DNA of 64,000 nt, taken from Nitrospirales bacterium. Lineage in GTDB: Bacteria > Nitrospirota > Nitrospiria > Nitrospirales > UBA8639. Position numbers and translations under genes: made by a program. Below, one piece after another: positions 1 to 64,000 of this stretch (its first letter is position 1; each line of letters begins with the position of its first letter). The stretch spans positions 1-64,000 of the forward strand of contig JAJDBP010000002.1 of the NCBI GenBank assembly GCA_029261295.1, in the 5' to 3' direction. The notes under the pieces were generated by a model. It saw nothing but the letters and a program-made list of their open reading frames with translations. It searched no databases and was not told where the DNA came from.

Positions 1-160
1 GGTGCCGAAAGAATGTCTCATCCGTATCACCAAGGCGGAAGACGGTGGTATCGGTGGCCGTGGACCATGGGAACCAGTCCGGACCGGGTTTACGCCAGGT
101 CAGGAAAATGAGTTCATGATTAAATGGCTCAAAGGTGACCATATTAAGATCAAAGTATAA
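1..160 (+). CDS. nxrA: Nitrite oxidoreductase alpha subunit NxrA, C-terminal end (partial)
   Basis: The frame that starts at base 2 is open to a TAA at 158-160 and encodes the last 52 residues of a protein ending in GDHIKIKV. It lies 78 bases before nxrB on the same strand. In Nitrospira the gene directly upstream of nxrB is nxrA, the molybdopterin-bearing catalytic subunit that oxidises nitrite to nitrate. The catalytic regions lie outside the window, so the call rests on position and on the tail sequence. Confidence 0.85.
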   Translation, partial: VPKECLIRITKAEDGGIGGRGPWEPVRTGFTPGQENEFMIKWLKGDHIKIKV

Positions 161-238
161 GAGACAGTTTCTGGGAACCTCAAAAAGGTTCACGGGCTGT
201 TCATTTGGTAAACCTAAATTTAAAAAACGGAGGAAATC

Positions 239-1528
239 ATGCCAGAAGTTTATAATTGGCAACTAGGCCGAAAGATGCTGTATCCCTATGAGGAACGGCA
301 TCCAAAGTGGCAGTTTGCATTTGTGTTCAATATTAATCGATGTTTGGCGTGTCAAACTTGTTCAATGGCAGATAAGTCCACGTGGCTGTTCTCCAAAGGA
401 CAAGAATACATGTGGTGGAACAATGTGGAAACGAAGCCTTATGGTGGGTACCCACAGTTCTATGATGTGAAAATCACGCAGCTCATCGAGCAAGTGAATC
501 CAGGCGGACAGGTGTGGAATGTGCGGGTTGGCCGCAAACACCATGCACCGTATGGCGTGTTTGAAGGGATGACCATTTTTGATGCTGGTGCCAAAATTGG
601 CCAAGCAGCAATCGGGTATATCCCAACTGACCAAGAATGGCGTTTTGTGAACATCTACGAAGATACGGCGACCTCGATGCGAGCCATCGTGGAAGGCATC
701 GATAAAACCGGGTTCACAAAAGAAGAACCATGGAAAATGCAAGGCAGCAGCTTGCCTGAGCATGAAACCTATTTCTTCTATCTTCAACGCATTTGTAACC
801 ATTGCACCTATCCTGGTTGCTTGGCAGCCTGTCCAAGAAAGGCCATTTATAAACGGCCTGAGGACGGCATTGTCTTGATTGACCAAAACCGTTGCCGTGG
901 TTACAAAAAATGTGTGGAGCAATGCCCGTTCAAAAAGCCAATGTACCGAGGAACCACTCGGGTCTCGGAAAAATGTATCGCTTGCTATCCTCGGGTTGAA
1001 GGGAAAGATCCTTTAACTGGTGGAGAGCCAATGGAAACACGTTGTATGGCAGCGTGCGTCGGGAAAATCCGGCTCCAAGGCTTGGTCAAAGTCGGCGATG
1101 ACGGGTTGTGGGCGGAAGATCGTTGGAATCCGTTGTATTATGCCATTCGTGTGGAACAAGTGGCCTTGCCACTCTACCCACAATGGGGCACAGAGCCCAA
1201 TGGATTCTACATTCCACCACGACAAGCTCCGCGTGGCTACATCCGCCAAATGTTTGGCCCGGGTGTGGACAATGCGATTGAGAAGTATTTAGTGCCAAGC
1301 CGGGAATTGTTAGCGGTGCTCCAACTCTGGAGAGCCAGCCAACAGATCATCTTCCGGTATGACGTCATTCCTGGTCCGAAAGTGTTCGAAACCCAAATTC
1401 ACGGTCGTAAGTTTGAGATGTACAACGACACGGTCTTGGGCTTCAACAAGTCGGGCAAAGAGGCCGTCCGGCAGCAGGTGGAAGAGCCAATTTATATCCG
1501 TCCAGCAGAACGGGTGAACTGGCTGTAA
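239..1528 (+). CDS. nxrB: Nitrite oxidoreductase beta subunit NxrB
   Basis: This is the electron-transfer subunit of nitrite oxidoreductase. It passes electrons from the molybdenum site in NxrA through a chain of Fe-S clusters. The 429-residue protein has four cysteine groups: C35/C38/C41, C186/C189/C194/C198, C219/C225/C229 and C246/C249/C269/C273. This is the pattern of the DMSO-reductase-family beta subunit, with one [3Fe-4S] and three [4Fe-4S] clusters. The N-terminus (MPEVYNWQLG, then CLACQTC) is the recognisable Nitrospira type. The start is an ATG behind a strong GGAGGAAAT site. The gene follows nxrA and ends 31 bases before a strong terminator, so nxrAB form the end of a transcription unit. 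No signal peptide is visible, as expected because export depends on NxrA. Confidence 0.97.
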   Translation: MPEVYNWQLGRKMLYPYEERHPKWQFAFVFNINRCLACQTCSMADKSTWLFSKGQEYMWWNNVETKPYGGYPQFYDVKITQLIEQVNPGGQVWNVRVGRKHHAPYGVFEGMTIFDAGAKIGQAAIGYIPTDQEWRFVNIYEDTATSMRAIVEGIDKTGFTKEEPWKMQGSSLPEHETYFFYLQRICNHCTYPGCLAACPRKAIYKRPEDGIVLIDQNRCRGYKKCVEQCPFKKPMYRGTTRVSEKCIACYPRVEGKDPLTGGEPMETRCMAACVGKIRLQGLVKVGDDGLWAEDRWNPLYYAIRVEQVALPLYPQWGTEPNGFYIPPRQAPRGYIRQMFGPGVDNAIEKYLVPSRELLAVLQLWRASQQIIFRYDVIPGPKVFETQIHGRKFEMYNDTVLGFNKSGKEAVRQQVEEPIYIRPAERVNWL

Positions 1529-1559
1529 ACGGCGCCAAAAGGCACCGTTTCGGTGAGAG

Positions 1560-1593
1560 CAGGGGGCGACAGATGTCGCCCCCTGTTTTTTTT
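1560..1593 (+). terminator. Rho-independent terminator of nxrAB
   Basis: An 11-bp perfect stem (CAGGGGGCGAC pairing with GTCGCCCCCTG) with loop AGAT is followed by a run of eight T. It begins 31 bases after the nxrB stop codon. It is a textbook intrinsic terminator and isolates nxrAB from the next gene. Confidence 0.93.
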
Positions 1594-1785
1594 GTGCTGG
1601 TAGACTTAAGGGGTAATTTTTCTATTTTATATATAAGATTCTTAAGGAAAAATGGCAGTTCATTCTTGTAGAGGATTAAACCTTTGAAAAAACAACAAAA
1701 TTTGTTTTGAATTGTTTCAAATGCCTGATACAATTAATACTTGGAAGATTACTTTCATGTTTGGTGCCTAGAAAATTAAGGTGAC

Positions 1786-2121
1786 GTGAATCAATCATTT
1801 GCATCAAATGTTGAGGGTCCTTTTGCTGCGCAAGGCGTCCCTTTTTCTCAAATAATCACTAAGGGGGAAATTCCCCCGAAATATCTAGAAAGCGATTATA
1901 TAATGCACCAATTTGTTGAAAGATTGGTTCATTACGTCCTGAGTGTCCCACAAGGGTCTTTTTCTATGCCAGAATTGGGGAAATTATTAGAAATAATGGA
2001 TCCTATTCATCAGGTGTTCTTCTTTAAAAGGTTAAAGGAGAATAGTCCCAGCAGTTTAAAGCAGTTTGCCCCGTTATATTATGGGTTTATGGCCGAATTT
2101 GATTCCCTCCTTTTTACCTAA
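1786..2121 (+). CDS. Hypothetical protein, 111 aa
   Basis: I do not recognise this family. The protein is soluble, without a signal peptide or membrane segment, and is rich in aromatic residues in its second half. The start is a GTG preceded by an AAGGTGA-like site. An upstream AT-rich stretch of about 190 bases between the nxrB terminator and this start could hold its own promoter. Its position next to nxrB may be coincidental, because the terminator separates them. Confidence 0.6.
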   Translation: MNQSFASNVEGPFAAQGVPFSQIITKGEIPPKYLESDYIMHQFVERLVHYVLSVPQGSFSMPELGKLLEIMDPIHQVFFFKRLKENSPSSLKQFAPLYYGFMAEFDSLLFT

Positions 2122-2235
2122 ATTTTTTAGGCATTGTAATTTATTTTAGGAAATTGGGCTTTGGTCCTGGAAGGTTTGCGTCCTAAGGTTTATAATTAGT
2201 GGAGATACGCTATACAATTTTGTGAGGAGTACCGA

Positions 2236-2604
2236 ATGAATTCTACTTTACACAGAGCCGTTGCCAGTTTTTACAATCTTATTTATGAGGGACAAGCGTT
2301 TGCCTCCACCATGGGCCGAATTGACCAAGCAGAACAGGAACGCTATTTAGGCCGAGTGGAGGGCCTTAACTGGGTGCTAGACCGGTGTCAAGAATTAGAA
2401 GATGTTGATATGAATCTCACAACAGCCTCTTTGCAAAAACTCTTAGGGGATGTGAAATCAGATTTGGAGCATGAACTTTCTATTCAGAGACGAGAAAAAG
2501 GGCGAAGAGCAGATGGGCGAGAAGAAGCTTTGTTATTTGTGGGTGACTACCTAGCGAGCCTTATGACGGCTACTGAAATAGAATCAGCCAAAAGTCCCGT
2601 CTAA
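2236..2604 (+). CDS. Hypothetical helical protein, 122 aa
   Basis: This is a charged, largely helical soluble protein of unknown family. The start is an ATG behind GAGGAGT with good spacing, which makes it a credible gene. The sequence is rich in Glu, Arg and Leu and has no cysteine motif beyond one CQELED. It is followed closely by the small membrane protein at 2617, so the two may be co-transcribed. Confidence 0.65.
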   Translation: MNSTLHRAVASFYNLIYEGQAFASTMGRIDQAEQERYLGRVEGLNWVLDRCQELEDVDMNLTTASLQKLLGDVKSDLEHELSIQRREKGRRADGREEALLFVGDYLASLMTATEIESAKSPV

Positions 2605-2616
2605 TCAAACTAATCG

Positions 2617-2892
2617 GTGTCTGGGCCATTTCTCATGGTCCAGATATCAGCAGATTTAACTTTCCCCAAAATGGATTTTAGCAAAAAAACCATGATCCGT
2701 GAATGGATTGTGCTAGCCCTCTGTCTTGGGTTAGGAGCGCATGTTGCACTCGGATTTCTGTTACATGGAAGTTTGAGTTGGCCTACTGAGGCGTTTGGTT
2801 TTTATGGAATTCTTTTTGGGGTGGTGATCTATGTGGTGGTACAAGTCTGTCGATCTGTATGGTGGGTTTGGAAAGAAAAATTAAAGTCTTAA
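2617..2892 (+). CDS. Small two-helix membrane protein
   Basis: A 91-residue protein with two hydrophobic segments, roughly residues 28-49 and 60-78, and a basic C-terminus (KEKLKS), suggesting both termini are cytoplasmic. I do not recognise the family. The frame opens with GTG at 2617. ATG codons at 2635 and 2671 are plausible alternatives, and the ribosome-binding site does not settle it. It sits 12 bases after the preceding gene and probably shares its transcript. Confidence 0.55.
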   Translation: MSGPFLMVQISADLTFPKMDFSKKTMIREWIVLALCLGLGAHVALGFLLHGSLSWPTEAFGFYGILFGVVIYVVVQVCRSVWWVWKEKLKS

Positions 2893-2921
2893 ACATTACC
2901 TCCGGCTTTATTGAAAAATAT

Positions 2922-2952
2922 GAGGCCCATTTTTTCTAGAGGCCTCTATTAA
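2922..2952. terminator. Possible bidirectional hairpin between convergent genes
   Basis: GAGGCC at 2922-2927 pairs with GGCCTC at 2941-2946 around an AT-rich loop, between the ends of the convergent genes at 2617 and 2962. There is no clean T-run, so it is only a possible terminator. Confidence 0.3.
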
Positions 2953-2961
2953 GGGAACGTT

Positions 2962-3276
2962 TTAGGATATATCAGATTTTTCTACCAAAATACCTTCTTC
3001 AATGAGCATAATGGGAATTTGATCTCGAATGGGATAGACGACAGTCCCATCATTCCGTAAAAGGCCTCCATCAATTTTTTCTGCAACAGATTGCCCACCT
3101 TTAGTCTTGAGTTCCCCTTTTTCAATCCGTTGATTCAGTTTCTCTACGAAATCTTTTTCTAACAGACGAATTTCCTGTTTGGTTTCAGGGCAGCAAAGTA
3201 TTGCGAGTAAGTCTGGTGCAATCTTTCCTTTGTCTTGAGAGGTTGTATCAGTTTCCACCAAAAGGTTCCTTTCCAT
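2962..3276 (-). CDS. Trm112-like (UPF0434/YcaR-type) protein
   Basis: A small protein of the Trm112/UPF0434 family, whose members act as zinc-binding partners that stabilise methyltransferases. What is seen is the signature DLLAILCCPETK near residue 23 and, near the C-terminus, NDGTVVYPIRDQIPIML, which is the family's typical 'G..YPI.d.IP.ml' ending. At 104 residues it is longer than the usual 60-70 because of a charged insert between the two motifs, rich in Lys and Glu. It is transcribed divergently from the DUF502 gene. The function of the bacterial form is inferred from the family. Confidence 0.75.
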   Translation of the reverse strand: MERNLLVETDTTSQDKGKIAPDLLAILCCPETKQEIRLLEKDFVEKLNQRIEKGELKTKGGQSVAEKIDGGLLRNDGTVVYPIRDQIPIMLIEEGILVEKSDIS

Positions 3277-3452
3277 TATGAGAGTAAGCTTGTACGATCT
3301 CCCTTCAATGTATCACCACCTCTGTGTTGGGGCAATATGAAAGCGGCTTTTGAAAAAAAGAGTATTGAGATTTTTTTGATTATTAAAGCCGTGGTGATGC
3401 AGAGGAAGAATGGCTTTGGTAGACTAATGTCATCGGCATTTTGGGGTTCTTT

Positions 3453-4079
3453 ATGAATACTTTTTCCCTCCATAATATTCAGCGGTATTTTCTCACGGGC
3501 CTTTTTATCATTGTTCCTGCTTGGGGAACCGTGCTGATTCTCTATACGCTTTTTGAAGCATTAGAACACATGACGGTTGATATTGTTTGGGCGCTATATG
3601 GAGTCACCATTCCAGGCTCCGGCATCACATTTTTTTGTCTGTTAGTTCTTTGGGTTGGAATGGGGACAACCTACATTGTAGGGCAACGGATTCATCAAAA
3701 GTTTGAGGCTTCTCTAGAACAAGTTCCCTTGGTGCGAAGTATTTATCATACGTTGAAAAGCATGGCGGATGTTCTTAAGTTTGGTGAACGATTTGGGCAG
3801 AGTAAGGTTGTGGCTTTTCCCTTCCCTCGGGATGGATTATGGGCGCTTGGGTTTGATATGGGGTTGCCTCCGGCAAGACTACAAATCTCAAAAGAGGGTT
3901 CGTTGGTTATGGTTTTTGTTCCCACCGCGATTCATCCTTTTACGGGATATTTGGCATTTGTTCCAGAAGATCGAGTGAATCGGATTCAATTGCGTCCTGA
4001 AGAAGCCATGAAAATGGAATTTTCCGCTGGTTTGTATCGTCCGCCATCCGGGTGGTTGACCCCATCCAGATTGCCCTAA
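3453..4079 (+). CDS. DUF502 family membrane protein
   Basis: A 208-residue inner-membrane protein of the DUF502 family, which is related to the plant LIKE COV proteins and has no established biochemical role. Two membrane segments lie near residues 14-34 and 50-72. They are followed by the family's conserved soluble part, with PLVRSIYHTLKS and a later MVFVPTAIHPFTG. The frame is open from a TTG at 3441, but the ATG at 3453 has a GGGG site 6 bases upstream and gives the usual family N-terminus. The following GNAT gene begins 22 bases after the stop. Confidence 0.8.
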   Translation: MNTFSLHNIQRYFLTGLFIIVPAWGTVLILYTLFEALEHMTVDIVWALYGVTIPGSGITFFCLLVLWVGMGTTYIVGQRIHQKFEASLEQVPLVRSIYHTLKSMADVLKFGERFGQSKVVAFPFPRDGLWALGFDMGLPPARLQISKEGSLVMVFVPTAIHPFTGYLAFVPEDRVNRIQLRPEEAMKMEFSAGLYRPPSGWLTPSRLP

Positions 4080-4101
4080 CCCCATAGAATTTCACTCATT
4101 T

Positions 4102-4620
4102 ATGAGTAACCACGGTAATGTTTTGGTTCGGCGTGCGACGATGGCAGATCTCGAAATGATCAGTGCCTTTAATTACGCATTAGCAAAGGAAACGGAAGCG
4201 CGTATTCTTGATGGTGTTCTTTTACGCGCCGGGGTGGAGTCACTGCTAGGAGATCCTCAAAAAGGATGGTATGCCGTTGCGGTGAGTCAACAAGGTTCTT
4301 ATGAACAAAAGATAATTGGGCAGATTCTTATTACGTTTGAGTGGAGTGATTGGCGGAATGGCCAATTCTGGTGGCTGCAAAGTTTGTATGTGGATCAGCA
4401 GTTTCGACAACAGGGTGTTTTTCGTCAATTGTTTGAGTACGTACATCAACAAGCTCAAAAGAATCCTGAAAACATATGTGGGTTTCGTCTTTATGTCGAA
4501 CGGGAAAATTTCCAGGCTCATCAAGCCTATGCTCATATGGGATTTCAAGAAACTGTGTATCAAATGCATGAAATTGAATTTTCTGAGAATCAACAGACTT
4601 CTTCCCCTTCAACATCCTGA
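4102..4620 (+). CDS. GNAT family N-acetyltransferase
   Basis: A 172-residue acetyl-CoA-dependent acyltransferase of the GNAT fold. The N-terminal VRRATMADLEMI strand-helix, the central LQSLYVDQQFRQQGVFRQL (the acetyl-CoA pyrophosphate loop, Q/R-x-x-G), and RLYVERENFQAHQAYAHMGF (the family's 'N..A...Y...GF' ending) are all present. The substrate cannot be told from the sequence. It lies 22 bases after the DUF502 gene and 11 bases before the peptidase gene, which suggests one operon. Confidence 0.85.
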   Translation: MSNHGNVLVRRATMADLEMISAFNYALAKETEARILDGVLLRAGVESLLGDPQKGWYAVAVSQQGSYEQKIIGQILITFEWSDWRNGQFWWLQSLYVDQQFRQQGVFRQLFEYVHQQAQKNPENICGFRLYVERENFQAHQAYAHMGFQETVYQMHEIEFSENQQTSSPSTS

Positions 4621-4631
4621 ATGAATTTCTC

Positions 4632-5939
4632 GTGCCATTTTTTCCCCAGCCAACCAGAGCCAATGATTTTTACAGGGAAGATCAATTCTATTGGTTTAAG
4701 ATCTGCTTGTTGAGCGTCTTGATGGTTAGCTCGTTGGGCCTCTCAATGAGCTGGGCGGACGCGTTGCTGGATTCCCAGATCACAAAAGTTCGTCCACATA
4801 TCCAAGATCTTGGGATTAAAATTGGACAATACGAATCGGGTGAATGGAACGCCATTACCGATGTTCCAGGAGTGAAAGTGGGGCATCTCACTCTCAAAGA
4901 GGGACAAGGAGACCTGCATCCTGGACAGGGGCCGGTTCGGACGGGAGCCACAGTTATTATTCCTCGTGACGATGTGTGGCACCACAAAGTTCCAGCTGGG
5001 GCTTTTGTTTTAAATGGAACGGGTGAAATGACTGGCTTGGCATGGATTGCCGAATCCGGATTTTTAGAATACCCGATTGCCCTAACCAATACGTTGAATG
5101 TGCCAAGAGTCGCCGATGGAGTCATGAGTTGGATGATCAAGCAGAATCCAGATATTGGAATCAGCGATGACACTCTGACACCTGTCGTCGCGGAGTGTGA
5201 TGATAGTCGGTTAAATGATAGTCAGGGACGTCATGTGTCTCCAGAAGATGTGGTTCAAGTCTTAGAAAATGCAGCCAGTGGTCCTATTCAAGAAGGATCT
5301 GTGGGAGCAGGAACCGGAATGGTGTCTTATCAATTTAAAGGTGGGATTGGTACGGCTTCAAGGTTTCTCCCCCCAAGAAAAGGAAGTTATCGAGTTGGAG
5401 TATTGGTTAATGCCAATCATGGACGCCGGCATGAATTTACGTTGGCGGGAGTTCCTATAGGGCGATTATATACCAATGAAGAGCATCCCATTGCTAAAGA
5501 TGGGGGCACAGGAGGGTCTTCGGTTTCAGCAAAGCCATTTCGCCCTCAAAAACGACAAGATAGTGGGTCTATTATTATCATTGTCGCGACTGACGCGCCG
5601 TTGGATGCTCGACAACTCTCTCGACTGGCCAAGCGCGCAACGATTGGATTGGCAAGGACGGGATCAATCTCACATCATGGAAGTGGAGATTTTGTGTTGG
5701 CCTTTTCCACAGGAAATAGTATTCCGCATTATCCAAAGGAATCTACCTTTGTCATGACGCATATGGCCGATACCCATCTCAATCCTCTATTCCAGGCCAC
5801 CGTGGAGGCTACGGAAGAAGCTATTTTGAATGCGTTATTGCAAGCCACAACCGTAACGGGTCGTGATAACCGGAAATTTGAGGCCATTTCAATCGAACAG
5901 GTTCGTTCAATTTTGGAAACTTATCCGTCCCAATATTAA
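4632..5939 (+). CDS. DmpA-type P1 family aminopeptidase (S58), exported
   Basis: A member of the DmpA/L-aminopeptidase-D-esterase family, N-terminal-nucleophile hydrolases that cut themselves into two chains just before the catalytic Ser. Visible family motifs are ITDVPGVKVGH (near residue 75), NTLNVPRVADGV, EGSVGAGTGM, NANHGRR (Asn262) and GSIIIIVATDAPL, where Ser313 is the expected nucleophile after Gly312. The frame opens with GTG at 4632. Residues 22-43 form a signal-peptide-like hydrophobic stretch ending near SWADA, so the protein is probably exported. The true start may lie further in, because the first 20 residues are unusual for a signal peptide. It follows the GNAT gene closely. Confidence 0.85.
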   Translation: MPFFPQPTRANDFYREDQFYWFKICLLSVLMVSSLGLSMSWADALLDSQITKVRPHIQDLGIKIGQYESGEWNAITDVPGVKVGHLTLKEGQGDLHPGQGPVRTGATVIIPRDDVWHHKVPAGAFVLNGTGEMTGLAWIAESGFLEYPIALTNTLNVPRVADGVMSWMIKQNPDIGISDDTLTPVVAECDDSRLNDSQGRHVSPEDVVQVLENAASGPIQEGSVGAGTGMVSYQFKGGIGTASRFLPPRKGSYRVGVLVNANHGRRHEFTLAGVPIGRLYTNEEHPIAKDGGTGGSSVSAKPFRPQKRQDSGSIIIIVATDAPLDARQLSRLAKRATIGLARTGSISHHGSGDFVLAFSTGNSIPHYPKESTFVMTHMADTHLNPLFQATVEATEEAILNALLQATTVTGRDNRKFEAISIEQVRSILETYPSQY

Positions 5940-6083
5940 TAAGTCATGAAGATTGAAAAGCTAAGGTTTTTCTCTTGAGGTATCCAAACGTAAGCTGAAC
6001 AGAATGGCTGCTACGCTTTTTAGTAATGGAAGTCGGAAGGAAAATATTCAATGACCTTTGCGAGAAAGGGAATAGCCTAAATC

Positions 6084-7277
6084 ATGCTGCAATGTCATGT
6101 GGCGGTTTCTCAAGATAGAAATCCTCAACAAGCGACTCAAGTTGTTTCTCGATCGGTTCATGATGCTTTTGGTGGGGCCGGCTGTGATTTCGCCTGTATA
6201 TTTTTTTCTCCACATTTTTCAGAAGATGTGTCTTCCCTGATTGAGATTGTGCAAAAAAATCTGAGCCCGAAGATTTTAATTGGCTGTATGGGAGCGGGGG
6301 TGATAGGCGGAACCCAAGAAATTGAGGAGCATCCTGGACTTGTTCTTTGGGGTCTGAGCAATCCCATGATGCACATCACGCCTTTTCATCTGACTCCAAA
6401 GAAGAATGGTGAGGAAGTAGCCCTTGACGGTTTACCAGATATCCCAAAAGAGTATATGGGCTCTCAAACGTTTCTTCTCTTTGCCGATCCATATTCAACT
6501 CCGATCAATGAACTATTTAGTCTTTTGGAAAGTCATGCCCCTGGTTCAGCGGCCATCGGAGGAATTGCGAGTGGAGCTGGGAGTGAAGGGGAATCCCGAT
6601 TAATCCTAAACGAACATATTTTTGAGTCAGGCGTGGTTGGTGTAGCAATTCAGGGAGGGGTAGGAATACGAACGGTTGTGTCACAGGGGTGTCAACCAAT
6701 TGGAGAGCGATATGTGGTCACAAAGGTTGATCGAAACGTAATTCAAGAGCTTGGGGGCATCCCACCGTTAGAACGATTGGAGAGGATGCTAAAGGAATTG
6801 GGTGAATCTGAGCAGCAACAAGCGGCGAATGGGTTACAGGTTGGGATTGCGATGGATGAGCATCGTGCAGAATTTGGTCAAGGAGATTTTTTGATTCGTG
6901 GCTTGTTAGGAGCGGATCGGCAAACCGGTTATCTGGCCATTGCTGACTTTGTTGAAGAAGGACAAACAGTTCAGTTTCACATTCGTGATGCTCAGGCGGC
7001 TGGTGCGGATTTGACCGGATTGCTTTCTGAAGAGCGCGCCGCGTCTTTAGGCAATCCACCAAAGGGGGCGTTACTCTTTAGTTGCAATGGCCGTGGCCAA
7101 CAGTTTTTTCAGACGTCTCATCATGATGTGGCCCTTGTGCATCAGCACATGGGGATGCTTCCCATCGCAGGGTTCTTTGCCGGTGGAGAAATTGGGCCGG
7201 TTGGGGGAAAGAACTTTTTGCATGGCTATACGGCTAGCATGGTCCTGTTTTATGATGCTCCTGACATAACGAGTTAA
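6084..7277 (+). CDS. FIST N/C domain protein
   Basis: A 397-residue FIST-domain protein. FIST domains are predicted small-ligand sensors, possibly for amino acids, found alone or fused to signalling proteins. The N-terminal FIST region covers roughly residues 20-200 and includes ILIGCMGAGVIGG and the later SAAIGGIASG. The C-terminal FIST_C region covers about residues 205-380, with GALLFSCNGRGQ and IAGFFAGGEIGPVGG, which are typical of the family. It stands alone with no output domain. The start is an ATG with a weak upstream GGGAATAG site. The gap to the FKBP gene is 44 bases. Confidence 0.85.
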   Translation: MLQCHVAVSQDRNPQQATQVVSRSVHDAFGGAGCDFACIFFSPHFSEDVSSLIEIVQKNLSPKILIGCMGAGVIGGTQEIEEHPGLVLWGLSNPMMHITPFHLTPKKNGEEVALDGLPDIPKEYMGSQTFLLFADPYSTPINELFSLLESHAPGSAAIGGIASGAGSEGESRLILNEHIFESGVVGVAIQGGVGIRTVVSQGCQPIGERYVVTKVDRNVIQELGGIPPLERLERMLKELGESEQQQAANGLQVGIAMDEHRAEFGQGDFLIRGLLGADRQTGYLAIADFVEEGQTVQFHIRDAQAAGADLTGLLSEERAASLGNPPKGALLFSCNGRGQQFFQTSHHDVALVHQHMGMLPIAGFFAGGEIGPVGGKNFLHGYTASMVLFYDAPDITS

Positions 7278-7321
7278 CGTGGGTATTTTTACCACAATTT
7301 ATAACCTACGGAGATCCCATT

Positions 7322-7774
7322 ATGAAGAAATGGATTGGTTGGACGTCTCTCACCCTCTCAACATTGTCTCTTTCAAGCAGTGTCCTATTGGCAATATTGC
7401 TCCTCCCACTCAACGGGCATGCTGCTGAAGAAACCCTGGTAAAAACGGCTTCAGGTTTACAGTATATTGATGTTGTTGTGGGCAAAGGTCGTGAAGCTCA
7501 TGCAGGGGAAACCGCGACAGTACATTATACAGGGACACTTGTTGACGGAAAAAAGTTTGATAGTTCAAAAGATCGGAATAAACCCTTTTCCTTCCGACTC
7601 GGCGCCGGGCATGTCATTAAAGGATGGGATGAAGGTGTTGAGGGTATGAAAATCGGCGGCACTCGCAAACTCGTTATTCCTCCACAGTTAGGATATGGCT
7701 CAAGGGGTGCTGGGTCAGCCATTCCCCCAAACGCGACGCTCATTTTTATCGTTGAGCTTCTTGAGCTGCGCTAA
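7322..7774 (+). CDS. FKBP-type peptidyl-prolyl cis-trans isomerase, exported
   Basis: This enzyme catalyses cis-trans isomerisation of proline peptide bonds and so helps folding in the periplasm. The first 38 residues are a signal peptide ending LNGHAAEE. The FKBP domain follows with VHYTGTLVDGKKFDSSKDR, GHVIKGWDEGVEGMKIGG and PPQLGYGSRGAG...IPPNATLIF, so all the active-site aromatic positions are kept. An ACGGAG site lies 8 bases before the ATG. The stop codon overlaps the gcvT start by one base (TAATG), so translation of the two genes is likely coupled. Confidence 0.93.
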   Translation: MKKWIGWTSLTLSTLSLSSSVLLAILLLPLNGHAAEETLVKTASGLQYIDVVVGKGREAHAGETATVHYTGTLVDGKKFDSSKDRNKPFSFRLGAGHVIKGWDEGVEGMKIGGTRKLVIPPQLGYGSRGAGSAIPPNATLIFIVELLELR

Positions 7775-8871
7775 TGGACGAAACCCCACTCATTCAGGCG
7801 CATCGTACGCATCAAGCAAAGCTGGTCGACTTTGCTGGATGGTTAATGCCCATGCAATATACCGGTGTGCTGGATGAATATCATGCGGTACGTCACGGAG
7901 CGGGTTTATTTGATGTCAGTCATATGGGGCGAATTAAAGTTGAGGGCGATCAGGGGGAGAAATTTTTGCAGTGGGTGAGCACCAACGACGTGGCAAAGTT
8001 AGCGGTAGGTCAGGCTCAGTACAACATGGTTTGCCAAGAGTCTGGAGGCATCCTTGATGACATCTTTGTCTATAAAACAGGAGAAGCTGAATTTTTGGTC
8101 TGTGTAAACGCCTCAAACCGAATGAAAATACTTGAATGGTTTCAACGTCACCAGCAAGAAAAATTTCCGAAAGTCACCATTATTGATGAATCAAAAGAGT
8201 TAGCACAACTAGCTATTCAAGGGACACTGTCACAGAAGTTGCTGAACACAGTCATTGGATCTTCTGTAGACAAGTTGAAGCCTCGCCAATGTCTCACCCT
8301 TGAACAAAATGGTTTCTCCGGGTTGCTAAGCCGTACAGGGTATACCGGGGAGGTTGGCTATGAATGGTACCTTCCTGCGGGAATAGCTCAATCGGCTTGG
8401 GAACAATTGTTACAAGCGGGTGAAAATGACCAGGTCAAACCAGCTGGGCTTGGTGCAAGAGATCTGCTTCGATTAGACGTTGGGTATTTACTGTATGGCA
8501 ACGATATGAATGAAGAGACCACTCCGCTAGAGGCAGGAGCCGAGTGGGTTATCGGGTGGGACAAAGACCCGTTTTATGGTCAAGCAGCGTTAAAGAAGCA
8601 AAAGGAAGAAGGAGTATCCAAAAAGCTTGTGGGATTTGAATTGATGGAACGAGGAGTCCCCAGACATGATATGGAAATTCTGAAGAACGGAGAGACCGTA
8701 GGAAATGTCACCAGTGGAAATTTTTCTCCAATTTTACAAAAAGGCATTGGATTAGGATCTCTTCCTCCTATGCTCTGTCACGAAGGAACTTTGGTGGACA
8801 TAAATATTCGTGGGAAACACGTTCCTGCCAAAGTGGTGAAGCCGCCATTTTACAAGCGGCAAAAATCCTAA
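7774..8871 (+). CDS. gcvT: Glycine cleavage system T protein (aminomethyltransferase)
   Basis: GcvT takes the aminomethyl group carried by the lipoyl H protein, transfers the one-carbon unit to tetrahydrofolate and releases ammonia. The 365-residue protein has the family landmarks VDFAGWLMPMQY, GLFDVSHMGRI, LSRTGYTGEVGYEW (folate-binding region) and GLGARDLLRLDVGYLLYGNDM. It starts on the last base of the FKBP stop codon. The partner gcvP is on the other strand about 22 kb away, and gcvH is not in the window. The NUDIX gene follows within about 20 bases. Confidence 0.95.
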   Translation: MDETPLIQAHRTHQAKLVDFAGWLMPMQYTGVLDEYHAVRHGAGLFDVSHMGRIKVEGDQGEKFLQWVSTNDVAKLAVGQAQYNMVCQESGGILDDIFVYKTGEAEFLVCVNASNRMKILEWFQRHQQEKFPKVTIIDESKELAQLAIQGTLSQKLLNTVIGSSVDKLKPRQCLTLEQNGFSGLLSRTGYTGEVGYEWYLPAGIAQSAWEQLLQAGENDQVKPAGLGARDLLRLDVGYLLYGNDMNEETTPLEAGAEWVIGWDKDPFYGQAALKKQKEEGVSKKLVGFELMERGVPRHDMEILKNGETVGNVTSGNFSPILQKGIGLGSLPPMLCHEGTLVDINIRGKHVPAKVVKPPFYKRQKS

Positions 8872-8892
8872 CGTCTATTTTTGACGATCACC

Positions 8893-9429
8893 ATGCCTAA
8901 GCCAGAAGAAATACTCCTCTCGTCCGAGCAGATATATTCCGGAAAAATATTAAGGCTCAATGTGGATACGGTTGTCCTTCCGAACGGACGAACGACGACA
9001 TTAGAAATTCTTCGGCATCCGGGCGCTTCTGCTGTGGTGCCCCTCAAAGAGGATGGGCGGGTCATCCTTATCCGTCAGCTCCGGCATGCGATTGGCGGAT
9101 TCATCTATGAAATTCCCGCTGGAAAATTAGATCCACAAGAGGATCCAAAAGATTGTGCGGCACGGGAGTTGGAAGAAGAGGTTGGCTATCGAGCAGGGTC
9201 TCTTGAACTACTCACCAGTATTTGGACAGCACCAGGATTTACAGATGAAGTCATTCATATTTTTCAGGGGACCAATCTTCAAATAGGCACGCAGAACTTA
9301 GACCAAGACGAAGTTCTAGAAATTGTTGAATGGCCACTTGAAGAGGCCATGGCCAAAATACAAGACGGTACTATTCGAGATGCCAAAACCATCATTGGAC
9401 TACAGATGGTTTACGGTAAAAAAAAATAA
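8893..9429 (+). CDS. NUDIX hydrolase, ADP-ribose pyrophosphatase type
   Basis: A hydrolase of nucleoside diphosphates linked to another moiety. The set RHPGASAVVPL, VILIRQLRHAIGGFIYEIPAGKLD and a complete NUDIX box (G at GKLDPQED through REL-EEEVGY) match the ADP-ribose pyrophosphatase subgroup. The length is 178 residues from the ATG at 8893. A TTG at 8881 would add four residues. It lies directly after gcvT on the same strand and is probably the last gene of the FKBP-gcvT-NUDIX unit. Confidence 0.88.
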   Translation: MPKPEEILLSSEQIYSGKILRLNVDTVVLPNGRTTTLEILRHPGASAVVPLKEDGRVILIRQLRHAIGGFIYEIPAGKLDPQEDPKDCAARELEEEVGYRAGSLELLTSIWTAPGFTDEVIHIFQGTNLQIGTQNLDQDEVLEIVEWPLEEAMAKIQDGTIRDAKTIIGLQMVYGKKK

Positions 9430-9474
9430 TATCACCCCTCTAGTATCTCAATCTTCTTCGAATGACTATTTAAT

Positions 9475-9511
9475 CCCTCTCCTTTTAAGGGAGAGGGTCA
9501 GGGTGAGGGTA
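9475..9511 (+). repeat. Dispersed hairpin element, copy 1
   Basis: CCCTCTCC-TTTTAA-GGGAGAGGG forms a hairpin, followed by a GTCAGGGTGAGGGT tail. Similar elements occur at about 26572 and 49141. It lies between the NUDIX gene and the convergent reductase gene, where it could also serve as a terminator. Confidence 0.6.
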
Positions 9512-9566
9512 TAAGGGTCAAAGACGGGTCGTATAACCATGGTGAAAAAATTATCGCAACTATGAC

Positions 9567-10430
9567 TCAAACAACCTCGCCTAAAAGTGCAGTGTCTTCG
9601 CTATCTACAACGCTTGGTAGCGGAATTGCCAGCGTATCTCCATAGATACTCTTAAGCTCTACACGTCCCAAATGAGGGGTAGTCCGTTGCTGCCGACTCT
9701 CACGTTGAAAATTTACTTCCAGCCCTAACCGTTTTAAAAGGTAGTTCGCCAACTCAACTCTGGAAATAGCTCGTGTGGACGGAATATGGCGAAAACCCGT
9801 TTCTTCGCTTTGAGCAAGTTCCAGGACTCTCTTGGCTAAATCCTCCACCCACACAACAGAGCGATATTCGTCTTCCACAATAGTGACAGGTAGTTGGCGT
9901 AGTGTGCGATACCGGAGCCAATCTAAATGCCCGGTGCGACCATTCGGAGACGGGCCAATAGGCAGCCCTGTTCGGATAATCAACGTTTGCGGTCTTTTGA
10001 GAACCAGACACTCCGCTTCCTCCCGGGTTTTTCCATAGACACTAATCGGACAAGTTGGGGAATATTCATCGTATGTTCCATTTCCACCAAATACATGGTC
10101 GGAGGAAACATACACCATCCGAACCATCGAAGGCAGGGTTTTCAACACTCGGTTGAGGTGTCCAACATTGATCTCCTGGGCCCAATTAGGATCAGCTTCG
10201 CATTTCGGCACATCACATACGGCATGACAATAGAGAAGAATTTTGGGTTGATACCGGTCAAATATCGATTTGATCCACTTAGGATCTTCTAAATTCAGTG
10301 CGGACCATCGTTGAACGAGTGGTGCGGAATTTCCTGGTGATATGAATGGGATGACGCCCTCGGGAAATAGTCTAGACAGATTAAAACCTAAAATTGAGGT
10401 GGCTCCAAAAAGTACAATAGAGGGAATCAT
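9567..10430 (-). CDS. RmlD-like NAD(P)-dependent sugar reductase (extended SDR)
   Basis: A 287-residue Rossmann-fold enzyme resembling dTDP-4-dehydrorhamnose reductase (RmlD). The N-terminal nucleotide-binding loop is LFGATSILGFNL (GxTxxxG). The catalytic S/Y/K set is in YVSSDHVFGG and SVYGKTREEAE. The motif CHAVCDVPKCEADP matches the RmlD 'aayt.VD..E.dp' region. The frame is open to a TTG at 10508, but the ATG at 10430 places the start just before the first beta strand, as in the family. No other sugar-nucleotide genes are nearby, so its pathway is unknown. Confidence 0.8.
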   Translation of the reverse strand: MIPSIVLFGATSILGFNLSRLFPEGVIPFISPGNSAPLVQRWSALNLEDPKWIKSIFDRYQPKILLYCHAVCDVPKCEADPNWAQEINVGHLNRVLKTLPSMVRMVYVSSDHVFGGNGTYDEYSPTCPISVYGKTREEAECLVLKRPQTLIIRTGLPIGPSPNGRTGHLDWLRYRTLRQLPVTIVEDEYRSVVWVEDLAKRVLELAQSEETGFRHIPSTRAISRVELANYLLKRLGLEVNFQRESRQQRTTPHLGRVELKSIYGDTLAIPLPSVVDSEDTALLGEVV

Positions 10431-10504
10431 TTTAGATAACGATATCCGTGGTAATGAGTGAAATGCTTCGGGCCTGAAAGTAGGCCACCCTTCCAGTACT
10501 CCTG

Positions 10505-10654
10505 TCAAATAAGAAGCTGTGGAACTCTGTTACAGGAAGAACCTAGATCTTCTACTAGGTCTAGAACCGCAGTATCCTGAGTTCTGGCTGCTAAAATCCA
10601 AACCGGATTATCTTCGGCTGGCCTCTCACGAATGGGATCATCCGTTAAATCCAT
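10505..10654 (-). CDS. Possible small protein, 49 aa
   Basis: An ATG at 10654 opens 49 codons (residues such as ERPAEDNPVWILAARTQDTA) ending in a TGA that lies just upstream of the reductase gene. The composition looks protein-like (balanced, acidic), but there is no clear ribosome-binding site and I recognise no family. It might be a short independent gene or a remnant. Confidence 0.25.
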   Translation of the reverse strand: MDLTDDPIRERPAEDNPVWILAARTQDTAVLDLVEDLGSSCNRVPQLLI

Positions 10655-11029
10655 AGGGGTATTTTTTGTTTTGGAGTGCTCAGGATACTTTCTCCACTTT
10701 ATCCTTTTCCTCGTTTCAGTTGTCTCACTTATTGAAACTCCCTCGTGGGACCATCTGTTTTAGAAAACAGGCCCCCTTTCTGGTGAACGCTTCCCCCTAA
10801 CGATACAGAACAGATTCCTGAACCTGGCCCCCTCCATTCAGATTAGGAAGCAAAGCTTCAATTTTTTCGTTAACTTAGCTACTTGTGGCTCTTTCCCTAA
10901 TAATTGCGAACGACCTCTTACTATCGCTTGTATTTTATAGGAGGGTTGGTTTTATTCATGAAATTGGGTTTAATACGACCATGTTTCATTCATTCTGCTG
11001 TGTCCTCTTTGATCGTAGGAGGTTAGGCC
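10509..11029. other. Non-coding stretch upstream of the patatin gene
   Basis: About 520 bases separate the minus-strand reductase from the patatin gene. The left part contains the possible 49-aa frame at 10505-10654. From about 10660 to 10930 I see only AT-rich sequence without repeats or an RNA gene. The last 100 bases hold a short leader frame (see 10958). The promoter of the patatin unit is presumably here, but I cannot place it. Confidence 0.5.
10958..11026 (+). promoter_or_regulatory. Candidate leader ORF (22 aa) before the patatin gene
   Basis: An ATG at 10958, preceded by AGGAGGG at a long spacing, opens 22 codons. The stop TAG lies inside the patatin ribosome-binding site (GTAGGAGGTTAG), three bases before the patatin ATG. 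This geometry could couple translation of the leader to the patatin gene. It could equally be chance, because a 22-codon frame is short. Confidence 0.3.
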
Positions 11030-12151
11030 ATGAGTTTTGCTGGAAAAATTAATCCTAAAAATGCACCAAAAAAACTGTTGGCTCTGGATGGTGGTGGGAT
11101 TCGAGGCATGATCACGGTGGAGGTTTTGGCCAAAATCGAAACCTTTCTCCGTTCTGAATTGGGTCGAGGAAAGGATTTTCGACTTTGTGAATATTTTGAT
11201 TATGTTGCAGGAACGAGTACAGGAGCAATTATGGCGACTTGTATATCCTGGGGAATGTCCGTTGATGAGATTCGGAAGTTTTATGAGGAAAGTGGCGAAG
11301 AGATGTTTGATAAGGCCAGCTTGTTAAAACGGTTCCGTTATACCTACGAAGATAAAAAAATTTCCAAAAAACTTCAGGACGTGTTTGGACGACAAACGAC
11401 CCTGGGTAGTTCCAAGTTACATACCTTGCTCATGATGGTGATGCGAAACGCCACAACTGATTCACCCTGGCCCGTCTCCAATAACCCCCATGCCAAATAT
11501 AATGACAAGAAACGTGAGAACTGCAATTTAGATATTCCCCTCTGGCAACTGATTCGTGCCAGTACGGCTGCACCAGTATTCTTTCCTCCCGAAGTTGTAA
11601 AAATGGGGAAACAGGAATTTGTGTTTGTGGATGGAGGGATTACGTCCTATAACAACCCCGCCTTTCAATTATTTTTGATGGCGACGTTGGAGCCCTATAA
11701 ACTGCAATGGCCGACTGGAGAAGACAAGATGCTGGTGGTCTCCATTGGTACAGGAACCAGTCCTATGGCCAACGAAGATTTGGGACCTTCAGATATGAAC
11801 CTAGCGTACAATGCCACTAAGCTTCCTTCCGCCTTAATGTATGCGTCATTGAATGAACAGGATTTGTTATGCCGAGCTTTCGGGAAATGTTTAGCGGGAG
11901 ACCCGTTAGATCGAGAAATCGGTGATTTGATTAACCAACAAGGCCCTGTGCAACCTAAATTGTTTACCTATGTGCGGTATAACGCTGAACTGTCGAAGGA
12001 CGGGTTAAAAGCTTTAGGCCTAGGAAAGATCAACCCCAAGGATGTCCAGCAATTGGATTCTGTGGAGCACGTGAACGACCTTCAAAAAATTGGAAAAGTT
12101 GTTGGCGAAAAAAAAGTCAAACGTGAACATTTTAGAAATTTCCTAGATTAA
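11030..12151 (+). CDS. Patatin-like phospholipase, candidate effector
   Basis: A 373-residue patatin-fold lipid acyl hydrolase. The oxyanion loop DGGGIRG starts at Asp20. The nucleophile elbow GTSTG has Ser63, and the catalytic Asp is Asp201 in VDGGITSYNNPA, so the Ser-Asp dyad is complete and activity is expected. There is no signal peptide or membrane segment. The start ATG follows GTAGGAGGT. Patatins are known effectors in CBASS, where cyclic nucleotides switch them on to degrade the membrane, but no CD-NTase gene is here. The next gene, 32 bases on, carries nucleotide-type domains and is the probable regulator. The effector role is inferred. A metabolic lipase is the alternative. Confidence 0.88.
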   Translation: MSFAGKINPKNAPKKLLALDGGGIRGMITVEVLAKIETFLRSELGRGKDFRLCEYFDYVAGTSTGAIMATCISWGMSVDEIRKFYEESGEEMFDKASLLKRFRYTYEDKKISKKLQDVFGRQTTLGSSKLHTLLMMVMRNATTDSPWPVSNNPHAKYNDKKRENCNLDIPLWQLIRASTAAPVFFPPEVVKMGKQEFVFVDGGITSYNNPAFQLFLMATLEPYKLQWPTGEDKMLVVSIGTGTSPMANEDLGPSDMNLAYNATKLPSALMYASLNEQDLLCRAFGKCLAGDPLDREIGDLINQQGPVQPKLFTYVRYNAELSKDGLKALGLGKINPKDVQQLDSVEHVNDLQKIGKVVGEKKVKREHFRNFLD

Positions 12152-12183
12152 CTTCCTTTGTTAACAATCTGAAGGCCCTCATT

Positions 12184-14217
12184 ATGGCAACATCCCCTCA
12201 AACGCGTGCATTTATTATTCGACCTTTCGGTACAAAAAAAGACATTGATTTTGATCGGATTGAGGAAGAACTGATTGCCCCGGCTCTAGCGCAAGCTGGG
12301 GTCGATGGGCGAACCACTTTGGATATTCTTGGTCCGGGGAATATTCGAGTTGATATGTTCCAACGCTTATTGACGGCTGATTTAGTGGTGGCTGATTTAT
12401 CTATTCACAATGCGAATGTTTTTTATGAATTGGGCCTTCGGCATGCCCTGCGAGATAAGCGGACCCTCCTTGTTCGGTGTCAGGCGGATGACTTTCCTTT
12501 TGATCTTCAAACAGATCGATATTTTATTTATGAGAAAGAGAACCCAGCTCAGAGTCTTGAATTATTAGTCCAGGCTCTTCACGAAACCTTATCTTCCAAC
12601 AAGTTAGATAGTCCGGTGTTTCATCTTTTGCCCGGTTTAGCGGTTCAAGACCCTGGACGATTTCTTCCTGTCCCTCTAGATTTCCAAGAATCAGTGGAGG
12701 CAGCAGTAACCAACAAGCAGATTGGGGATTTAGAACTGTTAACTGAAGAGATTGAGAATTTAGAATGGGCCATTCAGGGATTACGGATTGTAGGCCAAGC
12801 GCAGATGGATGTGAAAGCGTTTGAGAGCGCCCGTGCGGCTTGGGAAGCAATCGTAAAGGTGAATCCACTGGACGTCGATGCCAATACACGGCTTGGGACA
12901 ATTTACCAACGGTTAGGAGATCTCTCCCAGTCTGATCAAGCCTTGGCCCGTGTGTTGACGCATGAGGAAATCTCAGTTTCTCAACAAGCCGAAGCCCATG
13001 CATTGCTTGGACGAAACGCCAAAACTCAATGGTTGGCAGAGTGGCAAGTTCACCCAGAGCAAACCCGGCAACCTTTGGCCTTGCGGTCTCCTTATTTAGA
13101 GAAATCAATGGCCTCATATTTTGAAGCGTTTCAAAGTGATTTGAATCATTTTTATTCAGGTCTCAATGCCTTAGCTATGGTAACGGTTCAAGTAGAACTC
13201 GCTGAAAAATTACCTGAAGTATGGGAAGAACGATTCGAAGAGGTCGAGGAAGCTGAAAAAGCATTAATACAGAAAAAGAAAAAACGAGACCAATTATCTG
13301 CAGGAGTTGAGTTGTCTATGAATGCGGCGTTAGCACGTCTGAAGCAACAAAAAGCCACAGATATTTGGGCAAATATTAGTCAGGCGGACTTTTTATGTTT
13401 GACGTCCAAGCGACCAACTCGAGTAGCGGACGCCTATCAACGTGTCCTTTCCGACGTACCAGATTTTGCCGTGGATTCAGCGAGGCAACAACTTGTCTTG
13501 TATCGTGATTTGAATGTCATGAACGAAAAAGTAGAAGCCGCCTTATCCATTCCGCTGTTTAAAACAACTGACGAGACACAACCTGTCTCTAGCGTTCATC
13601 AGCGGGTTATCTTATTTACGGGACATATGATTGATAAACCGGACCGACCAGAGCCGCGGTTTCCTGCAAACAAAGAAGGTGTTGCTCGACAATCCATTTC
13701 TGAAGCCATTCTCCGTGAAAAGGAGGTGGCCGGTGGGATTGCCTTTGGGCTGGCCGGTGGAGCAAGTGGCGGAGATTTGCTCTTTCATGAGGTTTGTCAG
13801 GAGTTGGGCATTCAATCCCGGCTCTATTTGGCCCTTCCCTCTGATCAATTTATTCAGGCATCCGTGGCTCCGGCTGGCCCAAAATGGGTTGAGCAATTTC
13901 GTCGCCTGTATCAGGGAAAGTTGGACAAACAATCAGGGAAAGTTGAACCATCATCCACTGATTTACGGGTGTTAGCAAACTCCAAGGATTTGCCATCCTG
14001 GTTGCAAGATAAAGCAGACTACAGCATTTGGCAGCGGAATAATTTATGGATGTTACACAATGCGCTGGTAGAAGGAGGAGCAAACGTCACGGTTATTGCG
14101 CTCTGGAATGGGGAGGAAGGCGATGGCCCTGGCGGCACTTCCGATCTAGTGGCCAAAGCCGAACAAAGAGGTGCAAAAATTGTCATTTTGAATACTAAGG
14201 AAATTTTTTCACTGTAA
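12184..14217 (+). CDS. NDT/TIR-like – TPR-S (DUF4071) – SLOG-like three-part protein
   Basis: A 677-residue protein with no ordinary metabolic match. Residues 8-120 form a Rossmann-like domain resembling nucleoside 2-deoxyribosyltransferase, with AFIIRPFG, VVADLSIHNANVFYELGLRHAL (Asp71, Asn78, Glu82) and a following strand. Residues about 150-460 are helical TPR-like, with NHFYSGLNAL matching the 'YtGiNA' mark of the DUF4071/TPR-S region that animal ASK kinases share. Residues about 473-677 look like a SLOG fold, with ILFTGHMID and a glycine-rich GLAGGASGGDLLFHEVC. TPR-S proteins have been predicted to sense NAD-derived signals. The gene lies 32 bases behind the patatin gene. I infer a signal-producing or sensing partner for the lipase. 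Domain limits are estimates. Confidence 0.75.
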   Translation: MATSPQTRAFIIRPFGTKKDIDFDRIEEELIAPALAQAGVDGRTTLDILGPGNIRVDMFQRLLTADLVVADLSIHNANVFYELGLRHALRDKRTLLVRCQADDFPFDLQTDRYFIYEKENPAQSLELLVQALHETLSSNKLDSPVFHLLPGLAVQDPGRFLPVPLDFQESVEAAVTNKQIGDLELLTEEIENLEWAIQGLRIVGQAQMDVKAFESARAAWEAIVKVNPLDVDANTRLGTIYQRLGDLSQSDQALARVLTHEEISVSQQAEAHALLGRNAKTQWLAEWQVHPEQTRQPLALRSPYLEKSMASYFEAFQSDLNHFYSGLNALAMVTVQVELAEKLPEVWEERFEEVEEAEKALIQKKKKRDQLSAGVELSMNAALARLKQQKATDIWANISQADFLCLTSKRPTRVADAYQRVLSDVPDFAVDSARQQLVLYRDLNVMNEKVEAALSIPLFKTTDETQPVSSVHQRVILFTGHMIDKPDRPEPRFPANKEGVARQSISEAILREKEVAGGIAFGLAGGASGGDLLFHEVCQELGIQSRLYLALPSDQFIQASVAPAGPKWVEQFRRLYQGKLDKQSGKVEPSSTDLRVLANSKDLPSWLQDKADYSIWQRNNLWMLHNALVEGGANVTVIALWNGEEGDGPGGTSDLVAKAEQRGAKIVILNTKEIFSL

Positions 14218-14512
14218 ATTTACTTTTCCCCATAGTGTGACGTTGGGAATTTTTAGGAAAGTTGTATCCAAAATTATAATAACTATACCTAAACGGGTAC
14301 TATTTTATGACAGGACGCTTTGGCCTCTCGCGCAATTTGGAGAGCAGGGTCCTCATTGGCCCGTATGTATTGAGATTGGTCTAAGAGAAATATGATCGGC
14401 ATCAACCTTGCTCTAATAATTTATGGAAAGTTTCATGATATTTCGACCTAAGGAAAAAAATCAGCCTGTCGCCTTAAAATTTTGGATTTAGTTTCTTGCA
14501 AGCAGAGAGGAC
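14218..14512. other. Gap between the patatin/TPR-S pair and the TIR/STAND pair
   Basis: 295 bases without a clear gene. There is no strong terminator after the TPR-S gene. A minus-strand 37-codon frame lies inside (14289-14402). The gap is large enough for a separate promoter, so the two gene pairs may be independently transcribed. Confidence 0.5.
14289..14402 (-). CDS. Possible short ORF or gene remnant, 37 aa
   Basis: A minus-strand frame from ATG 14402 to TAG 14289 encodes MPIIFLLDQSQYIRANEDPA and 17 further residues. It reads like the end of a real protein because the composition is balanced and there is a hydrophobic strand. It has no visible ribosome-binding site, and a stop lies 12 codons upstream of its ATG. 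It may be a decayed 3' fragment. I recognise no family. Confidence 0.22.
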   Translation of the reverse strand: MPIIFLLDQSQYIRANEDPALQIAREAKASCHKIVPV

Positions 14513-16018
14513 ATGATGAGCTTTGAAAGAGATATTTTCATTAGCTACGCCCACCTCGACAACGATTTTTTAACAAAAGAGGAGGAAGGCTGGATCACCC
14601 AGTTTGCTTCTTTTCTTCAGAAATTCCTGGACATGCGCATGGGGTCCAAGATAGAGATTTGGAGAGATAATAGACTACAGGGGAACTCAACCTTTGCACG
14701 TGAAATCGAGGAACAATTTCCGAAAACTGCATTGCTGGTTTCTGTCCTGACCCCCCGCTACGCTAAATCAGATTGGTGTATCAGGGAAGTTAATGCATTT
14801 TGTGAAAGTGCGGAACAAACTGGGGGCATGGTAGTCGACAATAAAGCTCGGATCTTTAAGGTGATAAAGACCCCGGTTGACGAGGAATCGTCGTTGCCGG
14901 AGGTTATGAGAGAAACCTTAGGGTATGAGTTTTATGCCTATGTAGACGAGGCGCCGTTGGAACTAGATCCAAATGAAGATGGCAAGGAGTATAAGCGGAA
15001 AATAAATAAATTGGCATGGGATATCGCACAACTCCTCAAGAAGTTAGAGGCTAGTGATGATGATAGGAAAATAGTCGATCAGGTGTCAGGCAATACCAAA
15101 TCGCGCATTTATCTGGCCGAATGTAGTTATGACCAGCGAAAGACTAGAGAAATTCTTGAAGGTGATTTAAAACGCCATGGGTATACCGTCTTGCCAGATA
15201 GCCCCTTACCTCGGGAGGAAGCGGACTATCTGGCGGCTGTGGAGCAATTACTGGCGCGTTGTACGCTCGCCATCCATCTCGTTGGAGAGGATTACGGTGC
15301 TGTGCCAGATGGCCCAAGTCAAAGATCGGTGACGGTGCTACAAAATGAGCTTGCTGTACAGCGGAGCAAGAGCAGTGGACTGCAACGTGTGATCTGGTTG
15401 CCTGTAGGCACCTGTTCCAAGAAATCAGAGCAGCAGAACTTTATCGAGGCGCTTCACAATGATGCAGAGGCCCAATTTGGAGCGGACCTGCTCACGGGTG
15501 ACCTTGAGGAGCTGAAGGCTTCGATCCATTCCTCGTTGAAGAAGAGTGAAAACCCTGATCGGAAAAACCCTAGTGAGCAGGACATTCCTGAAGAAAAGAC
15601 CACACTGATCTACCTCATCTGTAACGAAAAGGATCGAAAGGCCACAATTCCCGTCCGCAAGTATTGCAAGGACCAGGGGCTGGATATAGAGATCCCTGCC
15701 TTTGAAGGCAGCGCCACAGAGTTGGAAGAGGCGAATAAAAAGCTTTTGACAACCTCCAACGCCGTTATCCTCTTTTATGGGAGTGGAGATGAGACGTGGA
15801 AGCGCACAGTTGACGATGAGCTAAAAAAAATGAAGGGCGACCGGGGTGGGAAACCTCTACTTGCGTGTTATACGTATCTAGCTGATCCCAAGACAAGTCA
15901 TAAAGAAGATCTCATTGAAATGGAAGAGTCTGACTTAATCAATTGCTTAGCGGGTTTTTCTAAGGTCGAGATGGCTGGGTTAATACAAGCCATGAGCCCC
16001 AAAGGAGCGAACACATGA
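14513..16018 (+). CDS. Multi-TIR protein (three TIR-like domains)
   Basis: A 501-residue soluble protein. Residues 6-170 are a clear TIR domain: DIFISYAHLDNDF, then LVSVLTPRYAKSDWCIREV, with Trp88 and Glu92 in the W-x-x-x-E position where NAD-cleaving TIRs carry the catalytic Glu. Residues about 193-320 form a second, more divergent TIR/DUF4062-like unit (RIYLAECSYDQRKTRE, CTLAIHLVGEDYG). Residues about 365-465 form a third (TLIYLICNEKDRK, SNAVILFYGSGDETW). The start ATG at 14513 has a GAGAGG site. Its stop overlaps the start of the STAND gene (ATGA, 4 nt), so the two are translationally coupled. The likely role is effector or signal domain of a STAND immune pair. NADase activity is inferred. 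Confidence 0.82.
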   Translation: MMSFERDIFISYAHLDNDFLTKEEEGWITQFASFLQKFLDMRMGSKIEIWRDNRLQGNSTFAREIEEQFPKTALLVSVLTPRYAKSDWCIREVNAFCESAEQTGGMVVDNKARIFKVIKTPVDEESSLPEVMRETLGYEFYAYVDEAPLELDPNEDGKEYKRKINKLAWDIAQLLKKLEASDDDRKIVDQVSGNTKSRIYLAECSYDQRKTREILEGDLKRHGYTVLPDSPLPREEADYLAAVEQLLARCTLAIHLVGEDYGAVPDGPSQRSVTVLQNELAVQRSKSSGLQRVIWLPVGTCSKKSEQQNFIEALHNDAEAQFGADLLTGDLEELKASIHSSLKKSENPDRKNPSEQDIPEEKTTLIYLICNEKDRKATIPVRKYCKDQGLDIEIPAFEGSATELEEANKKLLTTSNAVILFYGSGDETWKRTVDDELKKMKGDRGGKPLLACYTYLADPKTSHKEDLIEMEESDLINCLAGFSKVEMAGLIQAMSPKGANT

Positions 16019-19000
16019 AAAGTGGCGCACCTGACGTTCCACCGACGAATCCTTTTCCGGGCTTGAGGCCATTTGAAGAAAAAGAAGAATTCTTGTTCTT
16101 TGGCCGGGAAAACCAGGTTGATGCCATGGTGAATAAACTAGACGATACACACTTCCTGTCAGTCGTTGGTACTTCTGGAAGTGGCAAGTCCTCTCTAGTC
16201 AACTGCGGTCTGCGTCCCGCCTTGTACAGGGGTTTGATGTCCAGTGCCGGAACGTCTTGGCGAATGGCACAGTTCCGACCTGGCAGCAACCCGGTACAGG
16301 AGATGAGCCGAGCCCTGGCCAAAAACGGTGTCTTGTTTAGTGACTATGAGCAAGAAGGGCTGACATTAGCAGAGATCATTGAAACCACGTTGCGCATGAG
16401 CAAGCTGGGCCTGATCGATATCTATGAGCAGGCGCAGTTGAGCAAAGAGGTCAATCTGCTGCTGGTCGTGGATCAATTTGAAGAGCTGTTTCGCTACCAG
16501 AAGCTGGGGGTCGGTCTGCAAAAGAACATTTCTGGCTTGGATGAAGACGCCACTGCCTTCGTGAATTTGCTACTAGAAGTTAGCGAGCAGAACACTATCC
16601 CGATCTATATTGTCTTGACGATGCGCTCAGACTTTTTGGGTGACTGCACCAAATTTCCTGGCTTAGCCGAAGCTATCAACGCGGGACAGTATCTGATCCC
16701 ACGGTTGACTCGAGACGAACGCCGGGCGGCTATTGCCGGACCCATTAGGGTGAGTGAGGCTGAAATCGCGCCTGTATTGCTGACCCGTTTAGTTAATGAC
16801 GTGGGCGACAAACCGGACCAGTTGTCGATCCTACAGCATGCCTTAAATCGAACCTGGGCTCGCTGGCAGTACGAAGGTACGACTAAAGTCCCGTTGGAGC
16901 TGACGCATTATGAAGCCATCGGGACCATGGCCCATGCTTTGGATCAGCATGCAGAGAAGGCCTATTCGGAACTAGACACTGCGCGAAAACAGGAAATCTG
17001 CAGGAAGATTTTTAAAGGCTTGACAGACAAAGCGACAGACGTCAGAGGGATACGACGGCCGACTACAATGGGCACCTTATGTGCCTTAGCCGATGCCACA
17101 CAAGTAGAAATCGCGGAGGTGATCGACGTATTTCGCCAGCCGAGCCGTTCCTTTGTCATGCCGCCAACACCTAAGCCGCTAGAGGCGGAGACCGTGGTTG
17201 ACATTTCGCACGAGAGCTTAATGCGGGTGTGGAAGAGGCTAAACGGATGGGCAGAGGAAGAAGCCCACTCCGCACAAAGGTACCGCCGTTTAACTGAAAC
17301 AGCCAGGCTCCATAAGGAGGGCAAGGCGAGTCTCTGGTCTGACCCTGATTTACAACTTGCGCTCAATTGGCAGGAAAAAGAAAAACCCACTGCAGCCTGG
17401 GCTGAGCAATATGACCCAGAATTCCGATTGGCTATGGATTTTTTGCAGAAAAGTATGGAGGCACGGGAAGCCGAACGAGCTCGGGAGGCCAAAGAAGCTG
17501 AGCGCCAACGGGAATTCGACCATGTTAGCTTTCAGAATAAAGTAAAAGCTGTTGTGCTCTTGATAGCAACTGGAGCGCTTGTGATCGCCGGAGGGTTTTG
17601 GTGGAATGCATCAAAGGCTCATCGAGAGGTTTCCTTAAGCTTACTCATTGCAAAAGCAACTCATGATTTGGATGAGAATCCTGAGGGTAGTCTTTTACTG
17701 GCCCTGCCCGCTGCAGTCATTGCTGAGACCGAGGACCATAACCAGGACTTAAAAAATGAAGCCATGCGGGTCTTGCGTAGGGCTGTTCAGAAGTCACGAA
17801 TCCGACAAACTATGACTGTGCACACTGATAAAGTTGTCGGAGTGGCATTCAGCCCAGATGGAAAGAGCCTAGCCACGGCAAGTGAGGACACAACTGCAAA
17901 AGTGTTGGATGTCTCATATGGCAAGGAATTATTCACCCTTCCGGGCCACCAACAAATAATTAGGCGAATTGCTTACAGTCCCGATGGGGCGCGCCTAGCC
18001 ACAGGGTATGAGAATGGGAAAGTCAAAATTTGGGACTCGGCAACAGGAAAGGAAATGCCCTTATCATCTGATTTAGGTCATGGCAAATCTGTTAACGACC
18101 TCGCTTTCAATCTAGATGGAACACAACTAGCCACGGCTAGCGAGGATAAGACCGCCAAAGTGTGGGATGCTGAATCAGGTAAGGAACTATTTACCCTCAA
18201 GGGCCATAAAAAACCGATAAGGGCCGTAACGTTTAGCATGGATGGGAAATATTTGGCCACGGCCAGCGAAGATAAGACCGCCAAAGTGTGGGATGCTGAA
18301 TCCGGTAGGGCAATAGTCTGGAGCACTGAATCTGGTGAGAAGTTTGAATCTCTGGATGAACATAAAAAATCAGTAACGAGCGTCGCCTTTAGCCCAAATG
18401 GAAAGCTTTTGGTCACGGGTAGCGGTGACAATACCGTAAAGATATGGGACATTTCATCCGGGGTGGAAGCTTATCCGGAACTCAAGGGCCACACGAGAAC
18501 GATATACAACGTTGCTTTCAGCCCTGATGGCTTACGTCTTGCCACGGGTAGCGGAGACACTAAAGTAATAATGTGGGATGTAAAGTCACAAAGACAATTA
18601 TTTACTCTTACTGGTCACAAGAACAGTATCTATGACCTTGCATTCAGCCCCGATGGACGGCGTCTTGCTACTGCTAGCTATGAAAGGATTGGCAAGGATA
18701 CCAATAGGGTGGGGGTTGTCAAAGTGTGGAATGTTGGCCCAAGTGAGGAATGGGCTTCTTTGGAAGGGCACACCCGTCGTATCAAGAGTTTCGCATTTAG
18801 CCCGAATGGAAAGTACCTTGCAACAGCCAGCAAAAAAGAAACCATATTGTGGGATACCACTTCTGGCAATAAATTGCAGACCCTCTTCACCTCAGCCCAA
18901 AATTCAGTCCCTACTATACGCATAATTTTTAGTGCTGATGGAACTCGTTTGGCAACAGTTGGTGAGAAGGCCAATGTTGTCAGTCTGCGTGACCCCTTTT

Positions 19001-21729
19001 CGGGTGAGATGCCTGATTCACTTTCAGTTGAGGCGGGAAATATTAAAGAGGTAGCTTTTAGTTCTGATGGAAGACAATTAGTGACAGCTGGTCTAAAAAA
19101 GAACAGCTCAAATTCTTTTACTATCGAAATAGGGTTATGGGATGCCACAAATGGAGAACCATTACATAGTTTAACGCGCCATAAAACAGCATCAAAGCCT
19201 ATCCTAAGACTAAGCGCGGATGGAGATTACTTGGCCACAACTGTTTATGATAATGACAGCAAAAAAGGAGTCGTAACAGTTTGGGATACTGCGTCTGGCA
19301 AGGAGGTATCTTCATTTACTGGCCACACTCAAAAGATTACTCAATTAGCTTTTAGCCCCAATGGGGGCTATCTGGCTGCAAGCAGCTATGATAAAAAAAG
19401 CAAAAAAGGTCTTATAAAGGTTTGGAACAGAGCCTCTAATGTTGAATTGGCTTCTTTAGCTGGCCACACAAAGAAGATCTCTATGTTAGCTTTCAGTCCC
19501 GATGGAAATTTCCTGGCGACTGCTAGTCATTCCAAGGGTGACAAAACGGTAAAAATATGGGAACTCAAATCAAACCAGTCGATCCCTAAAGAAAGAGAAT
19601 TTGCTAGGTCTATTACAAGTTTAACTTTTAGTTCAGATGGGAAACACCTCGCTACGGCCCACAACGATAAAACAGTGGAGATTTGGGAATGGAATGCAGG
19701 GGAGGAGGTCTATAATATCCTAGAATATGAAAAGTCTGTTGAAAAAGTTGCATTCAGCCCCAATGGGTTCCTTGTGGCTATAGAAACGTGGGGTAGAACG
19801 GTTCATCTTAATGTTTTAAAACATCAAGCGTTATTGTGTCTGGCTTTAAGCCGGATTACTCGTGGGCTAGAAAAAGAGGAATGCAAGGGTTGTCCAGACA
19901 CTGCAGAAAGTTCTCGCTTGTTTGTGGAAGGAAAACGCTTGGCTATATCTGGGGAGATAGAAAGCGGTGTAGTTCGCTTTAAAAAAGTATTAAACCTGAT
20001 TCCAGACTTGGATCTGAACCCAGAAAGTAAAGCGAAGGAATATGCTGCGATAGGGAAAGAAGCGAAAGGCAGGCAATTGGCAAGACAGCGGAAGATAAAA
20101 GAGGCAACGGCCATTTTCCAGGAGGCAGCTAATCTAGATCCAAGCTTGAGGCTGAACCCCGAGCAGAAAGCTAGGAAGTATGCGGCCATAACTTGGATTG
20201 CGGAGGCAAGGCGCTTAGCCAGAAAGGGGGACCTGGAAGGGGCCACAGAGAACTTCCAAATGGCGGGGATCCTGGATCCTAGCCTAGAAAATTTGCGAGA
20301 AAAGGATGAGGCTAATACTGAGGCCAAGCGACATGCAGGTGCAGTGCTCGTTTTACGTGGTAAGTGGCTGGCGAAAAACAAGAAGATTAAGGAGGCAACC
20401 AGAAATTTTCAGAAGGCGGTTGATTTGGGCCAAAACTTGAGTTTGCCACCAGAGCAAGAGGCCAAAAAGTATGTGGCCATGGCATGGATAGCGGAGGCGA
20501 GACGTTTAGCGAGGAAGGGAGATGTGGCAAAGGCTGAGGTAGGGTTCAGAACTGCAGAGAACTTGAATCCGAGCTTAGCTAAATCTTTAAATCTCAATGC
20601 AGAAGCAAAAAATATAGGTAAAGCGGTAGCGTTAGTGATGGATGGTAAAATTGAGGCTAGAGCCGGACAAGTTGAACAAGCAATCATCAGTTTCAGGGGT
20701 GCAGAGGACCTGGATCCGGGCTTAATCCTCAACCCTAAATACAAAGCTGGGAAATTAGCTGCCAAATATTATCAGAGAAAAGGGCGGCGAGCCGCTAGTC
20801 AAGGGAACCGGGAGGAGGCCATTGCCCACTTTAAGGAAGCGCAGGTGTTAGATCCGGCCCTAACACTAGACCCTGAGACGGAAGCAAACAAACTAGTTGT
20901 ACGGGCGTTGATCGTAAAAGGGCGGGGAGCCGCTAGACAAGGAACCCGGGAGGAAGCCATTGCTCACTTTAAGGAAGCAAAGGCGTTAGATCCGGCCCTA
21001 ACATTAGACCCTGAGACGGAGGTGAACAAACTTGTGGCTCAGACCTCGGTGAGGAAAGGTCAGCAAGCCGCTAGAAAAGAGAATCGGGAGGAGGCGATTG
21101 CCTACTTTGAGGAAGCGAAGGCATTAGATCTAACCTTAACGCTGGATCCCGAGGGAGAGGCTTCGCGGCTTGTAGCAGAAGCGTTGGTGAGGAAAGGTCG
21201 GAGGGAAGCTCGGAAAGAGAATCTAGCGGCGGCGATAGAGTACTTCAAGGAAGCGCAGGCGTTAGATCCGGCCTTAATACTTGACCCTGAGAAAGAGGTG
21301 AGCAAACTTGTGGCTCAGACCTCGGTGAGGAAAGGCCAGCAAGCCGCTAGAAAAGGTGAAATTGAAAAGGCCATTGCGCTATATAAAAATGCCCAAAAAA
21401 TAGATGTCTCCCAATTTTCTGTTAATGCATGGAACACCCTTTGTTGGCACGGGACCCTAGAGGGCGAAGCTAAGAAGATCCTTTTTGCCTGTGAAGAAGC
21501 CGTTGCCCTTGATCCCGAAAATGGTGGAAATCATGATAGTCGTGGAGTAGCGCTCGTCCTTGCCGGGCATTGGGAACGTGCAAAGGACGATTTTAAATAT
21601 TATGTCGAGTGGGCGCCAGGTAAGCGATCTAAAACACGTATTGACAGACGGAGGGAGTGGGTGAGGATAATTGAAAAGGGCCGTCCTCCTTTCGATGAGA
21701 CTATTTTGGAAACACTTCGAACTGAATAG
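16015..21729 (+). CDS. Giant STAND NTPase with membrane helix, WD40 propellers and TPR tail
   Basis: A 1904-residue protein of the nSTAND1 type. NPFPGLRPFEE at residue 12 and FFGRE at 28 are the family's entry motifs. Walker A is GTSGSGKS (52-59) and Walker B is LLLVVDQFEE (Asp153). The NTPase and winged-helix region runs to about residue 490. A hydrophobic segment (about 511-531, VVLLIATGALVIAGG) probably spans the membrane. About 15 WD40 units (600-1280, '...AFSPDGk.LATas') could make two propellers, followed by TPR-like repeats (1300-1860). STAND proteins are switch-like sensors in which repeat domains bind the trigger and the NTPase oligomerises. The start overlaps the TIR gene stop, so the TIR protein is its likely output. 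The trigger is unknown. Confidence 0.88.
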   Translation: MKSGAPDVPPTNPFPGLRPFEEKEEFLFFGRENQVDAMVNKLDDTHFLSVVGTSGSGKSSLVNCGLRPALYRGLMSSAGTSWRMAQFRPGSNPVQEMSRALAKNGVLFSDYEQEGLTLAEIIETTLRMSKLGLIDIYEQAQLSKEVNLLLVVDQFEELFRYQKLGVGLQKNISGLDEDATAFVNLLLEVSEQNTIPIYIVLTMRSDFLGDCTKFPGLAEAINAGQYLIPRLTRDERRAAIAGPIRVSEAEIAPVLLTRLVNDVGDKPDQLSILQHALNRTWARWQYEGTTKVPLELTHYEAIGTMAHALDQHAEKAYSELDTARKQEICRKIFKGLTDKATDVRGIRRPTTMGTLCALADATQVEIAEVIDVFRQPSRSFVMPPTPKPLEAETVVDISHESLMRVWKRLNGWAEEEAHSAQRYRRLTETARLHKEGKASLWSDPDLQLALNWQEKEKPTAAWAEQYDPEFRLAMDFLQKSMEAREAERAREAKEAERQREFDHVSFQNKVKAVVLLIATGALVIAGGFWWNASKAHREVSLSLLIAKATHDLDENPEGSLLLALPAAVIAETEDHNQDLKNEAMRVLRRAVQKSRIRQTMTVHTDKVVGVAFSPDGKSLATASEDTTAKVLDVSYGKELFTLPGHQQIIRRIAYSPDGARLATGYENGKVKIWDSATGKEMPLSSDLGHGKSVNDLAFNLDGTQLATASEDKTAKVWDAESGKELFTLKGHKKPIRAVTFSMDGKYLATASEDKTAKVWDAESGRAIVWSTESGEKFESLDEHKKSVTSVAFSPNGKLLVTGSGDNTVKIWDISSGVEAYPELKGHTRTIYNVAFSPDGLRLATGSGDTKVIMWDVKSQRQLFTLTGHKNSIYDLAFSPDGRRLATASYERIGKDTNRVGVVKVWNVGPSEEWASLEGHTRRIKSFAFSPNGKYLATASKKETILWDTTSGNKLQTLFTSAQNSVPTIRIIFSADGTRLATVGEKANVVSLRDPFSGEMPDSLSVEAGNIKEVAFSSDGRQLVTAGLKKNSSNSFTIEIGLWDATNGEPLHSLTRHKTASKPILRLSADGDYLATTVYDNDSKKGVVTVWDTASGKEVSSFTGHTQKITQLAFSPNGGYLAASSYDKKSKKGLIKVWNRASNVELASLAGHTKKISMLAFSPDGNFLATASHSKGDKTVKIWELKSNQSIPKEREFARSITSLTFSSDGKHLATAHNDKTVEIWEWNAGEEVYNILEYEKSVEKVAFSPNGFLVAIETWGRTVHLNVLKHQALLCLALSRITRGLEKEECKGCPDTAESSRLFVEGKRLAISGEIESGVVRFKKVLNLIPDLDLNPESKAKEYAAIGKEAKGRQLARQRKIKEATAIFQEAANLDPSLRLNPEQKARKYAAITWIAEARRLARKGDLEGATENFQMAGILDPSLENLREKDEANTEAKRHAGAVLVLRGKWLAKNKKIKEATRNFQKAVDLGQNLSLPPEQEAKKYVAMAWIAEARRLARKGDVAKAEVGFRTAENLNPSLAKSLNLNAEAKNIGKAVALVMDGKIEARAGQVEQAIISFRGAEDLDPGLILNPKYKAGKLAAKYYQRKGRRAASQGNREEAIAHFKEAQVLDPALTLDPETEANKLVVRALIVKGRGAARQGTREEAIAHFKEAKALDPALTLDPETEVNKLVAQTSVRKGQQAARKENREEAIAYFEEAKALDLTLTLDPEGEASRLVAEALVRKGRREARKENLAAAIEYFKEAQALDPALILDPEKEVSKLVAQTSVRKGQQAARKGEIEKAIALYKNAQKIDVSQFSVNAWNTLCWHGTLEGEAKKILFACEEAVALDPENGGNHDSRGVALVLAGHWERAKDDFKYYVEWAPGKRSKTRIDRRREWVRIIEKGRPPFDETILETLRTE
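18131..18307 (+). repeat. Duplicated WD40 unit, two near-identical DNA copies
   Basis: About 51 bases at 18131-18181 (CCACGGCTAGCGAGGATAAG onward) recur at 18257-18307 with only a few changes, 126 bases apart (42 codons, one WD40 unit). The other WD40 units of this gene are much more diverged at DNA level, so this copy looks recent. Confidence 0.8.
20779..21351 (+). repeat. Tandem 138-bp TPR-coding repeats
   Basis: About four units of 138 bases (46 codons; 'EEAIAHFKEAKALDPALTLD' type) follow each other in frame. A stretch at 21022-21075 recurs almost unchanged at 21298-21351, exactly two units (276 bases) on, which indicates recent duplication or gene conversion inside the TPR tail. Confidence 0.8.
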
Positions 21730-21874
21730 ATTAAAATTCCCTTCATATTCTGAACCATTATCCAAAAACAGACTGCTTTGATTGTTAGCAAAAGTACCTT
21801 CGTGTATTTTCTACTCCTTGAATAAACTGATAATAGTGCGGTAAGGGCTAAAGTCCTAAGGCAAGGATTGAAGA

Positions 21875-22927
21875 TTGTTCATTTGTGTTTTGTTCCTCAT
21901 CCTCTTATTCGTTTCAAGTATTCCAGCGATAGGTGAAGGGGATGATTCCAAGGGCCATCTGATTAAAAAAGTAATAACAGAATTTTCCCAAAGCAATAGA
22001 TTGATCTTGTGGAAGCATTTGTTAGGAATTACGGATCCCAGCTTTGATTCAAAATCAGCCGTGGATTGGTGGGAATCATTTGTGACGGTTTACGCAAATC
22101 GGGTTCATGGGTCTCCGAATAATCTGCAAGCCGCGGCCTTTCTGAATAGCGAACTGACGGAATCAGGCTATTCGGTACGTGTTCTTGAATATTTCTCAAA
22201 TATTGGTCCTGTGCGAGTCATCGAAGGAACGAGAAAAGGGATGCTGTATCCAAATCGCTCCATGGGACTTCTTGCACATTATGATGGACACCCCAATACT
22301 ATTCAGGGCGCTTATGATGATGGTTCCGGTGTGGCCATAACCCTTTCCCTCTGTAAGCTGTTGGCCAAGGTGCAAACGAACAAGACTATCACCTGTCTTT
22401 TTTTTGATGCTGAGGAAAAAGGTTTAATGGCCTCGAAGAAGTATGTTCAGGATGTTGTTGTAAGAGACAATCCAAAGTTTCATTTTGACCAAGTTTTTAG
22501 CTATGACATGGTTGGTTTGATTCAACCTGAGGAACCAGAGGGAAATCTTTACCTTCTGATGGGATTTGCTGGGTCAGACCTCCATCCCTATTTATCTCGA
22601 AACCTTGAATTTTTAACTACCATTATTCACTCCCTTCCTAAACTGGGGATTAAAACCAATACTCTTCGTCTTGAAGGAAGGAACCACCGAAATTCTGATG
22701 AGAGAAGTTTTGAGTTGGCCGGTGTTCCTGTTGTCCGATTTGCTGGAGGACGCACAACATCTCTTTACGATGGATATCATAGGCCAATTGATACCATCGA
22801 TCGCGTCTACGAACTGGCCGGTGGCCGGAGCAGTTTTGAAGCCGGTTTTGAACAGGCGGTGTTGGTCTCCTATTACACAATCCTCGCCTACGATCATTAC
22901 GATCCAAAGAATATTCCTACTCAGTAA
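21875..22927 (+). CDS. M28-family zinc aminopeptidase, exported
   Basis: A 350-residue secreted peptidase. The TTG start gives a signal peptide (FICVLFLILLFVSSIPAIGEG), and an AAGGATTGA stretch lies upstream. The zinc-ligand set of the M28 family is visible: LLAHYDGHPNTIQGAYDDGSG (His and Asp), FFDAEEKGL (catalytic and ligand Glu), SYDMVG (Asp) and GYHRPIDT (His near the end). It likely removes N-terminal residues from peptides in the periplasm. It follows the STAND gene by 145 bases on the same strand, but its export makes a role in that system unlikely. Confidence 0.85.
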   Translation: MFICVLFLILLFVSSIPAIGEGDDSKGHLIKKVITEFSQSNRLILWKHLLGITDPSFDSKSAVDWWESFVTVYANRVHGSPNNLQAAAFLNSELTESGYSVRVLEYFSNIGPVRVIEGTRKGMLYPNRSMGLLAHYDGHPNTIQGAYDDGSGVAITLSLCKLLAKVQTNKTITCLFFDAEEKGLMASKKYVQDVVVRDNPKFHFDQVFSYDMVGLIQPEEPEGNLYLLMGFAGSDLHPYLSRNLEFLTTIIHSLPKLGIKTNTLRLEGRNHRNSDERSFELAGVPVVRFAGGRTTSLYDGYHRPIDTIDRVYELAGGRSSFEAGFEQAVLVSYYTILAYDHYDPKNIPTQ

Positions 22928-23035
22928 CCCTAAGGATTTAACTGGGCCTTTAAAGTGTTCAAAATCTGACGGAAAAATTCCCTGAACAGAAATCTGTGGG
23001 AAAAATGGTAGTAGGAGGTTGGAGGAGGAGACTAC

Positions 23036-23689
23036 CTACAAATGCTCTGTCATGAACCAGCCAGCGATCGAGAGGCGTTTGTGGTCTCCTGCTAAGGGGT
23101 CGACTCGGCAGACGCGATGGAATCGCGGCACAGCAAAGATCGCCAAAGAGCCTGGAGTGGGGGCAATACACTGGTCGACTTCTAATAGCTTTCCTCCGTC
23201 CTTATTCTGAGCTTCTCGGTAGATGATGAGTTCTCCACCCCAATCGGGTTGCCATTCCTCATGGAAATATGTGGCTAAGGCTAAGCGGCGGGTAGGAGGA
23301 ATTTTCCCTTGAGCATACGTGTACGCATCATCCGTATCGTCATGTGTTGAGAGACAGTCCTCCACGCCATAGGAGTAATAATTAAAATTGATATGTCGCC
23401 CGGTAATATTGGGAAATGATTCAATATAGTCGGCGATGCATGTGAGCCCTACCCGTTCCATAAAACGGTTTCCTTCCTGAGAAGCCATTTCCGCCTTCAA
23501 CCAATTGCCGCAATTCTGAAAAGCTTGGGCGACAAGTGGCATGTCGGCTAAAGCTGTCCATGTTGAATGGTCCATGGCCTCTCGAAACATTTTCCGCTCA
23601 TCCTCATTCCAGAAGTTCTCCAGGACTAGGACGGGGTCATGCGTAAAAGAGAATTCTTGAGCCGGAAAACTAGAAAAATCGATCCTCAT
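23036..23689 (-). CDS. 2-oxoglutarate/Fe(II)-dependent oxygenase (prolyl-hydroxylase-like)
   Basis: A 217-residue protein with the double-stranded beta-helix motifs of 2OG-Fe(II) oxygenases. The iron ligands are THDDTDD (His-x-Asp) in the middle and FHRVCRVDP (distal His), followed by HKRLSIAGWF, where the Arg would bind 2-oxoglutarate. YFHEEWQPDWGGELIIY is the usual central strand before the acceptor site. It probably hydroxylates a protein or small molecule, but the substrate is unknown. It stands alone and is convergent with the M28 gene. Confidence 0.82.
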   Translation of the reverse strand: MRIDFSSFPAQEFSFTHDPVLVLENFWNEDERKMFREAMDHSTWTALADMPLVAQAFQNCGNWLKAEMASQEGNRFMERVGLTCIADYIESFPNITGRHINFNYYSYGVEDCLSTHDDTDDAYTYAQGKIPPTRRLALATYFHEEWQPDWGGELIIYREAQNKDGGKLLEVDQCIAPTPGSLAIFAVPRFHRVCRVDPLAGDHKRLSIAGWFMTEHL

Positions 23690-24168
23690 AGGCTTGTTTC
23701 GGGGGTCATGGAATAGAGTCAGAAAATATTAAACGAACATCTTTTAACCAATTTCCATAGGGTGTCGCAATGCTTTGAATCGTTTATCCTTGAAGGAATG
23801 AAAGTTACTGGATTCAATTGAGGCAGCATTATTGGGAATATCTCATCCTCCAAACCAAAGAGATATCTGATGTATCCTTTTGGATATCGTTTTCAAGCCT
23901 TTGAGGCAGTATGGCAGAACCCCCCTAAAAGCCTTTTGCAGAAATGTCTTTAAATAACAAAAGGTTGATTCGAGATATTTTTGAAAACCGCTGAAGGAAA
24001 TTATATGGCAATGGTTTTGCAGATATAGATAAAACAAATTCGCTAGGGGCCATCGGTTGGAGTTGACGGCCAAGGTTAAGTGGGCGCGTCATGTGAGAAG
24101 GCGGATTGTCAGTGAAATTTTCATTTTTAGAGCAGATGGTTGAGATAGGTGTCTCCCCAAAGGCAAAG
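23690..24168. other. Divergent intergenic region, no gene seen
   Basis: About 480 bases between the oxygenase and the receiver gene. Frames on the minus strand here have biased, non-protein-like composition. I see no RNA gene, repeat or strong hairpin. Promoters for both flanking genes are expected here. Confidence 0.45.
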
Positions 24169-24591
24169 ATGTTTCGTGGCATGCAGAGTAATTTGTCTGG
24201 TATGAATAAACCCATTCTGATTATTGATGATGATCGGCCAATGAGGCGAGCCTTACGTTCGCTCTTAGAGGGCCATGCACTTGACTGTAAAGAAGCTGAT
24301 GATGGATTGGAGGGCCTGGCTCTCTTAGATGGGGGTCTTTCTGTGGATGTCATTTTAACTGATTATCATATGCCCGTGATCGATGGGGTAAATTTTCTGA
24401 AAGCCTTGGCCTATCGTGTTAGTGGACAGGGTGTGCAGGTGATCCTATTAAGTGGAAATATGACAAAAGAAATGGAGCGGAGTGCGAAGCAGGCTGGAGC
24501 ATTTGCTGTTGTGTCTAAACCATATGATCCCCAAAAATTGTTGGCCGTCATCTCTCGTGCAAGTAACCGATCCAAGAAAACAAAGTCGTGA
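24169..24591 (+). CDS. Single-domain response regulator (receiver)
   Basis: A CheY-like receiver domain with no output domain. ILIIDDDRPMRRALRSLL carries the acidic pair, VILTDYHMPVIDG the phospho-acceptor Asp, VILLSGN the switch Ser position, and AVVSKPYDPQKLL the conserved Lys. It must act by protein contact with a partner that is not in the window, since no histidine kinase is nearby. ATG 24169 has AAAGG at good spacing. ATG 24202 (MNKPILIIDDD) gives the bare domain and is an equal alternative. The frame extends to a TTG at 24106. Confidence 0.85.
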   Translation: MFRGMQSNLSGMNKPILIIDDDRPMRRALRSLLEGHALDCKEADDGLEGLALLDGGLSVDVILTDYHMPVIDGVNFLKALAYRVSGQGVQVILLSGNMTKEMERSAKQAGAFAVVSKPYDPQKLLAVISRASNRSKKTKS

Positions 24592-24935
24592 TGAATCAAG
24601 GTAGTAGGAGGAAAGAGGTCTTTTGTTTAAAGGATTCATCGTGGGTAGGTCAGGGAATCGTGTATGAAACCCACTGTATTGGTGATTAATGATGTGGATA
24701 TTTCTCCTTTTCTAACAGAACGTGTAGTGATAGTAGGGTGCCTCTAGAAGCTCACCTCTATTCCTCATCTTTTTCATGATGACATACCCCAACTATAATC
24801 TGAGCTAAGAATGTTCCCAAGTAATCTTAACTTTTCTTTTTGCGGAACCGAAAAGATCAAAAAGTACTTATCCCTTATGGAATATTCAAGGGGTGAGGCA
24901 AAACTCAATGAAATGAAGCAGGAGAGTTCTCATAC
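24592..24935. other. Intergenic region with a 27-codon receiver-like fragment
   Basis: 344 bases. ATG 24664 opens 27 codons (MKPTVLVINDVDISPFLTER and 7 more residues) to TAG 24747. The opening resembles the first strand of a receiver domain and may be the stub of a second response regulator. The remainder shows nothing recognisable apart from the upstream region of the CBS gene. Confidence 0.3.
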
Positions 24936-25379
24936 ATGGCCATCCAATTAGCTGAAGAAGTACGGACAGTCGGTGCAATAATGACGTCCCGAGTGGTCAC
25001 CATTGAAATGGATGATTCCATGGAAGTCATCAGAGAGATTTTCCAAAAGGTGAAATTCCATCATCTCATTGTAGTCGACGAAGGCAAAATTGTGGGCGTC
25101 ATCTCCGATCGAGATTTTTTGAAAGCCATGAGCCCGTATTTAGACACGTTGTCTGAAACCAATCGAGATCGAGCGACATTGGAGAAGCCTGCACATCAAA
25201 TTATGTCACACAATCCATCGACCGTTCCTCAGTCTTGTCCCATTGCAAAAGCAGCAAAAACTATGTTGGATCGGGGAGTCTCCTGCCTTCCCGTCACGAA
25301 TTCTGAAGGTGTAGTTGAGGGTATCGTGACTTGGAAAGATCTCTTTAAAGCGTTTCTCCACCCAGGTACAAGTTCCTAG
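24936..25379 (+). CDS. Tandem CBS-domain protein
   Basis: A 147-residue protein made of two CBS domains. The first spans about residues 12-70 (IMTSRVVTIEMDDSMEVI, HLIVVDEGKIVGVISDRDF) and the second about 85-143 (IMSHNPSTVPQSCPI, CLPVTNSEGVVEGIVTWKD). CBS pairs bind adenosine nucleotides and report energy state or regulate partners. There is no catalytic domain. The start ATG has AGGAGAG upstream. It stands alone on the plus strand. Confidence 0.88.
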   Translation: MAIQLAEEVRTVGAIMTSRVVTIEMDDSMEVIREIFQKVKFHHLIVVDEGKIVGVISDRDFLKAMSPYLDTLSETNRDRATLEKPAHQIMSHNPSTVPQSCPIAKAAKTMLDRGVSCLPVTNSEGVVEGIVTWKDLFKAFLHPGTSS

Positions 25380-25596
25380 TAACCCTTCTCTCTTATCCCC
25401 TTTTCCTTCACCGACTCCTTCCTGGCTATCCCCTCGTTTTTCAAAAGCTCATTTTGGACTCTCATAAATTCCTTTGATCAATGACGCTCCGGGTCTGAAT
25501 TGCTACAATATTTGCACTATCTATGTGGTAGTCGAACTTTTTTAAGCACTTCCTTGATGCAAGATCAACATTCATTGAAGAAAGGGATATGTCAGG

Positions 25597-26523
25597 ATGG
25601 CAGATAAGCGGTTTATTCTAGAACTGGGGAAATTATTAATCGCCGCAGCTTGGGCGGATGGCACCTTGTCCACCACCGAAATTAATGGTCTTAAGGAACT
25701 CTTGTTTCAATTGCCTGATATTTCAGGAGAGGAATGGATGGAACTCGAACTCTATATGGCCTCTCCAGTTGGAGAGGACGAACGTCAACGCCTACTAGAT
25801 CGGGTCCTAGGACGTATGGGGTCAGCGGCGGATAAAGCCTTGGCTTTGGAAGCCATAGAGAAACTCATTCCCTCAGAAGCAACAGAAGGCGATCAGCAAA
25901 CCGAAGTAATTCAGCAACTTCGGACTGATCTTGAGCAGGGCAGCGGTGGATTTATGGAGCATCTTCGTCGACCCTTTCGCCGCATACTGAATGCGAGAGG
26001 GCAACATTATACGGAAGAGCAGGACCGTGAGAGTCGATTAGAAGATTTCATTAAAAACACGATTTATTTCCAGGTGACGATGGAATTACGAGATCGAGGC
26101 ATCACCTTTGATCTTCCTGATATGGACATTCGTAAGCTATGCCTTGCTGCCGGGTTGATGGCGCGAGTGGCTGGAGTTGATCATGTGGTGTCTTCGGAGG
26201 AAACCCAGATCATGGGTGAGGTGCTTCAACGCCATTGGGTATTAACAAAAGATCAGGCTCTATTGGTAGCTGAAATCAGTCATCACCGGATCTTTCGTGG
26301 CTTAGATGGCGTACGGTTGGTGACCCGTTTCAAGGAATTGACGACGAGGGTGGAACGACAGGAATTTCTCCACTGCCTCTTTGAGGTGGCGAATGCTGCG
26401 GACCAGACGGCCCTTGAAGAAATTGAAGAAATTCGCAGTATTGCCAGGGGCATGGATCTCACTCACCAAGACTTTCTTGATGCCAAGCTGGTAATTCCGC
26501 GAGAAGATCGCAAAGGCCTCTAG
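25597..26523 (+). CDS. TerB-like domain protein
   Basis: A 308-residue all-helical protein. The first about 90 residues (LGKLLIAAAWADGTLSTTEI) match the TerB/DUF533-type helical fold, with the acidic ADG motif that binds metal in TerB. A second copy appears after residue 185 (LAAGLMARVAGVDHVVSSEE). The middle is a charged linker. Members are linked to stress and tellurite-resistance systems, but the exact role is unknown. No ter operon genes are near. The ATG has a weak AAAGGGATAT site. Confidence 0.7.
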   Translation: MADKRFILELGKLLIAAAWADGTLSTTEINGLKELLFQLPDISGEEWMELELYMASPVGEDERQRLLDRVLGRMGSAADKALALEAIEKLIPSEATEGDQQTEVIQQLRTDLEQGSGGFMEHLRRPFRRILNARGQHYTEEQDRESRLEDFIKNTIYFQVTMELRDRGITFDLPDMDIRKLCLAAGLMARVAGVDHVVSSEETQIMGEVLQRHWVLTKDQALLVAEISHHRIFRGLDGVRLVTRFKELTTRVERQEFLHCLFEVANAADQTALEEIEEIRSIARGMDLTHQDFLDAKLVIPREDRKGL

Positions 26524-26571
26524 GATTTGGAGTCTGCCGAATTGACCATGGATTATTCAGTAGATTCCAAT

Positions 26572-26608
26572 TTCCCTTCCTTTGTAAGGAGGGGTTAGGG
26601 GAGGTAGA
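26572..26608 (+). repeat. Dispersed hairpin element, copy 2
   Basis: TTCCCTTCCTTTGTAAGGAGGGGTTAGGGGAGG has the same plan as the copy at 9475: a CT-rich arm, a short loop, a GA-rich arm and then a G-rich tail. It lies about 50 bases after the TerB-like gene. Confidence 0.5.
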
Positions 26609-26690
26609 GTCTTCGTTCAATCCAATGGGTCAATCATGTGTGGGCGTCTCATTCTATTCCCTAGTGTTGAGGCAATTCCATCGCCGCCAT

Positions 26691-26713
26691 TCCCGACAGT
26701 AGTTATCGGGAAT
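26691..26713. repeat. Palindromic element (ATTCCCGA…TCGGGAAT)
   Basis: ATTCCCGA and TCGGGAAT flank a 7-base spacer. This matches the general form of dispersed 'ATTCCCGA-TCGGGAAT' palindromes seen in many bacterial genomes. Only one copy is in this window. Confidence 0.45.
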
Positions 26714-26808
26714 CCATTGTGTTGCTTTCCAGTCATTATCCATAGGACCGTCGACCCTGCAGTATTGGTATCCCCCATTATAAACTCTTCCCTTCCATCC
26801 AAAACAAT

Positions 26809-26850
26809 CCGAACTCCCTTTCCTGGAAGGGCGCGGGAGTTCGGAATTTT
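26809..26850. terminator. Hairpin with CCGAACTCCC/GGGAGTTCGG stem
   Basis: A perfect 10-bp stem (26809-26818 with 26835-26844) is followed by AATTTT on the plus strand. It is a candidate terminator or part of the local repeat cluster. The nearest plus gene upstream ends 285 bases before it. Confidence 0.4.
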
Positions 26851-26897
26851 GTAGTTGAAGTTGAAATGCCAGGTGTGGTTTGGGCGAGTAGATAAGT

Positions 26898-27040
26898 CTA
26901 CGACTTAGTCTCAGATTCGAACATATCAATCACGGCAGCGTCGACGGTGTCATTCCAAACTTTGGGGATTGCTCGGCGACGGTTTAAAGCACAAGTACCT
27001 TCCTGATCAACCCTGCTTTTGGAATACCTGCCGAGTAAGT
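26898..27040 (-). pseudogene. 3' remnant of a dicarboxylate/cation symporter gene
   Basis: On the minus strand one frame reads AGIPKAGLIRKVLVL and then stops. A shifted frame then reads RRRAIPKVWNDTVDAAVID and ends at TAG 26898-26900. The intact symporter at 28344 has AGIPEAGLVTMVIVL and later DRCRTTINVWSDAVGAAVID. The remnant therefore keeps the last segment with a deletion of roughly 20 codons and a frameshift. The rest of the gene is gone. Confidence 0.75.
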
Positions 27041-27155
27041 GGGTTAATGAGCCGTCACTTTTATCCCTTAACTCTCATTGCTTGATTGCAAATCAATCTT
27101 GGGAAGACCTTAAGAGGGTTATTAAGATGGGGAATTCTACCGATAGAGTTGAATA

Positions 27156-28304
27156 ATGAGCACTCCAGGACCTTCAACATTGGATTTAGATGGAACTAGC
27201 ATTAAAAACTCGTGTTTATCTACAGAGGGTTTCAAAGAGAATTGTGAACCTTCTGAAACAAGAATCTATCCATTTCAGTTTCATGGAAATGGCCAAGAGT
27301 TATTCCAGATATTCATTTTCAATATTTTTTTCACGGCGATCACGTTTGGGATATACGGATTCTGCGGGGCTAAGGTCAGAACCAGGCGGTACATTTGGAG
27401 TAATACGAGTTTTGCTGGTCATAGGTTTTCGTATCATGGGACTGGGGTAGAGCTATTTATAGGGCTTATTAAGGGGGTGTTTCTAATAGGGTTGTTGGCT
27501 TCTGTCCTAATTGGAGTTTTTCTCACTTTTCAAAAGCCCTATGTTGATATTATTGCCACCGCACTTATTTGGTTTGAAGGCGCAGTCTTAATCTCTTTAG
27601 CTCAATTTGGTTTGATGAAATATCGTTTAAGCCGAACCTCTTGGTGTGCTATTCGTTTTACCTTTCGAGGGAAACTGTTCTCATTCCTCAAAGTATCGCT
27701 GAAAGGATTATTTTTAACCGCTATTTCCTTTGGGTTTTACTTTCCAGATTACCATCGCGAGATAAGGGCTTTTTTTATCCAGAATACTTTCCTTGGAACG
27801 GTTCCATTCTCATCTTTCGATCAACGGGCAAGAAATTTGTGGTGTATTCATCGAAATGCTTTATGGGTGGGCTTAAGTGCGTCACCTATAATTGCCTTTT
27901 GGTTTATTTATGGTCCATGGGAAAACCAAATGGTTGGAGTAGCAAGTTTTCTGTTCCTTTGTGTAGCCCTTGCGGTATTTTCATTATGGATGTGGGTAAA
28001 GTATTTGGTAAATAGGCAGAGATTTTACTGGAGTAACACGTACTTTCCTGGGGCAATTTTTCAATCTACAGTAACCGAGTCTGAGGTTTTTAAGTTAATG
28101 ATGATAAATTTTTTCCTCATTATTGGGACCTTAGGATTGGGGCAACCATGGGTCAAAGTTAGGACCTTAAAATATTATTTTAAAAACCTTTGTATAAGCG
28201 GGAACGATGAGTTTAGAAATTGTATTCAGATGGCTGGGAATGCAGATAGTATAGGAGACGAAATTGGCGGAATGTTGGCTATAGAAGAAATTTTTGGTTT
28301 ATAA
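27156..28304 (+). CDS. DUF898 (YjgN-like) multi-pass membrane protein
   Basis: A 382-residue inner-membrane protein of the DUF898/YjgN family, of unknown function. The family repeat, FHGNGQELFQIFIFN followed by TFGIYGFCGAKVRTRRYIWSNTSF, occurs at about residue 43. Weaker copies occur at about 165 (FRGKLFSFLKVSLKGLF) and 305 (TESEVFKLMMINFFL). About seven hydrophobic segments are visible. The start ATG at 27156 has no strong Shine-Dalgarno. A 16-base direct repeat (TATAGAAGAAATTTTT, 28280 and 28306) flanks the stop codon. Confidence 0.8.
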   Translation: MSTPGPSTLDLDGTSIKNSCLSTEGFKENCEPSETRIYPFQFHGNGQELFQIFIFNIFFTAITFGIYGFCGAKVRTRRYIWSNTSFAGHRFSYHGTGVELFIGLIKGVFLIGLLASVLIGVFLTFQKPYVDIIATALIWFEGAVLISLAQFGLMKYRLSRTSWCAIRFTFRGKLFSFLKVSLKGLFLTAISFGFYFPDYHREIRAFFIQNTFLGTVPFSSFDQRARNLWCIHRNALWVGLSASPIIAFWFIYGPWENQMVGVASFLFLCVALAVFSLWMWVKYLVNRQRFYWSNTYFPGAIFQSTVTESEVFKLMMINFFLIIGTLGLGQPWVKVRTLKYYFKNLCISGNDEFRNCIQMAGNADSIGDEIGGMLAIEEIFGL

Positions 28305-28343
28305 GTATAGAAGAAATTTTTCCTCTACTCATTTTTAGAAAAT

Positions 28344-29597
28344 TTAATTCTTCGTTTCCCACCGGTCAATTACCGCGGCGCCGACGGCGTCGCTCCAGAC
28401 GTTTATCGTGGTTCGGCAGCGATCTAAGAACCAATCGACTACCAAGATTAGTGAAATTCCTTCAATTGGCAGGTCAACGGCTTTTAATACGATGACCATG
28501 GTGACCAAACCAGCTTCAGGTATGCCAGCAGCGCCAATGGCCGAGAGGGTGGCAGTGAGAAGCACGATGATGGTTTCACCCAGCCCCATTTCGATGCCAT
28601 AAGTTTGAGCAATAAACATAGCCGCCACGGCTTCGTAAAGCGCGGTCCCATTCATGTTGATGGTGGCTCCTAGTGGGATCACAAAACTCGTGACTCGCCT
28701 TGATATGTTGGCTTCCTCAATGAGGCTTTCCATCGTAAGTGGTAAGGTGGCGGAACTAGAGCTGGTCGAGAATGCTGTCATGAGCGGAGTGGTCAAAGCT
28801 TTGGCATAAGAAGGGACTGATCGTTTGCCTAAAAAATGTAACGCGAGAGGAAGGAGGATGAAGCCATGAATAGCCAGGGCTAGGAGCACCGTACCTACAT
28901 AACTTCCCAGGCTCGCTAACTGAGGCCAAAACCCCGAAAACCCACCCGCTTCACCTAACCGACCCGCGAGCAATGCTCCAATTCCAATTGGAGCAATCCA
29001 CATGAGAAGGTGCACGATGGCCATCATGGCTTCGTTGATGCCTTCAAAAACTCGTATGACTAGAGTGCCTTTTTCGCCAATGGTAGTAAGGACTCCGCCA
29101 AAAACCAACGCAAATACGATCAAGGGCAAGATCTGCGTTTCAGCCATGGCCGCGAACAAATTTTTAGGGACAAGTTTAGTCAGGATGGATGTAAATAAAT
29201 CACCCAAGGTGGTGGGCTTGTCTTCAATACGTTCGGACAGACTTGAGGTCTGTTCCTGTGTGGGATCTAGGGTGATTTGTTCGGTTGCTGTTCCAGGGTG
29301 GATAACCACCACCAAGATCAAACCGATCATGACGGCGAGTCCAGTGGTTGTCATAAAAAATAAGATGGTGCGAAAGCCTATAGAACCAAGCTTACGCACG
29401 TCTCCTAAACTAGCAATCCCCACGATCATGGAGCTCATGACTAAAGGAACGACGAGAGCGAACAAGGCTTGTAAAAACAGATCCCCAATAAAGGCAATGC
29501 TCAGTCCGAATGAAGGGGCAAATCCACCAAGGAGAATCCCGAGGACAATCCCGAGGAGCATGCCGATGAGGAGATGATGAGGACTAGAGGCTTTCAT
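28344..29597 (-). CDS. Dicarboxylate/amino acid:cation symporter (DAACS family)
   Basis: A 417-residue secondary transporter of the GltP/DctA family that moves dicarboxylates or acidic amino acids with protons or sodium. The serine-rich re-entrant loop STSSSSATLPLTME, the helix-7 motif NMNGTALYEAV and the C-terminal VVDWFLDRCRTTINVWSDA are all present, with about eight hydrophobic segments. A soluble insert lies near residues 120-150. For a mostly autotrophic nitrite oxidiser it offers uptake of organic acids. It is convergent with DUF898 and lies downstream of gcvP on the same strand. Confidence 0.9.
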   Translation of the reverse strand: MKASSPHHLLIGMLLGIVLGILLGGFAPSFGLSIAFIGDLFLQALFALVVPLVMSSMIVGIASLGDVRKLGSIGFRTILFFMTTTGLAVMIGLILVVVIHPGTATEQITLDPTQEQTSSLSERIEDKPTTLGDLFTSILTKLVPKNLFAAMAETQILPLIVFALVFGGVLTTIGEKGTLVIRVFEGINEAMMAIVHLLMWIAPIGIGALLAGRLGEAGGFSGFWPQLASLGSYVGTVLLALAIHGFILLPLALHFLGKRSVPSYAKALTTPLMTAFSTSSSSATLPLTMESLIEEANISRRVTSFVIPLGATINMNGTALYEAVAAMFIAQTYGIEMGLGETIIVLLTATLSAIGAAGIPEAGLVTMVIVLKAVDLPIEGISLILVVDWFLDRCRTTINVWSDAVGAAVIDRWETKN

Positions 29598-29667
29598 GAG
29601 ATTGGATTCATTCTACATGAAGGATGGATTGGGTCTATTCAATTTTGATGACTGGTTTATGGGAACT

Positions 29668-32520
29668 CTATGATGGATAGCTATCCATCGGAGGACAGGT
29701 GCAGACTAAATTCCGATCTCCATACGCACTATCAATGCGTGAGACAGATGGCCAAAATTTGTAGTCTCGTAACCAGGGTGCTGGAAAGGCAGCTTGTTCA
29801 CGTGAATAGGGATGGTTCCATTCTGTTTGAGCAATCGTCTCTATGGTATGAGGAGCATGTTTGAGAGGATTGTTATCGCGTGGGAGTCGACCTTCTTCGA
29901 TGTCTGCAATTTCTTGACGAATGAGAATGAGGGCATCGCAATACCGGTCGAGTTCGACTTTTGATTCACTTTCAGTGGGTTCGACCATCATGGTTCCGGG
30001 AACGGGCCAGGAAATGGTGGGGGCATGGAAACCATAATCCATCAGCCGCTTTGCGATATCTTCTACTTCGACATCGGCTGATTTTTTAAATGGCCGCAAA
30101 TCTAAAATAAACTCATGAGCGGACATCCCGTTCTTTCCCGTAAATAACACCGAGAAGTATTTATGTAATCGTTTGGCCATATAGTTAGCATTCAAAATTG
30201 CGACTTGTGTGGCCTTGGTAAGCCCATCTCCCCCCATGAGTTGAATGAAGGCCCAAGAAATGGGAAGGATATTGGAACTGCCAAACGGTGCCGCTGCAAT
30301 GGCACCAATTCCCTGTGAGCCACCGGTTGTAACTAAGGGATGATTGGGTAAGAAGGGTGCCAGATGTGAGGCCACGGCAATGGGGCCCATCCCTGGCCCT
30401 CCACCACCGTGGGGGATACAGAACGTTTTATGGAGGTTCAGATGACACACATCTGCGCCAATATCTCCTGGCTGAACCAGTCCTACCATGGCATTCATAT
30501 TCGCTCCGTCCATATAGACCTGACCGCCGTACTGGTGCACGGTGGAGCACACGTCACGAATGGTTTCTTCAAAGACGCCATGAGTTGATGGGTACGTGAC
30601 CATGAGGGCGGCGAGACTTTTCTGGTGTTTCTCGCATTTGGCTTGTAAGTCCTGTAGGTCGATATTGCCATCGTTATCGCAAGCCACAGGCACAACGTTC
30701 ATGCCAGCAATCACTGCACTGGCCGGGTTTGTGCCATGGGCCGAAACCGGAATCAAACATATATCTCGTTGAGATTGCCCTCGCTGCTCTTGGTAGGCCT
30801 GAATGACCATTAATCCAGCGTATTCCCCTTGTGAGCCGGCATTAGGTTGCAAAGATACTGCGGCAAACCCGGTAATGTCAGCTAACCAGGCTTCTAACTG
30901 TTGAATCAAAAGAGCGTACCCCTTAGCTTGTTCAATGGGCGCAAAGGGGTGAAGTTGGCTGAATGCAGGCCAGGTTACGGGAATCATCTCCGCTGTCGCA
31001 TTGAGTTTCATGGTGCAAGACCCAAGGGGAATCATAGAATGAACGAGCGATAGATCTTTGGATTGTAAACGGTGCATATAGCGTAGAAGTTCATGCTCAG
31101 AATGATACTCATGAAAAACTGAATGGGTCAGATAAGGCGATTGTCGTTGGAGTTCAGTGGGGATGCAGCTACTTTGTCTTTCACGTAATTGCTCCAACGA
31201 AAATGGCAGTGATTCGCTTGTCGAGAAGATGGACAATAGTTGGAGCACCTCTTGAGAGGTGGTCGTTTCATCCAAGGAAATCCCAAAAGTGCCGTCTTCA
31301 AATCGTCGAAGATTCATAGAGGCTTGCTGAGTTCTTTTGGTAATTTCATCAGCCGAAAGAGAAGGGCAATGCACATGGATCGTATCGAAGAAGGCGGAGG
31401 AACGCAGTTCACATCCCAGTCTCCGTAGGCCTTCAGCGGTCACCTTTGCAAGAGAATGAATATTATTCGCGATGGCCTTCAATCCTTCCGGTCCGTGGTA
31501 CACCGCATACATGCTCGCCATATTGGCGAGTAGAACCTGAGCCGTACAAATATTACTCGTGGCTCGATCCCGTCGAATATGTTGTTCCCGTGTTTGCAGA
31601 GCCAACCGATACGCCTTCCTCCCTTGAGTATCTTTGGAAACACCAACAACCCTTCCTGGAATTTGTCGTTTAAATTCGTCTTTGGTGGCGAGAAACGCGG
31701 CATGTGGTCCGCCATAGCCCATCGGGACGCCAAATCGTTGAGCGGACCCCACCGCAATATCCGCCCCCCATTCTCCAGGTGGCACTAAAAGAGTGAGGGC
31801 GAGAAGATCCGTACAAGCAATGACAAGTGCCCCGGCTTGGTGGGCTTGTTCCGCCAACGCTTTATATGAGCACAGAGCGCCATTGGTGGATGGGTAAGAT
31901 AAGAGTACACCAAACATTTGGTTGGAAGAAAAATCCAAGGTATCCGGATTGCCGATCTTGATTGTGATGTGTAAAGGGCGAGCTCTTGTTTGTAAGACGG
32001 CAAGAGTTTGGGGGTGACAGTCTTCAGCCACAAAAAACGTCTGCCCCTTCACTTTACTGAGTCCGCGGCACATGCTCATGGCTTCTCCAGCGGCGGTGGC
32101 CTCGTCCAGCAGCGAGGCATTGGCCAGCGGAAGACCTGTTAGGTCAGCCACCATTGTTTGGAAATTGAGTAGGGCCTCGAGTCGTCCCTGCGCAATTTCA
32201 GCCTGGTACGGGGTGTATTGGGTATACCAGGCTGGATTTTCCAGAATATTCCTGGCAATCACTGGGGGGGGCAGACAATTGTAATACCCCATGCCAATAA
32301 ATGATCGGAACAATTGATTCTGTGCTCCCATGTTCTCCAACTGGGCCAGCATCACTTCTTCCGACTGGGCTGTTGGGAGATCCAAGGAGTGGGAGATTCG
32401 GATTTGTTCTGGCACCGTGGCTTGAACAAGGGCTTCAAGCGAAGGGAGACCTAACGTGCCTAACATTTCTTGGATATGGCCGTCAGACGATCCTATGTGG
32501 CGATCAGCAAATTCAGTCAT
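29668..32520 (-). CDS. gcvP: Glycine dehydrogenase (decarboxylating), P protein
   Basis: GcvP is the pyridoxal-phosphate enzyme that decarboxylates glycine and loads the aminomethyl group on the lipoyl H protein. The 950-residue length is that of the fused, homodimeric form. The start reads FADRHIGSS, the usual N-terminus. The PLP lysine is in [32 protein letters not shown] and the glycine-rich [13 protein letters not shown] also match. The gene is separate from gcvT (7774, other strand), and neither is next to gcvH. I looked for a glycine riboswitch upstream and saw none. Confidence 0.96.
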
Positions 32521-32601
32521 GATTGGCTAGATTCCTTTTGGAAACTAGAGTAAGCGTGAGAAGGCGGCACGTGGCGAGAAAATGGAATAGAGGAGAAAAA
32601 G

Positions 32602-32792
32602 GTGACTTGCACCGTAAAAATACTGGGAACACGTGGCCCTGTGATGGAAGTTGTGAAGTTAAAACGACATCCGTGAACGATGGTCACCGAGAATTACGCA
32701 ATAGCGAAATTCTATTAGGACACCCTAGCATGTTTGTTTCTCATCTGCAAAATGGGTTGAAGGGATTCTTGAAGGCAAGGGAAATAGCTTAG
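32602..32792 (+). pseudogene. Possible remnant of an MBL-fold hydrolase gene
   Basis: GTG at 32602, behind a good AGAGGAG site, opens 24 codons (MTCTVKILGTRGPVMEVVKL) that look like the first strand of a metallo-beta-lactamase-fold protein. After a stop, another frame reads GHPSMFVSHLQNGLKGFL, which resembles the family's 'hPs.ifvTHlH.DH..gl' motif with the metal-binding His residues lost. This looks like a small decayed gene, but the evidence is short. Confidence 0.3.
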
Positions 32793-32810
32793 AAAACAGG
32801 CATGTGGTTT

Positions 32811-33326
32811 TTAACGCCGGGGTCGATTCGGGCGGGAATGTTTAGGTCGTGGACGAGGTTTCCCCATGCGTTTTCGAATTTGTTCTCGTCTTTGGGGAGG
32901 TAAGTTTTTCCATCGTTTCCGTAATTCCTGCCGTCGTTCCTGTGGTAATTCCCGGAACCATTTCCGTTTTTTTTGAATGGCTTGCCGTTTGTGAAGGGGA
33001 AGTTGTCTGAAGGTTTTGAATCGCTGCCTGATCCGTTCTTGCTTTTCGAGAGGAAGAGCTTTCCATTGGTTGAATCGTTTGCGCGCACGCTGTTGTTCGG
33101 TCGGAGTCATGTTTTTGAAACGGTGGGCTCCATGTTGCAACCGATGTTGGCGGGCAGGAGGCATATCTGCCCACTGCTGTTGAAATGGGGTTAAGACAGT
33201 TTGTTCTTCTGGGGTTAGCTGGTTCCACGGTAAACCTTGTGAGTCTTCTTGTCCCCATGCCAAGGGCACAAAGGAACTCCAGAGTATACAGATGGGAAGT
33301 AGGATGGCTTTAAGGTTCCAGGTCAT
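32811..33326 (-). CDS. DUF3106 exported protein
   Basis: A 171-residue protein with a signal peptide (LKAILLPICILWSSFVPLAWG) followed by the DUF3106 pattern of repeated helical 'W..lP..rq..l...' units (LTPEEQTVLTPFQQQWADMP, LPLEKQERIRQRFKTF). The tail is very basic (KPRPRPKHSRPNRPRR). DUF3106 genes typically follow an ECF sigma factor and a DUF3619-type membrane protein, as here. The ATG at 33326 is chosen because it begins the signal peptide. It overlaps the preceding 97-aa gene by 17 bases. Confidence 0.8.
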   Translation of the reverse strand: MTWNLKAILLPICILWSSFVPLAWGQEDSQGLPWNQLTPEEQTVLTPFQQQWADMPPARQHRLQHGAHRFKNMTPTEQQRARKRFNQWKALPLEKQERIRQRFKTFRQLPLHKRQAIQKKRKWFRELPQERRQELRKRWKNLPPQRREQIRKRMGKPRPRPKHSRPNRPRR

Positions 33327-33603
33327 GATTCGGGATTCTTGTCGGGGTTGATTGGTCATGATCGGATTGATCGAAGGTTCTTTGATGTGGTTGCTTAATC
33401 ATCGTGTCGCTGTTTTCGTGGCGCTCCTGAGTTTCTAAAAAATCCAAAGGATCAACCCAGGTTCCATCGTCTAGTTCCCATCCACCTAAAAACTCTAAAA
33501 ATTCTTCATTGATATCGATGGGTGGCGGAGATTCGGCCGTGACAATTGTGCCCCAGGTCACGCACGCCCAAAAAATTAAAAATCCGTTACCCCGTGGGAT
33601 CAT
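33310..33603 (-). CDS. Small exported acidic protein, 97 aa
   Basis: It has an N-terminal signal-like segment (NGFLIFWACVTWGTIVTAES) followed by an acidic, aromatic stretch (EEFLEFLGGWELDDGTWVDP) that resembles the tail of the preceding gene (DGWELYEELEFYTWLAE). It overlaps both neighbours by about 17 bases, so it is part of the sigma-factor operon. No family is recognised. The first and second membrane genes may be paired periplasmic partners. Confidence 0.6.
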   Translation of the reverse strand: MIPRGNGFLIFWACVTWGTIVTAESPPPIDINEEFLEFLGGWELDDGTWVDPLDFLETQERHENSDTMIKQPHQRTFDQSDHDQSTPTRIPNHDLEP

Positions 33604-33934
33604 TCTCTGCCAACCACGTATAAAACTCTAATTCTTCATACAGCTCCCATCCATCGGCATTGGCGAGAATCTCCACATCCTCAAAGGGTAGAGTGCCAGG
33701 GGAATGGGGAGCATAGTTACTCCAGAGGGCAAGACTGATGATCAGAAGACAGGCGGCGGCCATGGCCCAAGTTGGTTGGAGTCCCCATCCCCATGATGAT
33801 TTGAGAGTTGGGGTCATGGCCTTCTGTCGTGCTGATTGGAGACGGGTGACTGTGGCCTCATCCATATTCTGGAGGCTGTGGTCCAATGTCTGCTTAGCGA
33901 GCTTGACGAGCTTTTCTTCTTGGATTTCAGGTTT
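33587..33934 (-). CDS. Single-span membrane protein, DUF3619-like (possible anti-sigma)
   Basis: A 115-residue protein from the ATG at 33934. A cytoplasmic N-terminal helix (KLVKLAKQTLDHSLQNMDEA) is followed by one membrane segment at about residues 52-70 (WAMAAACLLIISLALWSN) and an acidic periplasmic tail. Its layout, and its overlap with the end of the ECF sigma gene, fit the DUF3619 proteins found between such sigma factors and DUF3106. An anti-sigma role is plausible by position and topology but not shown. The frame extends to 33988. Confidence 0.6.
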   Translation of the reverse strand, partial: KPEIQEEKLVKLAKQTLDHSLQNMDEATVTRLQSARQKAMTPTLKSSWGWGLQPTWAMAAACLLIISLALWSNYAPHSPGTLPFEDVEILANADGWELYEELEFYTWLAENDPTG

Positions 33935-34574
33935 CATTGATGAGGCTCGCGTATTCGGCAAGGGCGTCGCGCAAGGTATGGACGGCACGGGAATAATGCG
34001 TCTTCACACTCCCAGTAGAACACCCCATGGCTTGGGCCGTTTTGGCGACGTCGAGCCCTTCCCACGCTCGTAATAAGAAGGCTTCTCGTTGACGAGGGGG
34101 AAGATTTTGGAGTGTTGCCTTGAGCAATGCCATGGCTCGGGTTTGGTCGAGCTGAGTGGCTGGATCGGACATGGAAAGGTCTGGAAACAATTCCCATGGT
34201 GATTCCGAGGTATCTTCGTTTTCTGGAGGTCCTGGGCCAAACCAGACGCGCCATCGCGTGCGCACCCAGGTTCGGCGCTGCCAGTCTCGAATTCCATTGT
34301 GCAAGATTTTGTAAAATAGCGGTCTCCATTCTGTTTCGGGTTTTTCGGGATAGCGTTGGATTAATTTGAGCATGGCCTCCTGAACTAAGTCGAGTGCCTC
34401 CTCTTGATCCCGAGTGGCAAATTGAGCCATTCGGAAAGCTTTCCGTTCGACATCCGAAAAAAACAGATCCCATGATCGGTGTTGGTCCAGCGTGTGGAAC
34501 TTTCCGCATGATGCCATTCGCCACGCTGTTGCGGCATCTCCATGCTCGATTGAATCGGTTAAGGAAAAACTCAC
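33927..34574 (-). CDS. ECF-type RNA polymerase sigma factor
   Basis: A 215-residue sigma-70 family protein with only regions 2 and 4. Region 2 includes RDQEEALDLVQEAMLKLIQRY (core binding and -10 recognition). Region 4.2 is LPPRQREAFLLRAWEGLDVA followed by the helix-turn-helix CSTGSVKTHYSRAVHTL. It heads an operon of three overlapping genes (33587, 33310, 32811) encoding membrane or exported products, so it probably responds to an envelope cue. A stretch of about 36 bases separates it from the 34611 gene upstream on the same strand. Confidence 0.9.
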   Translation of the reverse strand: MSFSLTDSIEHGDAATAWRMASCGKFHTLDQHRSWDLFFSDVERKAFRMAQFATRDQEEALDLVQEAMLKLIQRYPEKPETEWRPLFYKILHNGIRDWQRRTWVRTRWRVWFGPGPPENEDTSESPWELFPDLSMSDPATQLDQTRAMALLKATLQNLPPRQREAFLLRAWEGLDVAKTAQAMGCSTGSVKTHYSRAVHTLRDALAEYASLINET

Positions 34575-34610
34575 GGCCTTCGTGGTCGTGGAAGCGGACG
34601 ATTAGTGCCT

Positions 34611-35024
34611 CTATCGCCCACGAGAGTTTCTTTGGTCGAATCGACGGTTGAGTCGGTCCCCTTTACGATCCAATCGTTGGTTGACCCGATCGCCTTTCTT
34701 GTCCAATCGGCGATCAATCCGGTTACCCTTTCGTTCTAATCGATTTTCAATCTTATTTCCTTTTCGGTCAAGATGATTGGCGAGTTTGTCATGTCCGGCT
34801 GCGGCAGCTTGTTCAGATCTTTGATCAAGACGGTCATTTATCCGTGCCCCTTTCTGATCCAAACGTTGCTCAATTCGATCCCCTTTCCGGTCCAAATGCC
34901 GGTCAATCCTATCCCCTTTCCGGTCAAGGTGGCGGTCGATTCGATCGCCAAAATCTTGGCTGAAAGCTGGAGCTGCCATGGTAAAAGTTAAGAGGCTGGC
35001 GATGGTTAAAATGGGCATGTTCAT
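34611..35024 (-). CDS. Exported hendecad-repeat coiled-coil protein
   Basis: From the ATG at 35024 the protein has a signal peptide (LTIASLLTFTMAAPAFSQ), then about eight 11-residue repeats of the type D-R-x-I-D-R-x-L-D-R-K-G. The block is interrupted once by EQAAAAGHDKLAN. Eleven-residue periodicity fits a right-handed or straight helical coil with alternating acidic and basic faces. The mature protein is almost entirely made of Asp, Arg, Lys, Leu, Ile, Asn and Gly. The frame extends to 35120. It may belong to the sigma-factor unit downstream. Function unknown. Confidence 0.7.
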   Translation of the reverse strand: MNMPILTIASLLTFTMAAPAFSQDFGDRIDRHLDRKGDRIDRHLDRKGDRIEQRLDQKGARINDRLDQRSEQAAAAGHDKLANHLDRKGNKIENRLERKGNRIDRRLDKKGDRVNQRLDRKGDRLNRRFDQRNSRGR

Positions 35025-35341
35025 AGATGTTCCTCCAAGATACGGGTGATTGAGGTTTTCCTTATCTGACGTTCTCTTTACCGTAACGCTCTGAGGGAAA
35101 ATCGGTTGACAGGAATGCAAAAAATACCTTGAGTCGGAAGTCCATTCCTTCCAGCTATAGGGAAAACAAGCCGGTGAAGTTCTCTATCACCTCAAAAATG
35201 GGGTGGGATTTACCGGCAGGGCACCAGAGGGACTGGTGGAAGAATTCTCTAATAGATCCCGGCCAACCCCTGTGTTGTTTAGGGTGGAAGAAGGTATTAC
35301 TATTGTTCGAACATAATTCATCATTGATGAAAAGGATGGCC

Positions 35342-36643
35342 ATGATAATTCTCTCCAATATCGACAAACTGTATGACGGAACTTCGGCGACGAATGATGC
35401 CATTCACGAACGAATGGACATCTGGCTTGAGGATGGTCGAATCAAAGAAGTGCATCCACATAAGCCGACCCTTCCCAAGAGTTCGGAGGTGCAGATCATT
35501 GATTGTTCGGGCCACACCGTTACGCCTGGCCTCATTGATTGCCATGGCCATGTGACCTTGTGGGGCGTGGGCAATGAAAATCTTGATCGGATGAATTCAC
35601 CTGAAGCGCCATTTTGGGCCGAACGAATTCTGTATCGAACATTAGTACATGGCGGAGTCACCACGCTCAGAGACGTGGGGGGTGCCACTCAGGTTTTAAA
35701 ACGCTTGGTGGAACAAGGTGTTCTCCTTGGTCCACGCCTACAATTAGCGATATGTATGTTGTCGACAACCGGCGGACATGCGGATTTTCGAGGACCGGAC
35801 CGTTGTTGTGGGGAATTGTCTCGGCTATGGCCAGCAGGTCCTGGGCGTCCTTCTAGCATCGTAGATGGTCCTTGGGAATGCCGTAAGCGTGTGAGAGAAA
35901 TTGCGGCATGCGGAGGTGATCTGGTGAAAATTTGTGCAAGTCCTGGAGTAGTTTCTCCTTCCGATCATCTTGAGCATCGAGATTTTACCCTAGAAGAAAT
36001 GGAGGCCATATGTGACGAAGCAGCGGGACGAGGCATGTACGTGGCTGCTCATGCGCATAGCCACAGTGGGATTCGCATGGCTATTCAGGCAGGCGTGAAA
36101 GATATTCAACATATATCATTTATGGACGAGGAATTAGCCGAATTAGCCTATGTCAAAGGCTGTCGGGTAACTCCGACGTCTTGGGTGGGGCAACGCCTGC
36201 TGCAATCAGGGGAATTTAATGAATTTATTACCTCCAAAGTTCAGGCCGTGTCGGAAAGCCATGCTCGAGCGGTCAAGGTCGCGCATGCCAGTGGGTTGAA
36301 TTTATTAGTTGGGACTGATCCAGTCTTACCAGACATGCATGGTCGAAATTATATGGAATTAGTGGCGTTGATCCAGGAAGGCGTGCCGCCTTTAGTGGCC
36401 TGGTTTGGAGCAACAGGATTAGCGGCGGAGCAGCTCGGTCTCGCTGATTCTGGAACGTTGGCTGAGGGGCAACGGGCTGATCTTCTGATCTGCCAGGGAG
36501 ATGTGGTTGAAGACCCATCTCGGTTAGATAACGGGGCGTTAGTGGAGGTCGTGAAGGACGGCTGGGGCTATCGCAATGGATTCTCGGCCCTTCCCCAACA
36601 AACCTATGGGAGGGCCATGAATCAATCCCTTCAGACTAACTAG
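35342..36643 (+). CDS. Amidohydrolase-family metal-dependent hydrolase
   Basis: A 433-residue TIM-barrel hydrolase of the imidazolonepropionase/prolidase-like group. The metal motif is GLIDCHGHVT (His68, His70). The others are DLVKICASPG (bridging Lys), VAAHAHS and DIQHISF (His ligands) and LLVGTDPVLPD (Asp). The C-terminal beta sandwich is ADLLICQGDV. The open frame begins at 35129, but ATG 35342 has AAAAGG at the right spacing and is where the family normally starts. ATG 35327 is a close second. The substrate is not predictable. Confidence 0.87.
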   Translation: MIILSNIDKLYDGTSATNDAIHERMDIWLEDGRIKEVHPHKPTLPKSSEVQIIDCSGHTVTPGLIDCHGHVTLWGVGNENLDRMNSPEAPFWAERILYRTLVHGGVTTLRDVGGATQVLKRLVEQGVLLGPRLQLAICMLSTTGGHADFRGPDRCCGELSRLWPAGPGRPSSIVDGPWECRKRVREIAACGGDLVKICASPGVVSPSDHLEHRDFTLEEMEAICDEAAGRGMYVAAHAHSHSGIRMAIQAGVKDIQHISFMDEELAELAYVKGCRVTPTSWVGQRLLQSGEFNEFITSKVQAVSESHARAVKVAHASGLNLLVGTDPVLPDMHGRNYMELVALIQEGVPPLVAWFGATGLAAEQLGLADSGTLAEGQRADLLICQGDVVEDPSRLDNGALVEVVKDGWGYRNGFSALPQQTYGRAMNQSLQTN

Positions 36644-36671
36644 GGGAGAGGTAAAGGGTAAAGGTGCCTTC

Positions 36672-37268
36672 TTAGGCAGATTCCTCTGTTTTTGGGGTTG
36701 GTCCAATATCCTGCCCAGTTTCGTTTGCTTCCTCCATGTCCACCACGAGTGCGCCTTTTGGAGAATAAAATCCTTGCCCGTCAATTTGCACAATTCCGTT
36801 GCAATTTTCTTGAAAAAACTCCAAGATCCAGCCGTTAAAATCATACCCATCGTCGGTAATGTCGTTTTTGACCATTTGGGTGGTGGCAATAAAATGCGCT
36901 TTGCTGATGAACTCTGTGGCAATTTGCGCTTCAACGTCATCAAAGGCCGAGAGACGGTTGGTGAAACCGGTTTGCTCGGTTTCAAAGACATCTTGGTAAG
37001 TCCCTTTATTACGGATGCAAAAGAGTCGGATAGGTTGGCGGTCTCGATTATATCCTAATGAGATATGAACCCAATCCCAATCCTCTAGTGCCTCTTTTTC
37101 CATTTTAGGGATTAAGGGGGTTTGGTTTTTTGATTTAAGAAAATCCAGGAGAAGTTTTAAGGGGGGACTGTCTTCCCGAGAGCAAAAGACGCGGGAGTAA
37201 ATCAGTTCTTCTTTGTCTTCAGTCTCCGATTGTTGCGGGTTGGGAATAACCGGTAATTCTTTTCCCAT
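36672..37268 (-). CDS. Hypothetical protein, 198 aa
   Basis: A soluble acidic protein with a charged disordered-looking N-terminus and C-terminus. The core (WDWVHISLGYNRDRQPIRLF, VEAQIATEFISKAHFIATTQ) looks like a real alpha/beta fold, but I do not recognise the family. It is convergent with the amidohydrolase and divergent from the HU gene. No partner genes are nearby. Confidence 0.65.
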   Translation of the reverse strand: MGKELPVIPNPQQSETEDKEELIYSRVFCSREDSPPLKLLLDFLKSKNQTPLIPKMEKEALEDWDWVHISLGYNRDRQPIRLFCIRNKGTYQDVFETEQTGFTNRLSAFDDVEAQIATEFISKAHFIATTQMVKNDITDDGYDFNGWILEFFQENCNGIVQIDGQGFYSPKGALVVDMEEANETGQDIGPTPKTEESA

Positions 37269-37615
37269 AGTTAAGGCCTCATCCTGTATATTAAATGTGA
37301 AGAAAACGCGAAATGAATTCTATAGTCGTACTCTTTCAACGATTGCCTGACTACTTTACCGTGGGAAATGCCAAGGCAGCAAGGCAAAAACTCCAATGAT
37401 TTTCTCCTCAAACGAAGATTCCTCGCACTGGGCTTGTTTTTTGGTTGACAGTTTTTCTGTCTTTCGGTAGACTCTGCCGCCGTTGTTAGAAGAGGAACAC
37501 ATGTTCCTGTCGTACCTTGGATGAAGGTTACAAACAAGGCATCCCTTCCTTGAAAGTCTGAAAAACCAAAATGGGCTGTGTAACTAATCAATTTTAATGT
37601 GAGGAGGACGTCCGT
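37269..37615. other. Upstream region of the HU gene, no gene seen
   Basis: 346 bases between the hypothetical gene and the HU gene. A minus-strand frame runs through it but is the shadow of HU sequence. The HU ribosome-binding site (GAGGAGG) is at the right end. I see no RNA gene or repeat. Confidence 0.5.
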
Positions 37616-37906
37616 ATGGGAAAAGCCATGACGAAGTCGCAGATTGCCGATCACCTTGCCAAAAAGGCGGATATCACCAAGAAGACTGCTACGCAAATTC
37701 TTGATGATTTTGCCACCTTGGCGTACAAAGAAGCCAAGAATGCCTTTGTGGTACCAGGAATCGGAAAGCTCGTACTCGCACACCGGAAGGCCCGCATGGG
37801 TAGAAATCCACAAACCGGTGCGGCCATTAAAATCCCTGCAAAAAAAGTTGTGAAGTTCCGTGTCGCCAAGGCTGCCAAGGACGCTATTCTTGGAGTGAAG
37901 AAATAA
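37616..37906 (+). CDS. HU/IHF-family DNA-binding protein
   Basis: A 96-residue histone-like protein that bends and compacts DNA. The N-terminal helices (TKSQIADHLAKKADITKKTA) and the beta-arm region (GIGKLVLAHRKARMGRNPQT, then AKKVVKFRVAKAAKD) match HU, including the RMGRNPQTG tip that inserts into DNA. A strong GTGAGGAGG site lies before the ATG. A clear terminator follows at 37988, so it is monocistronic. Confidence 0.95.
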   Translation: MGKAMTKSQIADHLAKKADITKKTATQILDDFATLAYKEAKNAFVVPGIGKLVLAHRKARMGRNPQTGAAIKIPAKKVVKFRVAKAAKDAILGVKK

Positions 37907-37987
37907 GAGAGACGACTAGCGCTTCCAAAGTGGTTGGTACCTCTGAGGTGCCTCTCACTCCAGGCTTGAAGACAACACGATCTGTAG

Positions 37988-38022
37988 AAAAGCAGGGTCA
38001 GAAGTTCTGGCCCTGCTTTTTT
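37988..38022 (+). terminator. Rho-independent terminator of the HU gene
   Basis: AAAGCAGGGTCAGA pairs with TCTGGCCCTGCTTT (one G-T step), followed by a run of six T. It begins 82 bases after the HU stop codon. Confidence 0.88.
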
Positions 38023-38042
38023 GCGCACGCCATTCCCCTTTC

Positions 38043-38318
38043 CTAATACATTGCTGGCGTCAATCCGCTCTGCCCTAAGCCATCATGGGCCACGATTTGG
38101 ACGGCATCACCGTCATAGATCATGGTCGATTCGCTGGCAATGCGTTTGTTAACAGTCACCATCACTTTCTTCTCTTTTAACAGTTGAAAAATTTCTCGCA
38201 AAGGTTTGCCTTGTTTACGGATGAGCTGTTTGATCGTGATGGAATCATCTAATTCACACCCTAAGGAACGCTCTCCTTCAGGGGTTTGTAACTCCCCCAT
38301 TAACGTGATGGTCACCAT
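38043..38318 (-). CDS. MoaD/ThiS-family ubiquitin-like protein
   Basis: A 91-residue beta-grasp protein: VTITLMGELQ, then DSITIKQLIRK, and DGDAVQIVAHDGLG near the end. Sulfur carriers of this family finish with Gly-Gly for activation. Here the chain continues to SGLTPAMY and has no terminal GG, so it is either processed or not a sulfur carrier. No moa or thi genes are adjacent. It is convergent with the HU gene. Confidence 0.65.
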   Translation of the reverse strand: MVTITLMGELQTPEGERSLGCELDDSITIKQLIRKQGKPLREIFQLLKEKKVMVTVNKRIASESTMIYDGDAVQIVAHDGLGQSGLTPAMY

Positions 38319-38406
38319 AGATAGATAGTTCCTCTAAAAAATTAATAGTAAAATTATTGACTGTCAGTTGAATGAATGATCGTCTTTCGTCGATTTAGAT
38401 TGGTTG

Positions 38407-39222
38407 TTAGGGAACCCATGCAATGACACGTACTGGTGCTCCAGTTCCCCCCTTAATTTTCATGGGGAGAGCTGTCACTAACGCCCCATGAGGTGGCAGG
38501 CGCTCCAAATGGGCGAGATTTTCGATGGCAAAACGATTGGCTTTTCCAAGAATTTGATGCGCTGGAAAGGTGCGTGATTGCCCGGGATCAATACTGGCGG
38601 TATCAATGCCTATACCATAAATGGCGCGTTGATTCACTAAAAATGAAATAGACTCGCCAGAAAAACCTGGGAAATGGAGCGTGGCAGAGTCCTGAGGTGT
38701 CGGGCTCCCAAGGTAGCGAGCAGGGTCTGGCCAATATTGGCCCCAGCCTGTCCAAAGAAACACCATAGAGTTTTGAGGAATAGATCCGTACTGTTTTTCC
38801 CATTCGGCGATGTCATCGACCTGAAGCATATAATCGGGGTTTGAACTGGCTTGGGAACGAATATCCAAAACAATAACTTTTGCCGTCAAATGTGAAACGG
38901 GTATCTGATCGACACTCCAGCCTGATTCTGCAAAATGAATGGGAGCGTCAAGATGCGTTCCCCCGTGCTCCGAGGCGGAAAACACGCCTGAGGCATACCA
39001 GTATCCTTGGTGCGTATGGCCCCAACTAGACTGTTCCCAATGAAAGGGCGCATTGTTTGGCCAGTAAATCGTATGTTCGTCGAATGAATAGGAGAGGTCA
39101 ACGAAGGTTTCAGGGGGAGAAGAATGAGAGACACAGCCGGACAAGCCTAAAAATATGAGAAAAACACCGATGCTATCTCTTATGAACTTTGGGGGAAGAT
39201 GATTTCTTTGGAGAGTTCGCAT
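38407..39222 (-). CDS. Cyclase-family (kynurenine-formamidase-like) lipoprotein
   Basis: A 271-residue metal hydrolase of the 'cyclase' superfamily, which includes bacterial kynurenine formamidase. The signature is EHGGTHLDAPIHF (His-x-Gly-Thr-His-x-Asp-x-Pro-x-His) near residue 86. The N-terminus has a lipobox-like FLGLSGCVS, so it is probably a lipoprotein acting in the periplasm. The catalytic His/Asp set looks complete. The reaction is inferred from the family, because no tryptophan-catabolism genes are near. Confidence 0.82.
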   Translation of the reverse strand: MRTLQRNHLPPKFIRDSIGVFLIFLGLSGCVSHSSPPETFVDLSYSFDEHTIYWPNNAPFHWEQSSWGHTHQGYWYASGVFSASEHGGTHLDAPIHFAESGWSVDQIPVSHLTAKVIVLDIRSQASSNPDYMLQVDDIAEWEKQYGSIPQNSMVFLWTGWGQYWPDPARYLGSPTPQDSATLHFPGFSGESISFLVNQRAIYGIGIDTASIDPGQSRTFPAHQILGKANRFAIENLAHLERLPPHGALVTALPMKIKGGTGAPVRVIAWVP

Positions 39223-39399
39223 AGTGAAAACCCTATCAAGTTGAGAATCAATTCAGCAATGAGGCTTCCCAAAACACCTATTATTGGTATGTTCAAGGAA
39301 AACCGAGAGGTTTTGACTATGATGTCACATCGAAAATACTGGCAAGTGTACGCTATGATAATGATGGTGTTGACACCCCAGAATTAAGAAAGAGGTAAA

Positions 39400-39648
39400 A
39401 TGTACAAAATCATTATCATATTAGTTCTACTGATCATCATGTTCTATATGGTACGGCGAGCCGCTCAAGCCTGGATTGCCCCCAAACCGGATGAGGCGAT
39501 GCCCGGGAAAGATGTGATGATTCAAGACCCTGTATGTAAGACCTATGTGACGGCCGGAACGGCTATTATCGAAGAGGTCAGTGGTCAGAAGTATTATTTT
39601 TGCAGTCAGGATTGTGCCAAACACTTTCGGCGTGAAGGATCGGCATAA
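39400..39648 (+). CDS. YHS/TRASH-like metal-binding membrane protein
   Basis: An 82-residue protein with one N-terminal membrane segment (IIIILVLLIIMFYMV), then a YHS-like motif: MIQDPVCKTYVTAGTA, with KYYFCSQDCAKHF at the end. The three cysteines and the terminal His could bind a metal ion such as copper or iron. The start ATG follows AAGAGGTAAA. It stands alone. Confidence 0.8.
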   Translation: MYKIIIILVLLIIMFYMVRRAAQAWIAPKPDEAMPGKDVMIQDPVCKTYVTAGTAIIEEVSGQKYYFCSQDCAKHFRREGSA

Positions 39649-40014
39649 CTGAGAACTGAAAGTTGGCCCCCTCTCTTGGTGTATGAGAAATAGGTCGAGA
39701 ATGTGGGCAAATGGCTTGAGCCAGGGCACCCTTATGTTATTTGACGAAATTTCGAACAAGGCCTGGGTCTAGGAATTGCTTCGCTTCTATAGAAGACAGG
39801 ATGAGTGTCCACATACAGATTGCAAACTTTACCGAGAGCTCAAGGTAATAAGTATCGGCTATTTTTTTCTAGTGGTTTGACGCTAAAAGAAACTGCTTGA
39901 TTTGTGGGTCATGAGCAGTGTAGACCTAGTTGGCCTCTGTTTTTGGCTGTCGATTATGTGTATTGGTGACGGATAGTTTAGCGCTAAGCTCCTTGGTCGG
40001 TGTCCCGGTTTAAT
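39649..40014. other. Intergenic region, no gene seen
   Basis: 366 bases between the YHS-like gene and the end of the minus-strand TPR gene. I see no repeat, RNA gene or credible frame, and no strong terminator for the TPR gene. Confidence 0.45.
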
Positions 40015-41775
40015 TCAAGACGGAATCGACCCTCTCGACGATTGGGATGTGAGCCAGGATTTGAGATTCGAGAGGTCCTTTTCCCATGCCATATTTTCCG
40101 ACGACATGGTGGTGGCCTGCTCCATGATATCCACAGCGGCTTCGAAGCTTGCCTGCCCCTCCTCTTCATTTCCCATTTTCTTATAAGTCCGACCAAAATT
40201 GTAATGTGCTAGGGCCAGGTCGTGTTGCCAGTTAGCATTGGAAGGATCGCTTGAACCAAGGGTCTGGTAAATGGTGAGACTTTCCTGGTAGGCAGTTAAG
40301 GCCTCGTCGAGGCGGCCCTGGATTTGGGCAAGTTCGCCCACTCTATCATGAGCGAGGGCAAGGTTGCTCTGCCAATCAGCATTGGAAGGGTCGCTCGAAG
40401 CAAGGCGCTGAGAGATGGCGAGACTTTTGTAGAAGGCAGCTAAGGCGTCGTCGAGACGGCCCTGGGTTTGGGCAAGGGTGCCCACTCTATCATGAGCGAG
40501 AGCGAGGTCGCGCTGCCAGTTAGCATTGGAAGGATCGCTCGAAGCAAGGCGTTGACAGATGGTGAGACTTTCCTGGTAGGCAGTTGAGGCGTCGTCGAGG
40601 CGGTCCTGGGTTTGGGCAAGGATTCCAAGTCTAGCATGAGCGAGAGCGAGGTCGCGCTGCCAGTCAGCATTGGAAGGGTCGCTCGAAGCAAGGCGCTGAC
40701 AGATGGTGTGACTTTCGTGGAAGGCAGCTAAGGCGTCGTCGAGGCGGCCGTGGATTTGGGCAAGGGTGCCCACTCTGGCATGAGCACGGGCCAGATTGCT
40801 CTGCCAATCGGCATTGGAAGGATCGCTCGAAGCAAGGCGCTGGAAGATGGCGAGACTTTCGTGGAAGCCAGCTAAGGCGTCGTCGAGGCGGCCTTGGGTT
40901 TGGGCAATGTCGCCGATTGTTGTGTGAACGACAGCGAGGTCGCGCTGCCAGATGGCATTGGAAGGGTTGGTCGAAGCAAGGCGTTGGAAGATGGCGAGAC
41001 TTTCGCGGTAGGCAGTTAAGGCGTCGTCGAGATGCCCCTTTGTTCTGAGGATGGAACCGAGAAGGCCATTCGAGCGACCAATTCCTGGTAGATGGGATAC
41101 CGTGCGGGCGAGTTTCGCAACGTTTCGGGTTTCCTCCTCGAGCTGGGCACTTTCTCCACGAATATTACGGATCTCAAGTGGAGTGAGTAGCGCCTCGACT
41201 TGGGCTGATCCGGTGAGCCAGCCGGTGGCAGCCAATTCCTGCAGGGCAAGGGCGAGTGCATGGCGAAACTCGCGGCTTGCCAAACGGTCGCACTCCCGGT
41301 CAAGTTTCTCGCTTTCAGCGGCAGCGGCGGTCTGGTCAATAGCGAAGAGGTGGTATAGTGCCTCAATGCGAGCATGTGGCTCTGTGCCTTGGGCAACATA
41401 TGCACGAGCGCGAGTTGAAAGCGCCTTCCAGCGCATGGCGTCAGTTGTGCGCAGATGTTCGCGTAGGGCAAGCCGAGTGGCTTCGTGAACATTCACCGCA
41501 TGCTCCCCTCGTGCGGGGAAAGATTCGACAACGGTGAGTGCTTGTAGTTGACCGAGTAGGCGACCACTTTCTTCAGGTGTGGACTCAAGAAGAGCTGCGA
41601 GGAAGCCGTTGTCGCACCAATGGGGCACAGCGGCGACAAGCAACGCATCCTTGATCCTTGTCCGCTCCACTTCTGACAGCGCGTGATACGCGAGGTCTAC
41701 AGTAGCAAGTCCGAGAAGCGCCGTGCTGCCTTTTGCAGCCTGAAGAATGCGTAATTGTTCTGAAACAAAACCCAT
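40015..41775 (-). CDS. Winged-helix/TPR protein, apparent C-terminal half of a TIR-STAND protein
   Basis: A 586-residue protein. Residues 1-130 are helical (DLAYHALSEVERTRIKDALL, NVHEATRLALREHL) and resemble the winged-helix part that follows a STAND NTPase. Residues about 245-545 are at least six 48-residue TPR-like units ('ALAHdRVGtLAQtQGRLDDAL'). The frame is the same as that of the TIR-STAND gene at 41782-42918. Between them lie a TGA and two codons, and the ATG has no clear ribosome-binding site. It is therefore probably the broken-off second half of one protein. Confidence 0.8.
   Translation of the reverse strand: MGFVSEQLRILQAAKGSTALLGLATVDLAYHALSEVERTRIKDALLVAAVPHWCDNGFLAALLESTPEESGRLLGQLQALTVVESFPARGEHAVNVHEATRLALREHLRTTDAMRWKALSTRARAYVAQGTEPHARIEALYHLFAIDQTAAAAESEKLDRECDRLASREFRHALALALQELAATGWLTGSAQVEALLTPLEIRNIRGESAQLEEETRNVAKLARTVSHLPGIGRSNGLLGSILRTKGHLDDALTAYRESLAIFQRLASTNPSNAIWQRDLAVVHTTIGDIAQTQGRLDDALAGFHESLAIFQRLASSDPSNADWQSNLARAHARVGTLAQIHGRLDDALAAFHESHTICQRLASSDPSNADWQRDLALAHARLGILAQTQDRLDDASTAYQESLTICQRLASSDPSNANWQRDLALAHDRVGTLAQTQGRLDDALAAFYKSLAISQRLASSDPSNADWQSNLALAHDRVGELAQIQGRLDEALTAYQESLTIYQTLGSSDPSNANWQHDLALAHYNFGRTYKKMGNEEEGQASFEAAVDIMEQATTMSSENMAWEKDLSNLKSWLTSQSSRGSIPS
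40215..41040 (-). repeat. Tandem 144-bp TPR-coding repeats
   Basis: Six units of 144 bases (48 codons) with a motif such as GGAAGGATCGCTCGAAGCAAGG recurring every 144 bases. Neighbouring copies are nearly identical at DNA level, which indicates recent expansion or homogenisation. Confidence 0.85.
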
Positions 41776-41781
41776 AACAAA

Positions 41782-42918
41782 TCAGGCCGTTGGGCCACAG
41801 ACTTGTGCAATAACGCTGCTCTTTCCATTTACGCAAGCGTGAACGGACCGGACCAACTCGATGGTAAACTCTGGCGAGTTATTGCGAGACCTGCCATAGT
41901 CGAACCACTCTTCGGGAGTTGGTGGAAGGAGCTCGATTGGCTGGAAACTGACATCAGCCCATGGTTCGCCCTGCTTTCGTGGCACCTGCTGGCCGACGAT
42001 GATTACTCTCAACCATGCTGCTTTGATTAGGGCGATGAGGAGGTTATCCTTCACCCAACGTTCTGTCTCCCCTACGAGCTCGAAAGTGTCAAAGATTAGG
42101 AGTGTCGGGCGTGCAGCCTTCTTGATGGTGGCAAAGATCTCTGCTAGTTGGCCAGAGGCGCCGGTACCGGGTGTGGGTGTTGGCACCTCAAGTCGCTCGG
42201 CAAGTCCACGTAACTCGGTGTCCATATCGGAGGAGCCTTTGAAGTCGAATCGACCGCAGGTTAGGTCAGGAATTTTAAGTGCATTGCGGAGAAATTGTTT
42301 TGTAAGGTGGGACTTGCCGGTTTCACTGGCGCCGTATATGGGGAGAAGGCGGAACGGAGCGGTTCGGGTTATGAGTTGCGCAAAAAGGCTCTGCGCATCT
42401 CGGTGGTCAGCTACTGGCCAGTCAAGTGGTGGAGGAACAATAGGCCAATCTTGGCTTGTTGGATTGTCATGGGTGTAGTAGTCATTGGGATGGCCTTCGT
42501 TGAAGGCCAATCGTTCGAGAATGAGCGTAGCGGATTCTTTCGGTGTCAGGTCATCAAGGTCTGTATAGCCGGCAAGACCATGAAGCCCTTTGCCTTCGAC
42601 CTGTTCGAAGCGAGTGAGCATGACTTCTTTGGCATTACGGGATTTGAGAAGGCCGTAGATGGCGTTCCACTCTAAACCGCACCATTCCTTTTTTTCGTAA
42701 TCGGGGCAAAAGACTGCGATGACAAGATCGGCTTCTTTTGCATATAGGTCTGGCAGATAGAAGGCAAGGTCGCTCCTTGAGAATTCTGGTGTATGATATT
42801 TGTCGTAGAGAATGTGCTCTTTGCCGAAACGCTCAGCAAGGATACTTGCAACCTCAGCGACGAACTCCCTTTTGTCGTCTCCAGCAAAAGAGAATGCAAT
42901 GCGAAAGCGTTTGTTCAT
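41782..42918 (-). CDS. TIR-domain STAND NTPase (N-terminal part)
   Basis: A 378-residue protein. Residues 4-130 form a TIR/SEFIR-like domain (FRIAFSFAGDDKREFVAEVA, LVIAVFCPDYEKKEWCGLEW, with Trp and Glu in the expected W-x-x-x-E). Residues about 185-375 are a STAND-type NTPase, with P-loop IYGASETGKSHL and Walker B TLLIFDTFE. The ORF ends in TGA where the family normally continues into winged-helix and repeat domains, which are found in the following ORF in the same frame. It is likely an immune sensor of the TIR-STAND class, now split. The upstream region holds a modest GCAGAGAC site. Confidence 0.85.
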   Translation of the reverse strand: MNKRFRIAFSFAGDDKREFVAEVASILAERFGKEHILYDKYHTPEFSRSDLAFYLPDLYAKEADLVIAVFCPDYEKKEWCGLEWNAIYGLLKSRNAKEVMLTRFEQVEGKGLHGLAGYTDLDDLTPKESATLILERLAFNEGHPNDYYTHDNPTSQDWPIVPPPLDWPVADHRDAQSLFAQLITRTAPFRLLPIYGASETGKSHLTKQFLRNALKIPDLTCGRFDFKGSSDMDTELRGLAERLEVPTPTPGTGASGQLAEIFATIKKAARPTLLIFDTFELVGETERWVKDNLLIALIKAAWLRVIIVGQQVPRKQGEPWADVSFQPIELLPPTPEEWFDYGRSRNNSPEFTIELVRSVHACVNGKSSVIAQVCGPTA

Positions 42919-43383
42919 CGTATGTCTCTGCCCAGGTGCAGGTGCTGAGCCAATCCGATTTGTAGCTAGATGCTGAACAGGGATTTTTGGAGTATTTCCG
43001 CTTCAGTCATTGAATCCCCTTGTTTTCGAAATCTAGAACCAACTTATTCTCAGAGCCCATCTTTACGCCGGTTTTCAATTTTTGTCAAGCGACCTCTGCT
43101 CCTTGTATTAATCGTCGAAGATGGATAGAAGGCCTGTCTTGTGTTCTACTACAGGTTATCCCACACTGGCTTTAAAAGTCCCAACCATTAAATAAAACAG
43201 TGTGTTTTTAGTTGGCATGTAAAATGATCATTTTCAATAGTATTTCAGAACCAAAGATTGGTGAATTTAATCAAGGTTTTTAGGTGAGGGGAAAAAGAAG
43301 TCAAAGTTCAAAAGGACGTCTTGCCCTTGTGGTTCATCACCGAGACGGGGAGAAAATTTCCATAAACCTGTGGGTAATATTCA
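42919..43383. other. Intergenic region between TIR-STAND gene and IS remnant
   Basis: About 465 bases with no credible frame. ACACTG and CAGTGT arms near 43160 and 43198 could form a weak hairpin. The right border is the IS6-like end at 43384. Confidence 0.4.
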
Positions 43384-44110
43384 GGTTCTGTCGCAAATAC
43401 TCGACCGAAATGAAAAGCTTTCCATTGCTTGCCTACCCTGAGCTGTGAGGGTGTAGAACATTTCAGCGAGAGTTTTCTTGTTTCCTTCTATGCCTTCATC
43501 TTCCATTTTTTGATCATCGTCATGCCTCACATTCCCGCTATTGTTCCTTGAGCCGCATAAAAGCTTTTGAGGTCAAGCATCGGGGGCATTGTTCTCTTGA
43601 TGCGTCGGGGGTCTTGCTCGACGCTGTTTTTCAGGTATTTGCACTTACGAATTTTAATGCGTTTGTTATGGTTTCGTTTATTTGTTTCAGACCTGCTTTG
43701 TTCAGACCATTCTGATCGATATTCACAAGACTCGGTTTTCCGTTTTCCTTATTGGTTTTCTTCAAGAAAGATAGGGCAGATTTCGTATCTCGTGTTACGG
43801 TCAAAAGAATGTCGCTCATCTGCCTTTACTTATCGACTGCTCGAAAATAGTATTACTACTGCCCTTGGACTCTGATATATGTTTCATCCATTCTCCATCG
43901 CGTACCTGCACGTTTCTTTTTAAGTCGAAATGCAGTTTCCAATTGTGGGGATCAATGAATGACTCAGGGATTAATGATGTTGTGATCAAGAGAGAAGCCG
44001 CGTTCTTGGATTAATTCTTCAAGGTCCCCGTGACTGAAGATGCATGCGAGATTCTAATGAACGCTTTGCAGGATCATGGCTTGCTGAACATGCCTCGTGC
44101 TAACCCCTTA
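43384..44110 (-). pseudogene. Decayed IS6-family transposase and one element end
   Basis: Minus-strand frames read, in order, FSHGDLEELIQERGFSLDHN, then RWRMDETYIRVQGQ (first catalytic Asp), then DILLTVTRDTKSALSFL and VNIDQNG (second Asp), then KNSVEQDPRRIKR (Glu in the VEQD motif) and SFYAAQGTIAG. These are IS6/IS240-type DDE transposase motifs in the correct order, broken by several stops and frameshifts. GGTTCTGTCGCAAATAC at 43384-43400 resembles the IS6 terminal repeat (GGCtCTGTTGCAAA type) at the transposase C-terminal side. The opposite end is not intact. Confidence 0.85.
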
Positions 44111-44254
44111 AGCTTTTTGAGATAGAATCCCAAGAACACATTGGCGCTTTGTTGCAAATTGTCTAGTAGAGAATCTTGGCGCAGTTTGATTGCCGTGGTA
44201 GGGCTAACATGAGTAGCGGAAAAATGTAAATATTATTTTAAATTCTGGGGAAAA

Positions 44255-45265
44255 TTAGGTTAATGTTCCACCACAGGATGACCCGGCTCCGGCGGCACAG
44301 CCAAAGCAATGCGATCCTGTCACGATTTGGCGATGTTCTAAGGTGGCGAGATTGAAATCGCCAATCCATTGTGGCGCATAATTTTGAAGAGGGAGATCGA
44401 GCATTTGGTTGAAGTCACAATCAGACAAACGCCCATCCCACCCCACGCTGATTAAGGACCGGCACATCACCTCGTCCACGGTGCTCCTATTAAAATTCTC
44501 CTGCAAGAGGTTGTAGTAGGTTTCTACCTGTCCAGATTCCTCTAAATCTTCCATGAATCGACTGATCGGCATATTGGTAATCGTCAATAGTCGATTGAAC
44601 TGGATTCCATATCGATTCATTAGTTCTTCTTTATAGTCCTGTTCTAATTCTTCTTGTGAAGGAGGAAGATTCACGCCTTGGGGGTTATAAACTAGATGTA
44701 GGTTGAGTCCTGTTCCGGTTTTTCCATACCCTAGAGCGTTTAATATTTGTAAGGCGCTGATACTTCGATCAAACACGCCTTTCCCACGTTGTTGGTCGAC
44801 ATTGGTTTCCTGATAACAGGGAAGCGATGCGATAATTTCGACCTGATGTTGCGCTAAGAATTCTGGAAGATGTGATTTCCCTTTGACATAAACAACAGTC
44901 AGATTACAGCGATCGATGATGTGTCGATCTCGAATATGACATTCCCGAACGAGATACTCGAAATGAGGATTCATTTCCGGGGCACCACCGGTTATGTCCA
45001 CAGTGGTAATCTGAGGCGTTCGGTCTAAGACCTCGATAATCTGGTCAATGGTGTCTTTGGTCATACTTTCTGTTCGTTGAGGGCCAGCATCGACATGACA
45101 GTGATGACAAGTTTGGTTACAGACCTTCCCCAAATTTACTTGAAGCGTGGTCACTGATTCCGCAGTGAGTGGTTCTTTCCCGTGAGAAGCCAGGGCATCA
45201 TCAAAGGAAGGTGTTGGGTGCACGGAGGAAGCAGGGGAGATGAGAGGAAGGGGGGAATGGGACAT
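44255..45265 (-). CDS. arsS: Arsenosugar biosynthesis radical SAM protein ArsS
   Basis: A 336-residue radical SAM enzyme. The [4Fe-4S] motif is KVCNQTCHHCHVDAGP (C-x3-C-x2-C) near residue 49, with VDITGGAPEMNPHF as the SAM-binding 'GGE' equivalent. The C-terminal DUF3641 region ends HCFGCAAGAGSSCGG. ArsS couples the adenosyl group to dimethylarsenic and leads to arsenosugars. arsM lies just upstream on the same strand, which supports the role. The start at 45265 is followed by an unstructured stretch of about 25 residues. Confidence 0.92.
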   Translation of the reverse strand: MSHSPLPLISPASSVHPTPSFDDALASHGKEPLTAESVTTLQVNLGKVCNQTCHHCHVDAGPQRTESMTKDTIDQIIEVLDRTPQITTVDITGGAPEMNPHFEYLVRECHIRDRHIIDRCNLTVVYVKGKSHLPEFLAQHQVEIIASLPCYQETNVDQQRGKGVFDRSISALQILNALGYGKTGTGLNLHLVYNPQGVNLPPSQEELEQDYKEELMNRYGIQFNRLLTITNMPISRFMEDLEESGQVETYYNLLQENFNRSTVDEVMCRSLISVGWDGRLSDCDFNQMLDLPLQNYAPQWIGDFNLATLEHRQIVTGSHCFGCAAGAGSSCGGTLT

Positions 45266-45345
45266 CCTAGGCGGTGCAGTGGCGGAGTGGGAACGTTCCG
45301 CTCAATATCAGCTTGGCATGGATCCAGGAAGTCATGAGCATATGG

Positions 45346-46542
45346 CTAACAGCATTCGGTGGAGGTTCCACAAATCACCGGTTCTGCGGTTATGGATTCT
45401 CGAGCTCGATTAATGGTTCCGAATGAGGGTTGATAGCTGGGGTGCTGCAGAACTTTGAGCGTTTTTGAACAGATTTCTAATGGTTCTCCGCATCGGTATG
45501 TATGATCGTCATCGTCCGTCACGGCTAAAAAGGGGCCGGTGAGAATGGCAAATCGGCCTTCCCACACACACGGTTTATCTTCTGGTAAAACGGCAACCAT
45601 TTGCGGATCCTGGCTTGTCAGGGGAATAGGATGGTCGGCAACCACAAAGTGTTCTTTATATGAGGGGAGGCTTAACAGACTAACGGTCTGTTCATCGACT
45701 TGTTGCGGAGAACCACGGTGAAACGTGGTACCCAACTCGTCCTCCACTTTTGAGAATGGCCCGGTTAACGTTGCAAAGGCTGGTGAAGGGGACGATGAGT
45801 TAACGGCTGTTTTATAACCCGTCAAGGTCACTGAAACAAAATGAATACCATCAATGACTCGCCAGGGAATCACCGTCACCTGGTGTAAGCCTCGAAATCC
45901 TGCATCGCGCAATCCGCCCCAATAGTCTTGAACCGTGAGGGCACCGGATAAACAGTCTCCCCATTTGGCGCTATCGTGAATCATGTATTGAGGAATGAGT
46001 TGATCGGCCACAATATCTGAAATGGTGAATCGCCCACCCGGCTGAAGGACTCGAAACATTTCTCGAAAGACCTTTTTTTTGTCAGGGGCCAGATTGATGA
46101 CACAATTGGAAATAATCAGATCCACCTGATTGTCTTCGACCGGCATGGCGTCGGCAAAGCCCTTTCGAAAGTCTACATTGGTGGTCGGATACCCCAAATT
46201 TTTGGCCACGGTAGGTGCGTGAGTACGGGCGAGCGCCAACATTTCATCAGTCATGTCGATGCCAATCACTTTCCCGCTTGCTCCGACTTTGCGTGAGGCC
46301 TCAAAGCAGTCGATTCCCCCGCCAGAGCCGATATCTAACACCACTTCTCCGGCTTGGACGGTTGAAAGGCCCACCGGCGTTCCGCAGCCATAGGACACTT
46401 TTAAGACGGCCTCAGGAATAAATTGGCCTAAATCTTCGTGGTTATAGCCGGTGGGGCAGCACATTTCTTCGCCATTGGTGACGGCTTGGGCATAACGCTG
46501 GCTCACAGATTGTGTAATGGAATTCTCTTGCTCGTTGCTCAT
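45346..46542 (-). CDS. arsM: Arsenite S-adenosylmethionine methyltransferase (ArsM-like)
   Basis: A 398-residue SAM methyltransferase. The SAM site is VVLDIGSGGGIDCFEA (motif I), with later CVINLAPDKKKVFREMFRVL and GGRFTISDIVADQ. The C-terminal cysteines, ending STECC, and the N-terminal EEMCCPTGYN fit arsenic binding, and the ArsM-ArsS pair makes arsenosugar precursors. Residues about 250-398 form an extra unit with repeated FAILTGPF and GEPLEICSKT, which is not typical of the core enzyme and may be a metal-binding tail. The gene begins the arsM-arsS operon, 80 bases before arsS. Confidence 0.82.
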   Translation of the reverse strand: MSNEQENSITQSVSQRYAQAVTNGEEMCCPTGYNHEDLGQFIPEAVLKVSYGCGTPVGLSTVQAGEVVLDIGSGGGIDCFEASRKVGASGKVIGIDMTDEMLALARTHAPTVAKNLGYPTTNVDFRKGFADAMPVEDNQVDLIISNCVINLAPDKKKVFREMFRVLQPGGRFTISDIVADQLIPQYMIHDSAKWGDCLSGALTVQDYWGGLRDAGFRGLHQVTVIPWRVIDGIHFVSVTLTGYKTAVNSSSPSPAFATLTGPFSKVEDELGTTFHRGSPQQVDEQTVSLLSLPSYKEHFVVADHPIPLTSQDPQMVAVLPEDKPCVWEGRFAILTGPFLAVTDDDDHTYRCGEPLEICSKTLKVLQHPSYQPSFGTINRARESITAEPVICGTSTECC

Positions 46543-46955
46543 AGCTCCTGCGTCCTCTTCAAAAGATGGCGTCGTTTAGGGGATTGTATTCTAAACCCGC
46601 AATCTATAAACAAATTATTGATTGGAGGTCAAATAATCCTCTGGTGGAGAGTCTTGAAAGATCAAGGAATGTTACATAATTTTGTCCATTTGAGGAAACC
46701 ATGCTGAAATCCAAAGATTCTCACGTAATGGTGAACAAAATTGCCCTTGAGAACAGGAAAGCAGATTAGGGAGAATAGCTGTAGGAGAGAGCATGCAGTT
46801 TTAAAGAAACTTTATAATTGATGAATTTTTATATCCTTGAATCTAGGGAAATTTTTCCATTTGTGCGTAAAGGTATCGACTTTGCTTATACTTTCAGACA
46901 TAAGATATGACTTTATAATTACCTGATGTATTAGCTATTGAATGGAATGAATGCC
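46543..46955. other. Divergent promoter region of arsM and the zinc-ribbon gene
   Basis: About 400 AT-rich bases. I see no ArsR-type palindrome that I would defend and no RNA gene. Both flanking promoters must lie here. Confidence 0.4.
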
Positions 46956-47507
46956 ATGGCACTTGTTGCTTGTCCCGAATGTCAAAAAGAAGTTTCCACC
47001 CATGCTCTTTCCTGCCCTGAATGTGCCTTTCCCTTTCCTGGAAACCAGGCTAGTACCGTAGGGCAGTCTGGATCAAAGCTGAAGACATGTTCAGACTGTG
47101 GCTGCCCTGTTTCTCGACAGGCCCAATCCTGCCCACATTGTGGGCTTCAGTTAATGGAAAAGAAAGGGGACATTGCTATAAATGGGACTGGTGTGGAAGA
47201 AACGTGGTTATGTACACACTGCGGGACTCCCTATTCCAAAAAAGTCTCTAATGGGAAAGAATTAGGTCGTAGTTTTGATGGCATATATCGAACACCCCGA
47301 AGACGATCTCAGCTTTGGGAAGATCCTTTTCGGCAGACAAATAGTGAAGAAATTATTGCCCCCATCCGTTACCCACGAAGCCGAAAAAAATCGATTTTTC
47401 TTGGTTTGTTATTCTTACTTGTCATTACCGCATCTGTATTTGGTGCAGCGGCCTGGCATCTTCAAGGCCTAAATCCTCTCGAAGCCCTCGTCTACTGGCG
47501 AATGTAA
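46956..47507 (+). CDS. Triple zinc-ribbon membrane protein
   Basis: A 183-residue protein with three zinc ribbons near its N-terminus (CPECQKEVSTHALSCPEC, CSDCGCPVSRQAQSCPHC, CTHCGTPYSKK) and one membrane segment near the C-terminus (SIFLGLLFLLVITASVFGA). The ribbons point to protein or nucleic-acid binding, and the tail anchors it to the membrane. Function is unknown. The open frame extends upstream to TTG 46938 and ATG 46947. ATG 46956 gives the common MALVACPEC start. Confidence 0.8.
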   Translation: MALVACPECQKEVSTHALSCPECAFPFPGNQASTVGQSGSKLKTCSDCGCPVSRQAQSCPHCGLQLMEKKGDIAINGTGVEETWLCTHCGTPYSKKVSNGKELGRSFDGIYRTPRRRSQLWEDPFRQTNSEEIIAPIRYPRSRKKSIFLGLLFLLVITASVFGAAAWHLQGLNPLEALVYWRM

Positions 47508-47609
47508 GAGTTATCCTGCATTCGCTGTCGAATTCTGTTTTGTGAATCCAATATATTCGTATATGGGCCTTCTTGGTACAAGGCTCCATTACAGGTAGAA
47601 GTAGGTGGA

Positions 47610-49100
47610 TTACCCGCCGGGGAGAATTGGTAGGGAAGCTGTTGGTCCGACTATGTTGGAGAACATCAGCGTGGCGTCGATGGCCCAGTCAATGAATGGT
47701 CCGGGGTAGATTCCCAAGAGGAGGGTTCCGGCAATCCCGGTGTAGACAGCCACTTTGATTGGTAGGGATGTTGGAATCGGGGAAGTATCCGTAGGTTCAT
47801 TGATATACATTTTTTTGACGACAATCAGGTAGTAATACATCGAAATGACAATATTGATGAGCCCAACAATCAAGAGTGTATAGAGTTCCTGGTTCATGGC
47901 TGCGATAAATAAATATATTTTTCCGATGAACCCAGCGAGAGGGGGGACACCGGCTAGGGACAACAAAAAGAGGAGCATGGCGGCAGCCAAGAACGGGGAA
48001 CGACGATTGAGTCCATTATAGTCTTCGATTTCATCACTCTTAATAACCTGACTGACGGCGATGACGACAGCGAAGGCTCCTAAGTTCGCAAACATATACG
48101 TGAGCAAGTAAAACATAATGGCATCGCCGCCTTGCTTGGTTCCTGCCGCTAGCCCGATCATGATGTTTCCGATTTGTGCTATCCCTGAATAGGCCAACAA
48201 TCGCTTGATGTTCTTTTGTGCGATGGCGACGATATTGCCGTAGGTCATGGAAAAAATTGAGGCGACTACGAAGAGTAAGACCCACATTGGTTTGAACGAA
48301 GCCAGTGCTACAAAAAACATTCTGAGTAGAATCGCCAAGGCGGCGGCTTTTGGAGCAAGCGACAAAAAGGCTGTGACCGGAGTAGGGGCACCTTGATAGG
48401 TATCAGGAATCCAGGCATGAAAGGGCACGGCACCAATTTTAAATCCCAAAGCCGCAAAGATCAGTATGAATCCGATCGCTAGCCCATAACTACCTTGTGC
48501 CCCAGCCATTTCTGAAAAGACTAAGGTTCCGGTTTCTCCATAGACCAGGCTGATGCCATAGGCCAGGAGGCCTGCGGCAAATACTCCCAGGATGAAGAAT
48601 TTTAAGCCGGCTTCGGATGATCGTTGATCATCCCGTAAATAGGCCACTAAGACGTAAAAGCCAAACGTGGAAAATTCTAAGGTGACGAAGACAGATAATA
48701 GGTCGTTGGAAGAAGCCATGAACATCATGCCGATCGCTGACATGAGGACCATGAAATAATATTCACCCTTAAAGAAACGGAATTCCTGCACGTAATCAAT
48801 AGACATGAAGAGGACTAGGGCCGTGGCGCCTACAATGATGATTTTAAAAAAGATCGCCATATGATCCAGAACGTACATATCTTTAAAGAGCGCCCCAGTT
48901 GTGCCGTTTTGGTCAAAGACCAATAACATGATGGCCGTAATGGCTAATCCAGCAATACTCAAGTGCCCGAGTTGTTGATGGGTGATCCGCTTGAGAGAGA
49001 AATCTAGCGCCAGGATGACGCACAACCAGATTGTCAGGAAAATCTCGGGTAGCAAGAGGATGAGATCTGCTGCGGATAGGGAGAGATTAAATTGCATCAT
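47610..49100 (-). CDS. nuoN: NADH-quinone oxidoreductase subunit N
   Basis: A 496-residue antiporter-like membrane subunit of complex I that forms one of the proton channels. About 14 hydrophobic segments are visible, with the family motifs KIGAVPFHAWIPDTYQGAPTP and IKRLLAYSGIAQIGNIMIG (channel Lys). It is the last gene of the operon. The gap to nuoM (68 bases) holds a hairpin element. Confidence 0.95.
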   Translation of the reverse strand: MMQFNLSLSAADLILLLPEIFLTIWLCVILALDFSLKRITHQQLGHLSIAGLAITAIMLLVFDQNGTTGALFKDMYVLDHMAIFFKIIIVGATALVLFMSIDYVQEFRFFKGEYYFMVLMSAIGMMFMASSNDLLSVFVTLEFSTFGFYVLVAYLRDDQRSSEAGLKFFILGVFAAGLLAYGISLVYGETGTLVFSEMAGAQGSYGLAIGFILIFAALGFKIGAVPFHAWIPDTYQGAPTPVTAFLSLAPKAAALAILLRMFFVALASFKPMWVLLFVVASIFSMTYGNIVAIAQKNIKRLLAYSGIAQIGNIMIGLAAGTKQGGDAIMFYLLTYMFANLGAFAVVIAVSQVIKSDEIEDYNGLNRRSPFLAAAMLLFLLSLAGVPPLAGFIGKIYLFIAAMNQELYTLLIVGLINIVISMYYYLIVVKKMYINEPTDTSPIPTSLPIKVAVYTGIAGTLLLGIYPGPFIDWAIDATLMFSNIVGPTASLPILPGG

Positions 49101-49140
49101 GATGTCATTCGCTACTTTGGTGTTTCTACCCTACCTTAGT

Positions 49141-49161
49141 CCTCCCTTTGCAAGGGGAGGA
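49141..49161 (-). repeat. Dispersed hairpin element, copy 3 (inside the nuo operon)
   Basis: CCTCCCTTTGCAAGGGGAGG forms a near-perfect hairpin between nuoM and nuoN. Its sequence is of the same type as the copies at 9475 and 26572. It lies within the transcription unit, so it could affect expression of nuoN relative to the upstream genes. Confidence 0.55.
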
Positions 49162-49168
49162 AAAATAG

Positions 49169-50764
49169 TTACGGAAGCAATCCTTGCGTATTCTGTGTGA
49201 CTAATGGTGCGACCTGGTTGATTCGATCGATCATGGGTTCAACGGTTGAGCTCACCACGTCATAAAAATGTCCTGGGAAAAGGCCCAAGATAATGCTACA
49301 TGCGATCAACAGGATAAGAGGCATTCTATCGATCCAATTTTTGGCATCGGATGTATGGGCAAATTCAGGGTCCAATTTCCCGTAAAACAGGCCTCGCATC
49401 ATTTTGAACATATAGGCCATTGTGAGCACGATCCCTAGAATGGCTACCAGAACTTGAAAAGGGTATTTTTCCCAACTGCCCACAATAATCATGATCTCGG
49501 CAACAAAGTTTATTGTGCCAGGCATACCAATGGATGCCATGCAGCCTACAATAAATGCGCCGGCAATAAACGGCATTTTTTCTGAAAGTCCACCGAGTGA
49601 AGGAATGTCACGTGAGTGTGTTTGGTCATAGACCCAGCCGGCCATCGCAAACAACATGCTTGTCGCTAAAGCATGGGCAAACATATAAATGACGGCTCCC
49701 GATAGACTGATATAACTCAACGCTGCCATGCCTAAGAAGATATAGCCCATGTGGCTCGAACTGGAGTAGCCAATGACATACTTCGTGTCTTTGGCAAAAT
49801 ACGATACGAGTCCGCCATAAATAATTGAGCCAATACAGAGGACGGCTGCAACCCACATCCATTTATGAGTTGCTTCAGGAAGAATTTCAAAGGCTACACG
49901 AATAATTGAAAAATGGCCTAATTTCATGAGGACGCCAGCATGCAACATACTGGTAGCGGCTGGGGCGGCGGCATGGCCGACGGGTGACCACGAATGCAAC
50001 GGCCAAATGGGGGCAATCGACGCGAATCCGATAAAGATGAGAAACCAGATAATGTTCGACATCGTATCGGTAAATTTGGCTTGTTCTCGTAGGACCAAAA
50101 TGTCGAAGGTATGCAATCCGGACATATGGTAGATCAGTAAAATGCCCATGAGTGCCATCACGGCGCCAGCTGACAAGAAGAGAGTCAGTTTCATCGCCGC
50201 ATATTCTTTGCTGTTTGAGCCGAAATTGAAGATAAAGTCGACTGAATCGCGAAGCTTGAGGCCTTCGGGGTCGGTCATGGAGAGATACCCTTTGGTATGG
50301 CTTCCCCAGACGCCTAGCAACAAGTACATGGGCAGCACGGACATTTCATAAAAGAAATAGAGAAAGAACAGATCCAGGGACATAAAGACCCCGATCGTTG
50401 CGGCTGCGAGGATGAGGAGGAAGATATAAAATTCTTTGGTCCGGTCTTTGATGTGCCATGAGACGAAAATGCCTGCGAATAACAAAATAGCTGACGCAAA
50501 GACTAATGGCCCCCCAATGCCGTCTACACCTACATAAAAGGCAATGCCAAGTTCCTCGGACCAGGCGAATCGCTGGACAAATTGGAAGCCGCCTTTTGCG
50601 GGGTCATATGCGAAGAAAATATAAAACGAAGCTAAAAGACTAATGCCGGCAGATATGGCGGCGGTCATCCGCACCATCAATTCCTCTTGCCGGGGAATAA
50701 AGATTAAGGCGATGGCCCCAAGGAAGGGCGCAAACAGAATGATTAGTAAAGAATATTCACCCAT
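49169..50764 (-). CDS. nuoM: NADH-quinone oxidoreductase subunit M (copy 1)
   Basis: A 531-residue proton-channel subunit of complex I. The family motifs SMLHAGVLMKLGHF, IIYGGLVSYFAKDTKYVIGY and YSSSSHMGYIFLG (channel Lys and His) are present. It begins 4 bases upstream of the end of the second nuoM copy's unit (50768), which shows tight operon packing. Two nuoM genes in tandem are the hallmark of '2M' complex I. This copy is closest to the usual NuoM. Confidence 0.95.
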   Translation of the reverse strand: MGEYSLLIILFAPFLGAIALIFIPRQEELMVRMTAAISAGISLLASFYIFFAYDPAKGGFQFVQRFAWSEELGIAFYVGVDGIGGPLVFASAILLFAGIFVSWHIKDRTKEFYIFLLILAAATIGVFMSLDLFFLYFFYEMSVLPMYLLLGVWGSHTKGYLSMTDPEGLKLRDSVDFIFNFGSNSKEYAAMKLTLFLSAGAVMALMGILLIYHMSGLHTFDILVLREQAKFTDTMSNIIWFLIFIGFASIAPIWPLHSWSPVGHAAAPAATSMLHAGVLMKLGHFSIIRVAFEILPEATHKWMWVAAVLCIGSIIYGGLVSYFAKDTKYVIGYSSSSHMGYIFLGMAALSYISLSGAVIYMFAHALATSMLFAMAGWVYDQTHSRDIPSLGGLSEKMPFIAGAFIVGCMASIGMPGTINFVAEIMIIVGSWEKYPFQVLVAILGIVLTMAYMFKMMRGLFYGKLDPEFAHTSDAKNWIDRMPLILLIACSIILGLFPGHFYDVVSSTVEPMIDRINQVAPLVTQNTQGLLP

Positions 50765-50767
50765 AAC

Positions 50768-52474
50768 TTAATTCCGAACGGGAATGTTGAAAAAGTCCAC
50801 CAGCTGCGTTCTCGCCCCTTTGTCGTGCTCCCGTACTAATGTGTACGCTCCGCTCGCCAAAGAGGCTGCGGCCTTGCTGGATGAAACTTTTTGATCATCC
50901 CTTAATAGGCTTTCATTTGAAAAATTGCTTTGTCTATGAGACGGAATACTATCCTGTGCTGTGGCTATACCGGGTTCTAACCGTTCAACAACTGCTTGTA
51001 CCGATCCATTCATTATTCGCAAAAATGGAGAAGGATAGAGCCCGATCCAGAAAATCATAATCGAAAGGGAGGCCCCAATGGCCCATTCCCGAGTATTTAA
51101 ATCAGGGATCACCGCTGGCAAACTTTCTTTCAAGGGTCCAAAGATGGCTCGCTCGTAAAACCAGAGGAAATAGGCCGCCGCAAAAATCACGCCTGTGACT
51201 GCAATGGCTCCATACAGCCACCAAGCTTGAAAGACGCCAAGGAGAATGAGAAATTCACCAACAAATCCATTTGTCCCTGGTAACCCAATTGAGGCCATGC
51301 CAATAATGAGTAAGAAGATGGCTAACAGTGGCATTTTCTTTGCCAGGCCCGTGCATTGACGAACATCCGTATGTCCTAATCGTTCGTACATAAATCCGGC
51401 TAAGAAGAATAATCCGGCCGTACTAAAGCCTAAGTTAATCATGGTAAGCAGACTTCCCTGGATGCCTTGGAAATTCAACGCAAACAGTCCGATCACGACA
51501 AACCCCAAATGACTAATGCTGCTGAAGACGAGTAACCGGCGAAAGTCAGGCTGAATAATGGCGACGATGGCTCCGTAGACAACCGCGGCCAGTCCAAGTG
51601 TCATGAGGATTGCTACGACCGTTTCGTTTCGGGAAGCATCTGGGAGTAACGGCATCGAAAAACGAAGGAAGCCGTATGTGCCCATTTTGATTCCGGCAAA
51701 CATGACCGACATTTGAATCGGTCCTTGTACCAGTGCATCCGGGAACCAGGAATGAAAGGGGAATATCGGTGCTTTAAAGGCCAGGCCTAGGAAGATAAAC
51801 CAGAAAATCAAGAGTTGTTGGCTGAGGGGAATCTGTACGGAGAGTAGATCGATAAAATCAAAGCTATAAACTTGCTTGGCTTCAAAGTAATTGAGGCTCA
51901 GGAGGCAAAATCCTACTAACATGAACACGCTGCCAAGCAGGGTATAGAGGACATATTTCAATGCAGCATAGTGGCAATCTTCCCCAGGCCCCCATAATTT
52001 AATCAGGAAGTAGCTGGGTATGAGCATGAGCTCCCAAAAGACAAAAAAGACGATCAAATCGATGGAAGCAAAAATTCCCATGAACGTGGCTTCCAAAGCC
52101 AAAATACTCATGAAAAAAGCTTTGGGTTTAAGGGTGACTGAATCCCATGAATAGAGGATGAGTAGCACCGTCAAAAAGGCTGTGAGACCCAGGAAAAGAA
52201 CACTGATGCCATCAACTGCCAAGTGATAACTAATGCCAAGAAAGGGAATCCATTCATGCCGTTCAGCGAATTGCATGGCGGCTGTATCTGGCACAAAGAG
52301 TATCAACATCATGGCCGCTACGAACATTTCAATGCTGGCTATTCCGAGCGTGGCCTTACGTACCTGTGCAGGGTCTTTCAAACCCCAGACGGCCAACGCA
52401 CCCAATAATGGGAAGAAGGTCAGAAAAGTCAGAATGGGAAAGCCGAATGAAAGTTCTTCTTGCATAGGAATCAA
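50768..52474 (-). CDS. nuoM: NADH-quinone oxidoreductase subunit M (copy 2), with an odd tail
   Basis: A 568-residue second NuoM-like subunit. Family motifs include PIFPFHSWFPDALVQGPIQM (proton-channel region), QPDFRRLLVFSSISHLGFVV and GLPGTNGFVGEFL. After the last membrane segment, the final 60 residues or so are hydrophilic. Their last 40 (ending LVREHDKGARTQLVDFFNIP) are encoded by a repeat-like DNA segment (50786-50894), suggesting the tail comes from an inserted element. An extra antiporter subunit would raise the number of protons moved per electron pair. Overlap and spacing are tight on both sides. Confidence 0.92.
   Translation of the reverse strand: MIPMQEELSFGFPILTFLTFFPLLGALAVWGLKDPAQVRKATLGIASIEMFVAAMMLILFVPDTAAMQFAERHEWIPFLGISYHLAVDGISVLFLGLTAFLTVLLILYSWDSVTLKPKAFFMSILALEATFMGIFASIDLIVFFVFWELMLIPSYFLIKLWGPGEDCHYAALKYVLYTLLGSVFMLVGFCLLSLNYFEAKQVYSFDFIDLLSVQIPLSQQLLIFWFIFLGLAFKAPIFPFHSWFPDALVQGPIQMSVMFAGIKMGTYGFLRFSMPLLPDASRNETVVAILMTLGLAAVVYGAIVAIIQPDFRRLLVFSSISHLGFVVIGLFALNFQGIQGSLLTMINLGFSTAGLFFLAGFMYERLGHTDVRQCTGLAKKMPLLAIFLLIIGMASIGLPGTNGFVGEFLILLGVFQAWWLYGAIAVTGVIFAAAYFLWFYERAIFGPLKESLPAVIPDLNTREWAIGASLSIMIFWIGLYPSPFLRIMNGSVQAVVERLEPGIATAQDSIPSHRQSNFSNESLLRDDQKVSSSKAAASLASGAYTLVREHDKGARTQLVDFFNIPVRN
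50786..50894 (-). repeat. Imperfect inverted-repeat element at the 3' end of nuoM copy 2
   Basis: TTGAAAAAGTCCACCAGCTG (50786-50805) is an imperfect inverted match to GGCCTTGCTGGATGAAACTT (50869-50888) and its flank. The middle holds a GTAC-n4-GTAC core. The pattern 'AAAAAGTCC-CCAGC-TGCG … GCTGCGGCCTTGCTGGA' resembles a dispersed repeat I recall from Nitrospira genomes, which I cannot verify here. It codes for the last 40 or so residues of the second NuoM. Confidence 0.55.
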
Positions 52475-54472
52475 TTAATATCCACTGGATCCAGCCATAC
52501 TGGAACCCGTATACCACAGCACTACGAGATGGATTAATACAGCTAGGCCAATAATGAGAATGGCGGCGTAGTGATGGACCATGCCGCTTTGCATTTTTCG
52601 CCAAGACCAGGCCAGTAGGTGGTTCCCATAGCCAACCACATTCAACCCGGCGTAGATCACGTGTTTTTCAGTCCAGGTGATCGCTTCCGCGCTGATGTCA
52701 GTCCCTTTGCCAATGCCGTTGACGAATCGGTCGATGATATGTCGATCAAACCAATCCCAAAGCATTCCTAATTTCTTAAACGGTTCGACGAAGACCCGGT
52801 CGTAGAATTCGTCCACATAATATTTATTCAGCAAGGTTGTGTAGACTTGTGGAGATTTCTCCGCCCATTCATTCCCCATTTGTGGACGAATCGAATACAT
52901 GTAGTGCGCCAGCCCCCAACCCGCTAAGGCAATAGCCACTGCAACACCCATTAAACTCAGTAATGTCGCCATATCAACGGCATGAGGCGTCGCACCGACA
53001 GGTGTGGCCACGTCATGCAAAAAACTATGAAACAAACCGTGCTCTGGTGGGACTCCAAGAAACCCACCAACAACAGCGAGTCCGGCAAGGATCATGAGTG
53101 GCACGGTCATGATTGGTGGAGATTCGTGAATATGTTTGGCCACGTGAGGCTCGACTCGGGATTGTCCGTAGAACGTGAGGTACGTCAAACGGAACATATA
53201 AAAACTTGTTAGGAACGCGCCAATAGCCGCGAGAAGGTATAAGTGGTAATAGCCATGGACAAAGGCATGAGCCATGATTTCATCTTTACTCCAAAAACCA
53301 GCTAAGGGTGGAATTCCCGCGATCGCGAGGGTGCCAATGAGAAAGACTGCATGGGTAATTGGAATTTTTTTGTAGAGCCCACCCATTTTTCGAATATCTT
53401 GTTCGTGATGAAGTGAGTGAATGACTGCTCCAGCAGATAAAAACAATAGGGCTTTAAAAAATGCATGGGTGACTAGGTGAAAGATGGCGGCTGTATAGGC
53501 ACCCACGCCACAGGCGAGAAACATATAGCCCAATTGGCTGACGGTTGAGTAAGCCAGGACACGTTTAATGTCGTTTTGTACCAGGCCAATAGTCGCAGCG
53601 AATAAGGCGGTCAGTCCGCCAATAATGCCGACGGTGGTTAAGGCAATGGGGGCCATATCAAATAACACATGATTGCGGACCACCATATACACACCTGCGG
53701 TGACCATCGTTGCTGCATGAATGAGGGCACTGACAGGAGTTGGCCCTTCCATGGCGTCTGGCAACCACGTGTATAAGGGTAATTGCGCAGATTTTCCAAA
53801 CGCTCCAATGAGTAAGCAGATCGTGATAGCTGTGGCCATTTCGGTCGAGAGCGATGACGCTTGCGTGAACACGGTGCTGTAATCCAGTGATCCGAAATGG
53901 GAAAAGATCAGAAAAACAGCGATTAAGAATCCTGCGTCACCGATTCGATTGACCACAAAGGCTTTCGTGGCCGCTTTGCCAGCTGAAACTTTTTCGTAGT
54001 AGTAGCCAATTAATAGATAGGAGCAGAGCCCCACGCCTTCCCAGCCAATGAACATCACCACGTAATTCGAACCCATCACGAGTAACAACATGGACACCAT
54101 GAAGAGGTTCATATAGGTGAAGAATCGTGTAAAGCCTTCTTCTCCATGCATGTAGCCCACGGAGTAAACATGGATCAGGAAGCCCACTCCAGTGACTACT
54201 AACAACATGACAGTTGAAAGGGGATCAATGAGGAACGCAAGATTGATGGAAAGATCGCCTCCAAAAATCCAGGACCAGGCAATCACTTCACGCGGTTCGG
54301 GATTGGACAGGACAGACGCAAAGACACCGAGCGTACAGAGAAAGGAGAGACCGACCGAACCGAACGCCAAGCGTCCAGCCCACTCATGGGAATACCGTGA
54401 GCCGTAGAATCCGTTGGCCAAAACAGCCAGGAGCGGAAAGAGGGGGATCAGCAGAACCAGTAAATCAAACAC
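52475..54472 (-). CDS. nuoL: NADH-quinone oxidoreductase subunit L
   Basis: A 665-residue antiporter-like subunit that carries a proton channel and the long lateral helix. The motifs MEGPTPVSALIHAATMVTAG and NDIKRVLAYSTVSQLGYMF are typical. The C-terminal part has the amphipathic helix (VYTTLLNKYYVDEFYDRVFV) of about 100 residues. It abuts the second nuoM without a gap. Confidence 0.96.
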   Translation of the reverse strand: MFDLLVLLIPLFPLLAVLANGFYGSRYSHEWAGRLAFGSVGLSFLCTLGVFASVLSNPEPREVIAWSWIFGGDLSINLAFLIDPLSTVMLLVVTGVGFLIHVYSVGYMHGEEGFTRFFTYMNLFMVSMLLLVMGSNYVVMFIGWEGVGLCSYLLIGYYYEKVSAGKAATKAFVVNRIGDAGFLIAVFLIFSHFGSLDYSTVFTQASSLSTEMATAITICLLIGAFGKSAQLPLYTWLPDAMEGPTPVSALIHAATMVTAGVYMVVRNHVLFDMAPIALTTVGIIGGLTALFAATIGLVQNDIKRVLAYSTVSQLGYMFLACGVGAYTAAIFHLVTHAFFKALLFLSAGAVIHSLHHEQDIRKMGGLYKKIPITHAVFLIGTLAIAGIPPLAGFWSKDEIMAHAFVHGYYHLYLLAAIGAFLTSFYMFRLTYLTFYGQSRVEPHVAKHIHESPPIMTVPLMILAGLAVVGGFLGVPPEHGLFHSFLHDVATPVGATPHAVDMATLLSLMGVAVAIALAGWGLAHYMYSIRPQMGNEWAEKSPQVYTTLLNKYYVDEFYDRVFVEPFKKLGMLWDWFDRHIIDRFVNGIGKGTDISAEAITWTEKHVIYAGLNVVGYGNHLLAWSWRKMQSGMVHHYAAILIIGLAVLIHLVVLWYTGSSMAGSSGY

Positions 54473-54473
54473 G

Positions 54474-54776
54474 TTACCACTTCAAAATATTAATTTGGTC
54501 CACATTTGTGGCCATCTTCCCACGGAAGATCACAATAATAATGGCCAATCCGATCGCGGCTTCGGCCGCCGCCACGGCAATGATAAACAATGCCGACATC
54601 TGTCCAGCCATGGAATTGAGATAATGCGAAAAGGCCACTAAGTTAATATTGGCCGCATTGAGCATAATCTCTACGCTCATCAAAACAATGATGAAATTGC
54701 GACGAATGAGGACCCCTATTAATCCTGTCATAAACAGAATGGCACTGAGGGCAACATAGGCAGAAAGAGGAATCAT
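54474..54776 (-). CDS. nuoK: NADH-quinone oxidoreductase subunit K
   Basis: A 100-residue subunit with three membrane helices. The conserved acidic residues in the helix around VLMSVEIMLNAANINLV (the two Glu positions of the E channel) are present. It abuts nuoJ and nuoL with only 1-6 bases between. Confidence 0.95.
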   Translation of the reverse strand: MIPLSAYVALSAILFMTGLIGVLIRRNFIIVLMSVEIMLNAANINLVAFSHYLNSMAGQMSALFIIAVAAAEAAIGLAIIIVIFRGKMATNVDQINILKW

Positions 54777-54782
54777 CGTAAT

Positions 54783-55325
54783 CTACGAAACTGTTGGTGT
54801 ATTCGCCGGTTCTTGGTTGTCGGTTTTGGGTGGAGTCTTGGCTAAGACGATGGCACCAATGACCGCGCCCAACAGGAAAATTCCGACAATTTCGAAAAGA
54901 AGTAAATAGTCGCTGAACATGGTAATGCCTACCGCGTGGCTTGGACCTGTATTTAATATCACTTCAGGTGTAGCTGTTCCTAGGGTACCGCCATAGGGTG
55001 AGAGCATTAAGAGAATCAGTAGCTCGGCAAGAAGGCCAATGCTGGCGAATAACACGTAGGAATGCTTCTTGTGAAGATGCTGTTCTTCCGTTTTCAAATT
55101 CATGAGCATCAGTACGAATAGGTATAAGATCAATATGGCTCCTGCATAGACGATAATTTGCACCATAGCCAAGAATTCGGCATTCAGCATGACAAAGAGT
55201 CCAGCCATATGAAGCAGGAGAGTGAGGAGGGCCATGGCGCAATGCACAGCATTCCGCAGAGACACAGTCAAGACCCCTGCCACGAGACTGACCGTGGCAA
55301 AGTAGATAAAGAGAAGCCACATCAT
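54783..55325 (-). CDS. nuoJ: NADH-quinone oxidoreductase subunit J
   Basis: A 180-residue membrane subunit with five hydrophobic segments. AEFLAMVQIIVYAGAILILYL is the conserved helix 3 region, with its flexible pi-bulge. The C-terminus is hydrophilic and longer than the minimum. It follows nuoI by 9 bases. Confidence 0.94.
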   Translation of the reverse strand: MMWLLFIYFATVSLVAGVLTVSLRNAVHCAMALLTLLLHMAGLFVMLNAEFLAMVQIIVYAGAILILYLFVLMLMNLKTEEQHLHKKHSYVLFASIGLLAELLILLMLSPYGGTLGTATPEVILNTGPSHAVGITMFSDYLLLFEIVGIFLLGAVIGAIVLAKTPPKTDNQEPANTPTVS

Positions 55326-55334
55326 TGATTGATT

Positions 55335-55904
55335 TTATGGATCTTTGGTGTTTTCGATAGAGACAGGAAAATGATAGCGGTAAGCCTGGCTTTCCTCACC
55401 TTCCTTCTCTTGGTTATGGGCATATAAATATTTCTTGGCGTCATCTAAATGCCGTTCTCCGATTTGATACAACCGATCTTTGTCAAACATCAAGGTACGT
55501 TTGTCGTGGGTAGAGAACTCATAGACCTTGGTCATGGCTAAGGCATTGACCGGACAGGCCTCCACGCAATACCCGCAAAACACACATTTGGAAATATCAA
55601 TAAAAAATTCACTGGCATAACGCTGTAAGGGCAAGGACTTATCTTCCTCACTGATGACTTTAATGCAGCGAGAAGGACATGCAGCTTCGCAGAGATCGCA
55701 TCCGACGCAGCGTTCTGCTCCATCTTCATAGCGCAACAGGCACAGAGCTCCACGATGAGCATCGGGGATGGTCCGCTTCTCACGAGGGTATTGGAAGGTC
55801 ATGGGGCGATGAAGCAAGTGCTTAAAGGTGACCTTCGCAGCCGTCCAAATTTCTCGGAACAAGACGGCATCGAAAAACTTCTTTGCGGTGGTTTCGCTAC
55901 TCAT
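55335..55904 (-). CDS. nuoI: NADH-quinone oxidoreductase subunit I (2x[4Fe-4S])
   Basis: A 189-residue ferredoxin-like subunit that passes electrons toward cluster N2. Two C-x2-C-x2-C-x3-C-P motifs are visible: CVGCDLCEAACPSRCI and CVFCGYCVEACPVNAL. The open frame begins at 55943 (TTG, overlapping nuoG), but the ATG at 55904 is a better start. It directly follows nuoG, where nuoH would normally be found, and nuoH is missing. Confidence 0.94.
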   Translation of the reverse strand: MSSETTAKKFFDAVLFREIWTAAKVTFKHLLHRPMTFQYPREKRTIPDAHRGALCLLRYEDGAERCVGCDLCEAACPSRCIKVISEEDKSLPLQRYASEFFIDISKCVFCGYCVEACPVNALAMTKVYEFSTHDKRTLMFDKDRLYQIGERHLDDAKKYLYAHNQEKEGEESQAYRYHFPVSIENTKDP

Positions 55905-55929
55905 GATGGTTTTGACGCATTCTTTCTTC

Positions 55930-58620
55930 TCAGGCTTTTTCAACCGTCACGTGAGTCAACTTAAAATAAGGGACTCCAGTGGTGGCATCAACTTGCCTTG
56001 GCATGAGGTCTTTTACGGGAGGATCATTGAAATGTTCCGGCACGGTACAGGTGCCTGGCATCAAGGATGTGTCCTCCGTCACCGTCATTTCCAAGGTGCC
56101 CTGGTCCGAGGTCAAACGAATGCGTTCCCCAGAGGTCAGTCCAAGGTTTTTGAGATCCTCTGTTCCCATAGAAAGGCTTTTCTTGTTTGATGAAATCTCG
56201 ATGAGGCCTGAGGCTTGGGTGGAAAGTTTCCCAGAATGATAAATTAATTGAGTCATGCGCAAGCCGAAGGATCGCTGAGATTTCCCTTTGCCATTCAAGG
56301 CATAGCGCGGGCTGACTTCTTTGGCATATCCATTCGAAAAATAGCGAGAGAAACTCGGCTTGACCTTTGGAGCCTGGCCTAAATTGTAGTACCCGGGTAG
56401 AATTTTTCGGATTTCTTGTTGAATGTCTTGGGTTGTTTCATACTCCATCGGCGTTCCGAGGATATTGGCCATTCCAACCATGATGTGCCAATCCAACGTG
56501 CTTTCGCCTAATGAGTCCAATGCGGGGCGAAGGTATTGCACTTTGCCTTCCTGATTCGTGACCGTCCCGTCTTTTTCCGCAAAGGTGGATGCTGGGAAGA
56601 CAACGTGTGCCAGTTTGGCAGTTTCCGTGAGAAAGGGATCCTGACAAATCAGCACGTCCAGTTTCTCTATGGCTCCTTTGACATCGAAGGATTCGGGCAA
56701 GGTTTCAAGAGGATTTTCCCCTATCAGATATAAGGCCTTAATTTCCCCTTTTCTGCAGCGATCAAGGATATCAATCAAGTGGCCGCCTGGGGAGACTTCC
56801 GGAAGACTTGTGTCCCAGGCTTGGTTGAAGTTGTCTCGCGATTGGGCATCGGCAAAGGAAGCGACTCCAGGAAGAAATTCTGGAGCGACGCCCATATCGA
56901 CGGCACCCTGTTCATTGGCTTCCTCAGTAAAGGTGTTAATCCCGCAGCCTTGTTTCCCTAACTTTCCGGTTATCCACGCCAAGTCAATTAAGTACAACAT
57001 ATGCTGATAGCCATTGGCTTGACGTAAAATCCCTTCACCACAAATAATGATGGAGCGAGGGGCTTCTGCAAAAATTCTTGCCGCTTCATGAATTTGTTCA
57101 ATATCCGCGCCGGTCTGTTGGGACACATCTTCGAAAGAATACGATTCAGTGGCCTGCTTTAATGCGACAAGGGCATCTGGATGAGCATTGGTGGTTTCCT
57201 CATCGATCAAATCCTGATAAATGGCAGATTTAACGAGCCCTTGAATATAGAGACCTTCCGTGCCCGGATTCACCATGACAGGATGTGAGCCGAGCTTAGC
57301 CATATTGGTTTGGGAGGAATCTACGACAATGGTTTGCGCCTTATAGAGGCTGATGGCAGATTTGACTCGTAGGCTGGCAACTGGATTCGTTTCAGTGATA
57401 TTGGCCCCAATGATCAAAAAGGCCTTGGCTTTATTGATTTCTTCTGAGGTGTTCATCATGCGATGAATCCCTAGCGTCTGATTCATAGCATGGACAAAAT
57501 TGAGATGTCCGTATCTTGCACTGCTGTCCAGTTGGTTAGTGCCGATCACCGTGCGCATAAATTTTTGGAAAGCATAGAGATCTTCATTCGTGCATCGTGC
57601 GGTGATGAGTCCCGCAATCGCTTGAGGTCCGTGTTGGGTTTTGATCGCACCCAATCGATTAGCGGCCTCTTCCAACGCATCTATCCATGGAGTTGGTTGC
57701 AGGCCTGAGTTGGTTCGAACTAAGGGTTCTTTTAGTCGGGAAGGACTATCAATAAATTGAAATCCAAATCGTCCACGTACACAGATCCCGTCATGCCCAT
57801 TGACCGTATCGCTTCGCTCACCCCATTTATTTTTCCAGGAGAGAGGTGAGGTGACCCGAACGACTTCCGTGTCTTTTGTTTCTACATAAATTTGGCAACC
57901 ATCACCACAATAATTACAGGTCGTGGTGGTCTTTTTGAGTTGCCAGGGCTTGTATGCGTATTTGGAAAATTTATTGGTAATGGCACCGACTGGGCAGACT
58001 GCTAAGCAATCACCGCAGAATTCACAATCCAGCGGTTGATCGCCCTTGGCCACCACTTGGGTGAATCCACCTTTTTTCATGAATTGCAAGGCATCAATGC
58101 GTTGCACATCTTTGCAGATGTTGATGCATTCCCCACAAGCGATACAGCGGTTCATGTTGAAGTCCAGTACCAAACTGCGTGTATCTTCTGGGATATTTTT
58201 TTGTTTGGCATTAGCCAGATTGGTCACGCCATGTTCAAAGGCCGTATCTTGCAATTCGCAATGCCCGTCGGCGTCACAGACCGGACAGTCCAAAGGATGG
58301 ACTGATAAATGTTTCTCGACCGCTTTTTTTCTGGCCAAAAATAAATCTTCACCGTCAGTCCGAATAACCATGCCTGCTGCCGCTTTTGCAGTACAGGATC
58401 GGACCGGCGCTTTTTTCCCTTCTTGGGCAACAAGACACATCCCGCAGGAACCAAAAGGGTCGAAGGTGTAGTGGTAACACATGGCTGGAACAATTTTGCC
58501 GGTGCTGGCCACAACATCATAAAGCGAAACTCCAGCTTTGGCCTGAACGGTTTCACCGTCCATGGTCAATTCAATCGTTTCCGCTTCAATTTCTGGTGAT
58601 GTGACTGGTTTTAAACCCAT
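55930..58620 (-). CDS. nuoG: NADH-quinone oxidoreductase subunit G
   Basis: An 896-residue Fe-S and molybdopterin-like subunit. It has a [2Fe-2S] set (C48, C59, C62, C76), His108/C112/C115/C121 for cluster N5, four-cysteine sets (C159-C169 and C199-C209) and another at C235/C238/C242 opening the molybdopterin-oxidoreductase domain. In canonical complex I, NuoF and NuoE pass NADH electrons to it. Both are missing here, so an alternative donor such as ferredoxin could feed it. It overlaps the nuoI frame by 14 bases. Confidence 0.95.
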   Translation of the reverse strand: MGLKPVTSPEIEAETIELTMDGETVQAKAGVSLYDVVASTGKIVPAMCYHYTFDPFGSCGMCLVAQEGKKAPVRSCTAKAAAGMVIRTDGEDLFLARKKAVEKHLSVHPLDCPVCDADGHCELQDTAFEHGVTNLANAKQKNIPEDTRSLVLDFNMNRCIACGECINICKDVQRIDALQFMKKGGFTQVVAKGDQPLDCEFCGDCLAVCPVGAITNKFSKYAYKPWQLKKTTTTCNYCGDGCQIYVETKDTEVVRVTSPLSWKNKWGERSDTVNGHDGICVRGRFGFQFIDSPSRLKEPLVRTNSGLQPTPWIDALEEAANRLGAIKTQHGPQAIAGLITARCTNEDLYAFQKFMRTVIGTNQLDSSARYGHLNFVHAMNQTLGIHRMMNTSEEINKAKAFLIIGANITETNPVASLRVKSAISLYKAQTIVVDSSQTNMAKLGSHPVMVNPGTEGLYIQGLVKSAIYQDLIDEETTNAHPDALVALKQATESYSFEDVSQQTGADIEQIHEAARIFAEAPRSIIICGEGILRQANGYQHMLYLIDLAWITGKLGKQGCGINTFTEEANEQGAVDMGVAPEFLPGVASFADAQSRDNFNQAWDTSLPEVSPGGHLIDILDRCRKGEIKALYLIGENPLETLPESFDVKGAIEKLDVLICQDPFLTETAKLAHVVFPASTFAEKDGTVTNQEGKVQYLRPALDSLGESTLDWHIMVGMANILGTPMEYETTQDIQQEIRKILPGYYNLGQAPKVKPSFSRYFSNGYAKEVSPRYALNGKGKSQRSFGLRMTQLIYHSGKLSTQASGLIEISSNKKSLSMGTEDLKNLGLTSGERIRLTSDQGTLEMTVTEDTSLMPGTCTVPEHFNDPPVKDLMPRQVDATTGVPYFKLTHVTVEKA

Positions 58621-58632
58621 AGCTGTTCCTCG

Positions 58633-59877
58633 TTAACGATCGCATTCTCCCATGACGATGTCATAGCTTCCGAAAATAGTGACGGCATCGGCGATCATAT
58701 AGCCTTTGGACATATAATCAAAGGCACCCATGTGAATAAAGGATGGAGAGCGGATTTTTAAACGATACGGATTTCCCCCTCCCGTACTCACAATATAGAA
58801 ACCCAGCTCGCCTTTATGTGCTTCAGTCCCGCAATAGATTTCCCCGGCAGGAGCATCAAAGCCTTGGGAAAATAATTTGAACTGCTGAATCATAGACTCC
58901 AAATTGGTGAAGACGCGATCTTTTGGCGGCAATGTGACGCTGGGCACATCCGCCATAATAGGCCCAGGTTGCATTTGCTCCAGGCATTGCTTAATGATTT
59001 TGATGCTTTCCCGAAACTCTTCTATGCGGATCCAATATCGATCATAGGTATCGCCATTTTTCCCAACGGGAACACTGAATTCACACCATGGGTACGCGCT
59101 ATAGGGTTCGTATTTACGCAGATCATAATCAACACCTGAACCGCGCAATGTGGGCCCGCTTAATCCAAAGCTCAATGCATCTTCGGCCGAAATGACGGCT
59201 ACTCCGCATGTTCGAGCAAGCCAGACGCGATTTTTTTCAAGAAACACCACATATTCGTCAATCTTAGGCGGGAAATAGTCTAAGAACCGTTTAACCTTAT
59301 CGATCAATGAATCGTCGAAATCCCGTTCTACCCCCCCAATGCGATACCAGCTGGTGGTAAGGCGCGCGCCGCAAAGTTCGTCAAACCAATCCAGTAAAAT
59401 TTCTCGATCACGAAAAGTGTAAAAGAAAACCGTCATCGCGCCTATGTCTAAGGCTTGAGTGCCTAGCCAAAACAAGTGTCCGATAATACGTTGGATTTCG
59501 GCGACCAGGGTGCGCAGATATTCGGCTCGTTCAGGAATATCTATACCCATGAGTTTCTCAACCGCGCGGCAATATGCGAAGTTGTTATACATGGCGCAAA
59601 CATAGTCCAGTCGATCTGTATGGGGAATGAACTGATGGTACGTGCCCCCTTCGGCCAGTTTTTCGACACCGCGGTGAAGATAGCCCAACACCGGGGTGGA
59701 TTTAACTAATCGTTCGCCTTCCAGTTCCATGATGACCTTTAACACTCCATGTGTAGCGGGGTGTTGTGGCCCCATGTTGAGGAGCAGTTCTTCGGTCCGA
59801 AGGGTAGGAAGGTCCTGAGTCTCAGGATGATTCGGATCGACTTTATAGATTGTGGTACGTTGATCGTCGAGTTTCAT
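58633..59877 (-). CDS. nuoD: NADH-quinone oxidoreductase subunit D
   Basis: A 414-residue subunit of the quinone site. The loop LLNMGPQHPATHGVLKVI and the Tyr-region GGTYHQFIPHTDRLDY are family marks of the N2/quinone interface. The C-terminus ends in DYVMGE-like IVMGECDR. It is separate from nuoC (22 bases apart), not fused. Confidence 0.96.
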   Translation of the reverse strand: MKLDDQRTTIYKVDPNHPETQDLPTLRTEELLLNMGPQHPATHGVLKVIMELEGERLVKSTPVLGYLHRGVEKLAEGGTYHQFIPHTDRLDYVCAMYNNFAYCRAVEKLMGIDIPERAEYLRTLVAEIQRIIGHLFWLGTQALDIGAMTVFFYTFRDREILLDWFDELCGARLTTSWYRIGGVERDFDDSLIDKVKRFLDYFPPKIDEYVVFLEKNRVWLARTCGVAVISAEDALSFGLSGPTLRGSGVDYDLRKYEPYSAYPWCEFSVPVGKNGDTYDRYWIRIEEFRESIKIIKQCLEQMQPGPIMADVPSVTLPPKDRVFTNLESMIQQFKLFSQGFDAPAGEIYCGTEAHKGELGFYIVSTGGGNPYRLKIRSPSFIHMGAFDYMSKGYMIADAVTIFGSYDIVMGECDR

Positions 59878-59899
59878 GGGTATTCAGAAAAGTCGATGG

Positions 59900-60400
59900 T
59901 TAATTCGGGTCGTTTAAAAAATCAAAGGTATCTCTCCAACCCTTGCCCTGAACAGGGAAATCTTTACGCAAGGGATAGCCTTCGGTGTAATCATCAGGCA
60001 TCAGAATGCGTCGTAGGTCGGGATGATGATTGAATCGAATACCCATCATGTCGAACACTTCTCGCTCCATAAAATCAGCACCCATCCACAGATCAACCAT
60101 TGAATCTACTCGACAATCATTTTCAGGTACACGAGTTTTAATACGAACGCGATGGCGTTTTCGAATGGAATACACCTCGTACACCACTTCAAAGCGTTCA
60201 GCTTCATCTGGCCAATCCACGGAACTCACATGCACCATATAATCACAATCCATTTCCGGGTCGCGCCGAAGGTAGGTGCAGACATCGTGCAAGGCTTCGC
60301 GTTTGACTGAAATTGCCAAGTCTCCCCGCCATTCATTGGCGCCGACAAATCCTTCGGGAAACCGACTTTGAATTTTTTCCGCTATAGGATGCATGTCCAA
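59900..60400 (-). CDS. nuoC: NADH-quinone oxidoreductase subunit C
   Basis: A 166-residue peripheral subunit. The family motifs WMGADFMEREVFDMMGIRF and HPDLRRILMPDDYTEGYPLRKDF are both present. It sits between the inserted lipocalin-like gene and nuoD. Confidence 0.94.
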   Translation of the reverse strand: MDMHPIAEKIQSRFPEGFVGANEWRGDLAISVKREALHDVCTYLRRDPEMDCDYMVHVSSVDWPDEAERFEVVYEVYSIRKRHRVRIKTRVPENDCRVDSMVDLWMGADFMEREVFDMMGIRFNHHPDLRRILMPDDYTEGYPLRKDFPVQGKGWRDTFDFLNDPN

Positions 60401-60430
60401 TTTTCTTTAGAAAACTTAAATACGCAACGT

Positions 60431-60961
60431 TTATTGAACCCGAACTAAATCGAATGTCGTCATTCCACCCTGTTTGCCTTTTTCAAAGAAAGACCATTCT
60501 TGCTTCAAATGGCTGGAATCGCCCAACGTAATTTTGAGGTCATGCATATGGCCTTCATCCGCAAGGTGAGCCGTATCTTCGGAAGATAATGAAAACGATA
60601 GGGTTTTATCTAACATGGCGGACAGATCTAAATGCGGTTGATTCCCCACTGAACAATAATGGGTCATAGCTAGGTTGCCTGCCTTGTCATGATAGACATT
60701 AATCATTTCATGTTTGGACCCTGGGAACATTGTTTCTACGACAGTGCTGCCATTGGAGGACACTTTATATTCAATTTTGGCGGGGATTTCTTTCCCATGC
60801 ATGATGTGGGTGCCCTTCCATATACCCGCGAGTGATTTCATCGTCTGGAGGGCAGGGCTCCCTTCATAGGGTGGGGGTTCCGTAACTTCGGCGAGAGACA
60901 ATGTCGTGCCTCCTATTGCTATGAGGCCCAATGAGATCAAGGTCAATAAGAATTTCATCAT
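60431..60961 (-). CDS. Exported DUF1579-like protein inside the nuo operon
   Basis: A 176-residue protein with a signal peptide (MMKFLLTLISLGLIAIGGTT). The mature part begins LAGIWKGTHIMHGKEIPAKI and has the beta-rich pattern of DUF1579/lipocalin-like proteins (VVETMFPGSKHEMINVYHDK, TMTHYCSVGNQPHL-like). It has no cysteine cluster or known link to complex I, yet lies between nuoB and nuoC. The ATG at 60961 sits behind a strong CAGGAGG site, while the longer frame begins at 60997 and would overlap nuoB. Function unknown. Confidence 0.75.
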   Translation of the reverse strand: MMKFLLTLISLGLIAIGGTTLSLAEVTEPPPYEGSPALQTMKSLAGIWKGTHIMHGKEIPAKIEYKVSSNGSTVVETMFPGSKHEMINVYHDKAGNLAMTHYCSVGNQPHLDLSAMLDKTLSFSLSSEDTAHLADEGHMHDLKITLGDSSHLKQEWSFFEKGKQGGMTTFDLVRVQ

Positions 60962-60993
60962 AAACCTCCTGGTGAATGACTCCGTCCGTATGT

Positions 60994-61512
60994 TCATGAC
61001 ATCTTCACTTGATCAGGTTGTTTGGTGAATACTCTTTTTTGCATGATTCGATCTTGCAATTTTAAGATTCCGTCAAACAGAGCTTCTGGAGTTGGAGGAC
61101 ATCCAGGTACATAAATATCGACAGGCACAAACCGGTCAACACCCTGAACAACACTATAACTGTCATAAATATTCCCTGAAGTGGCGCAGGATCCCATCGA
61201 AATTACATATTTCGGTTCTGGCATTTGATCATAAATTTTTCGAATGACTGGGGCCATGCGTCGACAGACAGTTCCGGCCACAATCATCAAGTCGGATTGG
61301 CGGGGGGATGCACGAAATACCCCAGCGCCATACCTGTCAATGTCATATCGGGAAGACACAGCGGCAATCATCTCAATTGCACAGCAAGCCAAGCCGAAGG
61401 TCATGGGCCACAACGAGCCTTTGCGGGCCCAGTTGACGACTTTTTCGAGGGAAAGGGTCATAACCCCTAATTCCCCGTCTTTTGCTGGTGGCCCGATTTG
61501 AATTAATCCCAT
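60994..61512 (-). CDS. nuoB: NADH-quinone oxidoreductase subunit B
   Basis: A 172-residue subunit that binds cluster N2, the last Fe-S centre before quinone. ACCAIEM (adjacent Cys pair), [13 protein letters not shown] and [15 protein letters not shown] give the four cysteine ligands. Its start overlaps the end of nuoA by 10 bases. Confidence 0.97.
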
Positions 61513-61886
61513 TCCAGAGCCCCCTTCCGCCAGGCATACACATAGGCCACAACAAATAGGCCAATAAAAATCATCATTTCTATGAATCCAATCACGCCTA
61601 ATTGCTTAAAGGTAATAGCCCAAGGATAGAGAAAGATGACTTCAATATCAAAAATGACAAATAGCATGGCAATCACGTAATACCGCACAGGAAAAGGCAT
61701 ACGAGAGTCGGAAAAGGGTTCCGAGCCGCATTCATATGTAGAAAGTTTTTCTTCCTCAGGGTATTTGGGTTGAACCAAGTAGGAAAGAAGGAGGGTTACC
61801 AATCCAAACCCTAAGGCTAGGACAGTAAAGGCCAAAATTGGCAAAAACTTTGTTAAGTACTCAAGAAGGAGGTCCGACCCGGACAT
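61503..61886 (-). CDS. nuoA: NADH-quinone oxidoreductase subunit A
   Basis: A 127-residue subunit with three hydrophobic helices. Conserved [20 protein letters not shown] (the loop bearing the Cys-Gly) and [14 protein letters not shown] (the quinone-channel acidic patch) are visible. It is the first gene of the operon, with an AGGAGAG site before the ATG and a probable promoter in 61890-62040. Confidence 0.96.
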
Positions 61887-62237
61887 CTGGTGACTCTCCT
61901 AATATTAATTTGAGAAGACCACACCTAACTTTGTATGAAAAACCCTAGAACTGCGCATGGTAGCACCCAATTTTTTTGCGAATCAATGCAACGAAAGACC
62001 TAACATGGCGTAGGCCTATTCAGGGAGTATTGGGGGAAGTCTAGACGGGTTTTTTTAAAAGAAGGCATTGTCCACCTGTTGCCTCAATTAAATCCTCATA
62101 AAAGCAAAGCTGGTTCATGGAGATATAAAAGTTTTGTGCGAGAGTCGCAGATAAAGAATGTGCCCCAATCTACCGAAGGGAATTAATAGTTTTTGGCCTA
62201 GCGGATAGGGTAGATGAGAAAAGCCCTGTAAGTTGTT
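61887..62237. other. Intergenic region with the nuo promoter side
   Basis: About 350 bases between nuoA and the hairpin before the HDOD gene. I see no gene in it. Promoters for the divergent units are expected here but I cannot place their boxes. Confidence 0.45.
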
Positions 62238-62285
62238 GGCGCAGCAAGAATTTCCCCTTCAATTCTTGATTGCGCCATTTTTTTT
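62238..62285 (+). terminator. Terminator-like hairpin in the leader of the HDOD gene
   Basis: GGCGCAGCAAGAATT pairs with AATTCTTGATTGCGCC (one base bulge), followed by ATTTTTTTT. It is oriented on the plus strand and ends 38 bases before the HDOD start. It could terminate a small upstream RNA, or attenuate the HDOD transcript. Confidence 0.75.
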
Positions 62286-62323
62286 GCTATTTCTAGGAAA
62301 AAACTCAATGAAAGAGGGGAATT

Positions 62324-63205
62324 ATGCCCAACATGGAGGACATTTCGCTGAATATTAACGAACAGACCATTGAGTCACTGTTAGTTCCAGTCTTGGATCA
62401 ACTGGCAAACACCGACTTGGAAATTCCGATGTTACCCCATGTCGCTAGTCAGGTGTTGCTCCTAGCCAATGATCCTGAAGCCAATGCCTCTAAATTTTCA
62501 GTTTTGGTTGAACAAGATCAAATTCTTGCGTGTCGGGTATTAAAATTAGCGAATTCCCCAGCTTATGGAGCTCGTTATCCGATCGATTCACTACATCAGG
62601 CCATTTCTTGGCTAGGTTTAAATTTCCTTGCTAGCACGGCCTTTTCCTTTTCTGTGCAGGCTGGAGTTTTTGAAGTGGAGGGCTATGAGCAGGAGGTCAA
62701 GGGGTTGTGGGCTCATACTCTGACGGTAGGTTTATATTCCCAAGCCATTGCTAAGCGTTTGGGATATAACCCTGATAATGCTTTCCTGTGTGGTTTATTG
62801 CATGCGATCGGGAAACCTTATGTGACCCATACGGTGAACCTTTACCAACAAAACTTGAAAACACGATGTCCTTGGAAGGTGTTGGATCGAGTGATAAATG
62901 AGTCTTACATCGAAGCAGGGCGGCAATTGGCGATTGGGTGGGGTTTACCCGAATCAGTAAAAGACGCGATTATGTTTCACGATGATTTGGCATTTGAAAA
63001 GGCCCTTTCACCAACCAAAGGGGCCTCGATTACATGTTTGGCGAGGCATTTAGCCACGCAACTGTTTAAATCCGTAGCTGGAAATGAGGAAAGCCTGATG
63101 GCGTTGCCAGTAACGGCATACTTGCAGGCAAAAAAGGAGGATATGTTGACTTGGCTAGATATGCAGGATTCTATTCAGGAAAGGGTGAATCCAATGCTGG
63201 CCTAA
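62324..63205 (+). CDS. HDOD-domain signalling protein
   Basis: A 293-residue HDOD protein. Such domains are related to HD phosphohydrolases but lack the metal residues, and act as signalling scaffolds. The N-terminal core (LEIPMLPHVASQVLLLANDP, CRVLKLANSPAYGARYPIDS) and the middle LHAIGKP part are typical. It has no attached receiver or GGDEF domain. The ATG lies behind GAGGGGAATT. A terminator-like hairpin lies in the leader. Confidence 0.88.
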   Translation: MPNMEDISLNINEQTIESLLVPVLDQLANTDLEIPMLPHVASQVLLLANDPEANASKFSVLVEQDQILACRVLKLANSPAYGARYPIDSLHQAISWLGLNFLASTAFSFSVQAGVFEVEGYEQEVKGLWAHTLTVGLYSQAIAKRLGYNPDNAFLCGLLHAIGKPYVTHTVNLYQQNLKTRCPWKVLDRVINESYIEAGRQLAIGWGLPESVKDAIMFHDDLAFEKALSPTKGASITCLARHLATQLFKSVAGNEESLMALPVTAYLQAKKEDMLTWLDMQDSIQERVNPMLA

Positions 63206-63269
63206 TATCTATTGTGGTCCGTCGGCGTGAAGTTTTCTATTGCCTTGCCATCTCAAAGGAGCTCTCTCC

Positions 63270-63644
63270 TTAGCCAAAAATCCCCTTCAGGCTCTGAAGC
63301 GCTTTTGAACTGGTATTTCTAATTAATTCTTCTGTTTTTGGGGAAAGCCGCACATATTTTGTTCGCTCACCTGTGTCCGTGACCTCAAGATATTGTGCGT
63401 CTTTCGCATTATGAATGGCACGTCTAGCTTGGGAAGCCGATAATTGGGGAATCATTTTTTCTGCATCACTCATACTTACAGGAATGTTATTGAGCTGTTT
63501 GAGAAACAATTCTGAAAACAAAGTCCAATAGTAGCTTTGTTGTAGTTTGGGTTCGCGGGCGAAAGCATTAATCCATACCTGAGCTGCTTCTTTGTTAATG
63601 GCCTCGATATATCTTCCAACCTCCTTATCAGAAAAGTGTTTCAT
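63270..63644 (-). CDS. Winged-helix-like hypothetical protein
   Basis: A 124-residue protein. The second half (SASQARRAIHNAKDAQYLEV, then TDTGERTKYVRLSPKTEELI) looks like a MarR/PadR-type winged helix with a beta hairpin, and the first half is helical and could dimerise. DNA binding is inferred, and no target operator is evident. It is convergent with the HDOD gene. Confidence 0.6.
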   Translation of the reverse strand: MKHFSDKEVGRYIEAINKEAAQVWINAFAREPKLQQSYYWTLFSELFLKQLNNIPVSMSDAEKMIPQLSASQARRAIHNAKDAQYLEVTDTGERTKYVRLSPKTEELIRNTSSKALQSLKGIFG

Positions 63645-63929
63645 GCCATTTTTCCTCTGGTTTTATGTTTTTCCAAAGCCTGGTTCTTGATTTACTCGTT
63701 TAATAGCCTTAAAGCTTACTACTTAAATAGTTTTAATGCAATGCATTGTATTTGCTATATTAATATCCTTTTTGATTCATAAATAGACTCTATTTTACTT
63801 ATCATATTGACTAATAAAATGAGTATTGTTATTATGGGATTCAAGGTTAGTTATGGATATTGGTTAGGCAATGAGTAGGGAAAAAGAAAATTAAATGGGC
63901 GAAATTATCATTATCTTAGGAGGTAACAA
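63645..63929. other. AT-rich upstream region of the last gene
   Basis: 285 very AT-rich bases between the divergent winged-helix gene and the gene starting at 63930. Promoter sequences for both are expected. I see no other structure. Confidence 0.4.
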
Positions 63930-64000
63930 ATGAATAGTATCCAATCTACCTCACAGTCCAAAGAAAATCGGGGTATGGGAACACAGCTCACGAAAACTAG
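63930..64000 (+). CDS. Start of an unidentified gene (partial)
   Basis: An ATG at 63930 follows a strong TTAGGAGGTAACAA site and opens 23 codons (MNSIQSTSQSKENRGMGTQL) to the window edge. The opening is polar and disordered-looking, so the product cannot be named. Confidence 0.65.
   Translation, partial: MNSIQSTSQSKENRGMGTQLTKT

Follow-up and report, generated by a model that had tools for sequence, protein, structure and literature searches.

The window, taken here as the whole 64,000 nucleotide stretch of Nitrospirales DNA that was analysed, contains two adjacent genes encoding NuoM subunits of complex I. The first of these, nuoM2 (50,768-52,474, reverse strand), encodes a 568 amino acid product that matches the NDH_I_M family (TIGR01972; Bitscore: 506; cut-off: 263.8). 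The second, nuoM3 (49,169-50,764, reverse strand), begins 3 nt beyond the nuoM2 stop codon. Complex I with two NuoM subunits is described for Nitrospira in the available extracts of two reports (PMC6606698; PMC10579370).

Codon-level comparison with its closest counterpart (L031, in a second genome) and with relatives of shorter NuoM2 places an insert of 129 nt, corresponding to 43 residues, at 50,777-50,905 (reverse strand). The insert is in frame, free of stop codons and located two codons before the stop, with the last two codons (RN) and the stop (50,768-50,776, reverse strand) lining up with the 3′ terminus of nuoM2 in the short relatives. The insert has preserved its reading frame, and the spacing of 3 nt before nuoM3 is likewise maintained. 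A few codons immediately 5′ of the insert also differ from those of the relatives, and that boundary is approximate. The last 45 or so residues of NuoM2 are hydrophilic by reading, and a Pfam search with the last 90 residues returned no family at E <= 1, in agreement with a preliminary description of this DNA, in which a tail of about 40 residues had been called hydrophilic and atypical. That description had assigned the repeat-made end to 50,768-50,900; a repeat does lie there, although this span also takes in the two older codons and the stop. The tail counts as coding insofar as its frame is open and read through; the peptide is a predicted one, and any function of it putative. An AlphaFold2 model of NuoM2 built from 16 sequences was set aside (mean pLDDT: 47; pTM: 0.28).

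Structure, distribution and mobility of the repeat

The insert consists largely of one copy of a dispersed palindromic repeat of about 122 bp (50,780-50,902, forward strand), delimited by BLAST and covariance-model matches. Its 16-nt left terminal arm (50,781-50,796, forward strand) is 81% complementary to the right terminal arm (50,886-50,901, forward strand), and the sequence reads GTAC-n6-GTAC at the centre (50,833-50,846, forward strand), a spacing which corrects the n4 given previously. Folded as single-stranded DNA, the segment 50,775-50,905 reaches -24 kcal/mol, compared to -12.9 (sd 2.35) for shuffled sequences (z: -4.7), and none of 200 shuffles folded as well, bearing out the imperfect inverted repeat noticed earlier. 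Across the 14 repeat copies from which a covariance model (R1) was built, compensatory changes occur in 16 of the 39 predicted pairs. No Rfam match to 50,500-51,200 was found at E <= 1. A longer variant of the repeat carries about 20-34 nt more inside; at L014, L016, L018 and L019 this variant (141-156 nt) has an additional internal hairpin-like stretch.

A BLAST search of the window's own genome with 50,775-50,905 recovered the nuoM2 site and 18 other places at E <= 1e-9, ruling out that the segment is unique in the genome. The covariance model yielded 25 matches at E <= 0.01, two of which represent the opposite strand of another match, leaving 23 places (22 at E <= 0.001; weakest e-value: 0.0097). 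Furthermore, the repeat is present in all twenty genomes of the genus, with 14 to at least 150 matches per genome, and in 71 of the 198 genomes of a phylum-wide sample (E <= 1e-5, stricter filters). Fourteen copies taken from other Nitrospirota families show the same palindrome with different arm tips. The likeness to a repeat of Nitrospira genomes, noted in the preliminary description, is thus upheld, and the search for many non-coding copies that it had proposed came out in its favour, with numerous copies in this genome and its relatives, mostly outside long frames.

Among the 23 loci of the window's genome, the nuoM2 copy is the only one covered by a frame of more than 114 amino acids, while one other copy overlaps the start of a 513 amino acid frame by 40 nt. 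The repeat has 82 matches in genome G002; seven of the 62 examined have a covering frame of at least 120 amino acids, these frames being putative genes, and no clear interior insertion was apparent by reading. Long covering frames elsewhere (e.g. 381, 409, 331 and 715 amino acids) were judged by eye and not counted as captures; in ten such places that were viewed, the repeat mostly seems to precede the gene's conserved region. In-gene capture of the repeat thus looks rare, and the nuoM2 copy appears to be the exception. The NuoM2 frame is open in 49 of 94 copies, where about 31 would be expected; since many of the copies are near-identical, no bias of the repeat toward open frames is claimed. 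In four genus genomes (L218, L219, L220 and L215) a copy seemingly occupies a matching position close to the beginning of a shared gene, and these copies group in a tree of the 94 copies.

Palindromic repeats are usually deemed extragenic, while here one encodes the C-terminus of a core subunit of the respiratory chain. Events of this kind are already known, as in-frame repeat capture is described in Rickettsia and in enterobacteria in the extracts available (PMC3733652; PMC10969869; PMC2759123). The Rickettsia palindromic elements (RPEs), with 44 in-gene insertions in R. conorii, are read in frame inside genes (PMC10969869; PMC3733652) and resemble the repeat in kind: each is a palindrome of roughly 100-150 bp (about 122 nt here) placed in frame within a conserved gene. 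RPEs are, however, very often found in genes, whereas the in-gene copy is exceptional for the repeat of the unrelated phylum Nitrospirota (1/23 loci in the window's genome; 7/62 examined copies with a covering frame in G002). The enterobacterial RU-1, RU-2 and RU-3 repeats, small mobile sequences (ERIC-like, 103-168 bp), lie mainly between genes and contain open frames that can be joined to neighboring genes (PMC2759123), and by this description are similar to the window's repeat in size, intergenic bias and the joining of open frames to genes. They belong to other bacteria, and the abstract makes no mention of repeated capture at a particular gene end.

Movement is implied by the near-identical copies found at different places in G002 and by relatives whose site is empty, and the repeat is on these grounds presumed to be mobile. 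In the preliminary description a mobile palindrome was thought to have become coding sequence in complex I; the dispersed repeat and the open frame stand, while mobility is deduced and the peptide and its function are putative. The repeat possesses terminal inverted repeats like those of MITEs, but a target-site duplication was not detected in 45 copies, the longest flank matches of which, with exact boundaries uncertain, were not above those of permuted flanks. Searches of Y1 neighbors, end motifs and fetched places established no mobiliser. A Y1 (RAYT-like) transposase gene is flanked by copies at one of 32 Y1 loci, L284. There, within 803-2,006, the Y1 gene (1,174-1,866, reverse strand) lies between a longer variant and a degenerate copy. 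The four Y1 matches of the window's genome have no copy beside them, and a RAYT mobiliser is as such unsupported in this genome, the L284 arrangement elsewhere being suggestive. The repeat resembles REP/RAYT systems in forming many-copy extragenic palindromes, and perhaps in the placement of this one genus Y1 gene between two copies, but differs in the absence of copies beside the Y1 genes of the window's genome and in the case of G001, where 32 matches to the repeat contrast with a lack of any Y1 match. It also differs in size, REP sequences being given as 20-40 nt in the extract available (PMC3733652), compared to about 122 nt.

An end-motif search of two genomes and the reading of 15 fetched places identified one transposase-like frame between end motifs (L256). 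Two end motifs enclose this frame (384 amino acids; 1,591-2,952 of this G002 locus), which from its look we take to be similar to an IS110-family transposase. It is perhaps an insertion into a repeat copy.

The insertion site in related genomes

The best 80 of 294 NuoM2-related loci found were compared. By the covariance model, the repeat is present in NuoM2 of the window and of L031 and in no other among the 80 related loci. A tail conserved in distant NuoM proteins is ruled out by this distribution (1/80 loci). The window and L031 each contain 129 extra nt at the identical position, before the last two codons. In fifteen of the sixteen next-closest loci (L032-L047) NuoM2 is 517-520 amino acids long, compared to 568 in the window, and the shorter tails that the preliminary description had anticipated in relatives are thus present. 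The sixteenth, L041 (469 amino acids), begins at a contig edge, and L049 runs off its contig. Within the genus, NuoM2 was found at E <= 1e-150 in 17 of the 20 genomes, and all twelve ends read among the other sixteen are short, this reading covering those other than L117, L121, L124 (unparsed) and L131. Across the phylum, NuoM2 ends differ in both length and sequence.

We consider it highly probable that the repeat inserted once at the nuoM junction, was read through, was kept by tolerance and coupling, and then drifted. A copy of the approximately 122-bp Nitrospirota repeat would have entered once, in the common ancestor of the window's genome and L031, at the junction of the adjacent nuoM genes and two codons ahead of the nuoM2 stop. 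With a net 129 nt being a multiple of three and free of stops, the insert would have been read through, adding 43 residues before the old stop, which would have remained 3 nt ahead of the next start codon. It may have been retained because the NuoM2 end past the conserved part accepts almost any sequence, and because read-through would leave the two nuoM genes closely coupled. The tail residues would thereafter have drifted under little constraint.

Repeats and hairpins at other NuoM ends

Fifteen NuoM2 proteins from other lineages, picked by eye, have long and unusual ends (527-549 amino acids). The DNA of one such end, that of L078, recurs at eight further places in its own genome, six of them over 47-54 nt, and was found in 11 of the 12 genomes searched. 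The L062 end gave 15 matches in its own genome, comprising itself, its own other strand and 13 matches at about eleven places; the non-self matches are 71-100% identical, and matches occur in 4 of the 12 genomes. Partial samples of the respective genomes gave non-self matches for five of ten ends (L062, L065, L066, L071 and L087, the last over 16 nt) and none for L070, L072, L074, L090 and L096, while nuoM2 core segments and shuffled sequences had no matches in the same samples. These samples are small, with many of them adjoining other repeat hits, and serve as support and not as a measure of frequency. Other Nitrospirota nuoM2 ends thus carry unrelated dispersed repeats in two cases by whole-genome search, with partial support for more. 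The tails of L078, L065 and L096 do not match the 14 phylum copies, ruling out that they represent the window's repeat.

Tracts with a period of seven are present in 10 of the 15 long ends and in none of 64 others, L031 among these, while periods of 5, 6, 8, 9 and 10 are absent from all fifteen. Tandem heptanucleotide repeat elements in both intergenic and intragenic places are described for Geobacter metallireducens in the extract available (PMC2700814). They resemble these other NuoM2 ends rather than the window's repeat, but have different units, and the passages on them do not speak of repeated capture at a particular gene end. Ten loci contain 15 further heptamer tracts, eight within the 3′ end of nuoM3 and seven at other gene junctions, the genes being named by reading. 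The nuoM2 gene is therefore not the sole bearer of such an end, which favors tightly packed junctions in general. In L062, L065, L070, L071, L074, L078, L087 and L090, heptamer tracts are found inside the nuoM3 3′ end, beside the nuoN start.

The ends also differ between close relatives. L066 and L072 share 97.5% identity in their nuoM2 cores and 98.4% in the downstream DNA, while their ends share only the first ~24 nt, and the nuoM2 ends of L070 and L074 are unrelated despite 96.3% core and 95.5% downstream identity. On a quick tree of 80 cores, long ends require at least eight changes, six of which are forced by well supported branches (shuffled labels: 14.9), in a count that does not distinguish gains from losses and in which L078 is labelled short. 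No description of this repeat, of repeats at NuoM ends or of recurrent replacement of complex I gene ends was found in the open-licence PMC literature. What is new is that the ends of complex I genes turn over repeatedly.

Hairpins near the stop codon are stronger in long ends than in short ones (15 and 63 loci; p: 0.006, or 0.0005 once four loci that share one type are left out; p in a control window: 0.51). It is conceivable, and put forward here tentatively, that the 3′ ends of nuoM2 and nuoM3 are slots in which unrelated palindromic and heptamer repeats have been repeatedly captured in frame and swapped, with the hairpin at these tightly packed junctions either useful or always tolerated. 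The window's repeat would then be one of several occupants, and entirely different ones could be carried by genomes whose nuoM2 cores are 97.5% identical. Were this pattern true, nature would have run the experiment of placing hairpins between closely spaced genes many times at the nuo junctions, and the C-termini annotated for these NuoM proteins would need cautious reading.

The same observations bear on whether the hairpin of the window was itself kept for a role in the message at the nuoM2-nuoM3 junction, where a stem-loop might protect or separate transcripts or tune how nuoM3 is translated. The coding tail would in that case be a by-product. The hairpin strength in the long ends of other lineages and the heptamer tracts at several nuo junctions are consistent with such a role, as are the compensatory changes, which concern the repeat family and not the nuoM2 copy. 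However, most loci have no such hairpin (z below -3: 0/64 loci with ends of up to 527 amino acids; 3/16 with longer ends), and the same pattern is expected from tolerance alone, and we consider this role unlikely.

Ancestry and divergence of the insert

In a tree of 94 of the 97 repeat matches, the inserts of the window and L031 pair (96/83), on few columns and with the bootstrap unsettled. This pairing makes a single ancestral insertion, common to the two, likely on the sequences compared; it is supported, not proven. By raw distance the nearest copy to that of L031 is the window's (0.171), but several copies at other loci, such as those of L158 (0.163) and L161 (0.164), are equally close or closer to the window's copy. 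These distances are ambiguous, and a single origin is therefore argued from the pairing in the tree, from the identical site of insertion and from the codons that the two genes have in common just before it. The ambiguity would also suit an ancient NuoM2 tail that seeded the repeat, or two independent insertions at one site. The tail is, however, absent from 79 of the 80 loci by the covariance model, the repeat is widespread in genomes whose NuoM2 is without it, and the two inserts pair in the tree, making either history very improbable.

Over the 45 codons of the insert end, the window and L031 differ by 25 substitutions, while neither indels nor stop codons have arisen (dS: 0.35; dN: 0.175). 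The dN/dS ratio of the tail is about 0.5, compared to 0.03 for the nuoM2 core, and nine of the 25 changes are synonymous, which is not different from the neutral expectation (p: 0.16). The repeat-encoded tail thus evolves close to neutrally. That the repeat-encoded residues function in complex I and are selected as protein is scarcely credible. The frame has indeed stayed open in both genomes through these substitutions, but the tail changes as neutral sequence would and lacks a Pfam match, and shuffling leaves any given frame open in roughly one copy out of three, a figure to be read with the likeness of many copies in mind. The empty site in close relatives, a second genome that shares the insertion and a rate of change that can be measured provide a probe of how far an essential membrane protein tolerates alteration of its C-terminus.

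The dS between the window and L031 amounts to 0.37 for nuoL, which is similar to that of the insert, 0.76 for nuoM3, 0.81 for nuoN and 0.84 for nuoK, rows for other loci that matched paralogues being left out. The body of nuoM2 (50,906-52,474) is a mosaic relative to L031, with a core dS of 1.55 that is far above the 0.35 of the insert (Fisher p: 7e-5), a difference which, under a single insertion, calls for a replacement of the gene body. The nuoM2 body was probably replaced by another allele in one lineage, with the end retained, as judged from these sequences. The L031 nuoM2 body is closer to those of L036 and L041.
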